From: Ectocarpus siliculosus
Lineage: Eukaryota; Sar; Phaeophyceae; Ectocarpales; Ectocarpaceae
Direction: 5' to 3'
Length of the DNA stretch: 64,000 bases
NCBI GenBank assembly: GCA_000310025.1
Contig: FN649751.1
Coordinates: forward strand, 6,146,871 to 6,210,870
The notes under the pieces were generated by a model. It saw only the letters and a list, made by a program, of their open reading frames with translations, was not told the origin of the DNA and searched no databases. Shown here one piece after another: positions 1-64,000 of this stretch. Numbering within the stretch: the stretch's first letter is position 1; each line of letters begins with the position of its first letter. A program made the translations under genes and the position numbers.

Positions 1-3000
1 ACAACAGTGATCAAGCGGGTGGTGTCTCCGGTAGAGCCCATCGAACGTGTAGTTGTTCACGGGCACAAACGCCTGTTTGGAGGGGGTGGATGCGCGGTGG
101 TCTCGTTTTGTGTTCCGGGTTTTAAGAGGCAGAGAGAACGGGGTCCAAGGAAGGAGATGGACGTTGCGGACCACTAAAAGGTACGTGGTTCAAACGGCTA
201 GGCGAGGATGCACCGATGCCGAATCTTCGTTGTCCCGGCGAGCGTTTCCAAACAATGACAAAAACGTTGCTGGTGACGGGTTATGCGCGCCACTTGCGCG
301 ACCACACATTGCGATGTAGGTAGACACCTGCTTAAGCTATGCTGCCCTGAAGTGCTCGTCGAATGACCTTGGCAGGCGGTGGGGTGAATACCTTACCTGA
401 GAGTGTCATTCGCACCTCACCTTGGCGCTGTCGTCCCAGCGTTGCTTTATTACGCTGGGTGGAGGCCTTATCCATTCCTCTGGTCGTGATGTATACCTGC
501 TTGGATCCCAGCGACCATTCCCCTGTTCCATGCCCGCGGCTCTACTTGGCAACTCCAGCCCCTGCATACTAATTCGGAGCAGTCCCTTCTTCTTTGCCTC
601 CCCCGACCTCCCCACACCCCGTGTTCCAGGCCGTCCAATGCTCCGGCTTGTAACCCTGCCTGAACCTCTACTCCCGTCCTTACGAACGCTCTCGTCAGAA
701 ACGCAGTCGTCCAGCCCCTCCCGTCGTCTACTACGCGGAGACCTTTGTGTTGAGATTGGCGCCGCCCTTGACCTTGCAAGACACCGGCGGGAGAACGGCG
801 ACAGGGGTGAAAAGAGATCGTCGCCGCTACCGTTGCCGCAACCGCCGACGCCTCGCTTCGGCTTAATCTCGCTCGCGATGGAAACTGCGGCGAGAGTTTC
901 GCTAGCCCCCGAGCCGGCCTGGCTGAACAGATGCTCCAGCTTAGACAAAGGCAGGAGTTGCTCGAGCACGGTGTAGCCCCGCGCGCGAAGTGCCGAGGCG
1001 ACCGGTTGCGACGCCTCCGTGCAGAGCTGCTCGTGGCGGATTTTTGCCAAAGATGGAGGCAATTCGAGGTACCTGGGTAACATATATTGGTTGTGGAATG
1101 ATTTTTTTATGTACAAGGGTATGCGGTGTTACCTGGAGAGGAGGGCCGCTTCAAATGTAAGAGAGAAAGGGTTCAGGAAGTTTTTCACGACAGTCGGACT
1201 TGCCCATAAGGTTGCACACGATGTCATCTAATATCATGCCCTCCGTGTTTTCCCGTTCCCCGTTCCCCGCCAAAAGAAAATCATATCCAGGGTACGTCGT
1301 ACCATTGCACGGGTTCTAGATTTCACCTTCGATAAGCTTCTTCTGGGGTCGTGCCTTTTGGCATCAATCCGTGAGGGACATGCCCTCTCAAGAAAGCCGC
1401 GGCGCACAGCCTTTCCACAGTCTCCGCTAGGCCTGACGGCATATCCTGACGCACCAATGACCCGGGAAAACGAGAGCCAGCGTCTCCGGTCAGCCCGCGT
1501 TTTTCCCGTTCGGCATCCCACACACTCTCCCACCCAGAGGTAGATACGCCGCCCCCCCCTTCCCATCGCTGTGAACCAGCGGAGTCCAGCCCTACGTTTT
1601 CCGCGCCATCCCCGGCATGTCTGCTGGTCTGTCGGGTAAGTGTTTGGTGGCGCTCTACAAAGCCAAAATCTTCATCACCACTAGCGCCTCCACCATCACT
1701 TCCTCGGCACCCAATGCCACCCGCGCCGTCATATCCTCCTGCAGCGGTTCGCCGCTCACAGGAATGTGCTCCGGAGCGTTTGCCTTCGAAAGATGAGAAG
1801 CGACTGGGAGAGTTGATGGCACCAGCAGCTGTTGTTATTGTCGCTGCCGCTGTTGCAGGCGAAATTGATGACATCTTCTCGTCCAAGCTATTGCATTGGA
1901 CGGCCGGCATAAACACACCGCCGCCATCCTGCCGGGCTCCCACCTCTTCGTTCGAAGAAGGAAGCAAAGTGTTCACGCGCCTTCGTTTTTGCCTCTGGGT
2001 GCCATCTATTGACACCACGTTTTGTGTGTGACCTTTCTCGACGGATACAAGCCTTTCGCTCCGGAGCTTGAGGTGCATTGGCAAGGCGGCGCGCAAGTAG
2101 GCGCTCGGAAGGGCTTTGGCGTGCGCCGGAATTTCGTATCTGACAGCGCGGGGTGGGCGAAAGAGGACACGACGTGAGGGCTTGAGTTGATGCATGTACC
2201 TCACTTTCCCCTGGTTATTCTAGCCAATCTTTGACGGGTATTGGCGGGGAAAAGTGAATCAGAACCAATGGGGTGGTCATATGGTCGTGGGTTGTAGCGA
2301 TCCGCTGGTTTTGTCGAACTTCGTGTTTAGCCCACTTGTTGCGGCCCTACAATGTATCGGTATCTGTTCCAACTCCTTCACAATATCCTCGACAGGACGA
2401 TATGCAATGGTCTTGCATCCGTTTCATTTCCTGCTTCGTGAACCGCAGCAAGCCCCCCCTCATGTTGATGCAAGCAAGGGGTGCAAGTATGGTGACCGCG
2501 GTATGTGTAGCACAAATGAACCACATAGCACAGAGCACCATACCTCTCCATTAAGCGCATAAGCTTCTCGTCGTGAATTTCACTGGCTGCAGCTCTTTTG
2601 TCGCCAGAGGCGGGGTACGGGTGCGCCCGCCGCGCGTCACTGCGCTTCCTTCGTCCCGCGCTATACTCGGTGGCCGCCCCGACGAAACGAGTCCACGCGC
2701 CACCGATATCTGCAGCTCGCCGTTCCAGAACCTTTTTCCCGGCGCGTGGGAGGGGCGAGGAGGATGTTGGGCTGTCGTTGGTGTCTCTCCGATATCTTCT
2801 GGGGCGGCGCATGTGCGGATCTCGCGCGGTGTGTACGAGTGTGGTCGCGTCTCTTTGTTCGCGTCTCTTTGTTAGGTCACACGGCGCCCACGCCGTGGGT
2901 ACTCTTGTCGGGGTTCGCAGTGGGCACAAATCCAATCGGCATCAGCAGCAGCAATTTTTCTCGGCCGGTTCTCGGACGAAAAAGACGCTTGGCATACCCC

Positions 3001-6000
3001 ATACCTATTGTCCACTCCTTTCAAAGCAATCGTGCGGTATCCGTACCTTCTCGACAAACGTGACCGCCATCTCATCCTCCCTGGCCTGCATCTCTGCGAT
3101 AATCCTGTCGTATTTTCGGTAGTCCCTGTCAATCTTGAGTTCCCGACGGTGGTAGTAGGCGGGGGAGGGGACGAACTTATCATCGGCAGACAAAGTCTTG
3201 TTCCCATCAACACGTCTCAGACCATGTTAAAAACTACAGCTGTAGCAACCGTGTTGGACTCCCGTTGTGTGATTGGTTTGGTGTGCTTGAGTGCGATGTG
3301 CGTGCTCTGAGGCACGCCCGGCAACCCTCCTGATGAAAGTGGGACGTACCGCGTCCGTCATGGGCTTTTCCAACCCAGTCTCCAATCTTCCTTCGGAGTC
3401 ATATATTTCGAAGTTTTCTAGAGGGGGAAAATGAAATAGCACGAAGTACTGGTGGCAACGTTGAGTGCATAGCTAGCGCACTCACCTGCCCAAATACGGT
3501 CGAAATGCTCCGGCTGTCGTCGGAGCTCGCTAGCATGTCCGTGAGTTTGCTAACCCTCGACGTGAGTCCGACCTTGACCTTCTGTAAATGGACGGCGCGC
3601 CTTGCCAGCCAGACGCGCGCTTGTCTACCGTTTTGACGACAACGCAAGACAGATGAAACGATGTGAGAAAAGGTTGTCGTAGGTTACGCGTGTCAAGCAT
3701 GGAGGCGGATCAAGGTGGCGTTTCCGACGGAAATACGTAAGATTAGCAACTAGGAGCGAGAGTGATGTGGCCGTCACGGATAACGTGCTCAGTTGTAGAA
3801 TCTTTAGCGATGGAAAGTATGTTGATCGGCCGCGAAACTCCATACGATGAATATGTGTACCTTTGCACCACCAGGGACGCCCATCCCTCTAGGTCGGCGT
3901 ACTGTGCACACGTTTTCTCCTTCAGGACCCTTTTCACCGCACCACGAGAACGGTGCCCCCGAAAAACACGCTGGATCTCCACGGCCTGGAATATAACCCA
4001 TTCGTCGCAGACAAGAAAATATCGAAGTTCGTAGGGCTTGATCGAAAGATGGACGTTACTTCTCCCGAAAAAGTAGTAATCGGGGCCTTGAAAAGCGAGT
4101 CACGGGCTGCATCGAATCAGCGCTTGGGTGTTCCGCATAGGGTTCACGCGATGAGGACGAAACTTCGCCTTTCTCAGACGAGGCCGGGTAAATATTGCTC
4201 GAATGAAAACTTCTCAGTCCCGTCAAGGTAGAGCGCCACTCGTCGTCCCAGGCACTACCAAGCGTTTAGCTTTAACCGTTTGTAGAAGACGTTTTATGAC
4301 TAGAGTAGCACTGCACATAGTTTCACGATAATAGTTAATCACATCTACTCCCGCTTACTTGTCGATTGAAGAGATTTGCCCACTTTTTCGCGACACGCCG
4401 TCGAAGCATAACGCCCCGGATTCGCGCCTGGAGTGGTACCAAGCTGCCCCAAGAACGCCCGTGTGCGTCGGCACAGAACGGGGGGTTAATACGCAACGTC
4501 GGCCGCATCAGTTATTGATTGTATGCCATTGAACGACACCATGAAAAATCGTCAGCTAGGGGTAGGCCCCGAAAGTGGGCTTCGCCGTTCGGAAGAATTT
4601 GATGCCTGTACTGCAGGGATTGGGAAGAAGAATGGCTAACGAATGCCTGCCAAATTTGCTACACGTGCCTGTCCGGTGAGGTTGACAGGTGGACACGTGG
4701 TTACAACAAGGTACACGAGTAGGTTGCGCAATGCTTGCTCTTCGCACTACGACCTTTTGTCGACCGGTCCCTGGCGCTACTACTCGCAAAAATAGACACC
4801 TGCCGAACGCGATACACTCCAAACATGCCCTCGGGTTGTTGTAATTCCTCACCTGGAAGACGCCAAAGAAACAAGAGCGCCATGAGCCCGTCTACGTGCG
4901 ATCGAACCGCGAAACACCCGCTGAATTTCCACTGCGGCGCAAAGAAAAGCCTGACACACGGCGAATGCATGTGAGGGACAAGCGAGGGACAAGCCGTCTC
5001 TGAGACAGTAACTCAGGGGGTACCTGATCGCGCATTCGGGTGGCTTAGTTGCAATTATTTTTTGAAAAAAGCTAGTCCGCGCTAAAACGTTCGAACGTAC
5101 TCGTAGAGAGGAATGGTATTACGTCACTTGAGCCTCGTAGCTCCTTGCTTAATCTAAGGCCAAATACAACACACATAGCCCGCGGTATGGCACACGATTT
5201 CTGCTTTTCAATTTCCCTTCGTTTTAGGTTCAAAGTTTTATATGCATAGGTTCAAAGTATTACATCTCAACCTCAGCGTATGCGAGAATGTTCCCACGAA
5301 TGATTCCTCGAGATCGATGTTCTCTACCGAGCTACGATTGGAAACGATTTCGTGCCACAAGGCGAGGATTTTTCATGCCCGCACCCTCACAAGTGTTGTC
5401 CATCTGGTCCCTACGGATCTACAACACTTCCGCAGTTAGGCAAGACGTCTTGAATTCTCACATAGGAAAACATTTCCCAGTGTACGTCGGGCAGCCGGCA
5501 CCGTGCGAGGGCCCCGCGGAGGAACGGCTGCAACCGAGATGCGGCGAGGGAGTAGACGTACTGCACGATTGCAGCCAGCTCACCGCGGTGGCCGAAAATT
5601 TTGCGGGTGCTCTCTTCTAGCATAACTCGGAGCACCGGCTCCACTGCCTAGGATAGCGAGCGGAATACCAAGACGCGAGGGGAAAGGGTGGGGAAGCTGG
5701 ACTGGCTCTCTCTTCCGATTTCAGCATGCTGGTCCTCAGACAGGAAAATTCTTAGGAACAACCGTAGCGTGTTTGGAATCAGCGGGGGGTTCCATGCTTT
5801 TGGAGATCGGTTCTGATGCACCGGTCCAACGGCGGGCTTAAGCAACGGTCAGTGTTCTGGCGGGATTCGGCCAAAATAAGACGATGTAAGTGAATGCATG
5901 GTCTGTCGTCACACGATGTCTCGGTAGTTGTTAAAGCACAGACCATTGGTTTAGCTCTACACTCTTGGATTGGATGTCGAAGCGTAGGCAATCAACAGGA

Positions 6001-8482
6001 AGGGCACTTTCAGTCTTACACTGTTGTGTTTGACCTCACGAGGCTGACAAACAAACGCTCGCTGAATCAAAGCCGTTCCACGAAACCCTCTTAGACCACC
6101 TACAATGCTCCAAGAAAATTATTCTGTAGATAGACTCAGTGTATGCATGTGTGTTCGGATGCTGCTGCGGCAGTGACCTTTCTGCACCAGAGACCAAGAC
6201 GTAGCAACCTATCGCTACGTCGGGTTATTCTCATCATGTTGTAAAACAGTAATATTTGACGCTTGCGTTTTTTCAGAGGCGACATACATACCTCCACCCT
6301 AACGCGCTGTTCGACCCCCTCGTGGACCAGCCGTGAGTGCATCCACTCGTCGCCGTGCGCCACAATACGTCGAAAACCTTGCACGTCTTCATCAAAGTGC
6401 GCCCCTTCCGTTAGATCGTTCACGAACCTTTTCACCTTTCAACACGTGTACGATAACGGGTTCACGGAAGAAAGAGCTTGCCTGTTCAACAACGTACGTT
6501 TCAAGGTACTGATGGGCCTGTTGGCTTGTCATCGTGGGCAACAGGAAGATAAATCAACTTGTGCGTGGTCTCATTCATGTAGTCAGGCGCGGTATGGGTT
6601 TGTTTGTGATGTGGGTATCATGCACCAAGCAAGTTCCGCGTGAAGAGCGTACTCACCTCTGCTGGCTCGAGGGTGCCGTCTTGGATGATGTGAAATACGA
6701 AGGCCTGACCTTCACTGCTTTCCAAGAACCCTGCGAAAAAAAGACGATGCGCCTCTAAACGCGCCGCTTGTCTCGCGGGCTGAAGATCTTCAGCACTGAC
6801 ATCTTCATCGGACAAACCCTGCTCACATTTTCCACGACCAGCGGCGCCTAGACATGATGAGGATGAAATAACGCAATATCGCAGATCAAGAACATACGGA
6901 GGCATAGGGGCCTGAAACAGCGGATATCCTGTAAGTTTGAGTCCACGTGCAACCCTATTTCTTGGTGGTACCAGCCCGTCTCACCTTTTCTACAACAGAC
7001 CAAACGGGCTCTAGAAGTGCCCGATCGAAGAACGCCGGTAGCGGGCAATCTCTTTGCCACTCCTCGCAAAACTGAGCACACTCGTTGATTTCCAAGTTTC
7101 CAATCTTCCCGCTCCCTACCGGCCGGCACAGGCTTTCCAGTGCCAGATGGAGATTTGCAACGGATATGGGTGAGTCTTTTGCCGTTTCTCCTTCTCCCTC
7201 GTTCCCCGTCTTGGCATTGCTGGCGTCAATAAGCTGCCCTTCAGGTGGCGTATTTTCTTCTCCTATAGTCTGGTTCTTCGCGGACAATATGTTCACAGTA
7301 GACGATTCGTTGCTTGTACTCCCGGCACCCCTTTCGGCGGGGGGAGATCGCTGGGAGCGGGGCGGCGTGGTCGCTACCGTACCAACCTTGATCTGCAGAT
7401 GCTCTCCCCACACGCGGCGTCCCGAAGCGCTTGCGAGTACAGCGTCCAATGGGCTGGCATACGGTGGTGTCCCGGGGCAAAAGCATATGAAGCAAACGCA
7501 AATACGTAGTGTGGTCGACGTCATGCTGCTCCTAGAGCAAATATAGCGCGTGTGTAAGCGAGCCCGACATTCCGCCAGCAAAAACGGCGTTTGACTACCT
7601 TAGACACAGACGCCGAGTCCTCACCTATATGCCGTGTTACGCACGTGCAAACGAGATATCGGTTACTCTCGCAACAGTGCACGTTTATCATGGAAACCGA
7701 TTTTCTTACCTCGGTATGTTCTTGGCGGTGGACCATTTACTCCAAGCAATGGAGGCGGCTTCCGTTCGTCGCGCGCGTGCTCCAATCTTGTCGGCGGCCA
7801 CACCAAGCTCAATTTTGATGTATTCTTGACGAGCCTCCTCTGCCTGTAGTTTCTCGAGAATGCCCCGCCGCTGCAGAATACCGCCCGAGAAATACAATAG
7901 AAGGAACTCAGGGGTGGGCTGGGTTGCACGCGTGTTCCTGGTACTTATTCTCGAAATCGGAACCAAAACGACAGATAACGATTGTGGTGATCTACAAAGG
8001 TAGACCTCAGATCGCCCTTCTGTACAATTCCACAACGACGCCAGTGCTACCCAACGTGGTGCACTACGCAATGATACTGTTCCGCCGACACCTTTGTTGA
8101 CTCAACCTTCTCAGCGTGTAACTTGTCTTGCGCAAACCTGCACTTTCATTCCCCTTCCGTAGTCCATCATGACCATGCAGCCAGGGTCCATCGGTACCCG
8201 CTGCGGTCGCTTTCTCTTCTTTGCGAAGAGGACATGGGACCGTTCGCAAGCAACCCGGTAGGCTGCCTCATCCGTTCGGTACAGTGTTTCGGCAACCTTT
8301 GAGGATTTGGAGGCCAATTCCACAAAGTCTATGGTAAATTCCACGGACTCCTCTTTCGATGACGAAGGTCGCGGTGGAGTAGCCGTGACCGAGACCTGTG
8401 TGGAGATCTCCTGCGCAGGGCGGACAACGGCCAAGGTGACCAACAGCGTGACATGTATGAGTTGAGTTTCAGAGTGCTCCAA
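1..8482 (-). CDS. Large multi-exon IQ-motif protein, running off the left edge
   Basis: A chain of minus-strand exons with good donor sites. Two exons carry clear IQ calmodulin-binding motifs, both starting VEIQRVFRG (near 4860-4935 and in 3985-3861), so calmodulin or myosin-light-chain-type binding is expected. The last steps are phase-consistent: an exon ending at 2544 joins 2139-1327, then 1072-421, then 72-1. The joins read LMER|YEIPAHAK, EEAYR|RYLELPP and DDSAK|AFVPVNN. Other likely exons end at donors near 8146, 7725, 6984, 6657, 6289, 5471, 3487, 3346 and 3047. The part encoded at 2139-1327 and 1072-421 is long, Ser/Gly/Arg-rich and probably disordered. No catalytic domain was recognised. 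The true start is unresolved: 8482 is only the end of the last open frame, and an exon at 9242-9589 could belong. Exons between the two IQ motifs are not all placed, so this could be two genes. Confidence 0.55.
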
Positions 8483-9767
8483 CTATAGATGGCCCAGCAC
8501 CGTCCATACATCATCCCGACATTCTTCTTCAAACGACCAACGGAACAAGGGAAGATGATGGCATGGCCTTTGTTTTAATTGAGGGTAGCTGTGGCGCAAA
8601 GGGCGACAGCACGGCCTTCGCCAACCATTGACCTCTACAGTCAACAGAGCTCACGTACAATACCATCTACCACGTGGTTTAACGTATGTAGGTAGCCTGT
8701 GTCCTTGAAGTGTTTTGCACGTGTGATTACCAAGACTTCACTATGTAGTCTAGTGTAATTTGTTGTTCACCATGAGCAATGAACCCCACCATCGATCGTA
8801 GTCTCCAGGGAACACGAATGACGCAGAAACGAGACATGAAGTTCTGCTGCTCAGTGCTCCTATCAGAACAAACAATCAAATGCACTTGAGAACTTGTCAT
8901 ATGAAGCACTAACAATCAATAACTTGAGGGTTTTAATCTTAAATTCTCGGACCCTACCACACAGAAACCCCTACCGTAGACGACAGAATATTCTACAGTC
9001 TACTGTATACTTCAGTAAGTCATAACGTGCTTGTTTGCTTCCTCTTGATGAGAAGCCGTAGGGTTGCCAAAAACAAGAGGTGATGCGTTCTGTACTGTAG
9101 CTACAGTATAATACTACTATTTCCAGTAACACGTCGTTACGTGTCCCGTGCGGGCCAATGAAGGAGACAACATGTAGACTATTGCACATTTGATACTACT
9201 TCGTACCACATAGTCTACTCCTATATAAACTCTGTGCTATTTTAGACTACTCCACCGCCGCAGTGCGGCAGAGACAATCTTCGAGGGTTGTCTCGGATAT
9301 GCCATCGTTCTTGGATGATGTGTATGTTTGTATGTTTGTAAACAAGAGGCTCATGCGTATTGTCCTTCACATCTCCTATACGCACGTCGTTTGTTGACGC
9401 CGTTTGTTGCAAGCCTCCCTCATTGACTGGGTCGAATGATGCGTTGGCAAGGCGTCCGTCGCCTCCTGGCTGGGTTTGGACCCTGCTTCCTCTCAGCCCT
9501 TCTCCAGGCATGCTCTGGCGAGCATCCACGGCATCAGCAGCATCCGAGGGTATCATTGCATACGCACAAAAGAAGCAGTGAAGTATCACTACACCACGCG
9601 TCCGAGTCCTTCGTGAGTCCTGGCATTGGCCCGGAGGCCCAGATATGCCGCCAGAAACGAACCGTCACCGATCCCGCCGCGCGGCGAGTTTAAACCTTGT
9701 AGGAGCGTTTGTTTGTGGATTTTCTGTCACGTTCACACTCTTCGGCGAGGGAGCGTGAGGCCCAAAC
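8483..9767. other. Divergent intergenic region
   Basis: This stretch separates the minus-strand IQ-motif gene from the plus-strand ankyrin gene and should hold both promoters. A minus-strand open frame at 9242-9589 is Gly/Asp/Gln-rich and could be a 5' exon of the IQ gene, but no splice partner was established. AT-rich stretches with short CTACAGTA-type inverted words lie at about 8990-9120. No promoter element is confidently recognisable. Confidence 0.35.
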
Positions 9768-10378
9768 ATGACGGGCAAAGCCTTCGAAAGCGAAGAACTA
9801 CGTGTGTTTCACAAGGCTTGCAGGGAAGGGAAGACGCTCGAAATCGCGAACGCAAAGTTCATCTCTCCAGATTTGTTGAACACGCGGAGTGTTGTTACCG
9901 GGCGAACGGTGAGTTTTGGGGTACGAACAGAGTGGCCATGTTTTGTCGGTGCAGGGGCAACAAATAGCAAGGAGCTACCGAAAGGGCACGCTGCCGTTAT
10001 CACGTTGTACGCATAGAAAAAAACGATGCTACAGCGACTACGGGCCCGAACTATTGTCAGATACGTAAATTAGTAAATGCGGGTCGAGGCTCGTTTTCAT
10101 ACTAAAAATAGAAGTATTTCGCCACCATCGAGCACAGGTGTTTTAGAAGTACCATGCATATCATACTTACATAGTACAGGATCCATGGCGGACCTGTGTT
10201 TCTCTACCGTCATTATTTTTCGTGGAACTTGAGCCTGTACCTGGTATGTCTTTTCTCAACAGCAGAAAAATTCTTGCCTGCCGTAGGCCGCACAAACTGA
10301 CGTTTGTTTATTGTCAACCTTAGATAGACCACCGAGGCGTGGTTGATTCGAATCTCTTGGCTCGATTTTCTGGGGTTT

Positions 10379-10437
<59 letters not shown>

Positions 10438-13400
10438 CCTACAGGTCTCATAGATGACCTCGTTCTGTGACTTCGCCGCCCCTTGAATAAAATAAATAAT
10501 GGAATAAAAGGAGTAGTTTATTTTGTTTTCTTTCGAATTGCTTCATTATTTCTTCGGTTTCTAGGCTACGTGTTGGGGAGAGAGACGCACGAAACGCTCA
10601 TCGTCTCTCCGGCCGCGTTAGCTGCGAAGGCCGGCGTCAACTGTTACAAATCCATCTCTCTCCCCATAAATACTAGCCGGGGGACTACGACTGCAACCGC
10701 AGGAGTCCCAAAACTGACCAAGTCCTCAAATGGTACACACCATTCTACAACACCCGACTAGATACCGAATACTCCCGAACTTATGCCCCCACCTTCGAAA
10801 GAAAAGGGATGGGAGGGCGGGATTTCCTAAACTGCCGCCGCTACTGCGTTAGGCGGCTGCTGCTGTCCTTCCGTTGCTTCACGCGCTGTAGCTCTCACAC
10901 GTTACCCGACTTTGCTACAGCCCCTGCGTGGACTCGATCACGGAATGACATCCCCACCTATAGACAACAATAATAAATCCAAACACCGTGACCCTGGGTT
11001 TCCGATAGAAAATGAAGCCAAATTCTAATTCGACTGTTACAAAATAAACACCAGTTTATTCTATCTGCTCTTCGAACAAACCTTCCTTTTATTTTGTTTT
11101 CTTTCGAATTGCTTCATTATTTCTTCGGTTTCTAGGCTACGTGTTGGGGAGAGAGACGCACGAAACGCTCATCGTCTCTCCGGCCGCGTTAGCTGCGAAG
11201 GCCGGCGTCAACTGTTACAAATCCATCTCTCTCCCCATAAATACTAGCCGGGGGACTACGACTGCAACCGCAGGAGTCCCAAAACTGACCAAGTCCTCAA
11301 ATGGTACACACCATTCTACAACACCCACATCGAGGTCAGTTTCTGGACGACTACCGAATAACTCAACTATGCGTTCCCCATACGGTCCCCTCCCCCGGCT
11401 GTCTCAATACAATCCTGCTGCCGTCTGTAAGTTCCGTGACACTCGCCGCGAATCCTCTACATTGTTTGGCGCATACGGCTTGTAGGCATTCGACCTCCAC
11501 TTCCCTTCTCTCTGAATCACTCGTTCTGCGATGTCTCCGCCCGATGCAAGAGCCGTCGCGTCTCCAATTCGCAACGAGTGCAACGCGTACTCCTGGGGGT
11601 TACGCCCCGACTTCGCTACCACTTCTCTTACTGCGCGGAGGGCAGCACTATACTTCACTACTCTCACTGCTCTTCCACTACGGTACGGAGCCAACGGAGC
11701 GGAGTCAGGCAACGTCGCATGACACGACAATAGCTCCACCACAAGAGCCACCGCGCCGCCGCGTGCTCTCACACCTGACTGCGGTCCGGTGACTTCGTCT
11801 CGCGTACGAACCCGTATGTTGCCTTTCTGCTCTTGATCGGCCTTGTGCCCTCTAAACCTCATTTCGACACGGTCTGCTCTACGACAGTGACTAAAGTCTA
11901 GTTGCGTCCCGTCGGCAAACAATGATTTGTCCACCCTCGTAAGACGGTGTGCCTCATGCACCCTGCCCGCGTCATTCGCAAACACCTCATCAGACCGTGT
12001 GATGAAGAGATAGGACAGGCACAGACACAGCCACATCACTCTGCCCCCTTCCCCCCAGTTCTGCCTTGCGCTTTCCCCGTCCAGCGGCATACGCCATAAC
12101 ACAGGCAGGCGCACACGGCGTACCGTCCCCATAGCCACGTGGTTCCTCGCCATCCCCCTTAGCGCACATTTCAACATCGGAGACGACAAGTCTAGCTCGA
12201 CCGAAGCTTCCAGCCTACAAGTATGAAAATGTTGCACAGCCGTGAGTTTTCCGGATATTGTACTCGCTAGGTTACCCTCAGACTCGAAACACCAGGCTAC
12301 GAAGTCTATCAACTCCCACACATGAAGGCCCCTGGCACGTTGCCCTAGAAACTTGGGCTTCCCCGTCAGCCTCCGAAACGTGCACCAAGAGTTGAAGCCT
12401 GGCGTGCAAAGTCCTTCTAGACAACTGAGTGCTCGACGAGCTGGATGCCAAGACGTCGGTAACAGAGTCCTGTCCTGCCTGTCCCAGGTCCTGAACCTGC
12501 TGATTGACCTGGGCCAACCTCGTGTAGACCGGCGTGCTGCCGTTCGATTTGGCCGCATGTGCGCTGCCAACCGAGGTAGGCCCCCCCCGCCACGCGGGAG
12601 AGCCCGCACCTCTATTTGTCTTTTCCGTGGGTGAAGAAATCAGCGGCTGTGGGCCTCGCGCCGCCCTCGCCAGCGGCGCGCGCCTCTCCTCCGCACCCCC
12701 TGCCCCGTTGCCGTGGCCAACGTTGCGACCACGGTCTTCGACCCGGAAGTTTGAGAGCGTGTCGAGCGATGCAGCCACTTTCTCTGACACCAGAACGCCT
12801 TTGCGAGGCAAGGATTGCCACTTCGGCTCCGACAGTTTTGCAACTGCCGGAGGCCGTCCGAGGATGAGCCATGCTTTTAACCGGCGGAGGTCCCCCTGCA
12901 TCCGCGCCCTATCCTTTGCCGCAGCCTTAGCAGCCTCGGCGCTGGGTACAGCGGGGGCCCGAGATGCCGGTGGTGGGGCGGTTGTGCCCACCAGTTGCAC
13001 CTCCCCCTAAAGGCCAGGTCCTGCTGCTTGGGCGGCGATCAGGTCGTCGATCGATGCTTGAAGCTACTGGCGATCGCCGCCAGCCTCGTCCCGCCCCCGT
13101 TGCAGCTCCTCCCTCAGGCCGTCCACCAGCCCGCGGAGAGGAGCGAGCTCAGTCTCGTCAGCGGGGGGGGGTCGCCGCGGGTGCCTGTCCCTGTCCCTCG
13201 CGACGAGGATACCGCTCGACGCCTCGCGGGAGTACGTGACCCGCTCCGCGTCGAGGGGCGAGCCGTCGAGATCGCCACCGATCGCGCGGTAGACCTCGTG
13301 CGTGGTGTCGAGGGTGTCGCCGCCCGACCTCGCCCTGCTTGCCCGGCCGCAGCCCTGGCGCTCCGCGTGGAGGCCCGTGTCGGCATCTGGTCGCGGTTGG

Positions 13401-16400
13401 AGTCGTATAAGCAGCGAACCGGCGGCAGGCGGCGGGCGAACGTCAGGGCGGCGTTGCGGGAACACTTGTTTTCCTCTTCATCGTGAGCGTGGTCGATCGC
13501 GCGCCTGGATCTGCAGTTAGAGTGCTCTACAAGTTCCTATCTTCGGCGGAAATATCTGACGAGGCTCTGCGTCGGGCCCAGAACGACGCGTTGTTATATC
13601 GCGAGCTTGCGTTGGTTCGTTCCCGACGCCTGTAGATTGAGTGGAGTGATTGTTGCTGCTTACGCTACGGTCAATGGGGGTCCCATGTCTCGACAACCCC
13701 GAATATTCCTCGGCACGTGTTTTGGAGGTGTTGAGTAGAGGCGGGTATTAAAGGCCACCCGAGTGTTAGCGACCACCTGGCTTAAAAATTCATATCTTGC
13801 CAACAATATCGGGGAATGCCTTTTTTTTTTTGTCATGGACCATGCCGATCGTTTAAGCGCAAGTTTGCTCCAGCTGGATAAAAACTGAGCCCTCTATAGC
13901 GTTCGGCGCCAAGGTGGCGTACGATATCCCAGCCTTTCTCGATTTATTTATTTTCCAGCCGCTAAGTGCGTGTTAACGAAGTGCCGAAATCAAAATCGAA
14001 AATCAAAATCGAGATCTGATTGGTCGAATATCTGCTACCTCCTGATGACGCCCTTTGATTTTTAGAAGTTCCTCTGTCTGGGAAGAAGTCCCAAGGGACT
14101 TTTTCTATCAAGATCAACATCAAAGAGGCAAGGAGTTCAAGGAGTTTGCCGCGAGGCCGCTGCAAAGCAAGTGCACGACACGGCCTGCTGCACACTGCTC
14201 ATAGAGGGGCTATCGGCACCCTACCACCGAGACCATGGCCATTATTTGTAGCCAGAAGGCTCTGCTCGCCGGCACGCCATAAACGGGCCGGCTCGTTGGG
14301 TGCTCGAGGAGAAATGCCGATCGTGACAAGCGGTGAACGGACTGACGATCAGAACAGGGCTGCGCGGCTTTTCCGGGCTGTTCCGTGCGGGAGAGGGCAG
14401 TTGCAACCTTTTTTCTCCACACTCACGATACCCCATGGCATCTAACCTTGTACGAGACAGATGGTGGGTAAAGCTACCTCCCGTCGCGTGGCATTGTTAA
14501 TGCTGTTGCTTCCTCCTTCGTATTTTTTTCTATAAACAGTCAAACGAAAACCAGGGGATTCTTCGTTTTTGTCCCCGGGTAAGCATTTTTTTTTTTAATT
14601 CTAAACGCTCGCTATTAGTACCATCATCATTGTTTGTGCCAAAGGAGAAGTTCTGGGAAGCAGTAGAACGAGCGCAATCACTAGTATTCAAGGTAGCCGT
14701 TAATACCCTCCGGGCCGTGTTTTCCCTCAATATTCCATCTTCAACTTGGGCAAACGGCTACCGCTGTACCTTGTCACTTATAACGATTTTTCTTCTTTTT
14801 TTTTTTTTTTGTTACGGGATAGATGGTAATGTTAGCTATCGTTCGATATTTAAATATCATCGTAACTCGTTGTATTGCCACAGAGCGAACTCTTGGCACC
14901 AGGGGTAGCTTAAGTGGCCTTTAACCCTTACGTGAGTACAGGCCGATTCAGCTCCGTCCTCACCGCCGATCACTTTGCGTGCCGAAAGATCGCCGTTGTG
15001 CCTCGGCTAAGAGCAAACAACTACATAGATAGAGACCAGCAGGGAGACACAGGCAGCCCACCCCAAAAGCACGCTTATCAGCAAGGCGCACAGGACTCAC
15101 ATAGCACAGCACTATTCACCCATGCCTCATCTCTATGACGTGAGGCAGATATCCTTGCCAGATCCAATCTACTGCCTACCGATACTGCTGTAGTCTTCAG
15201 ACTCAAACGCACAATACCATCGGAGGGTACATACAGCCCCTGAACATCTGCTCAACCCGGTGCCGCATCCGCGGGGGAGAGCAGAGAAAACGCGCACCGG
15301 AGCCGATGCTAACGTACGGCCTCGGTGCTTGATGTTGTTGTGGTTGCGGTGCGTGTGGTTCCCAGTATTGGGAGTGAAGGGTGGTTCGTCTGCTGTGTGC
15401 AAAAGTTCGCTCAAAGACGAGGGTTTTCGGGACTACAGCTCCAAGACAAGGGTTTTCGGGACTACAGCTCCGATCACAGCTCCGATCACAGCTCTCTATT
15501 TGTAGTACAGAGTAGTAAAATTTATCACGATTTTTATGCATTTTTTGCGATAGCGGGTGATGCTCTCGATTCTCTGGTGAGCGGGCCGTTTTTTTTTCTC
15601 CGTCGATCTGGCGCTTCTGTGAGGCGGTCTTCCGTCCGCGTCTTCGCATCTAGCGCCGCTAGCATATATATGCGCTTGCCCTATGCTCTGTCCAAGGATG
15701 AGGTGGAAAAGGTGTGCCAACAGATATTGCTTGCACAGGTACATCCTGTGTGCGGACGGTTGCTGTCGGAGACAGGCATGCACACCTGCTCAGGAACTAC
15801 TGCTGCTGTACAGTCTAATTCTTTCCGCAAAACTGCTACTGCTGTACAGCAGTAGTACTACTGTACTCCTGTTCGTCACCCTTTTACATATACCGCGTCC
15901 CCATCCCTGTGAGCCCCACACATGGACCCACTGCTGCACCATCCTTGCCACCGTGATTTATGGGTGTACACGCATGCTTGGAAGATCTTTGACGGCAGAG
16001 AGCCAGTTGTGGGAAAATGAACACAAAAAATCAAATTAACCCAGTCACGCAAGGGTTAGTATCCGTCTCTACTATTTATCCAATACGGTAATACCAGACG
16101 CCTACCGCACGCGTGCTTCACTCATTGGCGCGTCCCGTGCTGACGCCCAGGCGACTTCACAATATGGAGAGTGCGCAGATGACATACTTTGGACGTGTTT
16201 TTTTTTTTTTTTCCTTCATAGCACTAACGGTGGATTTTTATTTTTTTAAACCTTGGATTCGGGGAACCCCAGTTCGCAGCGACACGGGTGCTTCCGCTCA
16301 TTGGCGCGTCCCGTGCTGATACGTGTTTGTTGTTTTTATCGATGCGTTGGATACGGTGAACTCCACTTGCCAACAGCGCGGGTGCTTCCACTCATTGGCG

Positions 16401-19400
16401 CGTCCGTTGCTGAAACTGACAACACATATGCAGCCTGGGTGCTTCCACTCATTGGCGCGTCCCGTGCTGATACGTGTACGGCTTTTGTTTTTCCGGTGAG
16501 ATCGATTAACTCTACTCGCCAACAGCACGAGTGCTTCCACTCATTGGCGCGTCCCGTGCTGAGGCTGACATCACATATGCAGCACGGGTGCTTCCACTCA
16601 TTGGCGCGTCCCGTACTGATACATTATTTGTGGTCTTTTTCCTTCCGATGCGTTGAATTCGGTGAACTCTACTCGCCAACAGCGCGGGTGCTTCCACTCG
16701 TTGGCGCGTCCCGTGCTAAGGCTGACAGCACACATGCAACACAATGCGGTTAACTCTACTCGCCAACAGCGCGGGTGCTTCCACTCGTTGGCGCGTCCCG
16801 TGCTGAGGCTGACAGCACACATGCAACACGTTGCGGTTAACTCTACCCGCCAACAGCACGGGTGCTTCCACTCATTGGCGCGTCCCGTGCTGAAACGTGT
16901 ACGGCTTTTGTTTTGTTTTTCGGTGAGATCGATTAACTCTACTCGCCAACAGCACGAGTGCTTCCACTCATTGGCGCGTCCCGTGCTGAGGCTGACATCA
17001 CCTATGCAGCACGGGTGCTTCCACTCATTGGCGCGTCCCGTACTGATACATTATTTGCGGTCCTTTTCCTTCCGATGCGTTGAATTTGGTGAACTCTACT
17101 CGCCAACAGCGCGGGTGCTTCCACTCGTTGGCGCGTCCCGTGCTAAGGCTGACAGCACACATGCAACACAATGCGGTTAACTCTACTCGCCAACAGCGCG
17201 GGTGCTTCCACTCGTTGGCGCGTCCCGTGCTGAGGCTGACAGCACACATGCAACACGTTGCGGTTAACTCTACCCGCCAACAGCACGGGTGCTTCCACTC
17301 ATTGGCGCGTCCCGTGCTGAAACGTGTACGGCTTTTGTTTTGTTTTTCGGTGAGATCGATTAACTCTACTCGCCAACAGCACGAGTGCTTCCACTCATTG
17401 GCGCGTCCCGTGCTGAGGCTGACATCACATATGCAGCACGGGTGCTTCCACTCATTGGCGCGTCCCGTACTGATACATTATTTGTGGTCCTTTTCCTTCC
17501 GATGCGTTGAATTTGGTGAACTCTACTCGCCAACAGCGCGGGTGCTTCCACTCGTTGGCGCGTCCCGTGCTAAGGCTTACAGCACACATGCAACACAATG
17601 CGGTTAACTCTACTCGTCAACAGCGCAGGTATTTCCACTCGTTGGCGCGTCCCGTGCTGATACGTTTTCGACTTTCGTTTTTTTTTTTTTTTATTATTAT
17701 TATTTTTTTTATTGCGTTGAGATCGGTTAACTTCCACTCGCCAACAACACGGTTTCTGCTTCTGTTCATCCGTTCCCGTGAATGCTGTTGTATGCACTTT
17801 CCAATTACGCATGCGGCCGCTTTGTATTCCGTGGGACTTGTCAATGCCATCAGTGGAGACGATAGCTTACGTGAGCATATTATCGTCGATGCATTCGGCT
17901 ACATTTACCCGTCTGTGCGCGGCACAGACCAGGTACGGGCAAGTAGTCCCGAGTGAGCCGCGGGAAACAGAGAACAAGGCACCGGCACCATGTGCATACT
18001 CTTGACAGCACACACCACGTGCCCCACTGCCGCGGGTCGATCGGTTATGTCCGATGCCGCAAGGTTTCCCCACCCCGTGCAGTACGATGGCTGCTATCGT
18101 GGCACGTACAGCAGCGCGTTTTCTCCGTTGAAATATTTTTTCAGCGATAGTACATCTCGGTTGGGATGAACCACATCCCATGTGTGGGAGGGTACCTATC
18201 TGAACGGCGTGGCGAGAGAGACTGCGGTACGCCGCTTATCTTACTGCACCCTCCCCCCCCCCGTGCTATGCACGCAGCGGTGAGGTCACAAGAGTAGCGG
18301 GACGCGGGAAGGAACACGGCAGACACGACGGATGTTGAACACGGACCCGATTACACACCTTATATGGAGGGTCCCGAGCGCGCGCTGGTCGCTTCCCCAA
18401 TGCTTGCGCCGCGTCCCGTCCCGTCCATTTTCTAAACTGCCGCCGCTACTGCGTTAGGCGGCTGCTGCTGTCCTTCCGTTGCTTCACGCGCTGTAGCTCT
18501 CACACGTTACCCGACTTTGCTACAGCCCCTGCGTGGACTCGATCACGGAATGACATCCCCACCTATAGACAACAATAATAAATCCAAACACCGTGACCCT
18601 GGGTTTCCGATAGAAAATGAAGCCAAATTCTAATTCGACTGTTACAAAATAAACACCAGTTTATTCTATCTGCTCTTCGAACAAACCTTCCTAAATATGT
18701 TGTGTCGGGCACGTAGTGTACCCCGACGAAATCCTTGATTCATCGTCTTGTGTCTCCATGTGCGGTACACGCCTGCATAGGCGGTTCATGAAGCTTGCGC
18801 GAACGGACACCGGGATGCTCTTGAGCAGCTCTTGAAGCGAGGGGCAGACACACAAAAGACAACCTTCCTTGGGGGGGACACACCTCTTCATTTGGCCGTG
18901 AACTCCGGCAATAGATCTGCTGTATTCTTGCTCCTCCGGCACGGATGCGACCCCAATGTGCCCAACAAGTACTCTGCGACTAGTTTCCACTACGCTGGCA
19001 GCAAACCCACAATCGCCAAGCTCCTTCTACGGTAAGTTTTCGAGACACTAGTGTTTACCCGGTGCAGATCATACAGATTGTTATTTAGCGTTGCCTATGG
19101 GTACAAACACTGGTTGAGTTCGACTCTCCGAGTATCAATCTGCCGCGGTGTCATGGAATCCTGCACGGCATCGCAAGCATGCAAGGCGCCAACGTTCGAA
19201 TCGACGCAGAGCGATTGGGGGTTGAGATTAGTAAAGAGAACACGCATTCAGCCCTGACTTGGGGTGTAGTCGGATGCTGAAGACCGCCTGGTCGGTTGGA
19301 GGTAGGCCGTACCGGGCATGGTCTACAATAGTGTATCTGGAGCAAGTCAGATGAAACCAGCTCCTGCTCGTAAATGGTACGGTCTACCACGTCAGTAGAT

Positions 19401-20365
19401 AAGCTTGTTATCAGATGAACTTGTCACAAGTTGTCGCCACTGCCTCACAAGCTAAAGCGTTGGAAAGAGGAACAATACAGGGAAAAACCCACCCTGGTCA
19501 CCCACCTAACTCTGTAGGGATATGCGCCGCCCGGGACGTGGTTTCCTGTGTTGGATTCTCCCTCGGGGTTGAAAATTCCAGGATATGTCGTTTAGCTTTC
19601 AGCACGGCGAAATCCCCCCCGCCCACGCCACGGGGCAGGTTACCATATGGAAATGGTTATGCGCTACGCGGTTGGTCCGAAAAATGGAAATCGCCCCACG
19701 CCGGTCAGAGGAAGTGACCAACATATCCACCAGCGTCATTCCCTAACCGCTCCTACCCTCTGGAAAGGTACGGCGGGAAAGTCTCCCTACGAGATAACTC
19801 TAGGAAAACTCCTTGGGACCGTGTGCACGAGGAGTGTCCAGACAATCGAGAGCTGAACAAGCTGATGAAGGAGGCCTTCGACCGCGAGGAAGAGGCGCGT
19901 GCTAGGGTAAGAAATTATATTCGACGCAACCATCTCCTGGGTTGTGGGCTTCGGCTAGCGGCCGTTCATCGTATCCAGAGAGAACCCCCCATAACCCCAA
20001 CCTCGAGGATAAACGTCCAAAGCGTTCCGTGCCAAGTTATTCAATACATACTTGTTGCTGCTGCACGTGGCCCCTCGAGGTGTTTCGCACGAGGCGAATC
20101 TCCGGCATCTAACCTGCCTAGCGTAAAGATGCTGCCAAACCAGTAATTTGTGTGGACTGTTACCCCGTGACATTCATCCTGTCTGTCGTTGGGTTCTCTC
20201 CCTAAAATGCTCGTTGTTGACGCTATCGAAAAGGCGGAGCTCGCACGGGTGAAAGAGGAGGAAGATCGTGCCAATGCCAAGAGGCGGGAAGCCAACGAGG
20301 CGAGGGAGAGGGGGAAGATCGAGAAGACAGCATCAGCGTATAGGCAATGGCGGGGGGGGGGCTAG
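9768..20365 (+). CDS. Ankyrin-repeat protein, four exons, intron 1 interrupted by a retroelement
   Basis: Predicted exons are 9768-9908, 18781-19031, 19768-19906 and 20234-20365, giving about 220 residues. Phases match at every junction. The sequence across junctions is ankyrin-like: GRT|AVHEACANGH at exon 1/2 and AKLLLR|YGGKVSLRD at exon 2/3. Exon 2 also holds GDTPLHLAVNSGN, the classic TPLH-type helix start. Three to four ankyrin repeats are followed by a charged Glu/Arg/Lys coiled coil (exons 3-4) and a stop after a G-run at 20351-20361. Ankyrin repeats mediate protein binding; no enzymatic domain is visible and the partner is unknown. Intron 1 (9909-18780) is 8.9 kb. Removing the 8176-bp element leaves 696 bp, an ordinary length here. 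The exon 4 acceptor (AAAAG) is weak, so the C-terminus is less certain than exons 1-3. Confidence 0.75.
10381..10434. repeat. (AG)27 microsatellite
   Basis: An uninterrupted AG dinucleotide tract lies in ankyrin intron 1, about 80 bp before the left end of the retroelement. Confidence 0.97.
10517..10755 (-). repeat. Split direct repeat B2 (element 3' end)
   Basis: A 239-bp copy matching 11088-11326 at a constant offset of 571. It forms the outer terminus of the element, next to the flank ending GGAGTAG. Confidence 0.9.
10827..11087 (-). repeat. Split direct repeat A2
   Basis: A 261-bp copy matching 18432-18692 at a constant offset of 7605. It directly abuts B1. Confidence 0.92.
11088..11326 (-). 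repeat. Split direct repeat B1
   Basis: A 239-bp copy of 10517-10755. It lies between the recombinase ORF and A2, and its junction with A2 has no intervening base. Confidence 0.92.
11404..12609 (-). CDS. Tyrosine recombinase of the retroelement
   Basis: A 401-residue open frame. Its C-terminal half is a tyrosine recombinase catalytic domain that should cut and join the circular DNA intermediate at the target. Around residue 206 the sequence ITRSDEVF matches the box I arginine region. HSLRIGDATALASGG near residue 346 is the box II H-x-x-R motif with the usual following Gly/Ala residues. A tyrosine in AYKPYAP about 30 residues later is the candidate nucleophile. The N-terminal half (SWCTFRRLTGKP, then LIDFVAWC) resembles the SAM-like core-binding domain. 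The true start is uncertain because the frame overlaps the upstream ORF at 12278-13000 by 332 bases. The recombinase may be expressed by frameshift, splicing or as a separate product. The frame is intact, so it could still be active. Confidence 0.85.
   Translation of the reverse strand: MRALPRGGGGLPRLAAHMRPNRTAARRSTRGWPRSISRFRTWDRQDRTLLPTSWHPARRALSCLEGLCTPGFNSWCTFRRLTGKPKFLGQRARGLHVWELIDFVAWCFESEGNLASTISGKLTAVQHFHTCRLEASVELDLSSPMLKCALRGMARNHVAMGTVRRVRLPVLWRMPLDGESARQNWGEGGRVMWLCLCLSYLFITRSDEVFANDAGRVHEAHRLTRVDKSLFADGTQLDFSHCRRADRVEMRFRGHKADQEQKGNIRVRTRDEVTGPQSGVRARGGAVALVVELLSCHATLPDSAPLAPYRSGRAVRVVKYSAALRAVREVVAKSGRNPQEYALHSLRIGDATALASGGDIAERVIQREGKWRSNAYKPYAPNNVEDSRRVSRNLQTAAGLY
12278..13000 (-). 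CDS. Gag-like or linker ORF of the retroelement
   Basis: A 240-residue open frame just upstream of the recombinase and overlapping it in another frame. It is rich in Ala, Pro, Gly and Arg. It has a charged Ala/Lys helix near residue 25 and a Gln-rich segment (LAQVNQQVQDLGQ) near residue 165. No zinc knuckle or enzymatic motif is visible. By position it could be the end of a Gag-like protein or the recombinase N-terminal extension. The last part, beyond the overlap, is probably a shadow. Confidence 0.45.
   Translation of the reverse strand: MQLVGTTAPPPASRAPAVPSAEAAKAAAKDRARMQGDLRRLKAWLILGRPPAVAKLSEPKWQSLPRKGVLVSEKVAASLDTLSNFRVEDRGRNVGHGNGAGGAEERRAPLARAARGPQPLISSPTEKTNRGAGSPAWRGGPTSVGSAHAAKSNGSTPVYTRLAQVNQQVQDLGQAGQDSVTDVLASSSSSTQLSRRTLHARLQLLVHVSEADGEAQVSRATCQGPSCVGVDRLRSLVFRV
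13064..13465 (-). CDS. Possible Gag-like N-terminal ORF of the retroelement
   Basis: A 133-residue Arg/Asp-rich frame ending at 13064, directly before the next element ORF. Its C-terminus (LRGLVDGLREELQRG) looks like a coiled coil, which suits an assembly protein. Very GC-rich sequence keeps several frames open here, so coding status is uncertain. Confidence 0.35.
   Translation of the reverse strand: MFPQRRPDVRPPPAAGSLLIRLQPRPDADTGLHAERQGCGRASRARSGGDTLDTTHEVYRAIGGDLDGSPLDAERVTYSREASSGILVARDRDRHPRRPPPADETELAPLRGLVDGLREELQRGRDEAGGDRQ
13521..16090. other. Retroelement interior without recognisable coding capacity
   Basis: This is where reverse transcriptase and RNase H would sit in an autonomous element. 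Only short, uninformative open frames are found and no RT-like YxDD motif was seen. A small direct repeat of about 25 bp (CGAGGGTTTTCGGGACTACA and similar) occurs at 15418-15475, followed by a duplicated TCCGATCACAGC. Long T-runs occur at about 13812, 14587 and 14797. Confidence 0.5.
16094..17665. repeat. Hairpin-forming minisatellite with a 427-bp higher-order unit
   Basis: About 18 copies of a core containing TTGGCGCGTCCCGTGCTG, spaced roughly 55-105 bp apart. From about 16480 to 17640 they are organised as a 427-bp higher-order repeat: the same text recurs at 16500, 16927 and 17354. In many copies CAGCACGGG and CCCGTGCTG form a 9-bp inverted repeat around a 21-nt spacer, for example 16854-16862 with 16884-16892. 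Copies reading CAGCGCGGG would still pair in RNA through a G-U wobble. The array lies inside the retroelement. Open frames across it are a by-product of the repeat. Confidence 0.93.
18432..18692 (-). repeat. Split direct repeat A1 (element 5' end)
   Basis: A 261-bp copy of 10827-11087. It forms the other outer terminus of the element and is followed immediately by ankyrin intron sequence beginning AAATATG. Confidence 0.92.
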
Positions 20366-22146
20366 TCGATGGTTCCTTTGGGTGCTATGCTCGAACAAGC
20401 CGAAAATGAGTTACGGTAGAGCTGGTGCGTCGCTTGGTCGTAGAGCTCTTCACCGCCCTTGTTGGTAGTCTCCGTAGGAGAAGCCAGTCAAATGACCGCA
20501 GTTATGCCTGCCAACTCATCACGGGCTCTTCGCCGCTTGTCGAGCGTCGGATTCGACGTTCAAAACTACTGTCGGTGCGCCGGACAGTCAACTCTGTTAC
20601 TCGTTCGAGCTCCCCCTTTCTAGATGACGCCGTACTTCGAGGCCAAGCACTGTCTACAACCCTTGCACAAGTACGACATACCTTTTCCCCCTTGTTGCAG
20701 CCCCCTGCACTCCCATTCCCAAAACTACTCGTCAAGACAGGTCAGCACCGGTTGGACGCCTAATAAATCGATACTTTTCTCTCCCGGTATTCCTTCGTAC
20801 CACAAACATCCAATGTACGTTCTATTGCGCAGCCACAAACTCGTAAGATCGCGCGCGCGGACGTCGAATAACCCCCTCACCCCGCCTCTCATCTATGCTT
20901 GTGTGCTTTGTGTTTGCAGAACTGGACACCGCTTCACAGTTCTGAAGAGGTACCTTTCCTCCCTTATTTAGGGTACCTTGTCCCCCGCGTAGAAAATAAA
21001 TGACAACAAAATACTAAGTCAACTACCAACACAACGATCTAGGTCTTCCCTGATCGTTCAACTTGACGTGCGAGTTGCTGTTGTGTTGACCTTTCACATC
21101 GTTCTGACCTCTATTCTCTACCTCTTGTTTAACACTCTTCGGAAACAAAGAAACGAGCGTACAAGCTAACCCCATCTAAGGTATCGGTCGATGCGACGAA
21201 CCAGGCCCACCATCCGCGAACTTCCATTTGTCAATAGACAGATTTCAATAGGACGGGGTTACCACCGCTACAAACAAAGGAGCACCTATCCTAGCACCCA
21301 CAACAAGCAGGGAAGTCGGGTTTTCCCGCTGAACAGGTCATCTACATCCCGTATTCTCCCGTGCGGAAAGGATGTGAATCCAAGCATCCAACCACATCTA
21401 AAACAAAAACTGATTTTCAGCGCACTTCATGTGACCAGCAAGTGCAACCTGTCGTTGAATTTTTTTCCATTCACCCCAACTCCGCCGGGGAGATCTTTGT
21501 CAGGTGTGCCACCAACCAGACAAACACCCCCCCTTTCCCATTCGGGGTGAGGGGTGGTCGTAATGATGGTAGTTCTACTCAGACTAGCATAGCACCTGAG
21601 AGGGTCGGGAAATAGAAACAAAACAAATAAACATATCAAGACGAGCGATCTAGTCGAACTCGTTCTTCACGGGCATGCAAGTCCAAGCAAGGCAGAGACA
21701 GATCAAGTTAACATACAAAGAGTGGGAAAACAAGCAACCACCGAAAAACAAACCCAGAGCGACCCGTTCCTGGCTACAAAAATCTGCGCTTCCCTACGTC
21801 ACCCGCTGACCCTCTCTTCAGGTTCGTCAGCAACTCGGTTGTTGCCTCCCGTAGCTTGCAAGCCTCTTTTCCCTTGTGCCGCGACGTCATGCAACTCCCG
21901 TCTCCAAATCAAACCCCGTGTGCCGCCCCGCTGTCTGCCTTTCCTGAGCACGGCAGCCGTCTAGATGAGCTGGCACCTCCAACCGTCGGCCAACTGGCGA
22001 GTGTAGAGCGTTGTGGAGCCGCCATTGCTTTCAAATTCCCCCCCAAAAGATCTAGCCTGAAATTTGCTAAATAGAGTAGCAGCCACCATTTCCAATCTAT
22101 CGCATTGGCGATGTGTTCTTGTGACGAATCGACTCGGAGATGGGGG
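20366..22146. other. Intergenic region between convergent genes
   Basis: This lies between the stop of the ankyrin gene (plus) and the stop of the OSCA-like gene (minus), so it should contain both 3' UTRs. Short open frames occur on both strands, but none has family resemblance or convincing splice sites. Nothing else was recognised. Confidence 0.4.
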
Positions 22147-22347
22147 TTAGTCCGATGCTTTGGTTTTCCGAGCCCGGCGAGCCGACGACGGCTTCGACAC
22201 ACCATTATACGTGTCGTAGTCAGCGGGGGACCAGAGCTTTCCACCCGGTGATTTCGGGGTCGTTATTCCAAGCTCCTGAAGTATTGGCAAGAGAGAGAGA
22301 GAGAGAGCGAGAGAGAGGATGGGAGAGAGAGAGAGAGACAGAGAGAC

Positions 22348-22380
<33 letters not shown>

Positions 22381-25300
22381 CAGGGAGAGAGAGACGAGGA
22401 TCGACGAAGAAATAATTGTCTCGAACGGGTGGTCTTTCTGTGAGATTCTGGGTACTTTGTAAAAACAAAGCGAGAGAGAGACGATGATCGACGGAGAAAT
22501 ATGAGTGAGGGATTTACCAATGGTTTTTGCACAAGGCAGATGCATTCCGTAGTTTTCGTTCTGATGTATCGCTGTTTTTCGCTAGTCGAGCATCTATCTG
22601 AACAACATGATACCTACTCCAATTTCGTGTATCATTGTCCCGACGGAAACAACAGTGTGTTTTGCTTTCCGTTGGAATGGGAGTCATATAGTTTGAGACA
22701 CTGGGGCTCGCGCACACCACGCGAGGCTTCATGGCTCGCTTCGACACCAGTCCGCTCTTGCACAACGCATGGTATACACTCGAGTAAACAGTAGCACGTC
22801 AGATATATTATGCATTCGATCGAGTGCAAGCACGCACCGACGCTTACGACGAGGCCAAGATCGACACTAACACGGCAGCCTCGAGCCAGACTCACCTTTG
22901 CGATCACGTTTCGAGTCACCACGATGTCTCTGTAGGCCGGGTTGTCCTCGAGGTGGTAAGTGTGCGCGGGGTAAATGCTGCGCAATACCTCCCACGTGAG
23001 CATCACCTCCGGCCCTTGCGAGCCATTGTTCTTGCGCGACTTCGGAGAGTCCTTCGCCTTCTGTCTGGTCTGTGCAACAGATCGCACACGAGGACCAACA
23101 TAACACAAGATTCGTGATTTGCTGATTGTCCTCTTTTGGTGGATGGGGCGGGTAGAGGGTGCTCAAGCGTGGCCGTAGTCTTGAAGACGACACACCCTCG
23201 CACCCCTACTGAGCACTTCAGGTTTCGCCAACGGGCAAACACAACGGCGATTATGAGCTGTCGCGAATTGTTGGCTGAGTCGCAAGAAAGGGTGAGATTC
23301 ATCCATTAAGCCGCTTTGTGAAACAAATTTCTCGCATACGCATACTTTCCGTGGGAAACGGCTGGATGCTGAAGTCTTTCCATACAGCAGTGCTCGTGAC
23401 TGTTGCGTAGTTCCTCACCTTCTGAAGGAATTTACACCCCCTGGCATCTTGTCGGATGACCCAGTTCATCTTTTGCTGGAAGAACGCTGGCACGGGCTCC
23501 CTCGGGGGATAACCTCTCTCGAACACCTCCGTATAGGCAGGGTTGGTCACCTTGATCTTCGGCCCGCTGACCTTCGCGGCGCCCCTGGCATGTGAGATTG
23601 ACGGCGGCGACGAGAAGGTTAGCGTTAGGCTTGCGCACAAAGAAGACGTAACTCGTAACTCCAAGCGCACCTTCCTCTTCACGTGCATCTCGAGGGGAAA
23701 CGTCGCTATCATTGTCTTCAAACAATCGTTGTTGGCCTGATGATGCCAATACCTTCGGAAAGCTGTAGGTACTTTGCGTGTACTTGATGCCTTTGGTACG
23801 CACAGGTGCTAAATGAACACCACCAATATCAGTCGTTAGGAACGAACCAGGTCTCTTCGTAGCATGTCGGTTTAAGTCCGTGGCTATTTGGGTTGGCCCT
23901 ATTTTCCTCCCATCTTAAGATTTCTCTGAAGCACGTTTCCACCCTCTCAGAACAAGTTTGTTGTTTTCAGGAGTCTTCAAGACGGAAATGACGAAAGACG
24001 CAACATTGTTCTTAGTTATAGACCGGACTCTTTTAGAGAAGCATTGAATCATCAGTTCGTTCCATCATGTACGAACGACGGCTATTTCCAGCGAGAACCC
24101 CCCCCACACATTGACGATCCATTGACCCTTTTTGTTGTCTCGGTGGGCATCATGGTCACAGCAACTCTATGCACAATCCTATTCAGGATAATTCGTTTTC
24201 CCTACGAATCGTGCCGAAAAATTGTTGAGTGTCCACTGGGAGTGCGATTGTTTTTTGGTCAATGAACCACCCGGGGAAGTTCCGAAGAAGAGAGTGAGGA
24301 TAAGGGGGGGGTACTCGAAATTTCCCAGGAGGAATGCTCGGCCGGCACGAACTGCCCATGAACATCGGCCATGCCTATACATAACCCCCAATGAACATGG
24401 GAGCATGTCTGCTAGCACATCACTGTAAGAAAGTGCGGAATGCGTCAATGGGTGTACCGTAATGCGTTGCGAAGAGTGTCAGCACACGAAAAACCGTGGG
24501 CGAATCTACAGACGGACAGGGTTTTTGTTTCTTACAAGCGATTCTGCTCGGCAGTGACTCGAACCAGAGGCATTTTAAGCACTCTCCACTCAATAATTGG
24601 CGGGGGGGGGGGCGTTTAATGTATTCTGGAGGACTGTGAAGCTCTTCCTACGGGGGCTCCGCGAGGACTAGTTCCAATTCTACCAGACCTCGTATGTACG
24701 AAGTTGTCCTGTATTCTGAGCTCGCTCGGGATCATTGTCCCAGTCCTGGCAACAACAGATTCAGGCACGCAAATCGTATGATGCCCTGTCTTGTTTTGTG
24801 CTCCCACTCCTGTTTACACAATATACTGCGATTGTGCGCGATGTTACCACGTATTTCGTGCATGGAATTGCCTAAATACACCCGTACCTGAAACACTTGC
24901 AAGTGATAGCAGACCACCAGAGTCGAAACAGCCGCCCCACCGTCGAGGTGAAGAGGGCGTAGAGGGCTAGGAGGGCGGGCATGATGATGTATGGTAGGCA
25001 GAGGAGCTTCACCGACTTCGTGGCCGACCGGGTGGCACCTTGAGCTCCGCCGTCCCCGCTCAGGTTGTCCTTGATTCGGAGAAGAAAACATATCGTTTAG
25101 ATTTTCGTGGTGCAGTGGCGAGAATAAACAGATTAACGGTGCCGGGGAGGTGAGATATAGAGACATGGGCTAAACGGGGAGGGTTAAAGTTTAGGTGTAT
25201 TTTTCAGGTACAACAAAAAGCGAAACCAGCTTGCCGGGACTTTCACCCTGGCACCTTCCGCACCTGCTATTCACATCTGAGCGGAGCGATGACGTCATCC

Positions 25301-27456
25301 GCGAGATGTTCTCGTGGTGTTGAATCGTCCGGTTGCCACGCGCCGAATCTCAGACGTAGCCGAGTTTCCAAAGTTTGCTTTTTTGGTTACCTTCCTTGGT
25401 CTCTGCCTCTCTGCTTTTCCCCTACATTCGTCAAATCATACCCGTTTATCTTTTCTCGTTCTACTTATTCTGTACGTTTCTCTCCCCCGTCACATCTCAC
25501 ATCGACGCTGGACGATAGCACGTCCGCCACATAGTCCGACTCGAAGAACGTCCCGGCAGAGAACACGTAGATCGCGAACATGCAGTGGCAAACAAGCATC
25601 ATGGGCATCGCGTGCGCCGCAACCTTGACGATTCGACCATCATACTGGTATGATGCGTCGTGGCAAGCCGTAGGAGCGAACGAGGAACGCAGGAGCGGAG
25701 AAGGTGGATGATGAGCGCTTAATGCCTCGCCGTCGTCGAGTGACGGTCCCATACGGTCCACACGGCCAGGGTTGGGATAGGGCTGGACCGCGACATCTTG
25801 CTTTTGCTCTTGCAAAAACCAAACAAACTCATCTTTATCCATACATAGGAGGCCAGGATGAACAAAATAGCAATTAGTTCCTTGTGGTAGGAAACCTACT
25901 GCACCTGTGTCTACCACTTTTGCGTGAGAAAAATACAGTGATATCTCACCCGTAGGTAACGTTTGATTTCTTTGCATTTGATTTTCTGTACAGTAGCCCG
26001 GAAGGTGGAATGAGCCAGCCTGGAGATGGAAACCGAAGCGTGGAACCACGATGTGCAGCCTATCAGTCTCACAGCGTCTCGCAAGGGTACTTCCCGAACT
26101 CTCTATGCACACCACCTCTGGCGCACAATCACGCACCTAGGTGTCAAACGCGATACGCACGGGTGGGCCCTCTTCCTAAAATATCGACGCGTGTGTTGCC
26201 TGCTCTTATGCACAGTAGGCCGTGAAAGTAGAAGTAGTACCTCACCGTCGTCGTTTGAGGTTCACCTCGTTGTTCGAAATACTTGAGAAAACGTATGCGC
26301 TGTGATCGGACCTGCGGGGGCGTGCAGCAGGCCCGGAGCAGGTAGAACTTGTCCCCAAAGTAGGTGGCGACGAGATACACGGCAACCATCGGGAAGAGCA
26401 CGGGAAGTGCCGGCGAGAAGGTGACCGCCACCGCTAACATCATCAGCGTGATCGGCAGGCGCGCCGACAAGTCGAAGTTTCGGCCTGGGTTACCAAAGGA
26501 CAAACGCCATCGACGGTCGCGAACAAGCGAGGGTAAGGGATACGGCTTCTTCTTTGTGAGGGAACGCACATGAATGTCTGTCCTTTGAACACAACCGATG
26601 GATGGGTTGTGTTTCCGAACGTGACGTTTGCTCACCGCCAAGAAAAAATTGGAGATCTGAATACCTCTTCCACCTCACAACCCGGGCGGAAAGAGCGTGA
26701 CGGCACACATGTTTCCAATTCGGCTGGTGAAACCCTCATAAAACTCTGCGCTCCGTTGCTCGCTCGCAACCTTGCTTCAAGTAGCTGATGTAGAGTGGGT
26801 GTTTATTTTTGCTAACCTGTTCACTCATCCCACCATCATAGCTGCTCTACAAGGTCGGGTCTATTGTGGCTTCCACTCTGTGTGGCCACCCCCTGCACAC
26901 GAGCTCGTGAAACCCACTTCGCCATCGCACCCTCATTTAACGGAGTTTTCCAACTGAGCTGCTACTGCTGCTGCTACTGCTGCTGCTGCTGTTGTTGTCG
27001 CTGCCAGGTGGGCCTTCACGTTTGAACGACCCGAGGGATCCAGCGAGAATCCCCCCGAAAGGAAAAACGGCAGCACCGCTTCGATGTAGGCCCTGGAACA
27101 CGGTAGTTGTTTACCCGATCTACCTAGGCGGTGCTTCTACGACATATAACATTCGCACCGACAAATCTACCTCGCGCCTCACCCTTCCAGTCTCTGTTGA
27201 GCTGTCTCTGTGTGATCACCGACGAGGCTGCCGCTGGTCTTCTCCGCCAGGGACCAAGGGCGAAGTGCTCCACCAGGTCCGGGAGGCGGGGCGCGAAGAC
27301 GTTGATGGCGATCGTCGTGATAAGAGCCTGGCCCGTGGTCGTGTACCACTCGACGCCCTCGGCCGATTCGGCCGCCAGTTTTGCCGCAGTCATGGCGTTT
27401 TCGGACCCGAACAGCTGGCAGCGTTTGTTTTTGACGTGGTCGTGGTTGTGGTTGTT

Positions 27457-27490
<34 letters not shown>

Positions 27491-30400
27491 GAGGCAAGAA
27501 ACGCGAGGGTCGGAATAACATGGACTACATATGTAGAGAGGACAAGGGTGCGGGACGGGGGGAGAGGGGCTTTGCCGATCAGGTTGAAGGCGGTGCTCCG
27601 TGTGTAGCATGGGAATCATGTTGGCCGATCGTTATCGGTGTCTGGGTGGTATTGTTTTCGCCAGACCGTACTGCCACCAAAAACACAAGTAGCGCCAAGG
27701 TGCTATCGTCGCGAGATCCAGCCCACTGTATGATTTTGTTCCGTACGTTGACATACGCGTGGGTCAACCGGTACAAGACAGGGAACACCCAACGATACCA
27801 ATCCATTACGTTATGAGAACCTGCGCAGCGTGCCGATACTGCACAGCAATACCCCAACGACATTCTTGCTAGGGGTAATGGGTTTCGAAAATGTTGTACG
27901 ATGCGGCTCCACGTCGCGTCCGTGTTATTGGCGTACACTCACCGTAAAGGAATTGGGCAGGTTGACCAGAAGCACGACGCACGCCGAATTGATGAAGAGG
28001 GCAAGCGAGATCTTCCAGGTGTTGCTGACCGCCTGCTCGGTGACGGACGGGTGCCTCTCGTAGGTGCCCATGCGTTTGAGCACCCACTGTCAGGAACGCG
28101 GCGGGGGGAGTAGCAAGAAATTGGCACACAAAAGGCGACACCAAATAAGCACACCGGTATCCCGTGAGCCTCGTGTTCGTATTTGTTTCATCCTCTGCGG
28201 CAACCGCACCGTTACCGCTTTTGGTTTATTCTTCGAATCGTGTTTTTCGTTTCCTTCGTTTCTGAGATTGAGACGCACCAGAGACAAACGACACTGGTCA
28301 AGGCAACGACTCTCACAATCCCTCTCTGCGAGTACTCTTGACTGCCTCTACCGTCCCAAAAAACTGTGTCTCTTACTCTCTAAAAGTACAAACACAGGTG
28401 AAACCAATTCCCAGAATTCTCGGAATGGTATCCTAGCGTTTCTCTTATCCCAATATACCAGCGAGTTGCAGGGCTTCCCCCATTCTTCCAGTTCGAAAGA
28501 AACGGCCGAGAGGGCGGAATCAAGACGCGAGTCGCCGGTCATCCTCCCCTGTTCGTACCTTGAGCCCAAAGTTGATGACCACGACGTTCACCGAAGCGAC
28601 TAGAGTGAGAATCTTGCCGATGGTGTACTTGGTGCCGTACTCCCAGCACCCACCGCCGACCTTGCGAACAAAATCAATAGCCCCAGTGCCGTGCTCTTCT
28701 ATCTCTTGCCTGGGTTAGTTGGGTGAGGGGGTAGTTTGTGTAAGTGATGTCGTCTTCGTACTGAAACCACGCTACCGTCGGTGGTCGTGCATAACCCTTT
28801 GTCATAACTAGGCGATCCGGACCGAGACGTCATGCATGTGATCAAAGGCCGAACATCAACAAGGATGTAAGACTATTCTTAAACGTAAACAAAACCTCTT
28901 CCCAAACGCACAATGGGAATTACTAGAATGTGCAAATATGAACGTATGCACACGTTTTTTGGAACTGAGGTGCGCGCGTTTGTTGCCACGAATGTTTGTG
29001 GATTGAAGAAACTCGGAACGGATATCGGGTACATAGGGCGCAAAGGCGCCGAGACACATGCCGAAAGCGTTTTTAAGCACAGACATCTGTACTTTCCAAA
29101 ACCTCATGCTCTTGTCCATCTTTTATGAAGCTACCTATACTCGTGTATGACTTGCCTGCAGAGACAAGAAGCGATCTGCCACGGAGAGATGCCAGTGCCG
29201 CTCTCGCAGTCCATGTTCCGCCAGTCCGTCGGGTCGACGCAAGGATCCACGCAGGTGTTTTCTTGTCCGTTGGTCTGGTTTAGCGGCCGTAGGAACATTT
29301 TGGTGTGAACGGACCGAGCGTCACGTCAACACCTAAACTGACCCATGCCATCGATATTGGAAGTTGTATTACATAGCCGCACGCTGGGCATACGAAGCGC
29401 GCACAGCTTACGACATCAGGTACGCGACAGAATGAAAGAATAATCCGCGAATCACGGAAGGGTTGTTGCACTGTATCCGGGAGAAACGAAACCCCTACCG
29501 AACCTGCCATTCTCCAGCTGTTGACTTTTCTACGAGTAAAAGTGCCCCGCCGCTATAAAAATGTTTCTACCAGGTTTGCAGCAGGTAATGTCTTCAAAAC
29601 CGATGCACAGGAAGGCTACCTGTAATTTCCCCGAAGCTCTAAGTGTTTCCGTCTCTTGTCAGCCACAATCGGTCGAAGGCTGCATTCGTGAGAAATGGGC
29701 GACACAGACAGACCATTCGCCTGTGAAGCCGCGCCCGATGATGGACGCTCTTCCCTGCTCCACCTGGTGTAGTACACCGACCCACCTGGTACGGCGAACC
29801 CTCCAACGTTACCCAGATATCGTCGCTGGCGCAGATACCTTCCGGCGCGAAACCTCCGGCGTACGGCGTCGCTGGAGGAAGGCCGTGCTCGGCCGGGATG
29901 GTCACGAGGCACCGTTGCTCGCTCGACGCGACTGGTTTGTCGTGCAAACGCCCGTATCGGGGAGCGGGAAGGGGCGGGAGGGTGTGTGTGTGGCAGAGGT
30001 ACGGTGTAAAGAGCATGGTCTTCAGGCCCAACAAGGTGTAAAGGCGAAAAACGTTTTAGGACGACGCTTTGGGCCGAACAAATTCGTCGTGAACCTGAGT
30101 GCACTGGTCACGCGGGTTAGGGATGAGACTGTCGATCGAAATGGAAAAAGATTGTTCGTAGCCACAACCGTAGAAAAAGTGACCTACAAGATCGCAGATA
30201 CTGAAGCACTGCAAGAAGTTCGGCACCAACAAGAGCTGACTATTTACTTTCATTATCCTTTCGGAATGTACCACGGTCTACGCAAGCGTCCATGTTCTAA
30301 GGACACCAAGCCGAACCAAGGTGCCCTATGGGAAATAAATCGCCACTTCGCGGTTAGCACTTCACCAAGTAGCTGATAGGCGTTGGCGGCTGATGCAGAA

Positions 30401-33400
30401 AAGGGTGAAAAGTTCAACCGGCCGCTCAAAAGAACATGACTGGACGATATCCCACCCTCAAATATCTCATTCACTACTTTTCTCGGGCATACATCACTCA
30501 GATGCGTGTATGTCTGTGTTTATCTTGTGTATGTGTATATTTGCCTTTAAATCGCGATATCCGCGCTGACCGCAGCCGACAAATCTAAAGACGACAATTT
30601 TATTATTGGGGGGGGCGGAATATCGGTGAGGGGGAGACGTCGGCCTTTTCGCACAACCATGGATTACTACTGCAAGGAATACTGGGCAACAAACGTGGAC
30701 CCTGGAGCAGCGCTACGATTCAATGAGGTTGGAACTACGGAAGCCCATCCACGCCCCCCTCCCCTTCGCAATCAGTACATTACTCTGGGGATGCTCTCAC
30801 TCGCAGCGTTAAACTCCTTCTCAGCGATGTTGCTGGCGTACAAGAGCGCGAAGCTGGCGGTCAAGAGAACGATGGTGACCCAGAGCGTTAGAGTCTTGCG
30901 GTGCGCTCGTTCTTTTTGGGTCAGCTCCAAGTTCTCCCATAGAATGTTGGCAGCCTCTGGTGCCTTCAAATAGCAGCCCAGTCCGATGACGAGTTGGTTA
31001 TGGGGGTGAAGGGTCGGGGTGGAGTTCAGCGTGCCTTAGTCTGTAACATTTTTTCTCGATGTTGAAGCTTGGGGCGAGACAAAGGGAATTCACAGCTAGT
31101 TCATACTGGTACTGTACAACGGTCGCACGTTTTCTGCCCACCCCTATACCGTCCCCCCCCCACCGAATGAGCACTGTCGGCACGACAACAAAGAAGTCTT
31201 ACCCGCTGGACCGTTATCCTGTGCTTTTCTCGGAATCGCAGTTGGCGTGGTTGCATCCATAGAGGATACCGCGCATAGTCTGCCAGGCAGCGCACGACGG
31301 ACGTCTCGTGGTTGAAGACCACGAACGCCGCCGAGGTTTTCCAGCTTATTTGCTCAAACCTCTCCGCTTTAGATTGAAGCTTGGTGCAGAAGCGATGGAT
31401 GCGGAGAGGTAAGGGGGTCAGGTGAGGATACAACCAACGGACGAGAGGTGCCAGTAAATTCCCGGTAAGTGTTCGATGTTGATATCTTCTGGAGCACTAC
31501 GAAGCGTCGGACAATATAAGCTGCTGCGGTCGTGACGCTCCCCTCACGAAGGAATGAATGATAGGAAGCTAGGCAACTGAGAGTCGAATCGGTGGGTTAT
31601 TTTCAGCACGACGGAACCAAGGCAGACGGGAATGGTATGCCATATATTGTGTTTGCTCTTGAAACACTCGCTAACACCTATTCGCGACTACCAAATGCGC
31701 CTTTGGACTACTCCGCTGCAGAGGTTCATCGTCGCAGTCACTGCATGAGCGGTTAGACAAAGTACCTCTTTTGCACCCCTCGCGAGCCCGTCGCGGAGTT
31801 CGGCCAACTTATTTTCGGCGGCACGGAGACTCCTCTTCCTGAGTCTCGTCTTTGGTAGCGCTCGGATCTTCTTGACCTTGGCCCTCGCTTCTAGGATATC
31901 CTCGCTCATTGATGTCATTTTCCTAGCCTGGGGTATCCACAAGAATGGACGATCGTCGGATGAGGTCAACAGCCTAGACCGCTGGCCTGCCACATCTTGA
32001 CAAGCTTCGAGTCGAAACTGCCCCTCGTGTTAATATCTCATGTTGTTGTGGTTGTTGACTTCACATTGAAAACTGTTCCGATCTCTCTATCCCGTACCTT
32101 CATCTGTCCATTCTAACACATGATGCTGTCGATCCCTGTGGTCAGAGGCTAACCCTAAACTGGCTTTCTAACATAAAATATTCTCGAAGGGTCCACAAGT
32201 CAGTAGAAACTAACCGCAGATAGTCTAGAACCCTCCACTTTTATGTAGTGATTTGACTTGACGTCCGTTGGTGAGCACTGCGTCATGGAATAAAGGGAGG
32301 GTGAAGAGGGGAGCAGTCTTCCCGCTCTCCTCGTAGACGCGAGCACACACGTGTACAGATCAGAGGCGCTCTTTATTAGCGACCTTGCATCCTGATCGAG
32401 AACACCGCTCCCTGGATTCTCGAACCCCCTTACATCGCTCAACCTACGCCACAAAGAAAGGTAAATGCCTCGTGCCTGCCGAATAAAGTCCCCCTCCGGG
32501 TGCGCCAAGGAGCACTCCGCCAGCCAGGAACCTCGGCAGACGTGATCGAACCTAATTGGCAGGAGGAAACAACCCATCGACACAGAAAACATGTTGGCAC
32601 TTAATCACGACGACCTTTTCATGTTGTTGGTCCCAGGCTTCATCAATACTTTTGCTTCCACCAAGGCGGCGTCTCCGAGTAGTGCACGAAACAACCGCCG
32701 CAAGCACTACGATTCTTGTAGGTTCTCAGGTAAATCGACGGAGAGCTGGGCGTACAAAGGTGGACCACGCGCCGCTCTCTTCGCATAACTAACCCCGTTC
32801 CCCATGCATTGCCTCTTCCCAGCCCCTGCTTCTCGTGGGACTACTCGTGCGGGCCAACCTTGAGTGTGCTGTGGACTTGACGGGCTCGAGGCTAGCGCCG
32901 ATTGACACGCCGCCGCAGTCGACTACGTCTTCGGGCATGTCTGCACTCTTCTTGCCGAGAGCGCAGCACCCCCACCCGGGAAACGTCCACCCCGGCTTGT
33001 CCAGACGAAAGAGCTCGGAAAAGTGTCGAATCACCTCCTGCATGGAGGGATCAAGGAGAAAAACGACCACCCCGAGAGCGAGTTAAGGTGTAGGATGCCC
33101 ACCCCCGAGAACAAGCGCAACAGCGGTCTACATGCCTGCGTTTGTAGACGTAGGGCAGGAGGGGGAGCTCGAGGTTCGACAACGCCTGAACTGGGCGGTA
33201 CTGGTCGGCGGAAAGCAAAAATAGGACGCAATGAGCAGAACTCGTGCAGGTTGTGCACTTGATTTACCGTCTCCGTGGTTGGGCCCTCCACCCTGCCGAC
33301 ACCCTGCTATCTTTGCACTCGTGCTACAGGAGCTTGATGTTGACTACGAATAGTTTCTGAACACAGACACACCATCCTGAACCTCAGATTCTTCTTGTGC

Positions 33401-35470
33401 TTCCTTTTACTGGGCGGGGGTCGCTCTTTGACTCAATGGGTTTGAGGTATCCTTACTTCGTCGTTAGCGTCCACCGGGATTCCGGTGACCTCGACGGCAT
33501 AGTCCGCCGGTGTGACATTTTCCTTGTCCGCCTTTTCCTCGAACTCAATCATCTCGTGCTTGAACCTCCAGTAGAGGGCCATCAACCAAATGCAACAAAG
33601 AACGTCACAACACTGCGCCCGAACATCAAAACAGGGGTGGTAGAAAAACGAAGGTCGTTAGACAGATGGGTGGTGGGGAGTGCTTCCACTTCAGCCCCAC
33701 TAATGTCGGTTTGGACTTCAGCAAAAGTGCTCTTGCCTGCCCCTTTTCATCACATGGTATGTAGTCATCATCAAACGTTGTCGTCTCAATCTGAACGAGC
33801 TCGATATGCAAGAACTATTCATACCTACCATTGCGCTTCAACACAGCGCCAAGCAAGCACGTCTACGACGAAGATTCGCTCTTAACATTATGGAAACACC
33901 CACCGATGGTTGGCCGAACCAGTTGAAGTGGGGTAGAACCGAGCCCCTTCTCATATATATTAGCAATTTTTATACGTGTGTCTACATGCATCTTTCGGAA
34001 AGTAGGCGAAGTTGATCCACCCACCATGATTACAAAGGAACCGTTCTTGGCTGTGAGGAGCGTTTCCGGATTGTCGGACATTTTGAAGAAGTGATCATCG
34101 CATGTCGCGGTTTGAGATATAAGCGTCGTTACCGTCTCGTCACCACCAGCCAGGCAAGGGTGGAACCCCATATCCGATACGTCCGTCAAATTCGTTAGCC
34201 TGTTCAAGTGTAGATTGGCATGATAACGTACATGGAATTGAGTGTTGGTACGTAGCTCGCCGGTAAGCTGGACGGTACTGTTGTGTAAAGGGCTGTTTTG
34301 TTCGCGCTTCCAAGCTGTATCGGCAGGGCTAGACACTGTTCTCCCCTCCACCCCCCCCTCTCGCTGTGAAAGTCGCCGTCACACTGACGGCCAAGAAGAG
34401 ACAACTCGAAAAAATAGTTGCGGGTCCTTGGAGTACAAATCGTTTGTAGACGGAAACCCCGGCAAAGTCCAATGTATTAGACGGACACTTTGTTCACACA
34501 ACGCGTGCGGCGAGGAGCTCGAGGAAGCCTCTTCTCATTCCATCATCTGATATACCCTTTTTGTGTGTGACCCCCGCAACCCTTGTACTACAGTATCGCA
34601 ACCACTCTCGTCAAGGCAACAACTGGCAAGCACAAAAACATTCGCACCGGTGATTCCCGGCTGCAAATGTCAACAGCCTCAAAGGATCCATTTCAGCCCG
34701 AGTCAGACTATCCCCGAAGAAGCATATCAATAGGTGCGGTAGAGTCAGCAGCGTGCATATGACAGCGAACAGCGTCATTCGACGAACGTAGACGAAGTAC
34801 AGGCCCACCCCTGACGAATGCACGCAAAGGTTGAGGAGAGATGAGGACGAACAAATGAACAGGATGACACAGACTCGGATTACTGCTTTGTAGATGCAAA
34901 ACAGCGCGAAAGCTACGACAACAATGTTGAAAAAGCGGCCAATCAATAGCTCGTTGTGGAACCATGCACAGGTCACCCCGCCCCAAATGTGAAACACTTC
35001 AAAACACGCCACGTGAATCTCCACACTCAGCACTACCCCCCGTGGCTTTGCTCGTATCTCCATGGCGTTAAAGTTAGCCACATATCTTATGATTTTGGCG
35101 GACCTATCCACGTTGTGGACTGCAGCTTCGATGGACGTTCGGAACCGCTGCCTTAGTATCGACTACCCAACCAACAGGTCTAAGCACTCGCAACAGTACA
35201 TTGCAGAGCCGTGTCATGTCGTTGTGTGTACCTCGTTGGCATGGGTGACGTGTCCAACACGCATGTTTCCCCCCCAACAACAAAAACGGGCAACAAACAA
35301 AGGCGCCCATAGTACCTTCTAGCAATGCGATGGATAGCAACGGTAGGCTATCAAAGTATTCTGAACTACTGCTGAATTGAGAAAATGCGAATTCTGCTTG
35401 TACCTTCGCCCATCTGAAACAGCGGTGTGTCGTTTCTGCTCCACACTGGTGCCAATCCGTTGCCGTACAT
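22147..35470 (-). CDS. OSCA/TMEM63 (CSC1-like) mechanosensitive-type membrane protein
   Basis: The family forms dimeric, stretch-gated, cation-permeable channels of about 10-11 helices with a cytosolic RRM-like domain. Exon 1 (35470-35404) joins 34810-34648 in phase, reading QMGE|GVGLYF before the first long helix. An exon ending at 33457 reads ADYAVEVTGIPVDANDE and joins 33038, EVIRHFSELF: the start of the cytosolic domain. The exon ending at 31203 carries AAFVVFNHE and RCLADYA. It joins 30963-30801 as ITVQR|APEAANILWENL, the family hallmark before the pore helices. Later exons include a Cys-rich loop (about 29290-29160) and helices near 28650-28567, 28080-27943, 27400-27185, 26484-26246, 25640-25480 and 25080-24890. 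The hydrophilic tail includes 23069-22896. The last exon, 22275-22147, is in phase and ends KTKASD. Exons around 34350-33860 and 32800-31690 are only partly resolved. Likely plasma membrane or endomembrane; gating is not provable here. Confidence 0.82.
22290..22396. repeat. (GA)n-rich tract next to the last OSCA-like exon
   Basis: Imperfect GA repeats with CA and AAAG interruptions. Read on the minus strand this is a CT-rich polypyrimidine tract. It lies about 15 bp before the acceptor (ACTTCAG) of the final OSCA-like exon. Confidence 0.95.
27440..27490. repeat. (GTT)n microsatellite
   Basis: GTT trinucleotide tract within an intron of the OSCA-like gene, preceded by GTGGTT units. Confidence 0.95.
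32038..32210. repeat. Dispersed repeat, copy 1 (diverged)
   Basis: Begins with TGTTGTTG and shares a block (CGATCTCTCT ... CCTGTGGTCAGAGGCTAA ... GGGTCCACAAGTCA) with 36689-36893 and 60600-60765. It lies within an OSCA-gene intron. It looks like a non-autonomous dispersed element; the class is unknown. Confidence 0.7.
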
Positions 35471-35659
35471 GGTTGACGCGCGATGCTTTGAAGCAAGTTC
35501 TGAAACAGAAGCGAACGATTTAGCCGAAGAAGTTAGACAAAGTGCAATAGGAGTGAGGTTGCTTACACTTGACAGTAACTCTTTAGGTTTAACCGATGTT
35601 GAACGTAGCGAGGCTAGGTTCCTCACAAGAACAAGGCTAGTTTGCTCAACCCCACCAAC

Positions 35660-35695
35660 CTTAACCCTAACCCCAACCCTAACCCTAACCCTCAC
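35660..35695. repeat. Interstitial telomeric-type tract (CCCTAA)n
   Basis: About five units of CCCTAA, some degenerate (CCCCAA, CCCTCA), with TTAGGG on the other strand. It sits about 190 bp upstream of the predicted start of the OSCA-like gene, far from any visible chromosome end. Confidence 0.85.
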
Positions 35696-35699
35696 CGAG

Positions 35700-36687
35700 G
35701 GCCAACGCACGGCCTAGCGGCCGCGAGCAGGGCGAGCACGCGGCCGGAATCCGGAACGGGGAGAGGGCGCTGGAGAGGAATCGGCCGTTAGAACTAACGC
35801 CAAACAACCGGACCAATCAGAAAGCACTACAGTAGTCCTAAAGATCTACTATCAATGTGTAAACACTACTAGGAGTACAACATTAGGCCAGTACCAGCGC
35901 AGACGGATCAACACGCTTTGATTTTTGTGGTGTCCCTTGATGCTGTCAGCGAACACAATATCTTGACACGAGAAGTACCATTGAAGAGAGACCGACTTGC
36001 TCATGGAGAATTGTTTTGAAGGACGCAGTCAACTCTCTTTCGAGGTGCTAGCCGATTTTTTTCTGTGCGACTACAGTATTGCTACAGTATTTTTCCTTGG
36101 GGACATTTCACGCAGTCAAATTCCGTATGGCATCGACAGGGTACTTTATCAAAGTTACAAAACAAATCAACCATTATATGAACTGCTATGCGTGCCCCCT
36201 CTCACCTTGTGACGGTTTCTTCCATGCAGTCTCGCGAAATTTCGCACCAAGTCCTTCGTCGTACACATCATGGAGCCCGTCTTCGTCACCTCCCGCCACT
36301 AAATCCCGTTTCCCGTTAGATCTCTGGAGAGGGGAGTAAGGCGATACTCTTTGCTGTTGTGAATACTGATGAGGATGCTGTTGTAGTTGCTGTCATTTGG
36401 AAATGGCGTCGCTCTGATCTCTTCCAATTGCTACGTACAAGATGACCTCCATGTCCTGTTAGCCTGGTTTTCAGCGCTATCAACATGTCGATTTTCTGTG
36501 CGGAGAGTCGTCCTGATGTCTGGACGACGTGGGTAGCTCATTTTCACCGTATTGACGAACGGGGACAGGATGGTTTGATACACCACAGCAAACAAGCGAG
36601 GCACATTCGGGGCAACAAAAAATCGTATTGTATGCATATGGTAGTCTACTTCTACAGAGACAGTCGATGCCCATATACTGCAAGGGG

Positions 36688-36728
<41 letters not shown>

Positions 36729-39248
36729 CGTCTTCACATTAAAAGCCGTTCCCATCTCTCTCTCCACCCAGTACCTTCATATTTCCGTTCTGATCCAACA
36801 CTTGACGCGGTTGATTCCCGTGGTCACAGGCTAACTTACCCTAAAAAGGTACCCTCAAACAAACTGGCCCCGAGGGGTCCGCAAGTCAATAGGGGATGTC
36901 GAATAGGGAAGTCGGCCTGAGGGCGTGAAAGAGAGTACACACGCAATGTAGGTTTTGTACACCATGAGCTCATCGCATTAACTAATCCCTGGGCTTTCTT
37001 CCTATGTAAATCTATGCATAGGACCTGCAACGTAGTCTAGATTAACAAATAATCCATGCTAGTATGCAGCATGGTGTGTGAGTTTGTTTGTACACGCGGT
37101 ATTTTTTTAGCAGACACACGAACGAATATTTCTTCGCCAATAGCGGAGCCTGTTAGTCTACACACTGTCTGTAGTCTCCACGCCTTAGTCGAAGGTACAT
37201 TGTACATATTCCACCCGTCGGGCAGACCTTCTTGTAAACACCTAAATCATCCCAAACATCTGACACGTCGAAAACCTTCAAAACATGACCAAACCCGTAC
37301 ACACAGGGAGGCCACTGAGTGCATGCAGTATTGCATCGCACATGACGCGTACAGAGTGTATGAGTCGAGTGCGCGGGTATCTGTCTCTCTTTATTCCGGG
37401 GGGGTGGCCGTTCTCGACACCTGACGAGAGAGCGACCATCTCTCACTGACCGAGGGTGGGGCATTATCCCTGCCGACGGATGGGGTCAAGACACTTTGCC
37501 TTGATACAGTGTACAGCCGCGGACTCGGTAAACCCACCTGGACCGTAAGGAGTCGACGAGTAGGTTCTTCTTCGATATCGGTACCGAACTCCCCCCTTTC
37601 GGCTCTCGGAAACTGCGAAGGTTTAACATTGCTAGACATGTTGTGGAACTCTCGAAGATCCTGAGCTTGCACTGTAGTCCATGCGCGGACGTGGAGCACA
37701 CACAACAGTGGAGTGCACCTGCTGCTTGATGAAGCTGGTTTCATGCACTCGGCGAAGCCGAACCGTCAGGTGTTGTGCCGCCAACCAACCGGCAGATGTT
37801 GCGCCGACGAGGAAAAAACAGGGAGTCCTGCGTCATAGCTCGACTGTCGACAGAGCTGTCAAGCAGGTCCGGCGTCCTGGTGCTATCCTTCTGACCGGCG
37901 TCGCTGGAATATTTTGTGGAAAGGCCTTGCGCTCGTCACCATGTCCAATACCTGGTAGGCGTCACTGAATTTTCACAGAAAATACTGCTGTACGTCAGAC
38001 AAATAGTCTACCCTTGGTGGATCCCTCTTGGCGCATTGTGACAAGACCCATCGTGTTACAGCTTCTATCTGGCATTCTGGCGACGTGTGGGGCCGCGGTG
38101 TTAGGGTGTTCTTCAACGACGCCGTCGCGGCTACAGTTTTTGCTGGGTGTGGGTCGGGTACCAAGTGCCCATGGGCGAACCGAGAATAAGTCTATTCAAA
38201 TGCAGGGACCCCGAGGACGTCATGTCGCTTGCGCGATGTCTCCGAAGGTGCAAGTCAACTCCCGCCCTGAGTTACACGGCGGCATCACTACTCAGCAAGG
38301 TGTGTGTTCCTGCTATGCTCTGACGTCCAAGGTTTCAAAATATATGCTGAGTCTAACGCATGACCATAGGGGTCCGTGCCAGGCGGCACAGTTGGCACAC
38401 AAGAGCTTTCTTTGCTTGTAGTCTACACTAACTGCTGCGCCCACGACCGCAAAATGTACATGTAGCCGTCTTTCGGTCACTGCTGTAAAGCAGACATCAC
38501 GGTGTTACAATAGTTTGACAATTTCCATTTTTTATTCAAACGCCTTGTCGATGCAGTACGGAGAAACGTGCATCTCGGTAGGATGGGGAAGCATCGCAGC
38601 AGCACCACATCCTCGTTTGCCTGTGAAATATATTATCTTGTTGCTTGTAGATACCACCGTGCGACTCATGAGGAGACGTCTCACCGTTAATTGAAGATCA
38701 TATTTCTTGTTATGGGCCCCCCACTCATCCCATCAGAAGAAGGAAATGAGCTTGCCGGAATTCATAAGACGCTCATGACTGCCACCTCTTTACACATCGT
38801 GGAAAGTATAGGTAGGGGATATACTCCTACAGAATTTTTCTAAAGCCGGCCAAAAGGATCGCCAACTTGGTGTTATTGTTACTTTTTCTATTTGGTAAGC
38901 TCGTAAGAGCTTTTGACTCTAGGTTGTAGGCCCGGATCTCTCCGGAATGAAAAGCATCGCAACGGTGCTGTGACAAGCGCGCCAAGTCGTGAGTGAAATA
39001 GGTATACAGAACAAACAAGGAGGGAATGCAATATATGCTGAACCCATGCAGTCTGAACGCAAGTAACACAGGAGGAAATAAATAGAAAGAGAGGATGGCA
39101 CCACAGGAGGAAATGCAGAAAGAGAGAACGCATCGTGCGATTACGTCCACCCCGACTGGTACGTCAAACATACACCGAATGATATTTGACTGCGCCGAGA
39201 ATAAATGGCGCACTGGTACACGTACTTGTGTTTGTGTTCAACTGGCAG
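35700..39248. other. Gene-poor region
   Basis: Apart from the dispersed repeat at 36689-36893, no gene is recognised. A plus-strand frame at about 38110-38300, ending before GGTGTGTG, and one at 37681-37968 could be upstream exons of the 39.2-40.4 kb gene. No phase-consistent join to it was found. The rest appears non-coding. Confidence 0.35.
36689..36893. repeat. Dispersed repeat, copy 2, headed by (GTT)n
   Basis: A GTT tract (36689-36728) is followed by the same block seen at 32038 and 60600: CCATCTCTCT, CCGTGGTCACAGGCTAACTTA and GGGGTCCGCAAGTCAAT. The simple trinucleotide edge is typical of a short non-autonomous retroelement tail. Confidence 0.8.
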
Positions 39249-40363
39249 ACGCTTACTGCCCGGGCCACTCGACTAGAGTCGACAGCAAGCAAAGCTCGCC
39301 TAACGGCAGAAAAGGAAGCCTATCGGAGAGCGACTGTCGAGAAGCGTCGAAGGGCGCTGGGTCCGAAAAACCCATCCGATTTCATGAGCCAGACCCTTCG
39401 AGACCGAGAAAAGGCACGGGAGAACAACAGGCTTCGGGCAGAAAGACGGCGTCCGGGAACGCCAGTGCTAGCAGAGTCAGCGGCGGTGTGCCGGAGAGGA
39501 ACACGGCGCGCTAAACAGGGGCCGCTATCGGAGATTTCGCTTCAATTTCGGTTCGGAGAAAGTGCTCACGACAATCGTTCCACTCATTCATCGCTGGGCG
39601 GTTCGCTGGCTCACGGCAGCGGCGCTGGACCACCACAGCGCACGGTATAAATTGAATTGATGTGCAAGATTTCAAGGAGTCAATATTGCGTCCCTGAAAC
39701 GCTCAGAACATGGGAATTTTCATTGCTGTGCTGACTGTGAGGAGTAGCGGAATGATCTTTGTCTCCAAGATGAGGCCGCATCAATTTAAGGCCTTTTCAA
39801 GAATGACTGATCGAGCCGTGGACAATTAAAGTTCTCCCTGAAAAATTCCGCACCACGTATGTAAATAACCAATGATGCACTCGGAATCAATGCTATATCC
39901 CCAGGAGCAAACCTCGACCCCCCACCCAAGGTCCACCCCGATGCCCGATTGCGTGGGCCTCGAAGATGACGACGACATCCATGTTCTTCTCCAAAGAGCG
40001 TACTCGAGCTCTTCGAGTATCCGCTCAGAAAGCAGCGGATTCTCTGGGAAACCGAAGCCGACGTCTGGCCAGTCGTACGGCCGATCACATTGTACGGCGG
40101 AATCACCACTTCTCCAAGGCAAGCCATCCGCGGCGGCTTGCAAGGGGTCTGTGCGAAGGCCTCATACGGCTGGGGCAACCGCAACGGCGAGGTCGTTCGA
40201 CGGAAGGAAGTTCAGCCCAGCAGACGTGGCTCAGATGAGAAGGGAGATCTTGATCCGTTCGCACGGCGAGAAGAGACATCTTCACCTATATCCGGCAGAG
40301 CCTTTCGAGACAACGGCGATGGGCCGGAAGGCGCGCTGTCGCACCCCGGGGAGGAAGGCCGAG
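39249..40363 (+). CDS. Unknown basic protein, two phase-matched internal exons
   Basis: Exon 39249-39644 follows acceptor CTGGCAG and ends at donor ACG|GTATAA. Exon 39905-40363 follows ATCCCCAG and ends at GAG|GTAAGA. Both are multiples of three (396 and 459 bases) and stay open in the same phase. The first encodes an Arg/Glu/Ala-rich, probably helical segment (EKEAYRRATVEKRRRALG). The second begins with a Ser-rich stretch containing an acidic run (LEDDDDIHVLL) and ends with SPADVAQMRREILIRSHG. No family was recognised. Flanking exons are expected on both sides because neither end has a start or stop; a possible next exon begins near 40429. Function is unknown. Confidence 0.45.
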
Positions 40364-40499
40364 GTAAGAGCACTTTGGCTAAAGACGATAAGCCACGGTA
40401 CATTTTTCCTGCTAGTGTTAATGTATAGCAGCTGGAGCAAAATCAGTCCTGGCGAACCGTCTGCTTCAAAACTTCCTACCGCCGAGAAAAAGTAAGAAG

Positions 40500-42161
40500 T
40501 GCATCACTGTCGTTGGAGCTCACTCTCATTCGATCTTGCCATTTTGTCTTCTCCCATACATCGATCACGTGAATATACCGATCTCTGGCGAAAAATACTC
40601 AGCTCATGCCTTGGATGCCAGCGAAGACGACGGACAGCCTTGATAGGCTCCAACGATCCAGGATGCTGATGAACCAGCGGCCAGTAGTCGCAAAGTTGCA
40701 TGCATGGACGTGATATGAGCGGAGAGAGTTAGCCGAGATGAGAGGAAACATCACGGTCCGCAACGTGCACTTTGCACGTGACGTATTGACGGACGGATGG
40801 TATGGAGCATGTGTTTTCACCGAATGTTGAACCAGGCGAGATATGAGACGAAGATGAGACTTTAGCGACGTACCCAGCGTGGACTCTCCCCCAGTAGACG
40901 GCTTGGGGGGGTGCCAAATGTGGCCAGCATGCCAATCAATATCAGAACTCTCCACGCAAGACGTGGGGTTTGATTCTAATTGAAAGAAGAACTTCGATAT
41001 TGAATTCGTTCATAGAAATCAGTTTTGCTCCTGGGCGCCATGGAGGCTCTTGCTGGAAAGGGGAAATCAGTTGTACTACGTTGGGTGTACATAGACAGGA
41101 ATATATGTCAGTACGGAAGTACGTCATACGGCAGTGGCTGTATAGGCGAACATATGCGTTGAATGGCGTCGACCGCAGTACATGGAAGGGAGCCTTTCTG
41201 ATTCGTTGGGGCTAACGCTCAAACTGGTGCACGCGAAGAAAATCCATAAACCGGCCAGCCTACACTAGCATTGTCCTGTGAGAGGTTGCAAGTTTCCAAA
41301 TAATCGTATGCACTGGAGTCCAGATCACCCAACGTCATGTCAAATGACAGGATACTCCATACAACGTACAAGAGGGGTGTTCGTAGAGACATCGCACCCC
41401 CTCGGACAAGGAGTGTATTCAAAACTCTACTAGCCAATAGCGAAGAGAAAGCCAGTGTCGAAACGACTAGACTAAATTTCGAAAAATCAAAAAGAGTTTT
41501 TGTTTGAGATGTGATCGTTTTTGGCAACCTCTTGCTTGTAGGAAAATGATCTTTGAACCGATGCAACATCCCCGATGGATAACGTACAAGCATGCTACCC
41601 GCCTCCTAATTTATTCCAGGCGGCTTACATCGCAGGTTCCAATGATTTACGTGACGACCTTGCACAAAACTAAACATCGCACACCACCACCCGCTCGAGT
41701 TTGCGAGTTTGCGCACCACGTGACGAGAATGAAACTTCGCCGTCGCGGCGCAAGCAGGTGTGGACAATCATCTGGTGCTGCCGTATCTTACACTGATATG
41801 ATATGTGCCTTTTGGGTTTCTGATACTCTTACGTCCACGTCACATCCGAAACATCTCCACAGGTGTGATTGGTTCAGCTCGCAAAAGGTAGCACTCCTGC
41901 TCGAATTTCCGGAGTCGTCAAGTTCTGGCATATTCATCCGAAACCGACTTCTTCGAAGATACCTCGGAAAATAACATTTCTTCGAGATTTGGTAGGCGAG
42001 AGCGCACCCTCCAAAGATATTTTCCCCCTACAAACCCATCTCCTGCCGAGGCCCCCGGAGGAATGGTGGCCTAACGGCAGAGTTCTCAACCGTTCCAACC
42101 ATACAGTTCTCTCTGGTACAGATATCTACGCGTCCGACAACGCATGCCATCCCCTGCTGAC
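40500..42161. other. Region without a recognised gene
   Basis: Short open frames exist on both strands, but none has a convincing family motif or consistent splicing. Nothing else was seen. Confidence 0.35.
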
Positions 42162-44287
42162 CTAACTCCCGCCTAGCCTGTCTTCTATCTCGAAGCAGTC
42201 CGGCCTTTCAAATGGGTCTTCCGCCAGCATGCTTCCCACGAGAGTACAATCCAGCAAACCTGCCCCTTCCTCTGGGTGCGGTGTTTTTTCTTCGCCGGAC
42301 TTTACCCTTTCCACGAGCCCACCTTCCCCCGTTAAACAAACCTCGCTAAGACCCCTGGAGAGAATGTAGTGGCGCCAAAACTCGAGCATCAATACTCCAA
42401 GCGCGTACACATCCGAATGCGAGTCCACGACATCTCCCCGGCGACGTTCGGGGCTGGCAAAATGGTGATGCTCTGGTGCGCCTTTGCGACAGCCAGGGGG
42501 TGTGACCTGACTCAGGTTCCCCACGCAACAACGTCCATCTGCAGCTACCTGTGGTCATGGACGAAAACGTGGAGAGTTGAAGTGAAATTAAACTGTTAGG
42601 AATCACCAGCGGACAGAGGGGTGGAAGCCGCAGCAGCTGTGTCAAGAACAAGTACACGTTCACGATGTAACCTTCGGGTGGCTGTCGCTCTTCAGAGTTT
42701 GTGCATCACCACCCACTAAAACGCTATTACTAGGTGTCATTGCGTTGGAACACGCCAGGCGGCAGACCTGAAAACTTTTCAATTTGTCGTGGAGACGACT
42801 GGGGAGAAGGTCGTCACCCGAGACGACCTGCGGTAGGGCAGCCAGTGCTATTAATAATTGCTTTTAATATACCTGTCAGCTTGAACTCATCACCCCGAAC
42901 CACCGTTCTTGGCAAAAACAAGTCTGTGTCAATCTCGAAGAATCGTCGCAACCCAACTAAGAGCGACGTTGTGTTTTTGGACATGCACGTGCGAACAACG
43001 CTGTCCTAACGATCTTTCGACAAGTGTGCTGAACCCCCCCCCCGACACAATCCATCTTGAGCACAACCGGCTCGCAACACTCCGCACGCGTACTTCGGGC
43101 AGGTGGAACGCCTCCCCCCTCCCTTAAGGGCGCACGCTGCACGTGCACGAACTCACCCACAGGCTGCAAGGATGGATGTTATTGTGCACGAGCCCCTTCG
43201 TATGGAGGTGCTCCACACCGCGCAGTACCCCCTTGAACATCGACATCAGATGTCGCCAAACGAGCGCCCAATCATGAGGGGCTGTCACAGCCCTTGTTGT
43301 CGTTGCGCCGTCTTGCCCTTCTGGCGCAGCGGTTTGCGGTTCGAACTCCGTGTCAAACCAAACCGACAAGGGCAGCCAGTCTGGCAGAAGAAGATACGAC
43401 GTCAAGCAAAGTGTGCGCTCCCGCTGCCTGCGGACGATTTCCCTGCCGCTACGTTCGGTCCTTCTGGTTTGGCTGTCACAACAGCCGCAGCAGTAACCAC
43501 CTGAAGCCGCAGCGGCAGAGTTGAGGGATATCGGCCGTGGCTGAGCCGTTGGCAATGGCGATGAGGTGCAACCAGTGCAAGAAGTAGTCTCGTCGGTAGA
43601 TGGTTTTGGTTCGGCGGTTCCTTTCCAGCCAGTCGTGCCGTCCCCTCCCCACCGAAGCTGTTCCAACCCTCCATGCTGCGGGGGCGCTGTACTTGCGTCG
43701 TCGATGCTCTTGTTGCTGTGAGACATTTCGCCCATTCCACCATCCTCGCAATCGATGTCGTCTAGTGTGAGCGGAACCCGCGAATGTAGTAGGAAGGCAG
43801 CAGCATGCTCCTCGTCTCCTGAATACCTGTCTCTCTTTGCGTAATACGGAGGAAAACCAGCTTCCGTTCGAAAGCAACCACAACAGGCCATCGAACCCTG
43901 CGCTGCTGATGCTGTTGTTGCTATGGCAGCGTCCCTTGAATGTGGTTGCCGCAGGGAGCATTCGTCCAGCACAGCAGTGGTAGCAGCATTCCCCAAGCAT
44001 CGATGTTGACGCGTGCTGTGCGCAACGCGTTCTATGCCGATTGCGTCTTGCGCTGCCGACACCGAAGCGTAGTTGGCCCCCTCAACCTGGCTCTTCCTCA
44101 TGCTTCTCGTATGAACATGAAACTGTTCCAAGCCTGCTCGCTCTTCCAGCCACCCTTGCTCTAGCGGGACCACATAGTCGTGAGATAGCGTGTCGAGGAG
44201 ACGTGCCTCTCTTATCATGAGTTCCCTTAGCCTTCCCAGCTGCGGCACAGCTAACCTCTCGGACAAGACGAACCTGGCCAGTAACAA
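42162..44287 (-). CDS. Protein-kinase-fold protein with degraded catalytic motifs (probable pseudokinase)
   Basis: Proposed exons are about 44287-43157, 42933-42873 and 42538-42162 (stop), phase-consistent at both joins. The helix-C region reads LRELMIREARLLDTLSHDYVV. A roughly 230-residue insert follows, with two Cys clusters (CCGCF and YCCGCCD), a layout reminiscent of eIF2-alpha kinases. The catalytic loop is VHNNIHPCSLW, where active kinases have H-R-D-x-K-P-x-N. Thus the catalytic Asp is Asn, and the Lys and metal-binding Asn positions are also changed. The DFG position reads TDGRCC across the last splice. The C-lobe is otherwise intact: ASPERRRGD (APE-like), SHSDVYALGVLMLEFW and DPFERPD. 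The glycine loop and lysine strand must lie in unresolved upstream exons; the frame's first codon is not ATG. The acceptor of the 61-nt exon (TTCGAG) is unusual. Likely a scaffold or allosteric partner. Confidence 0.62.
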
Positions 44288-44884
44288 ACATTGATGGCGA
44301 GGAAATCATGGAACACTGCTCGTGGTCATCAATCTACGCATCGCATACCTGCGACGTTTTTGCGACTGCGCAAGGTGTCGCTAAGCACCGCAACTCGTGC
44401 CTGTCAATCGTGAGTGTGAGGGACGTTGCAGCAGATAAGCCGTGCAGTATGTGCTGCCTCCTCTCCAAACCATCGGTAAGTGTTGCACCAATAGACTACC
44501 CTTGGAGAGTTGGTCGGTCAAATGTGGGAGACGCTCAAAAACCAAATGCGTGCCGATGTACGGATAGTAAATTACTGTTATTCGTCATTCCTAAGAGTAA
44601 CCACACGAAGCGAGAGCGATTACACGCGACATGATGAACGCTTGAGGGCGCCTGCGAGCCATCTTATCCAGATAACACGACTATGCAGAGGTATCTAAAA
44701 GAGCGGCATCGCCATAACGACGGCTTTGAAGCCGTCTGGTCGAAAGTTTTCCGGAAACGCATCTCTTCACGTACATACATGAGTCTAAGGCTGAGTCTTA
44801 CCGCGTGATTATTTCCGGATTGGATTTGGGGGGGGGGGTCCTTTTCTGAGCCAAAACAATAATTTAGGCGTCTTACGGGTAGGA

Positions 44885-45010
44885 AAATGGCAATTTCCAA
44901 CAGCCCAAAATCCAATAGCGCAGTTTCCAACAGCGATTCCGGCCGGCCTGTTAGAAATTTGGCCCATTTTCCAACAGCGATCCTGTTGGAATATCGCTGT
45001 TAGAAATGAG
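44885..45010. repeat. Cluster of short inverted words (CCAACAGCG)
   Basis: TTCCAACAGC or a close variant occurs several times, and TCCAACAGCGATCCTGTTGGA (near 44974) is an 8-bp stem hairpin. The sequence then continues with the complementary CGCTGTTAGAA. It lies just inside the left end of the TIR element. Confidence 0.7.
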
Positions 45011-45129
45011 GGGGGGTACCCCCTGGTCACACCCCGATCGTGCCAGAACGAGGAACTACACCGTCTGCTGGCCAAACAGAGGCCACTATCACGAGGTCCT
45101 GCACAAATCCTCTGCAGGTGTCAAAAATT

Positions 45130-45860
45130 CAGGGCGTTCTGCGTCGTGTTGGCCGCACACGAGCCGAAAACGTCAACCCTGCCACATTGCTCTGCTGACG
45201 TTCTTGCCTTTGGGCCGAAAAGAGCCGTTTTTGCGCCTGCTGCATGTGTGACCAGTTCAAAACGCATGCCAGAGAGAGGCCTTAAGCCGTCGACATCCAC
45301 AAACTGTAGCCAATGGCGTGTGTTCATACTCATACCCTCTGCTCGCGTACCAGAACAGAGCGTGTTGTCCAGTTTTGATTGCACACGGCCTGTAAACGTG
45401 AACCAAAGTGTGTTGCGGTGTTGACTTTTTGGTATTTTTTCTTGTTCCGCTGCGTGTTTGCTCCGTGTGTCGCCCGCGACCAGTCAAAAACGCATGCCAG
45501 AGAGAGGCCTTTGGCCGACGACATCCACAAACAGCAGCCAGTGGCGGGTGATCATACACATACCCTCTGCTCGCGTCCCAGAAACAGAGCGTATTGTCCA
45601 GTTTTGATTGCACACGGCCTGTAATCGTGAATCGAGGTGCGGTTCGGTGTTGCCTTTTTTCCCTGCCGCTTGCTCCGAGTCGAGTGTGATTGATCAGTGT
45701 ACAACGCATGCCATCAGAGAGAGGCCTTTGGCCGACGACATCCACAAACTGCAGCCACTGGCGTGCGATGATACACATGCCCTCTGCAGGCGACCCGTAA
45801 ATAGGGCTCTCGGTGTCTTGTTGGTCGCACACGAGCCAAAACCGTGTACTGAAGCATGTT
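45130..45860. repeat. Tandem repeat of about 220 bp, three clear copies
   Basis: The motif ACGCATGCC...AGAGAGAGGCC followed by CGACATCCACAAAC recurs near 45260, 45490 and 45703 (spacing about 230 and 213). A partial copy lies near 45130-45240. Long minus-strand open frames here follow the repeat and are not considered genes. Confidence 0.85.
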
Positions 45861-46044
45861 GTGACTCACAAGAACATGAATCAGCCTCTTTTTTCCCTTC
45901 AACAAAAAGTATACCTGGAGGAACCGTAAGACGATCGTTTGGATCTGGATGATTTTTTCGGTGCAGGCCACCCCCCCCCGACCGAGAGAAAAAAAATCTC
46001 CGAAGTAATGCCGTAAGACTCAGCCTAAGGCTATTTCTTACGGT

Positions 46045-46235
46045 TCTTTTTTGGAGCTGTCTTTTTCTTTTTTCCTTCTCAAAAAAGACAACTGGGCACA
46101 GAACCCCTTCTTGCGGTGTCGTTTTTCAGGGAAAAAAGGCCAACAAAAAAAGACAACCCGTTTTGGGCAGCCCATCCTGTCTTTTTCTGGGGCAGTTTTA
46201 TATAAGTCGGGGCTGTCTTTTTCTGTGGTCTTTTT
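46045..46235. repeat. Interspersed GTCTTTTTCT words in both orientations
   Basis: CTGTCTTTTTCT occurs at three places (about 46058, 46177 and 46213). Near-complementary AAAAAAGACAAC words occur at 46083 and 46146. The result is locally self-complementary, low-complexity sequence next to the TIR element. Confidence 0.6.
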
Positions 46236-46384
46236 TTGGTCACAACCACATGACGCTACCTACATACTTGAATCTGTCGACGGTTGATCCCCGCAAACTC
46301 TAACGGTGTTCACACGAGCTGTGTCATGTGACTGGTGCAGAGTCAGTTGCAATAGCGGTAGCGTTGTTTTTTCATTTGGCTGGA

Positions 46385-47060
46385 CCAAGTGGACAACGCG
46401 ATGTGTGCGGCGCAAACAAGCAGCAAACGAGCCGAGGGAGTCTGGACGCAGCAGCGGGGGGTCTTGGTTGGGTGTGCTGTCAACTTTTGCGAACGTAACT
46501 TTTGGGCGCCCTATAGCCCCCTGATCTGTGTCAACCACCACACAAGACGGACCATACGCGCAGCTCATGGCGGATACCTTTGTCATCGCTGTTGCTGGAG
46601 TGGGTGGCGAAGGAGCATCGATGAACCAAAGTTGCGACACGGGCGAAAGAGCAAAAACAAATGCTTGAAGACGAGGCGGGTCATTTTTCCCGCTTGTTCA
46701 CGACTCTTGCGCTCACAATTTTTGAGCGCCCTTCAGCCTCCTGGTCTGTATCAACCACCACACAAGGCGGACCATACACACAGCTCATGGCGGATACCTT
46801 TGTCATCGCTGGTGCTGGAGTGGGTGGTGAGGGAGCATCGACAAACTAAAGCTTCGACACAGGCCACAGAGCAAAAAAAAACTGGTTGCTGGCGCGGTTG
46901 GTATTTTTCCGGCGTGCTGTTGACCCTCGCCGCCTCAGTTTCCGTGCCTCCAATCGCCCTGTGGTCTCTAACAGCCACCACCCAAGACGGACCATACACA
47001 CAGCGCATGGCGGATGCCGTTGTCATCGCTGTTGCTTCACTGTATGCGGGGATATCACCG
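46385..47060. repeat. Tandem repeat of about 220 bp, three copies
   Basis: The block GACGGACCATAC...CAGCTCATGGCGGATACC and TTTGTCATCGCTG recurs near 46549, 46768 and 46991 (spacing 219 and 223). Open frames on both strands follow the repeat. Confidence 0.88.
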
Positions 47061-47924
47061 AAACACCATCGCGGTGGAAGGTGTATGTATGTGTGACGAA
47101 CGGCCGTTGCAGGGTCTCTTTTTTTCGGTCGATGACTCGGAATAGAAAAAAGGATGGACCAGCACCGCAAGAAGGGGGTAATCTTTTTCGTAGATCATTT
47201 TTTGGGTCGTCTCTCTTGGGGAAAAACATATCTAATGAAAAAGACACCGTAACAACTGGCCTAAGCATATGTTTTGTTTTGGGTAGATTTTTATTTTCCT
47301 GGTTTTGGCAGGACATATGCAGCCGTTTATATAAAATAGATTGGGTGTGCCCACGGATGCTTCCCCAGTTGATTGTTTTTTACATCCAGTGCGGGACCAT
47401 CAGCAACAACAGTGTGCACACAGCAGCGTGAGTGGCAGGACATACATATGTAGCCAATTGCAGCCTTTGCCTCCAATTGAGGAGTTCCAATCCAAGCAAG
47501 AGAAGCTAAGCATACTACAGTACGCGCGGAGGAACGTAACAAGAAAAACACCGGACAGAATACCAAAAGGACAACAGAGCAGGGGGGGGACACGGCGGGC
47601 GAAACGTCGAAGACGGAAGGCACAACTACAGCCGAAGAGAGCAGGACGGAGATGGCTACACGGATAGAGAGATGTGTGCAGGACTGATGGCGATGATAGA
47701 GACGATAGCAGGAATACCAGCCGGACGTATCCCCATATATTTTTATTTGTTTTGGTTCAGTCGTGTCGCTAACCGCCCCCCTTGCAGTGCCCCCGAAGTG
47801 AAGTGATGTTGTGTCGTTAGGAAGTCAGTCGTCTGTTTGGTATTTGCCTTTTCGTTGTTATTCAGGTAGACAGGAGCGTCGGAGGGGACCTGTCTATCTT
47901 CCCTTTTGTTTCCGATGTCCTTGT

Positions 47925-48571
47925 GTTAAGATGTACCGCATATCCATTACGCTACAAGTCAGCGCTAGTGGACATGCTGTACATCTTAACAAAAGTACGA
48001 CCGGGGTTCGAATCCCCCTGGGACCACTTGTGACGCCTTTTTTCCGGAAAAGTCTGGGATAGGCCTGAAAGACGGTGTACATTCCAGTCGTTCAAGTGTA
48101 GACACGTACTCCCGCCCTGTAAGTCGATGAACCGCATGGGGGCAGCGCTGGTCACAGACAGGGATTACAACCCTGGGGTTTACCGAGGTCCAAGCTCTAA
48201 CAGGCTGAAGGACCCCGGTTGTACTTTTGTTAAGATGTACAGCATATCCACTATGCTACAAGTCTCGGGTAACTGGTGTGCATCTTAACACCTTNNNNNN
48301 NNNNNNNNNNNNNNNNNNNNNNNNNNNNNNNNNNNNNNNNNNNNNNNNNNNNNNNNNNNNNNNNNNNNNNNNNNNNNNNNNNNNNNNNNNNNNNTTTCAT
48401 AGAATTGTAGCATAGTGGATATGCTGTACATCTTAACAAAAGTACAACCGGGGTCCTTCAGCCTGTTAGAGCTGTTGGACCTCGGTAAACCCCAGGGTTG
48501 AAATCCTTTTGTTAAGATGTACCACATATCACAGTGACTTGTAGCATAGTGGATATGCTGTACATCTTAAC
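47925..48571. repeat. tRNA-like inverted-repeat units around an assembly gap
   Basis: GTTAAGATGTAC and its complement GTACATCTTAAC bracket hairpin units at 47925-47990, 48229-48289 and 48511-48571. A half unit lies at 48401-48437. The strand around 47960 reads AGCGCTAGTGGACATGC followed by GGGGTTCGAATCCCC (about 48003-48017), resembling RNA polymerase III A and B boxes. The acceptor-stem halves do not pair, so this is not called a tRNA gene. Sequence 48164-48260 is repeated inverted at 48401-48505, forming a large palindrome centred on the gap. Confidence 0.75.
48295..48394. other. Assembly gap of exactly 100 N
   Basis: One hundred ambiguous bases at the centre of the palindrome. The round number suggests a gap of unknown true size. 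Confidence 0.98.
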
Positions 48572-48873
48572 ACCTTGTTTCCGATGTCTTTCGTTCTTTC
48601 ATCCCTTTTTGACCGGGTGTATCCCGGTAAATTGGCCTTGTTTCCTTTGTTGTTCTTCTTTCTTTTCGTTTGGGTAGAGAAACAAATCGCGCCTTGGAGG
48701 AAAATTTTATGGTGTCCAATATTTATTTATTTTCTTTGAAAGGCGTACCCCCCCCTTTGGTGGGGCAGTTGGCTTGTGACCACGGAAGGTGTCCGCGTCA
48801 GTTGGACTGTTACAGTATAGTACGGACATTAGAAAGTACTGAGCGGAGACCGGAACAGTTTTAATTGTGAAGA

Positions 48874-48880
48874 CAACAGC

Positions 48881-48940
<60 letters not shown>
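48874..48940. repeat. (CAA)n microsatellite
   Basis: About 22 CAA/ACA units without obvious interruption. It is the complement of the GTT tract heading the dispersed repeat at 36689. Confidence 0.97.
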
Positions 48941-49396
48941 CCGGGGTAACGCACAACAAGACTTTGCGCTAACTCAAAGGTGGATGTTCCCTCAAATTAC
49001 GCACGAGCAAGCGCTTTCCACCACCAAGTTCAAATGCGGCGTAACACACACCGGTACAGTCCACCCTCTACACTACAGCAGTATGTGCATGTTGAAGTTG
49101 CTGCCGCCGGTCCATGTATTTCTCTTGCAGTCTTGCAATGGTAGCAGTGGCAAACTGAAGGTGTACCGTAAATCTCCATGTTTCCCCACCCCGCCCCATT
49201 AGCCCCACCCCCCTACTTTCCCCCCCAGATGCACTTTGTATGCACTAGGCCTGCTGTGTTGTAGGCCTGCTGTGTTGCATCACACACGCAGTCTAATATG
49301 TAGTCTATGCTCCGCAGCCTACACATCTGCAACAGTCTACATACAAGAGGCTGGCAGTGAACCAGCGCCCATAAAATCAAACAAATATCATCCAAC

Positions 49397-50032
49397 CTAA
49401 CCTTCTGGTATGCAATACCTGGTTTCGCAGAGCACATGTCGTTCGCCGGACCTATCTTCGACCTGCCAGAGGGCGTGGTCATCCCCTAGCTGTAGCAAGG
49501 GTTGAACCACGGCAAACTCCAGAACAGGACGAGGCCCTTCATCTATGGTGTCCCCTCCTGGCTCCAGACTCAAAGACCATAGCGCAGGGAGTGGTTCCTC
49601 ATACGGCAAGTCTTCTCGCATAGTTTATTCCTCTAATACACGGTAGCTTGTGCCGGGAAGCACTGCTTCCATCCGGGAGCGCGTTCTCCAACCTCCAGTT
49701 CAGACGGCTGTCGCTCTGTCGCGCTCTTGAACTCTTGAACATCTACGATGACTTGAACATCTACGATGACTTGAACAGATGAACATCTACGACGCAGACT
49801 ATTCGATGATCTACAACTGCTGTTGAGCAGATCTACGGTTTGGTTCAAAATTCAAAAAGGATGTCGCTCGCCATCTCTTGTCCTCACTCCTCGGCGAAGA
49901 CGTACCTCTCCTTTCGGCTAGTTCTCCTGATCTCCTGGTGGGTTCCGCAATGATTGAGGCTTGTTCCGCTCCTGTGCTCCGAAACGTGCGATTTATTGAT
50001 ATTTGAGCAAAGTGCCCTAGTTTTGGAAGCAA
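49397..50032 (-). CDS. Possible small ORFs of an unrecognised element
   Basis: Minus-strand frames at 50032-49811, 49848-49633 and 49621-49397 look moderately protein-like: an Arg/Ser-rich start, then ERQPSELEVGERAPGW, then EEPLPALWSLSLEPG. The middle frame ends at a TAG about 11 bases before the ATG of the last one. A short duplication (AACATCTACGATGACTTG, near 49738-49775) interrupts them. No domain was recognised. They may be decayed remains of a transposable element. Confidence 0.3.
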
Positions 50033-50243
50033 ACTGGCACTAAGCTCGCAGTTTAGTTGGGCCGCCTACCTCAAGATTCTCCACACCACACCTCGTCGCC
50101 CGTTAGCGTTTGCTGCTGCGTGATTGCTCACCCTTTGCTCACCTCGTGCGTACAACAATAGGCTGTGTCAACAGCCAAGGCAGCACGATTGCTGTGTGGT
50201 TCCACTATTGCCGCGGTGAGGGAGCTTCCTAGCACAAGACATC

Positions 50244-53200
50244 ATGACTGAGGAGGTCTCTGCGGCAGAATCCGCCCTCCAGCGAGGAGTTTCGGTCAAG
50301 CCCGAAGTGTCTGGACAGCTGAAGGACTCTACAAATGGTACAGAGGACTCGGCTATCACAGCCTCCTACCGGCAGGGGGAGTTGATATTTCTGATGGTGA
50401 GAGCAGTTGGCGCGTTACGGCCCTTGGGAACCCTTAGATCTACATTGTAGATGGATTCTCCTTCGTATGTTTACTGCATGCACACCGGAGCATTGAATCT
50501 TTTCGAAGGGGTTGCTGGTGTATGTTCCTGGTTGCATACAAGCACTGGCTGTTCGTACATCACGAAACGAGTCGTACTTTGTTTTGCTCCTCACACCTCA
50601 CAGACAACTCCGGGTGGTGGATGCTAAGCCACCCTCTATCGAAAAGCAAGCAGTCACCATGATACCATGTCCAAGTAGCTGCTTGCCTGCCAACGTGGCC
50701 AACCCATCACAGCTGCGGAATCCGACCTCGTGCAACTGACCGTTGATGCTGCGTCCCCGGCACCTTGCACATGCTGCTCCCGTCCATCACACCGTCAGCT
50801 ACTATTGGGGTGCTTGGTGGGATTCATCGCCTTCGTGTGAGTGACAACATTCATTGAGCAAGTTGTATTGGGTGGGAAAGTGGAGTCTTCCCAGAGTCCG
50901 TACCGACGTCTGCTGTATGTACTTGTTTGAGTATTCGGACTTGTTTGAGTATACTACACTATTGTACGCATTTGAATGTCCAGAAATAGCTGTAGGTGCT
51001 TGCACAAGTAGTAGAGCGGAAGGCGCGTGGAATTAAGTTGACTTTTGCTCGAAATTCGAACCATGCTCTCGTGGTACGCGGGGGGGCTACGGTTCCGAAT
51101 GATCATTTTGTCTGTACGAAGATCGCACAGTACCTTATGTTGTATTCTGTTGCTGTGTCATCCTTTGTCGCGTTTGTCTGTGTGTATACTTCCGCGATCG
51201 TGTGCATGCATGTAAGATTGGGGAGAAATTGTCCAAGAGCCAGTTCTCGAGGGGGAGGCAATAACGAAAGATAGACTCACTCGGTCACATAGGGTAACGC
51301 CTTCGTGACCCAACCGGACACCGACTAGTATCTGTTTCTTTGATGGCCGAACATATTCTGGTGGAGTCTAGTGGTCAATCTGCACGACTTCCTAGTTGCA
51401 GTGGTTGGTTCCATTCGCTCTCCGGAGGTGTTTGTTTCCCGGGATTTATTTCCAGCAAAGTGCAGCTGAATCGATCTACATGTACAAGTAGGTCATGAGC
51501 AAACAAACTTCGGCTTTACGGTCGACGATGGAAAGGGATGGCTGAACCCTTCCCGCGAAAAAAACTTGAAAACTAAGGCGCGCACCGCAGGTGGAAAAGT
51601 GGGACAATAAAACGAACACAAAAAATGAAAAAAGCTCCTGTGTCACCTTCCTCTTGTGTGACCCCGGCTGATAAGTCAGATATATATGCCGAAAGGCCTG
51701 TAAACCGGCGTCAGGATAGATGGGACGAACACGCACGCCACCTATTCTTGGGTGCCAGTCGTCATTTTTCGGAACATGTTTTGGTGCACCAACCGGAGTT
51801 TCACAAGAGTAGTTTCCCACCTTTCCTTTTTTTCCTGGGTGCCTGCCTTCCCTTGATAACGCGACAAGGGTTAGCACTGTACCTTCCCTCTCTGTTGGGT
51901 GTACTCTCGGCTCTAGTTTTTTTTGTTTGTTTTTTTCCCTCCGGAGAAAATTAGCCCACCTAGAACCAGGTTACGAGGTCTCCAACTGAACCGCTCAGCC
52001 AATCTTGCGTGACCGAGCTTGCCGACTGTCAATCGATTAAGTAACCGACACGTTCAGAATAGTTTTCATGCTCTTCCAGCCTATTGAGTAACGGTCTGAG
52101 ATCACACATATTAGGCCCCGTTCGCAGCTCCCTTTGCCATCAACGAAGCGAGCTTCGAACTGAATCGCTCTGTGAAATAGCCACGCCATGTCTAACAAGA
52201 GTATTGGGGTGTGATATCATTGGGAGTTAGCTGTAGGCATCCCTGGTATTGCCCTTCACGAAACCTTGTGTACACTCGAAGACTGTGGAAACTGTAACTT
52301 GTAGATGGCTTTCCCTATTCCTGCTGAATTCAGCTTAGGCGCCGTCTGATGTCTTCCTCTTTTTCTGTTCTATCTGCTCGTTTCTTTTCCTGTGCCTCTT
52401 TCATCATCGCCACACCGCCTGCCCGCATGTTTCGCATCCGTTTATGTTTCTCTACCCGATCGATATCAAGATACGATGGGGCGATGGAGCTGTCCCTGAA
52501 AATTGTCTGGAAGGTGATTCCCGGATACCTTGAGAGAATAGCAGAACAAGCCGAAGACGGCCTGGCCATGCTCAGCAAGTGGGGCTTCCTCTACACTATT
52601 GCTGCCTCCATTTTCCTAGCCACGGCTGCGGGAGCGAGCATCAAGTTCCTGGGCTTCCCCGGCGATCTCCCGGATGTCGTCCATTGCGTCCACGAGCTTG
52701 GATACGTCCCGATGTGCCAAACACTACCGATGGTGAGAGCAGCTGTAAGGTCTTTGGTAGATGCTGGTGCGGCGGAAGAGGAGCACCAAGGATCTACGAA
52801 TGATGTTCCTGCCGAATAGGATCCAATCAGGGCCAAGCACATCCTTGGTTATCCTGAGTCTGTTCTCTGCAGTCACTTTCCCATTCCTCCTCCTGCTTCA
52901 CTCTCAGATTTGCTGCAGCCTTTTCAGCATTGCGGCCGGTGGTTCGCTGGGGCCAGAAGCTCCGCTCGTGGCCGTATCAGCATCAGTGTCGGGATACATA
53001 TCAATGCACTACTTCAATCATGACATGGTCATGGTTCGGAAGTGTACCATTATCGGCATGTCTGCGGGACTCAGCGCTTTTTTTGGCGTTCAGCTCGGCG
53101 GTAAGAGCATGTGTCTGAATGTGTCCGTATCAGTAGGGGATGGTCAATGGTAGCACTGCGTTGTTCTCTTGTCCCATACGTACAATGAAATCGGTGTCCG

Positions 53201-55440
53201 CCTTGTGTTTTTTTTTCGATGCCATTTTTGCTTGGACGCGTTTAAAACCTGGCCGACTACAACCATCCTACATCTGCACATGAGTTTACTTTTCCTTTGG
53301 AAGCCGCGCGCCAGAATGCAGTGAAATAGCGATGGTGCAAACAGACGCTCGCATCCATGGGCATTCTTGTCGGCATATATGCCGGGTAGTATACTGCGTG
53401 CCCTGCCAATCCAAATGCGCCATTCGCAATTTTCGGGGATCACCACAGTTGCACCGGTCGTTCCTCTTCTGTCGCATGTCCACGTCTTCTGCTCAACGTC
53501 TGTCCCGAGCACCGGTTTTCCCTCTCTTGCCGTCCCTGTGCTGCATTTGCTACTATCTTGATGGGTTGCCTCCCAGGAGCTTTGTTTGCCCTGGAGGTTC
53601 TCCACACTATGGGGATGCAGTTCTTTGACGTGGCCGTCTACGCGATCGGGTCGGGCGGTGTATGCTTGGCGGTCTACCGTGGCCTCCAGGGAGATGAGTT
53701 TGGCGTGATTTGGAGCTTTCCCGATGCGCCGCAAAGCACTGCGACGGAGGTTATCGGCGGGGCCATTGTCGGCGCGATCGCGGGCGGCGTGGGGATCGCG
53801 TTCCGAAGGTGCGTAGGGGGCACGTTTCGAGTCGAATATTTCGCTGCTTTCGCCGCTTTGCCGTCACCCTTGCTACAGCAGCGCAAGCAACAAGCCAGAA
53901 GATGGTGCTTGTCAAGAGTGCAAATTTTTCCACAACCCGACGGGTGCTCTGTTCTTCTGTTTGGGCGTGTCCCCTTCTTAGCATCAACGATCTGATTGAC
54001 GCGGCACACGTGCGAAGCTGCCTTACCAGATTCGAAGATGCCTACTGATGACCAATAGTCCTCGCTTAAACAACGTTACCTTGGGCCGACTCCCGGTCTT
54101 CCCGGTGATGGCCATTCCCCCCTCTCGTCGACACTCTTCCAGCGTGTTCCGAAAAATTGGCAAGGGGGTGAGCATCCTTGGCCTTGGCCACTTCGAGGAC
54201 ACCGAGTCGCCCATCATCCTGTGCGCGTTGGGCGGGCTGTGCGTGTCTGTGTTGGGCGTTCTGGTGCCACCGTCCATGTTCTGGGCCGAGTTCGAGATCG
54301 GCTCAATCGCCGAGCCAGGCAAGCCTCTGCCCCACATCTGGCCGCAGGTGAACACGGGGTTGAAGCGCACCCTCGTGCATACGTTGCGAGCCCGTTGTGA
54401 AACTGCGCCCGCTGCAGGCCCAACGACTTATCATATGCAAGGTGCGCCAATCTGAGCATCTACTATTTTCATTTGAACCTATCGGCATTCACCACCGCCA
54501 TCGATGTTCTCTTCTTTCAGGGAGGCGTTTTCTATGGTCTCGAGCGATATCCGTGGGAGTCGGGCGCAATGTACTTGCTCGTCGGTCTGATTAAGCTGCT
54601 GGCCATCGCCTTCACCGTGCAATCAGGCTTCCGGGTACGTGGATCGCTCTAGAGAGGGAACGAATCAATCGAGCACGCGAGTTGAGAAACGAATAAGAAA
54701 ACCAACCTCCCCAGAAAAACTACATTGAAGGTCGTGCTCTTGCGTGACATATTTTAGGCGTCAATGGCGACCAATTGTTACAATAAGTTCCTCAAATATT
54801 TCCTCAAAATAATGCCGTAGAAGTCGTTGATCTTGTGGGTGGAACTTCGTAGAAGGCAACCCCTTTCGCCCGTCGTGCGCACGCATGGCTCCAAACCCAT
54901 CTTGAGCATTGTTGTATTCTGTACCCCGCATGTTCCTACCTGTCTCCAATTCGCTTCTCAGTATTGTGCGAACAATGTACTCGAGCGTGGGACGTTTGTT
55001 TCTCCTCTCCCCCACGAAATACCAATGTACACCTGTTGCGCTTTTCTGTGGGACACGCAGGGGGGCTTCATCTTCCCGCTCTTCTTCGCTGGGGCTTCGT
55101 TCGGCCGCGCCCTCCTGTCGATTACGGACGACGTCCTAGCTCCTGGTTTGGTGGCTGCAAGCCCGGCCCTCCTGTGCATGTGCTTCGCGGCGGGACTCAA
55201 CGTGGCAGTGACACGGACGCCGTTTGCGTCGCCGCTGATCCTTGCCATTCTCTCGGGGCAGCCCAACGTCATGGCCCCGGCCCTGTGCGCGGCTCTCGCC
55301 TCCCTCTTCGTCACCCGGTCATCCAAGTTCATCGGGCCACAGAAGGACCGCGCGGATCTCCAGTTCATCGGCGACCTCCAGCCGCTCGAGCTACCGCCTC
55401 CACGATCCGCCTCTTCGGCATCTCAACCGTTTGTCCGCTC
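50244..55440 (+). repeat. CLC segmental duplication, unit 1
   Basis: This unit and 55700-59462 share gene structure and most exon sequence. The 262-nt exon differs at only about five positions by eye (52471-52732 against 56495-56756). Introns have largely diverged. Unit 1 has a much longer second intron (1634 against 366 bp) that contains a copy of the repeat also found at 61025. Confidence 0.88.
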
Positions 55441-58400
55441 TGTGTGTAAGCGCCCCGGTGTTGCGTCTAGCGCTAACGGTAACGGCAGCACCGTCAGGCA
55501 GGACGAGGAGACGGGCTCGTTGAAAGGTGTCGGCGCCAGTGCCGGAGGGTACAACGCGCTCTCGATTCAGAATACAATTAGCGTCGAGGACCCTCTACCG
55601 GATGATCCCGTGAGGTCCGAAGGGTCGATGTTCGGAAAGAAAGAGACTGCAATGAGAGAGTCGCAGGAGGAAGAGGAGAAGGAGGAAGAGGAGGAGCCCA
55701 TCACGGCGTCATATCGGCAAGGAGAACTGATCAAGATGATGGTGAGGAAACCTATTGACGGCACGGTCGAGTGTTTGGCGAACATGTTGTTCGTGGTTTT
55801 AAAAGGCTTGGAGATTGACCGAGAGTAGTTCCCCTTGACAGGAGTGGAAGTATGGAAATGCGGGAGAGGGCTAACAGGATCCCAACCGCCACATTAACGA
55901 AATCATGCACATTGTCCCAGGAGCAGCACTTCCACTATCAATCATCATTGTAATCATCGATGCTCCCACCTCAAGTGATACGTGGCAAAAACTAACTCCG
56001 GCATGTGCCATCTGCTGCCTCCCCACACTGTCGGCGCATCACTACCAATCGTCCCAAACATCTCATCACGGTCTGTGCGGCCATCTCCAGATCCTGTTCG
56101 GGTTCTTGGTGGGACTCGTCGCCTTCTTGTAAGTTGGACCTTTCGGCGGTTGCCAAGGCAGATGCCTCTTTCGTAGCTTTCGGGATATATTTTACGGATG
56201 AATCTAGCTTCCATCCTCGTGTTTGTGTGAGATAGCGTGCCCTCGAGTACTGTGCTCTATTGTATATGAGCTCAAGGGTCCAAGAACCTGCGCAACAGTG
56301 ATGCCTGGGGCCCTGCGTAAGCGTGGAGCTAGCGACAGCACCTGTGCGTATCTTATACGTTTATGCTCAATATTTTCTACTCTTCGGGGGGGCGGTCCCC
56401 GAACGTTGCCCAAAGGCTGTGTTTTGTTTGTCCACGTTGCCTTTGCCACGAATTTTGAATTCCATCTTCTCCGTGCACATCCCCCCACATCAAGGTACGA
56501 TGGGGCGATGGAGCTGTCGCTGAAAATTGTCTGGAAGGTGATTCCCGGATACCTTGAGAGAATAGCAGAACAAGCCGAAGACGGCCTGGCCATGCTCAGC
56601 AAGTGGGGCTTCCTCTACACTATTGCTGCCTCCATTTTCCTAGCCACGGCTGCGGGAGCGAGCATAAAGTTCCTGGGCTTCCCCGGCGATCTCCCGGATG
56701 TCGTCCATTGCGTCCACGAGCTTGGATACGTTCCGATGCGCCAAACACTACCGATGGTGAGTTGGCGTATGAACAAGGAGCGTTTCAGCTTCAACCTGGC
56801 CCCAGGAAGTGCCTTACACGGGATTTTTCGCCGTCAAGCAATTTACCGGTTGCTGTTTTTCATATAGTTGACTGTTGCCCACTTCCTCCTTCTTCTATCC
56901 GCCCTGATCCTCAGATTTGCTGCAGCCTTTTCAGCATTGCGGCCGGTGGTTCGCTGGGGCCAGAAGCTCCCCTCGTGGCCGTGTCGGCGTCAGTATCGGG
57001 GTACATATCCATGTACTACTTCAGGCATGACATAGTGATGGTTCGGAAGTGCACCATTATCGGCATGTCTGCGGGACTCAGCGCTTTTTTTGGCGTTCAG
57101 CTCGGCGGTGAGGGCACGAATCCACTATATGTGTAGCAGCAGCGGATAATAGCGTCAACGTGGTAGTGTCCCGCAACGACCACCGTTGAATGGTGAAAGC
57201 AAGGGCATGGAATGTCCTGGACGAAAGCACGCACACACACAGGGTGTGGATCGTGTGGTATATACCACCTTGTCGCCTGGACCGCTGCCATGGGTTTGCG
57301 GCAACTGGTCATGTCTTGTCCCCCCGAGGACAGAATCCAGGGACAAACCCGAGAACCAATGCAACGTGACCATGACGCAGCTGCGACCGGAAAACCTCAT
57401 GCGGAAACAGGAATTGACTTACTAGACAAAGATCCACTGACACATGAGAATACTCGGTATACCTTTTGGCTTGTGCTTCGCTCACCCCTACCTCATTCTC
57501 GATATGCAACGTCGTTTCCAGGCGCTTTGTTTGCCCTCGAGGTTCTCCACACCATGGGAATGCAGTTCTTTGACGTGGCCGTCTACGCGATCGGGTCGGG
57601 CGGCGTGTGCTTGGCCGTCTACCGCGGTCTCCAGGGAGAGGAATTCGGCCAGATTTGGCCTTTTCCTGAATCGCCGCTTAGCAGTGCGACGGAGGTTATC
57701 CTCGGGGCGGTTGTCGGCGCGATGGCGGGTGGCGTTGGAATCGCATTCCGAAGGTGTGCATTCTGTAGTTTTTTCGAGTTTCACGCGTGGCAGCTTTGTC
57801 GCCACCTCCGACACAAAAGTGACAGTGGATTGCGTCATGCTGCGCGTAGCCCGATCACCACTGACCATCAAAGCATCTGACGTACTTGCATCTGTTGTCG
57901 TCGGACTCGACATGAAAAACGTTGGCCTGACCACCCGATTGAACGCGTTTGCGATACTCAATGGGGAACGAAAAACTGCTCGCTCTGTTTCTCTGAAATG
58001 AATAGACCTTTGTGGGCCTTCTGCTGGGTGAACGAGTACTTGTAGTACCGTGGAAAAACCCGCCCTTCCGTCGTGCGCTAATAAATTCTGCATACATAGA
58101 AACACATCGCGGGTTCTTAGAACAACTTGCTGGATTTTTCCTAACATCTAAATTACCGCAACCTACTCGTCTTCACACCATCGGTTCCACTCGCGCCCTC
58201 CCTTCGCTGTTGCATCACCCTTCCAGAGTGTTCCGAAAAATAGGCGAAGGGGTAAGCATCCTCGGCCTTGGCCACTTCGAGGACACCAAGTCACCGATCA
58301 TTCTGTGCGCGTTGGGCGGGCTGTGCGTGTCCGCGTTGGGTGTTCTGGTGCCACCGTCCATGTTCTGGGGTGAGTTCGAGATCGCCTCGATCGCCGAGCC

Positions 58401-59462
58401 AGGCAAAGACCTGCCCCACATCTGGCCGCAGGTGAAAAAAAGGCGTGAAGGACAACCTTATACAATAATCTCTTTCGCCCCCGTGCCTATCTTTGCACAC
58501 CGCTGGTTCTGTGGCCTCGTTTTCAAAATGACACCGGCTCATGAACACCCTCGGTTTTCTCGGAGTGCAGGGAGGAGTCTTCTATGGTCTCGAGCGATAT
58601 CAGTGGGAGTCGGGCCCAATGTACTTGCTCGTCGGTCTGGTCAAGCTGCTGGCCATCGCGTGCACCGTGCAATCAGGCTTTCGGGTAAGTGGGTTGCGCT
58701 ACATAGGGAATAAATCAAATCACCATGTCTCGGGGGAGGTGCACAACCCATGAGGGTACCGTACACTGGTTGACAAGGAGATGCCAAGAATATTCTCCCA
58801 GGTTTTCATTTCTACACCCTCCACTCCAGCTCGAACCTCTTATGAGCTTGGCCATTTCTTTGCCCCGACTCGACAACCATCGATTCGTCCCTGTCTTGCT
58901 GCTCTTACAGGGGGGCTTCATCTTCCCGCTCTTCTTCGCTGGGGCTTCGTTCGGCCGCGCCCTCCTGTCGATTACGGACGACGTCCTGGCTCCTGGTTTG
59001 GTAACTGCGAGCCCCGCCCTCCTGTGCATGTGCTTCGCGGCGGGCCTCAACGTGGCAGTGACACGGACGCCGTTTGCGTCGCCGCTGATCCTTGTCGCCC
59101 TCTCTGGGCAGCCCAACATCCTGGCCCCGGCCCTGTGCGCGGCTCTCGCCTCCCTATTCGTCACGCGGTCATCCAAGTTCATCGGGCCGCAGAGGGACCG
59201 CGCGGATCTCCAGTTTATCGGCGACCTCCAGCCGCTCGAGCTACCGCCTCCACGATCCGCCTCTTCAGCATCTTCGGTTGGTTTCCAAGAGAATTTGATC
59301 AGTCACGGGAACGGCCACGGGAACGGTCGGCGGGCGGACCCAGAGGCGGGAAAGCTGTTGACCGAGAGCGGTCCCACGAGCGAATACAGTGCGATCCCGG
59401 AGCGCTATACAGAACAGGACGTCGCTCGTGCGATAAAGGCGGCACTTCAGACAGACGCTTAG
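50244..59462 (+). CDS. Double CLC chloride-channel protein (two CLC modules in one reading frame)
   Basis: CLC proteins are homodimeric chloride channels or chloride/proton exchangers with one pore per subunit. Exons of module 1: 50244-50396, 50799-50836, 52471-52732, 52908-53100, 53577-53808, 54143-54347, 54521-54634 and 55061-55741. Module 2: 56091-56128, 56495-56756, 56915-57107, 57522-57753, 58227-58431, 58571-58684 and 58911-59462 (stop). Internal exon lengths are identical in both (38, 262, 193, 232, 205, 114) and every phase matches. Exon 55061-55741 encodes the last helices of module 1, an acidic linker and ITASYRQGELI, the pre-helix motif also found in exon 1. It then splices in phase 0 into module 2 with no intervening stop. 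The total is about 1157 residues. Each module has GSLGPEAP (gating Glu region), ALEV and GGFIFP (pore). GSGIP is replaced by GFPGDLP, and CBS domains are absent. An undetected terminal exon or internal promoter could make it two genes. Confidence 0.85.
51491..51665. repeat. Dispersed repeat in CLC intron, partner at 61025-61195
   Basis: Shares the blocks CAAACTTCG, GTCGACGA(T/G)GGAAAGGGA, GGCTG(A/G)ACCCTTC, a GTGGGA word and TCCTCTTGTGTGACCC-like ends with 61025-61195, at about 75-80% identity by eye. It lies in the long second intron of CLC module 1. Confidence 0.7.
55629..59462 (+). repeat. CLC segmental duplication, unit 2
   Basis: Second CLC module. If it were a separate gene, the candidate start is the ATG at 55629 (MFGKKETAM), inside the exon that also encodes the end of module 1. 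Its own C-terminus diverges after LPPPRSASSAS and ends at 59462. Confidence 0.85.
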
Positions 59463-60597
59463 CTTGTAGTCTTCGTCGGTGGGGGTGTAGCGCCGGGAGG
59501 CATGCATTGATTTGCGGCAGCAACGGCGATGCATGCTGCAAGGACATGGGGCGCGTGTGATGAAAATGAGGGGATATTTCGCAATGACACGGCGTTTCGC
59601 CCCGGGTACCTCGTTCTTCGGACGACACGTGAAAGATTCGGTACTCTCGGCCCTTCTGCGAGTGTTTTGCCGCAAATATGGCCTTCGGTCACGGTCCTTT
59701 CGGAAGAGGTGCTCGCTTGTATTGGGACCAACAACGAAGTGTGAAGTCACAGTATCAGATTGTAGGGGTATTACAAGCGTGGTATCGGCGAGCGTGGCTT
59801 TTCCCCATGCCCTCGCCATGTCTTGGTACCTAGTTTTTCATAATATTTCTATTCTTTTGGAGAGTCAACTTTGTGTATCTGTCGCACAGATACTATTGAG
59901 TGGGGTATCCTTTCTCGTCGCTGTGGTGTTTGCATTTGTTTTTTGTGTTGTTTTGCTTTGTATTCTAGAACATTTCTCCTCGACACGAAGCCACGTGTGA
60001 ACGCGTTTCTCGCGAGTTGAAATGACACACAATATCATAGCCATGTTGCACACATTCAGGGAGGGTGCGTGGTGTAGCCTTCTTTACCTTCCTTGTGTGT
60101 GTTTCTGTATTCTGTTCTTGGTCCCTGGATGCTAGAGTCCGTCCATGGCCATACCACTATTTGTGGGATCGCCAAATAGTATGAGTTGTTAGGAATGTCA
60201 CGCAAAATATTCGGCCACATGTTGTTATTTTTGTGGCTGCCGTGTGCCCTTCGTCATAACGAATATTATGCAGGTTACGAGACTCATCTTGTAAGGTATC
60301 TTGTGTGTTGCTTGGATTTGTGCGTGGGTGGTTGTCCGTGAATCGACATTTGAGCGCTGTTTTCGAGGGTGACATTTGCGAAGAGTTGTACTGTAGCGCC
60401 TATAGATCAGTGTAACGTGGGATGGGATGATCAATTCAGGCAAAATGTTTTTCGGCTGCCACCACCTGATATGGGATGGATTCAATCTCTCGTGGATATA
60501 GTGCGATAGGATGGAAAAGTTTACCGCGCCAGGATTAGATGAGATGGTGTATGAGCGATTCAAATCTCGTTGCATGTTGACGATGGGTTGGTACGGA
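59463..60597. other. Downstream of the CLC gene; 3' UTR and intergenic
   Basis: Presumed 3' UTR, then T/G-rich sequence without convincing exons. A 162-residue open frame at 59512-60000 ends in a hydrophobic stretch but starts only 50 bases after the CLC stop. It has no family resemblance. Confidence 0.35.
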
Positions 60598-61195
60598 AGG
60601 TTGTTGTTGTCTTGACATCAAGAACCGTTCCGATCTCTCTACCTAGTACCTTCATTTGTCCGTACTGATAAAACATTTGACCGAGCGATTCCCGTGGTTA
60701 CAGGCTAACTTACCTTTGAAAAGGTATCTACACGATACAGCGGACCCGAAGGGTCCGCAAGCCAATTTAACTCAACGACCAATAGTAGTGTGGGGCCTAC
60801 CGCTCCCCTCTACACACACGCAACGTGGGGCCGACATCCAACTGGAATTCAACACCACAGACCAGAGAGAGAGCGCACCCCCTGGTTCAAGCCATCCGGG
60901 GAAGAAACGACAAGGACAATGGAGATAGAAAAAATAAATAAAGAGGCAAGTGGCACAGTCGTGAGTTCGAATCCCGATGGGGTGAAAAATTGAGGGTCTA
61001 AGCGGAAGAAGCTGAAAAAGCTCGCATGAGGACCAAACTTCGACGTTGTTAGCACCGTCGACGAGGGAAAGGGACGGCTGGACCCTTCTCGCGATAAAAA
61101 AAGCGAAATTCAGCACGTACCGCGGGAGGAAAGTGGGATACGAAAAGAAAAAGAAAAAAGTCCCGGTGTTTACCCCCCCTCCTGTGTGACCCTGG
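60598..61195. repeat. Composite dispersed repeat, copy 3
   Basis: Starts with TTGTTGTTG and the block shared with 32038 and 36689 (to about 60765), and ends with the block shared with 51491-51665 (61025-61195). Between them lies GTGAGTTCGAATCCCGATGG (near 60960), which fits a polymerase III B box. This links two otherwise separate repeat fragments into one element about 600 bp long, possibly SINE-like. Confidence 0.7.
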
Positions 61196-61965
61196 ATGGA
61201 TGCATTTGTGCGAAAAATATGGACTACAGCTGAATGTAGTACTCTAGTCTAGTCTACAGCGGTAGTACCCTGAACATGGGGGGATTGTCGCTATACATAA
61301 AAATAAATAGGACAATACACACACACACATCACATTTCACACGGAAATAGTCTACGTGTTTTCGCAGTTCCCCCCTCCTTTCGATTAAAAAGGGCGGAGA
61401 AATGCCGCCCTATGAACATTCTATGTATGTATGTACTGTATGGAGGACATAGATTGGCCAACCAAACACATCGATCGATCGATCGTCTGTTGAAAAAATG
61501 ACAATTGCTGCTGTGCATATGTTCCCCTGGGGCAGATGGGAAACTGTACCGCAGTGTAGTGTAGTATCCCCCGACTTCAGAGGTGGTTTGGAAAACTACT
61601 TTGGAGATCCAACAGAATGGCCTCTTCAATTAATTGTTGCCACGACGGTGTAACACGGATGACTGCCATAATATGCTATGCCGTCCAACCTCAGGTCTCG
61701 TGTCACGGCTCATCCATTTTTTTTTTTTTTTTGTTCTTCACTTCAAATCAGCGCTCACAGCACTAGTGCCGTTTATTCCAACCCGTGGTCACACAGAAAA
61801 GCCTCTCTCTACCCTCCCCTCCTGCGGTACTTAGCCTTCAATTTTTATTGCGAGAAGAGTTCATTCAGCACTCACTCTCTTCCCTCTGTGTACACACGAA
61901 CTAGCGCTATCCACTTGGCCAGGAGGAGCGGAAGCGAGAGAAAACTCACTTTGCAAGAAAAGCTC

Positions 61966-62038
61966 GCCTACGCTGGGATTCGAACCCCCTGATCTGACCT
62001 CTAGAAGGATACGAGGCTACCAACTAGACCACCGGGGC
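61966..62038 (-). tRNA. tRNA-like sequence, loop reads CTA; probable pseudogene
   Basis: 73 nt on the minus strand with an A-box (TGGTCTAGTTGG), a B-box (GGTTCGAATCC) at tRNA spacing and a 7-nt loop TTCTAGA whose anticodon position is CTA. Acceptor (4 of 7 pairs), anticodon and T stems are imperfect. It is therefore most likely a decayed tRNA or a tRNA-derived repeat head rather than a working gene. Confidence 0.4.
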
Positions 62039-62673
62039 GACCGACATCCATGCCATGTACTAAATAAATACCAAAAGTTCCCGGTGCGTCCCTGCGCTAC
62101 CCCTTTATCATTTGCAACACCATCGATCCACCTGACTGACATGCGTGTCATCACACGGTTGTTGCCACATGAACACCAGCTCTTTGTAGAATGCCTGGTG
62201 GGACTCATTGTTCATCGCCAGTTTGCAACCCGGCAAGTGTTAGTGGTTGGGCGCTGGTCTGCATGCTGTAACATTACGTATTATTGTAGTCTTCTTGCGG
62301 CAGCCAGGTTCCATCTTTATTTCTTGGCGGAAGGCGGTGGGATTTGGTCAAAGAGAGGTAATCGGAACTTCAGTGTAGGTATACATAGCCTACGGCAGTA
62401 GTCTACCCAGGAAACAGTGGTCGGCTTCTGTGCCAAGCAGGCAAGAACTGCTGTAGACTATGTAGTCTTGTTGCTTGTTCCAATAAAAAAACAAGATGCG
62501 TCGAATGCTTCATTTTTTCCTCGAAGGCAAGGAACAGATGGTACCTTCACCGGCCGCCCGCCGCCCTCGGAGAGGAGCGGGCGTATCTGCCCGTTGCAAG
62601 CAGCGTAGGACTCACGTCTCTGCCTGAACAACAATCGCTTGTTAGGAACAGTAACCTGTGGAGGGAGGAGGGA

Positions 62674-63534
62674 GTGCACTGCACGATCCCCACGCATCAG
62701 CATGCTGATCATGATCTCCACGGATCCACCACAGCCACAGCCAATCAGCACCAGACAGAGAGTCCGCGTACATCAGGTTTCGAGGGATATTCTCTATTTT
62801 ATCCGCGGGCCCCCGGGGACAAACCACGTACCGACCCCGTAATATGTTCAGTAAAGCCTCCATACCGGGGCGAGATGCTTTTTCGAGAGGGGAAAAAAAA
62901 GGACCTTCCTCTGTTCCTATGCTATGATAGAGAGACGCTCGAGGCCCATGGGTCTGTGGGAACATTTGAATTAGCATCATCCAGGTCGTTCAACATCGAA
63001 AGGTGAGCATCCCACACCCCCGCTGGTCACTGCGAATAGCTGACACGGCTGGCACTGAAGCAGTGGTAGCTTACAGCAGGCGGAACGGGCCCATGCAGCA
63101 GTGTGTCGCGCAGGGGAGCTTGGGGGGGTCCTCGATGGCGCAGCCCGTGCACACACCCTAACGTTCGTTCGTTTGCCCATCAACAGCGCAGGCGGGCAAA
63201 GGTGATCTTTCAACAAGATTTCACCCGCAACGTTTCATGTTTGAATCGGAAGCCCATGCAGTTAATTTTGGGCACCCGGGACGTTGGCTGGGGCGGTGTG
63301 TGCGCGCTGCCGTGCTCCGTGAGCGTGTCCTTTCCCATGTCGTACGCCCGGAGAGCGCGGAGGCTCCGTTCCTTTTGCGAAAAGAGCGGCGCGTTCGACG
63401 AAAACACGCTTTGGTTCGCTTGTTGCTTCCTTCCGGACAGTTTAGCCCAAGAGAAGAGCTCGGTGGGGAGCCGCAGGAGCTTGCAGGTTGTGGGGTGCTT
63501 TGTCGCCGCCGTGGGGGATGTCGGCCGAGCTTCA
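62674..63534 (+). CDS. Possible exons of an unrecognised gene
   Basis: An open plus-strand stretch reading RGEMLFREGKKKDLPLF and TFELASSRSFNIE ends at donor GAAAG|GTGAGC (62999-63003). A further open stretch follows acceptor GCGCAG at about 63184-63189. Two frames are open after that acceptor. The phase predicted by the donor gives RAKVIFQQDF; another gives FMFESEAHAVNFGHPGRWLG, which looks more protein-like. The join is therefore unresolved and no family was recognised. Confidence 0.35.
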
Positions 63535-63961
63535 AAAGCGTTTTTTTTTTGGCAGAGCGCTGCGCCTGGTATCTCTCTCTGTCTCTCTCCCCCTCTTATA
63601 ACATCAACACTTTTTCAAAATCACGGCGAGTTGGTGTTGGGACGGATGGCCTCACCGACTGATGGCGCTCGTCGCCCACGCCCTCAAACCCATCCCCGCC
63701 TGTTCCTTGAACCATGGTGCACCTTTGGGTTCACCCTTTTCGGTCTGACGTTCCTCCTATATCGCGCGCAAACTCGGTCTCTGTGCTGCTCTCTCCCAGA
63801 CGCCGGCACGGAGAAACCCCCAAGATTTCTTCCTGCGGAAAACGGCAGCAGGCGAGCAGGGGGGGGGGGTAGCAGGTAAAACAGGGGTACCACACACCCC
63901 GTGTGGTGCCTTTGTCGAAACTAACGGCCCCAGTGCTGGCCGCTGCTAGCGATCCCTAACC

Positions 63962-64000
63962 ATGAACGGCCACGGTCAGTGGCCACCGCCGCCGCCGCAG
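63962..64000 (+). CDS. Possible gene start at the right edge
   Basis: An ATG in a fair context (CTAACCATGAAC) opens a frame MNGHGQWPPPPPQ that is still open at the window end. A proline run at an N-terminus is plausible, but only 13 codons are visible. Confidence 0.25.
   Translation, partial: MNGHGQWPPPPPQ

Follow-up and report, generated by a model that had tools for sequence, protein, structure and literature searches.

Does the CLC locus of Ectocarpus siliculosus on contig FN649751.1 hold two neighboring genes, or one gene that joins two CLC subunits in a single polypeptide? The window analyzed is the whole 64,000-nt stretch containing the locus, and the initial annotation had proposed from its sequence that the two CLC modules are fused. 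We rebuilt the gene independently from the window sequence. The locus resolves into 15 exons from 50244 to 59462 on the + strand, which are spliced via 14 GT..AG introns into a single 1157-residue frame. The frame ends with a TAG at 59460-59462, and an in-frame TGA is found at 50217, upstream of the start at 50244. Exon lengths and phases match pairwise between module 1 and module 2 from exon 2 through exon 7. The parts of the locus are as follows.

50244..50396, + strand: module 1 exon 1, from the ATG to ITASYRQGELIFLM, with a phase 0 donor
50799..50836, + strand: module 1 exon 2, 38 nt, beginning the first hydrophobic segment; 79% identity with 56091-56128
52471..52732, + strand: module 1 exon 3, 98% nucleotide identity to 56495-56756, dS 0.05
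52908..53100, + strand: module 1 exon 4, holding GGSLGPEAP including the gate Glu168
53577..53808, + strand: module 1 exon 5, holding ALFALEV; its Val223 is at the ClcA Glu203 site
54143..54347, + strand: module 1 exon 6 of the rebuilt gene model
54521..54634, + strand: module 1 exon 7 of the rebuilt gene model
55061..55741, + strand: fusion exon, with the final helices of module 1 (up to 55423), the linker and then ITASYRQGELIKMM, which starts module 2
55424..55699, + strand: linker between the cores, 92 residues with 19 D/E and 10 K/R and no hydrophobic segment; its start resembles the module 2 C-tail
55628..55630, + strand: first in-frame ATG past the module 1 core, a candidate separate module 2 start (GGGTCGATGT); the next in-frame ATG is at 55652
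55742..56090, + strand: junction intron, 349 nt, donor ATG|GTGAGG of 9.4 bits and acceptor of 6.7 bits; its counterpart is module 1 intron 1
56091..56128, + strand: module 2 exon 2 of the rebuilt gene model
56495..56756, + strand: module 2 exon 3 of the rebuilt gene model
56915..57107, + strand: module 2 exon 4, with the gate Glu743
57522..57753, + strand: module 2 exon 5, with Val798 at the ClcA Glu203 site
58227..58431, + strand: module 2 exon 6 of the rebuilt gene model
58571..58684, + strand: module 2 exon 7 of the rebuilt gene model
58911..59462, + strand: module 2 exon 8, including the C-tail and the TAG stop

As first described, exon 55061-55741 is free of stops along its full length and runs into a second copy of ITASYRQGELI, the motif being identical at chain positions 38 and 613. 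The linker was also correctly described as acidic. The initial annotation had counted eight module 2 joins, all in frame; the frame is indeed kept, but the joins are seven, including 55741/56091. Both modules match the Pfam profile for the CLC family (PF00654, Voltage_CLC), which finds two stretches in the 1157-residue chain (E 3.5e-75). The better of these, chain 708-1059, covers positions 24-345 of the 346 in the profile. Nothing besides Voltage_CLC was found in the chain by Pfam at E 0.001 or better. Elsewhere, Rfam and tRNA scans of the whole window returned no matches, nor did a Pfam search of 10 ORFs from it or a PHROGs search of two of these 10.

Whether the two modules are translated together depends on the DNA between them, and we examined the 318 nt that separate the module 1 core from the donor (55424-55741). 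With a codon model trained on the two modules themselves, and so on a small training set, this stretch scored 0.16 bits per codon in the shared frame versus -0.62 and -0.57 in the other two. Among 2772 control windows of 318 nt, taken from both strands of the rest of the window, 165 are open, seven match the codon score of the linker stretch and four do both. After shuffling its bases, 107 of 10,000 sequences were still open in the shared frame; openness of a 318-nt frame on its own is only mildly unusual and counts as mild evidence. The portion ahead of the internal ATG, 55424-55627, scored 0.05, which 40 of 2786 control windows reach, and the module 2 C-tail scored 0.03 (58 of 2788). For the last 66 nt before this ATG (55562-55627, 22 codons) the coding signal is not significant alone, with 211 of 2800 windows reaching the score.

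The C-tails of the modules beyond the core are related as proteins. They align without gaps at 13 of 41 identical residues, and the score of 49 was reached by none of 2000 shuffles. BLASTP aligned the C-tails with 23 of 56 residues identical, 10 of the 23 being the shared core end PPPRSASSAS. As DNA, their alignment does not stand above shuffled sequences (92 of 200 reach the score). The protein-level kinship suggests the coding tail of module 1 extends to about 55561, leaving 22 codons before the ATG at 55628. The linker as a whole carries module-like codon usage, and does so in the shared frame only.

The same stretch can be read differently, as the place where one CLC gene abuts or overlaps a second, separate one in tandem. 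Either intron retention or weak alternative splicing would then close module 1, while an internal promoter would drive module 2, which would begin at the in-frame ATG. The initial annotation had placed such an internal start at about 55629; the ATG is at 55628. Retaining the junction intron leads to a stop at 55826 and a module 1 protein of 654 residues, and use of the weak 3.0-bit donor at 55445 leads to one of 560 residues. The 22 codons before the ATG, lacking a significant coding signal of their own, also fit with two genes. However, module 1 has no stop in its own exon, and none is found in the shared frame between it and the internal ATG. The gap is at most 68 codons if measured from the core end and probably about 22 from the end of the related tail, and for two ordinary genes it would have to hold the stop and 3' end of one as well as the promoter and 5' end of the other. 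The base at -3 of the internal ATG is a T, versus an A for the start at 50244. All competing donors above 3 bits within 55380-55800 score 3.0-5.4 bits, compared to 9.4 bits for the donor at 55741, and the coding signal spans the linker as a whole. We therefore consider two separate genes unlikely.

It is also conceivable that the fused chain is produced alongside one or both single modules, through alternative starts, splicing or ends. Elements that could serve this are present. One of them, the 3.8-bit donor at 55609, is in phase with 56091, and its use would shorten the linker by 44 codons. As these elements score weakly and the sequence carries no sign of their use, production of both forms appears quite unlikely.

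The relationship between the modules bears on how the locus arose. Of the 483 core residues, the modules share 444 and differ at 39, with a dN of 0.045 and a dS of 0.228. Exons 3-8 are 86-98% identical at the DNA level, dS ranging from 0.05 in exon 3 to 0.40 in exon 5, and this heterogeneity is significant (chi-square on rounded counts, p 0.0015). Identity is lower in the shared parts of exon 1 (69% of 42 nt) and exon 2 (79% of 38 nt). Exon 1 is saturated, with 9 of 9.7 synonymous sites changed, and differs from exons 3-8 at p 2e-6. Neutral introns at a dS near 0.2 are expected to still align. In five of the seven intron pairs, however, between 12 and 61 of 100 shuffles matched the best local score. 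The intron 3 pair is marginal (two of 100 shuffles reach its score), and the intron 7 pair beats all 100, the exon 7 match continuing 34 nt beyond the donor. With the exons alike and the introns hardly alignable, the pattern is most simply explained by an old tandem with repeated homogenization of its exons, exchange having presumably halted at the diverged introns.

To compare the modules we used 39 outgroup sequences: ClcA, ClcB and 37 of the 80 prokaryotic relatives retained from the contig scan, picked for spread, with one truncated frame (L089) and one long frame (L099) retained. At the 39 differing positions in the resulting 41-sequence alignment, module 1 is closer to the outgroups at 13, module 2 is closer at 14 and neither is closer at the remaining 12. 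The divergence from the bacterial relatives is thus even and neither module looks decayed. Together with the low dN relative to dS in the core, this points to two functional modules. Eight of the 39 differences fall between chain positions 49 and 64, which belong to the first hydrophobic segment.

We also searched the organism's own assembly (189,456,909 bases in 492 contigs, the window being on contig C26 of 7,075,294 bases), where all match counts are lower bounds. The light-harvesting family PF00504 has at least 87 matches in it, and one of them, L111, matches PDB chain 9ygv_17 'FCP17' at 325 bits over 156 residues. Since 9YGV is photosystem I from the giant kelp Macrocystis pyrifera (PMC13219633), this one protein points to a brown alga or a near relative as host. 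No RuBisCO large subunit was found in the assembly, and at least 16 Beta_helix matches were uninformative about its placement. The module 2 protein gave at least 14 matches, 13 of them at the CLC locus and one on contig C59 (30% identity, E 0.004). A DNA search with 54521-55741 returned at least four: besides the query there were two counterparts in module 2 and 35 nt at C26:1955895, so that one match to the fusion exon region is full-length. PF00654 gave at least eight matches, four at the locus and four elsewhere (C59, C4 twice and C2). Among the matches found in the assembly, none is an unfused version of the double CLC, and the locus appears to be single copy. An assembly or base-calling artifact, in which a lost stop or a misjoined repeat mimics the fusion of two genes, is very unlikely: the strong likeness of the exons can mislead assembly, and a TCG at 55625 lies opposite the module 2 TAG and is one base off (only suggestive, as the register is ungapped by assumption), but there is no N within 50244-59462 (the sole N-run of the window is 48295-48394), the junction intron 55742-56090 found only itself among its matches in the assembly, and the introns are too diverged for the copies to represent a pair of alleles or one collapsed repeat, which we ruled out on this ground.

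A single chain encoded by one gene of this brown alga, with two complete CLC subunits and a 92-residue hydrophilic, acidic linker between them, is thus the best reading of the genomic sequence and is probably correct. The proposal of a one-polypeptide fusion is supported by a 1157-residue spliced frame without a stop, the little intergenic room, the coding signal of the linker and the one copy found.

What the chain might do was examined through its key residues. Aligning a two-module profile to ClcA with hhalign gave a single match in which the first half of a module was paired to the second half of ClcA. Due to this half-shifted pairing, residues were assigned with a four-sequence and later the 41-sequence alignment. 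The gate Glu, the proton Glu, GSGIP and the pore Tyr are referred to by their usual names and roles in CLC proteins. The gating glutamate (ClcA Glu148) corresponds to Glu168 and Glu743, within GPEAP in each module, and is Glu in all 39 outgroups; both modules therefore carry the GxEGP-type motif expected of a CLC. At the proton glutamate site (ClcA Glu203), where Glu marks the H+/Cl- exchanger subgroup, the modules have Val223 and Val798. The residue there is hydrophobic in 37 of the 39 outgroups and Glu in the other two. PGDLP stands in place of GSGIP, and the pore Tyr (ClcA Tyr445) is absent. ClcB also lacks GSGIP, so this motif marks a subgroup and not the whole CLC family. In animal ClC channels, Val at the Glu203 site accompanies channel behavior. 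As the gate Glu is kept while Val occupies the proton-pathway position, the chain would more probably conduct anions passively or with weak coupling than exchange them strictly for protons.

The initial annotation had also suggested that the two pores differ and might have unequal gates. The cores do differ, at the 39 positions noted above, but none of these differences falls within PGDLP, GGSLGPEAP, ALFALEV or GGFIFP, and the gate Glu is the same in both modules. Since no recognized motif residue differs, unequal gates are unsupported and were dropped as a present conclusion; the two pores may gate unequally, but there is no indication of it. A hydropathy scan found two similar sets of hydrophobic segments. 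The linker contains no such segment, and neither does the chain ahead of residue 40, which leaves no obvious sign of plastid targeting.

If the two modules are fused, the following course may be proposed. An old tandem duplication would have been followed by loss of the stop and the intergenic region between the copies, which exchange limited to exons would afterwards have held alike. The halves of a CLC dimer are parallel, and both the N and C termini of CLC proteins are cytoplasmic. With cytoplasmic termini, a soluble linker of 92 residues should suffice for a side-by-side pair: it would lie in the cytoplasm and be long enough for both modules to fold next to each other. Judging from known CLCs, the modules likely pair within the chain and function as a pseudo-dimer, which would be intramolecular and nearly symmetric with two anion pathways. 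The main effect of the fusion would be obligate 1:1 pairing. On balance we lean toward seeing here a natural single-chain CLC pseudo-dimer, which would be the first. It would be an old and maintained brown-algal fusion whose two near-identical anion pathways are always paired 1:1 and kept alike by exon-limited gene conversion. If so, it offers a system with fixed subunit pairing in which asymmetry is free to evolve, as well as a handle on brown-algal anion handling. The alike exons and unlike introns offer a clear case in which to study concerted evolution within one gene.

The CLC domain and the gating glutamate of both modules are shared with E. coli ClcA and ClcB, with animal ClC-0/1/2 and with PF00654 in general. 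For ClcA and ClcB the alignment gives 22% identity, and the best NCBIfam match for module 1 is ClcB-like with an E of 8.3e-15, far under the family cut-off. Unlike ClcA, neither module has GSGIP or Tyr445, and both have Val at the Glu203 site. Module 1 had no phmmer matches in the PDB. A two-sequence profile gave three weak PDB matches to a CLC-type fluoride/proton antiporter (best E 0.0057), on which we did not rely.

A scan of genome contigs yielded at least 150 relatives. Of these, 80 prokaryotic ones were retained, and none of their frames reaches 900 residues. Among the 80, cyanobacterial proteins come closest, most of the module aligning at 34-35% identity, followed by Bacteroidota near 30%; the cyanobacterial CLCs are single-unit proteins, unlike the fused chain. 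Of 98 genomes from the phylum to which G001, the source of L029, belongs, at least 49 have a CLC match. In at least three frames of these genomes a full or partial CLC match is accompanied by a fragment, and none of those listed has two full CLC matches. No relatives were found in viral contigs, and an earlier scan of genome contigs had likewise found none.

Among eukaryotes, a review reports that both brown algae and diatoms have CLCe homologues, of 25-35% identity, and that CLCe lacks the usual Cl- selectivity motif (PMC3928508). Plant CLCe, likened to the modules here through the description in this review, is a single-unit type, unlike the fused chain. Within the open full-text literature, as far as listings and the openings of abstracts show, we found no natural single-chain CLC.

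Known dimeric CLCs consist of two separate chains, whereas here, as read from the genomic sequence, two full units would share one. According to PMC7026490, a CLC dimer combines two independent pores with a common gate governed by the contact between its subunits, and CLC dimers linked in the laboratory conduct. These concatemers also have two subunits per chain, but they are artificial while the algal gene is natural. Fluc, a dimeric anion channel family, has fused forms in eukaryotes, as described in PMC3755343. Eukaryotic Fluc became single-chain via duplication and fusion, though the family is unrelated to CLC. Fluc halves are antiparallel and an extra helix is required to join them, while CLC halves need a soluble linker only. 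Artificially linked CLC dimers serve as a tool for studying the pores and the common gate; a natural single chain, if true, would be the same step taken by evolution, as it was for Fluc.

When the two CLC modules were compared with each other (52471-55423 against 56495-59273), exons 3-8 were found to share 86-98% identity, and the introns lying between them are mostly unrelated. Judged from the sequence, alike exons with mostly unlike introns form the pattern that exon-limited homogenisation would leave.

The window also contains the following:
10517-11326 and 18427-18692: two segments, 99.6-100% identical.
16253-17687: a tandem array, matching itself at an offset of about 427 nt and multiples in the window self-comparison.
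26309-26476, minus strand: a fragment with RSN1_7TM similarity (E 3.2e-4, under the curated cut-off).
43127-43900, minus strand: an ORF with a very weak, non-significant protein-kinase match (E 0.13).

Minus-strand segments close to the fragment similar to RSN1_7TM, a family of OSCA/TMEM63-type channels, have coding-like codon usage and may belong to it; a Pfam search with seven of them returned no matches. The near-identical pair may be a mobile element, or a duplicated one, of recent origin. Elsewhere in the genome, light-harvesting (FCP) matches are found on contigs C92 (loci L112 and L113), C232 and C488. One identical score recurs many times among them, and these equal-scoring matches are probably recent arrays.
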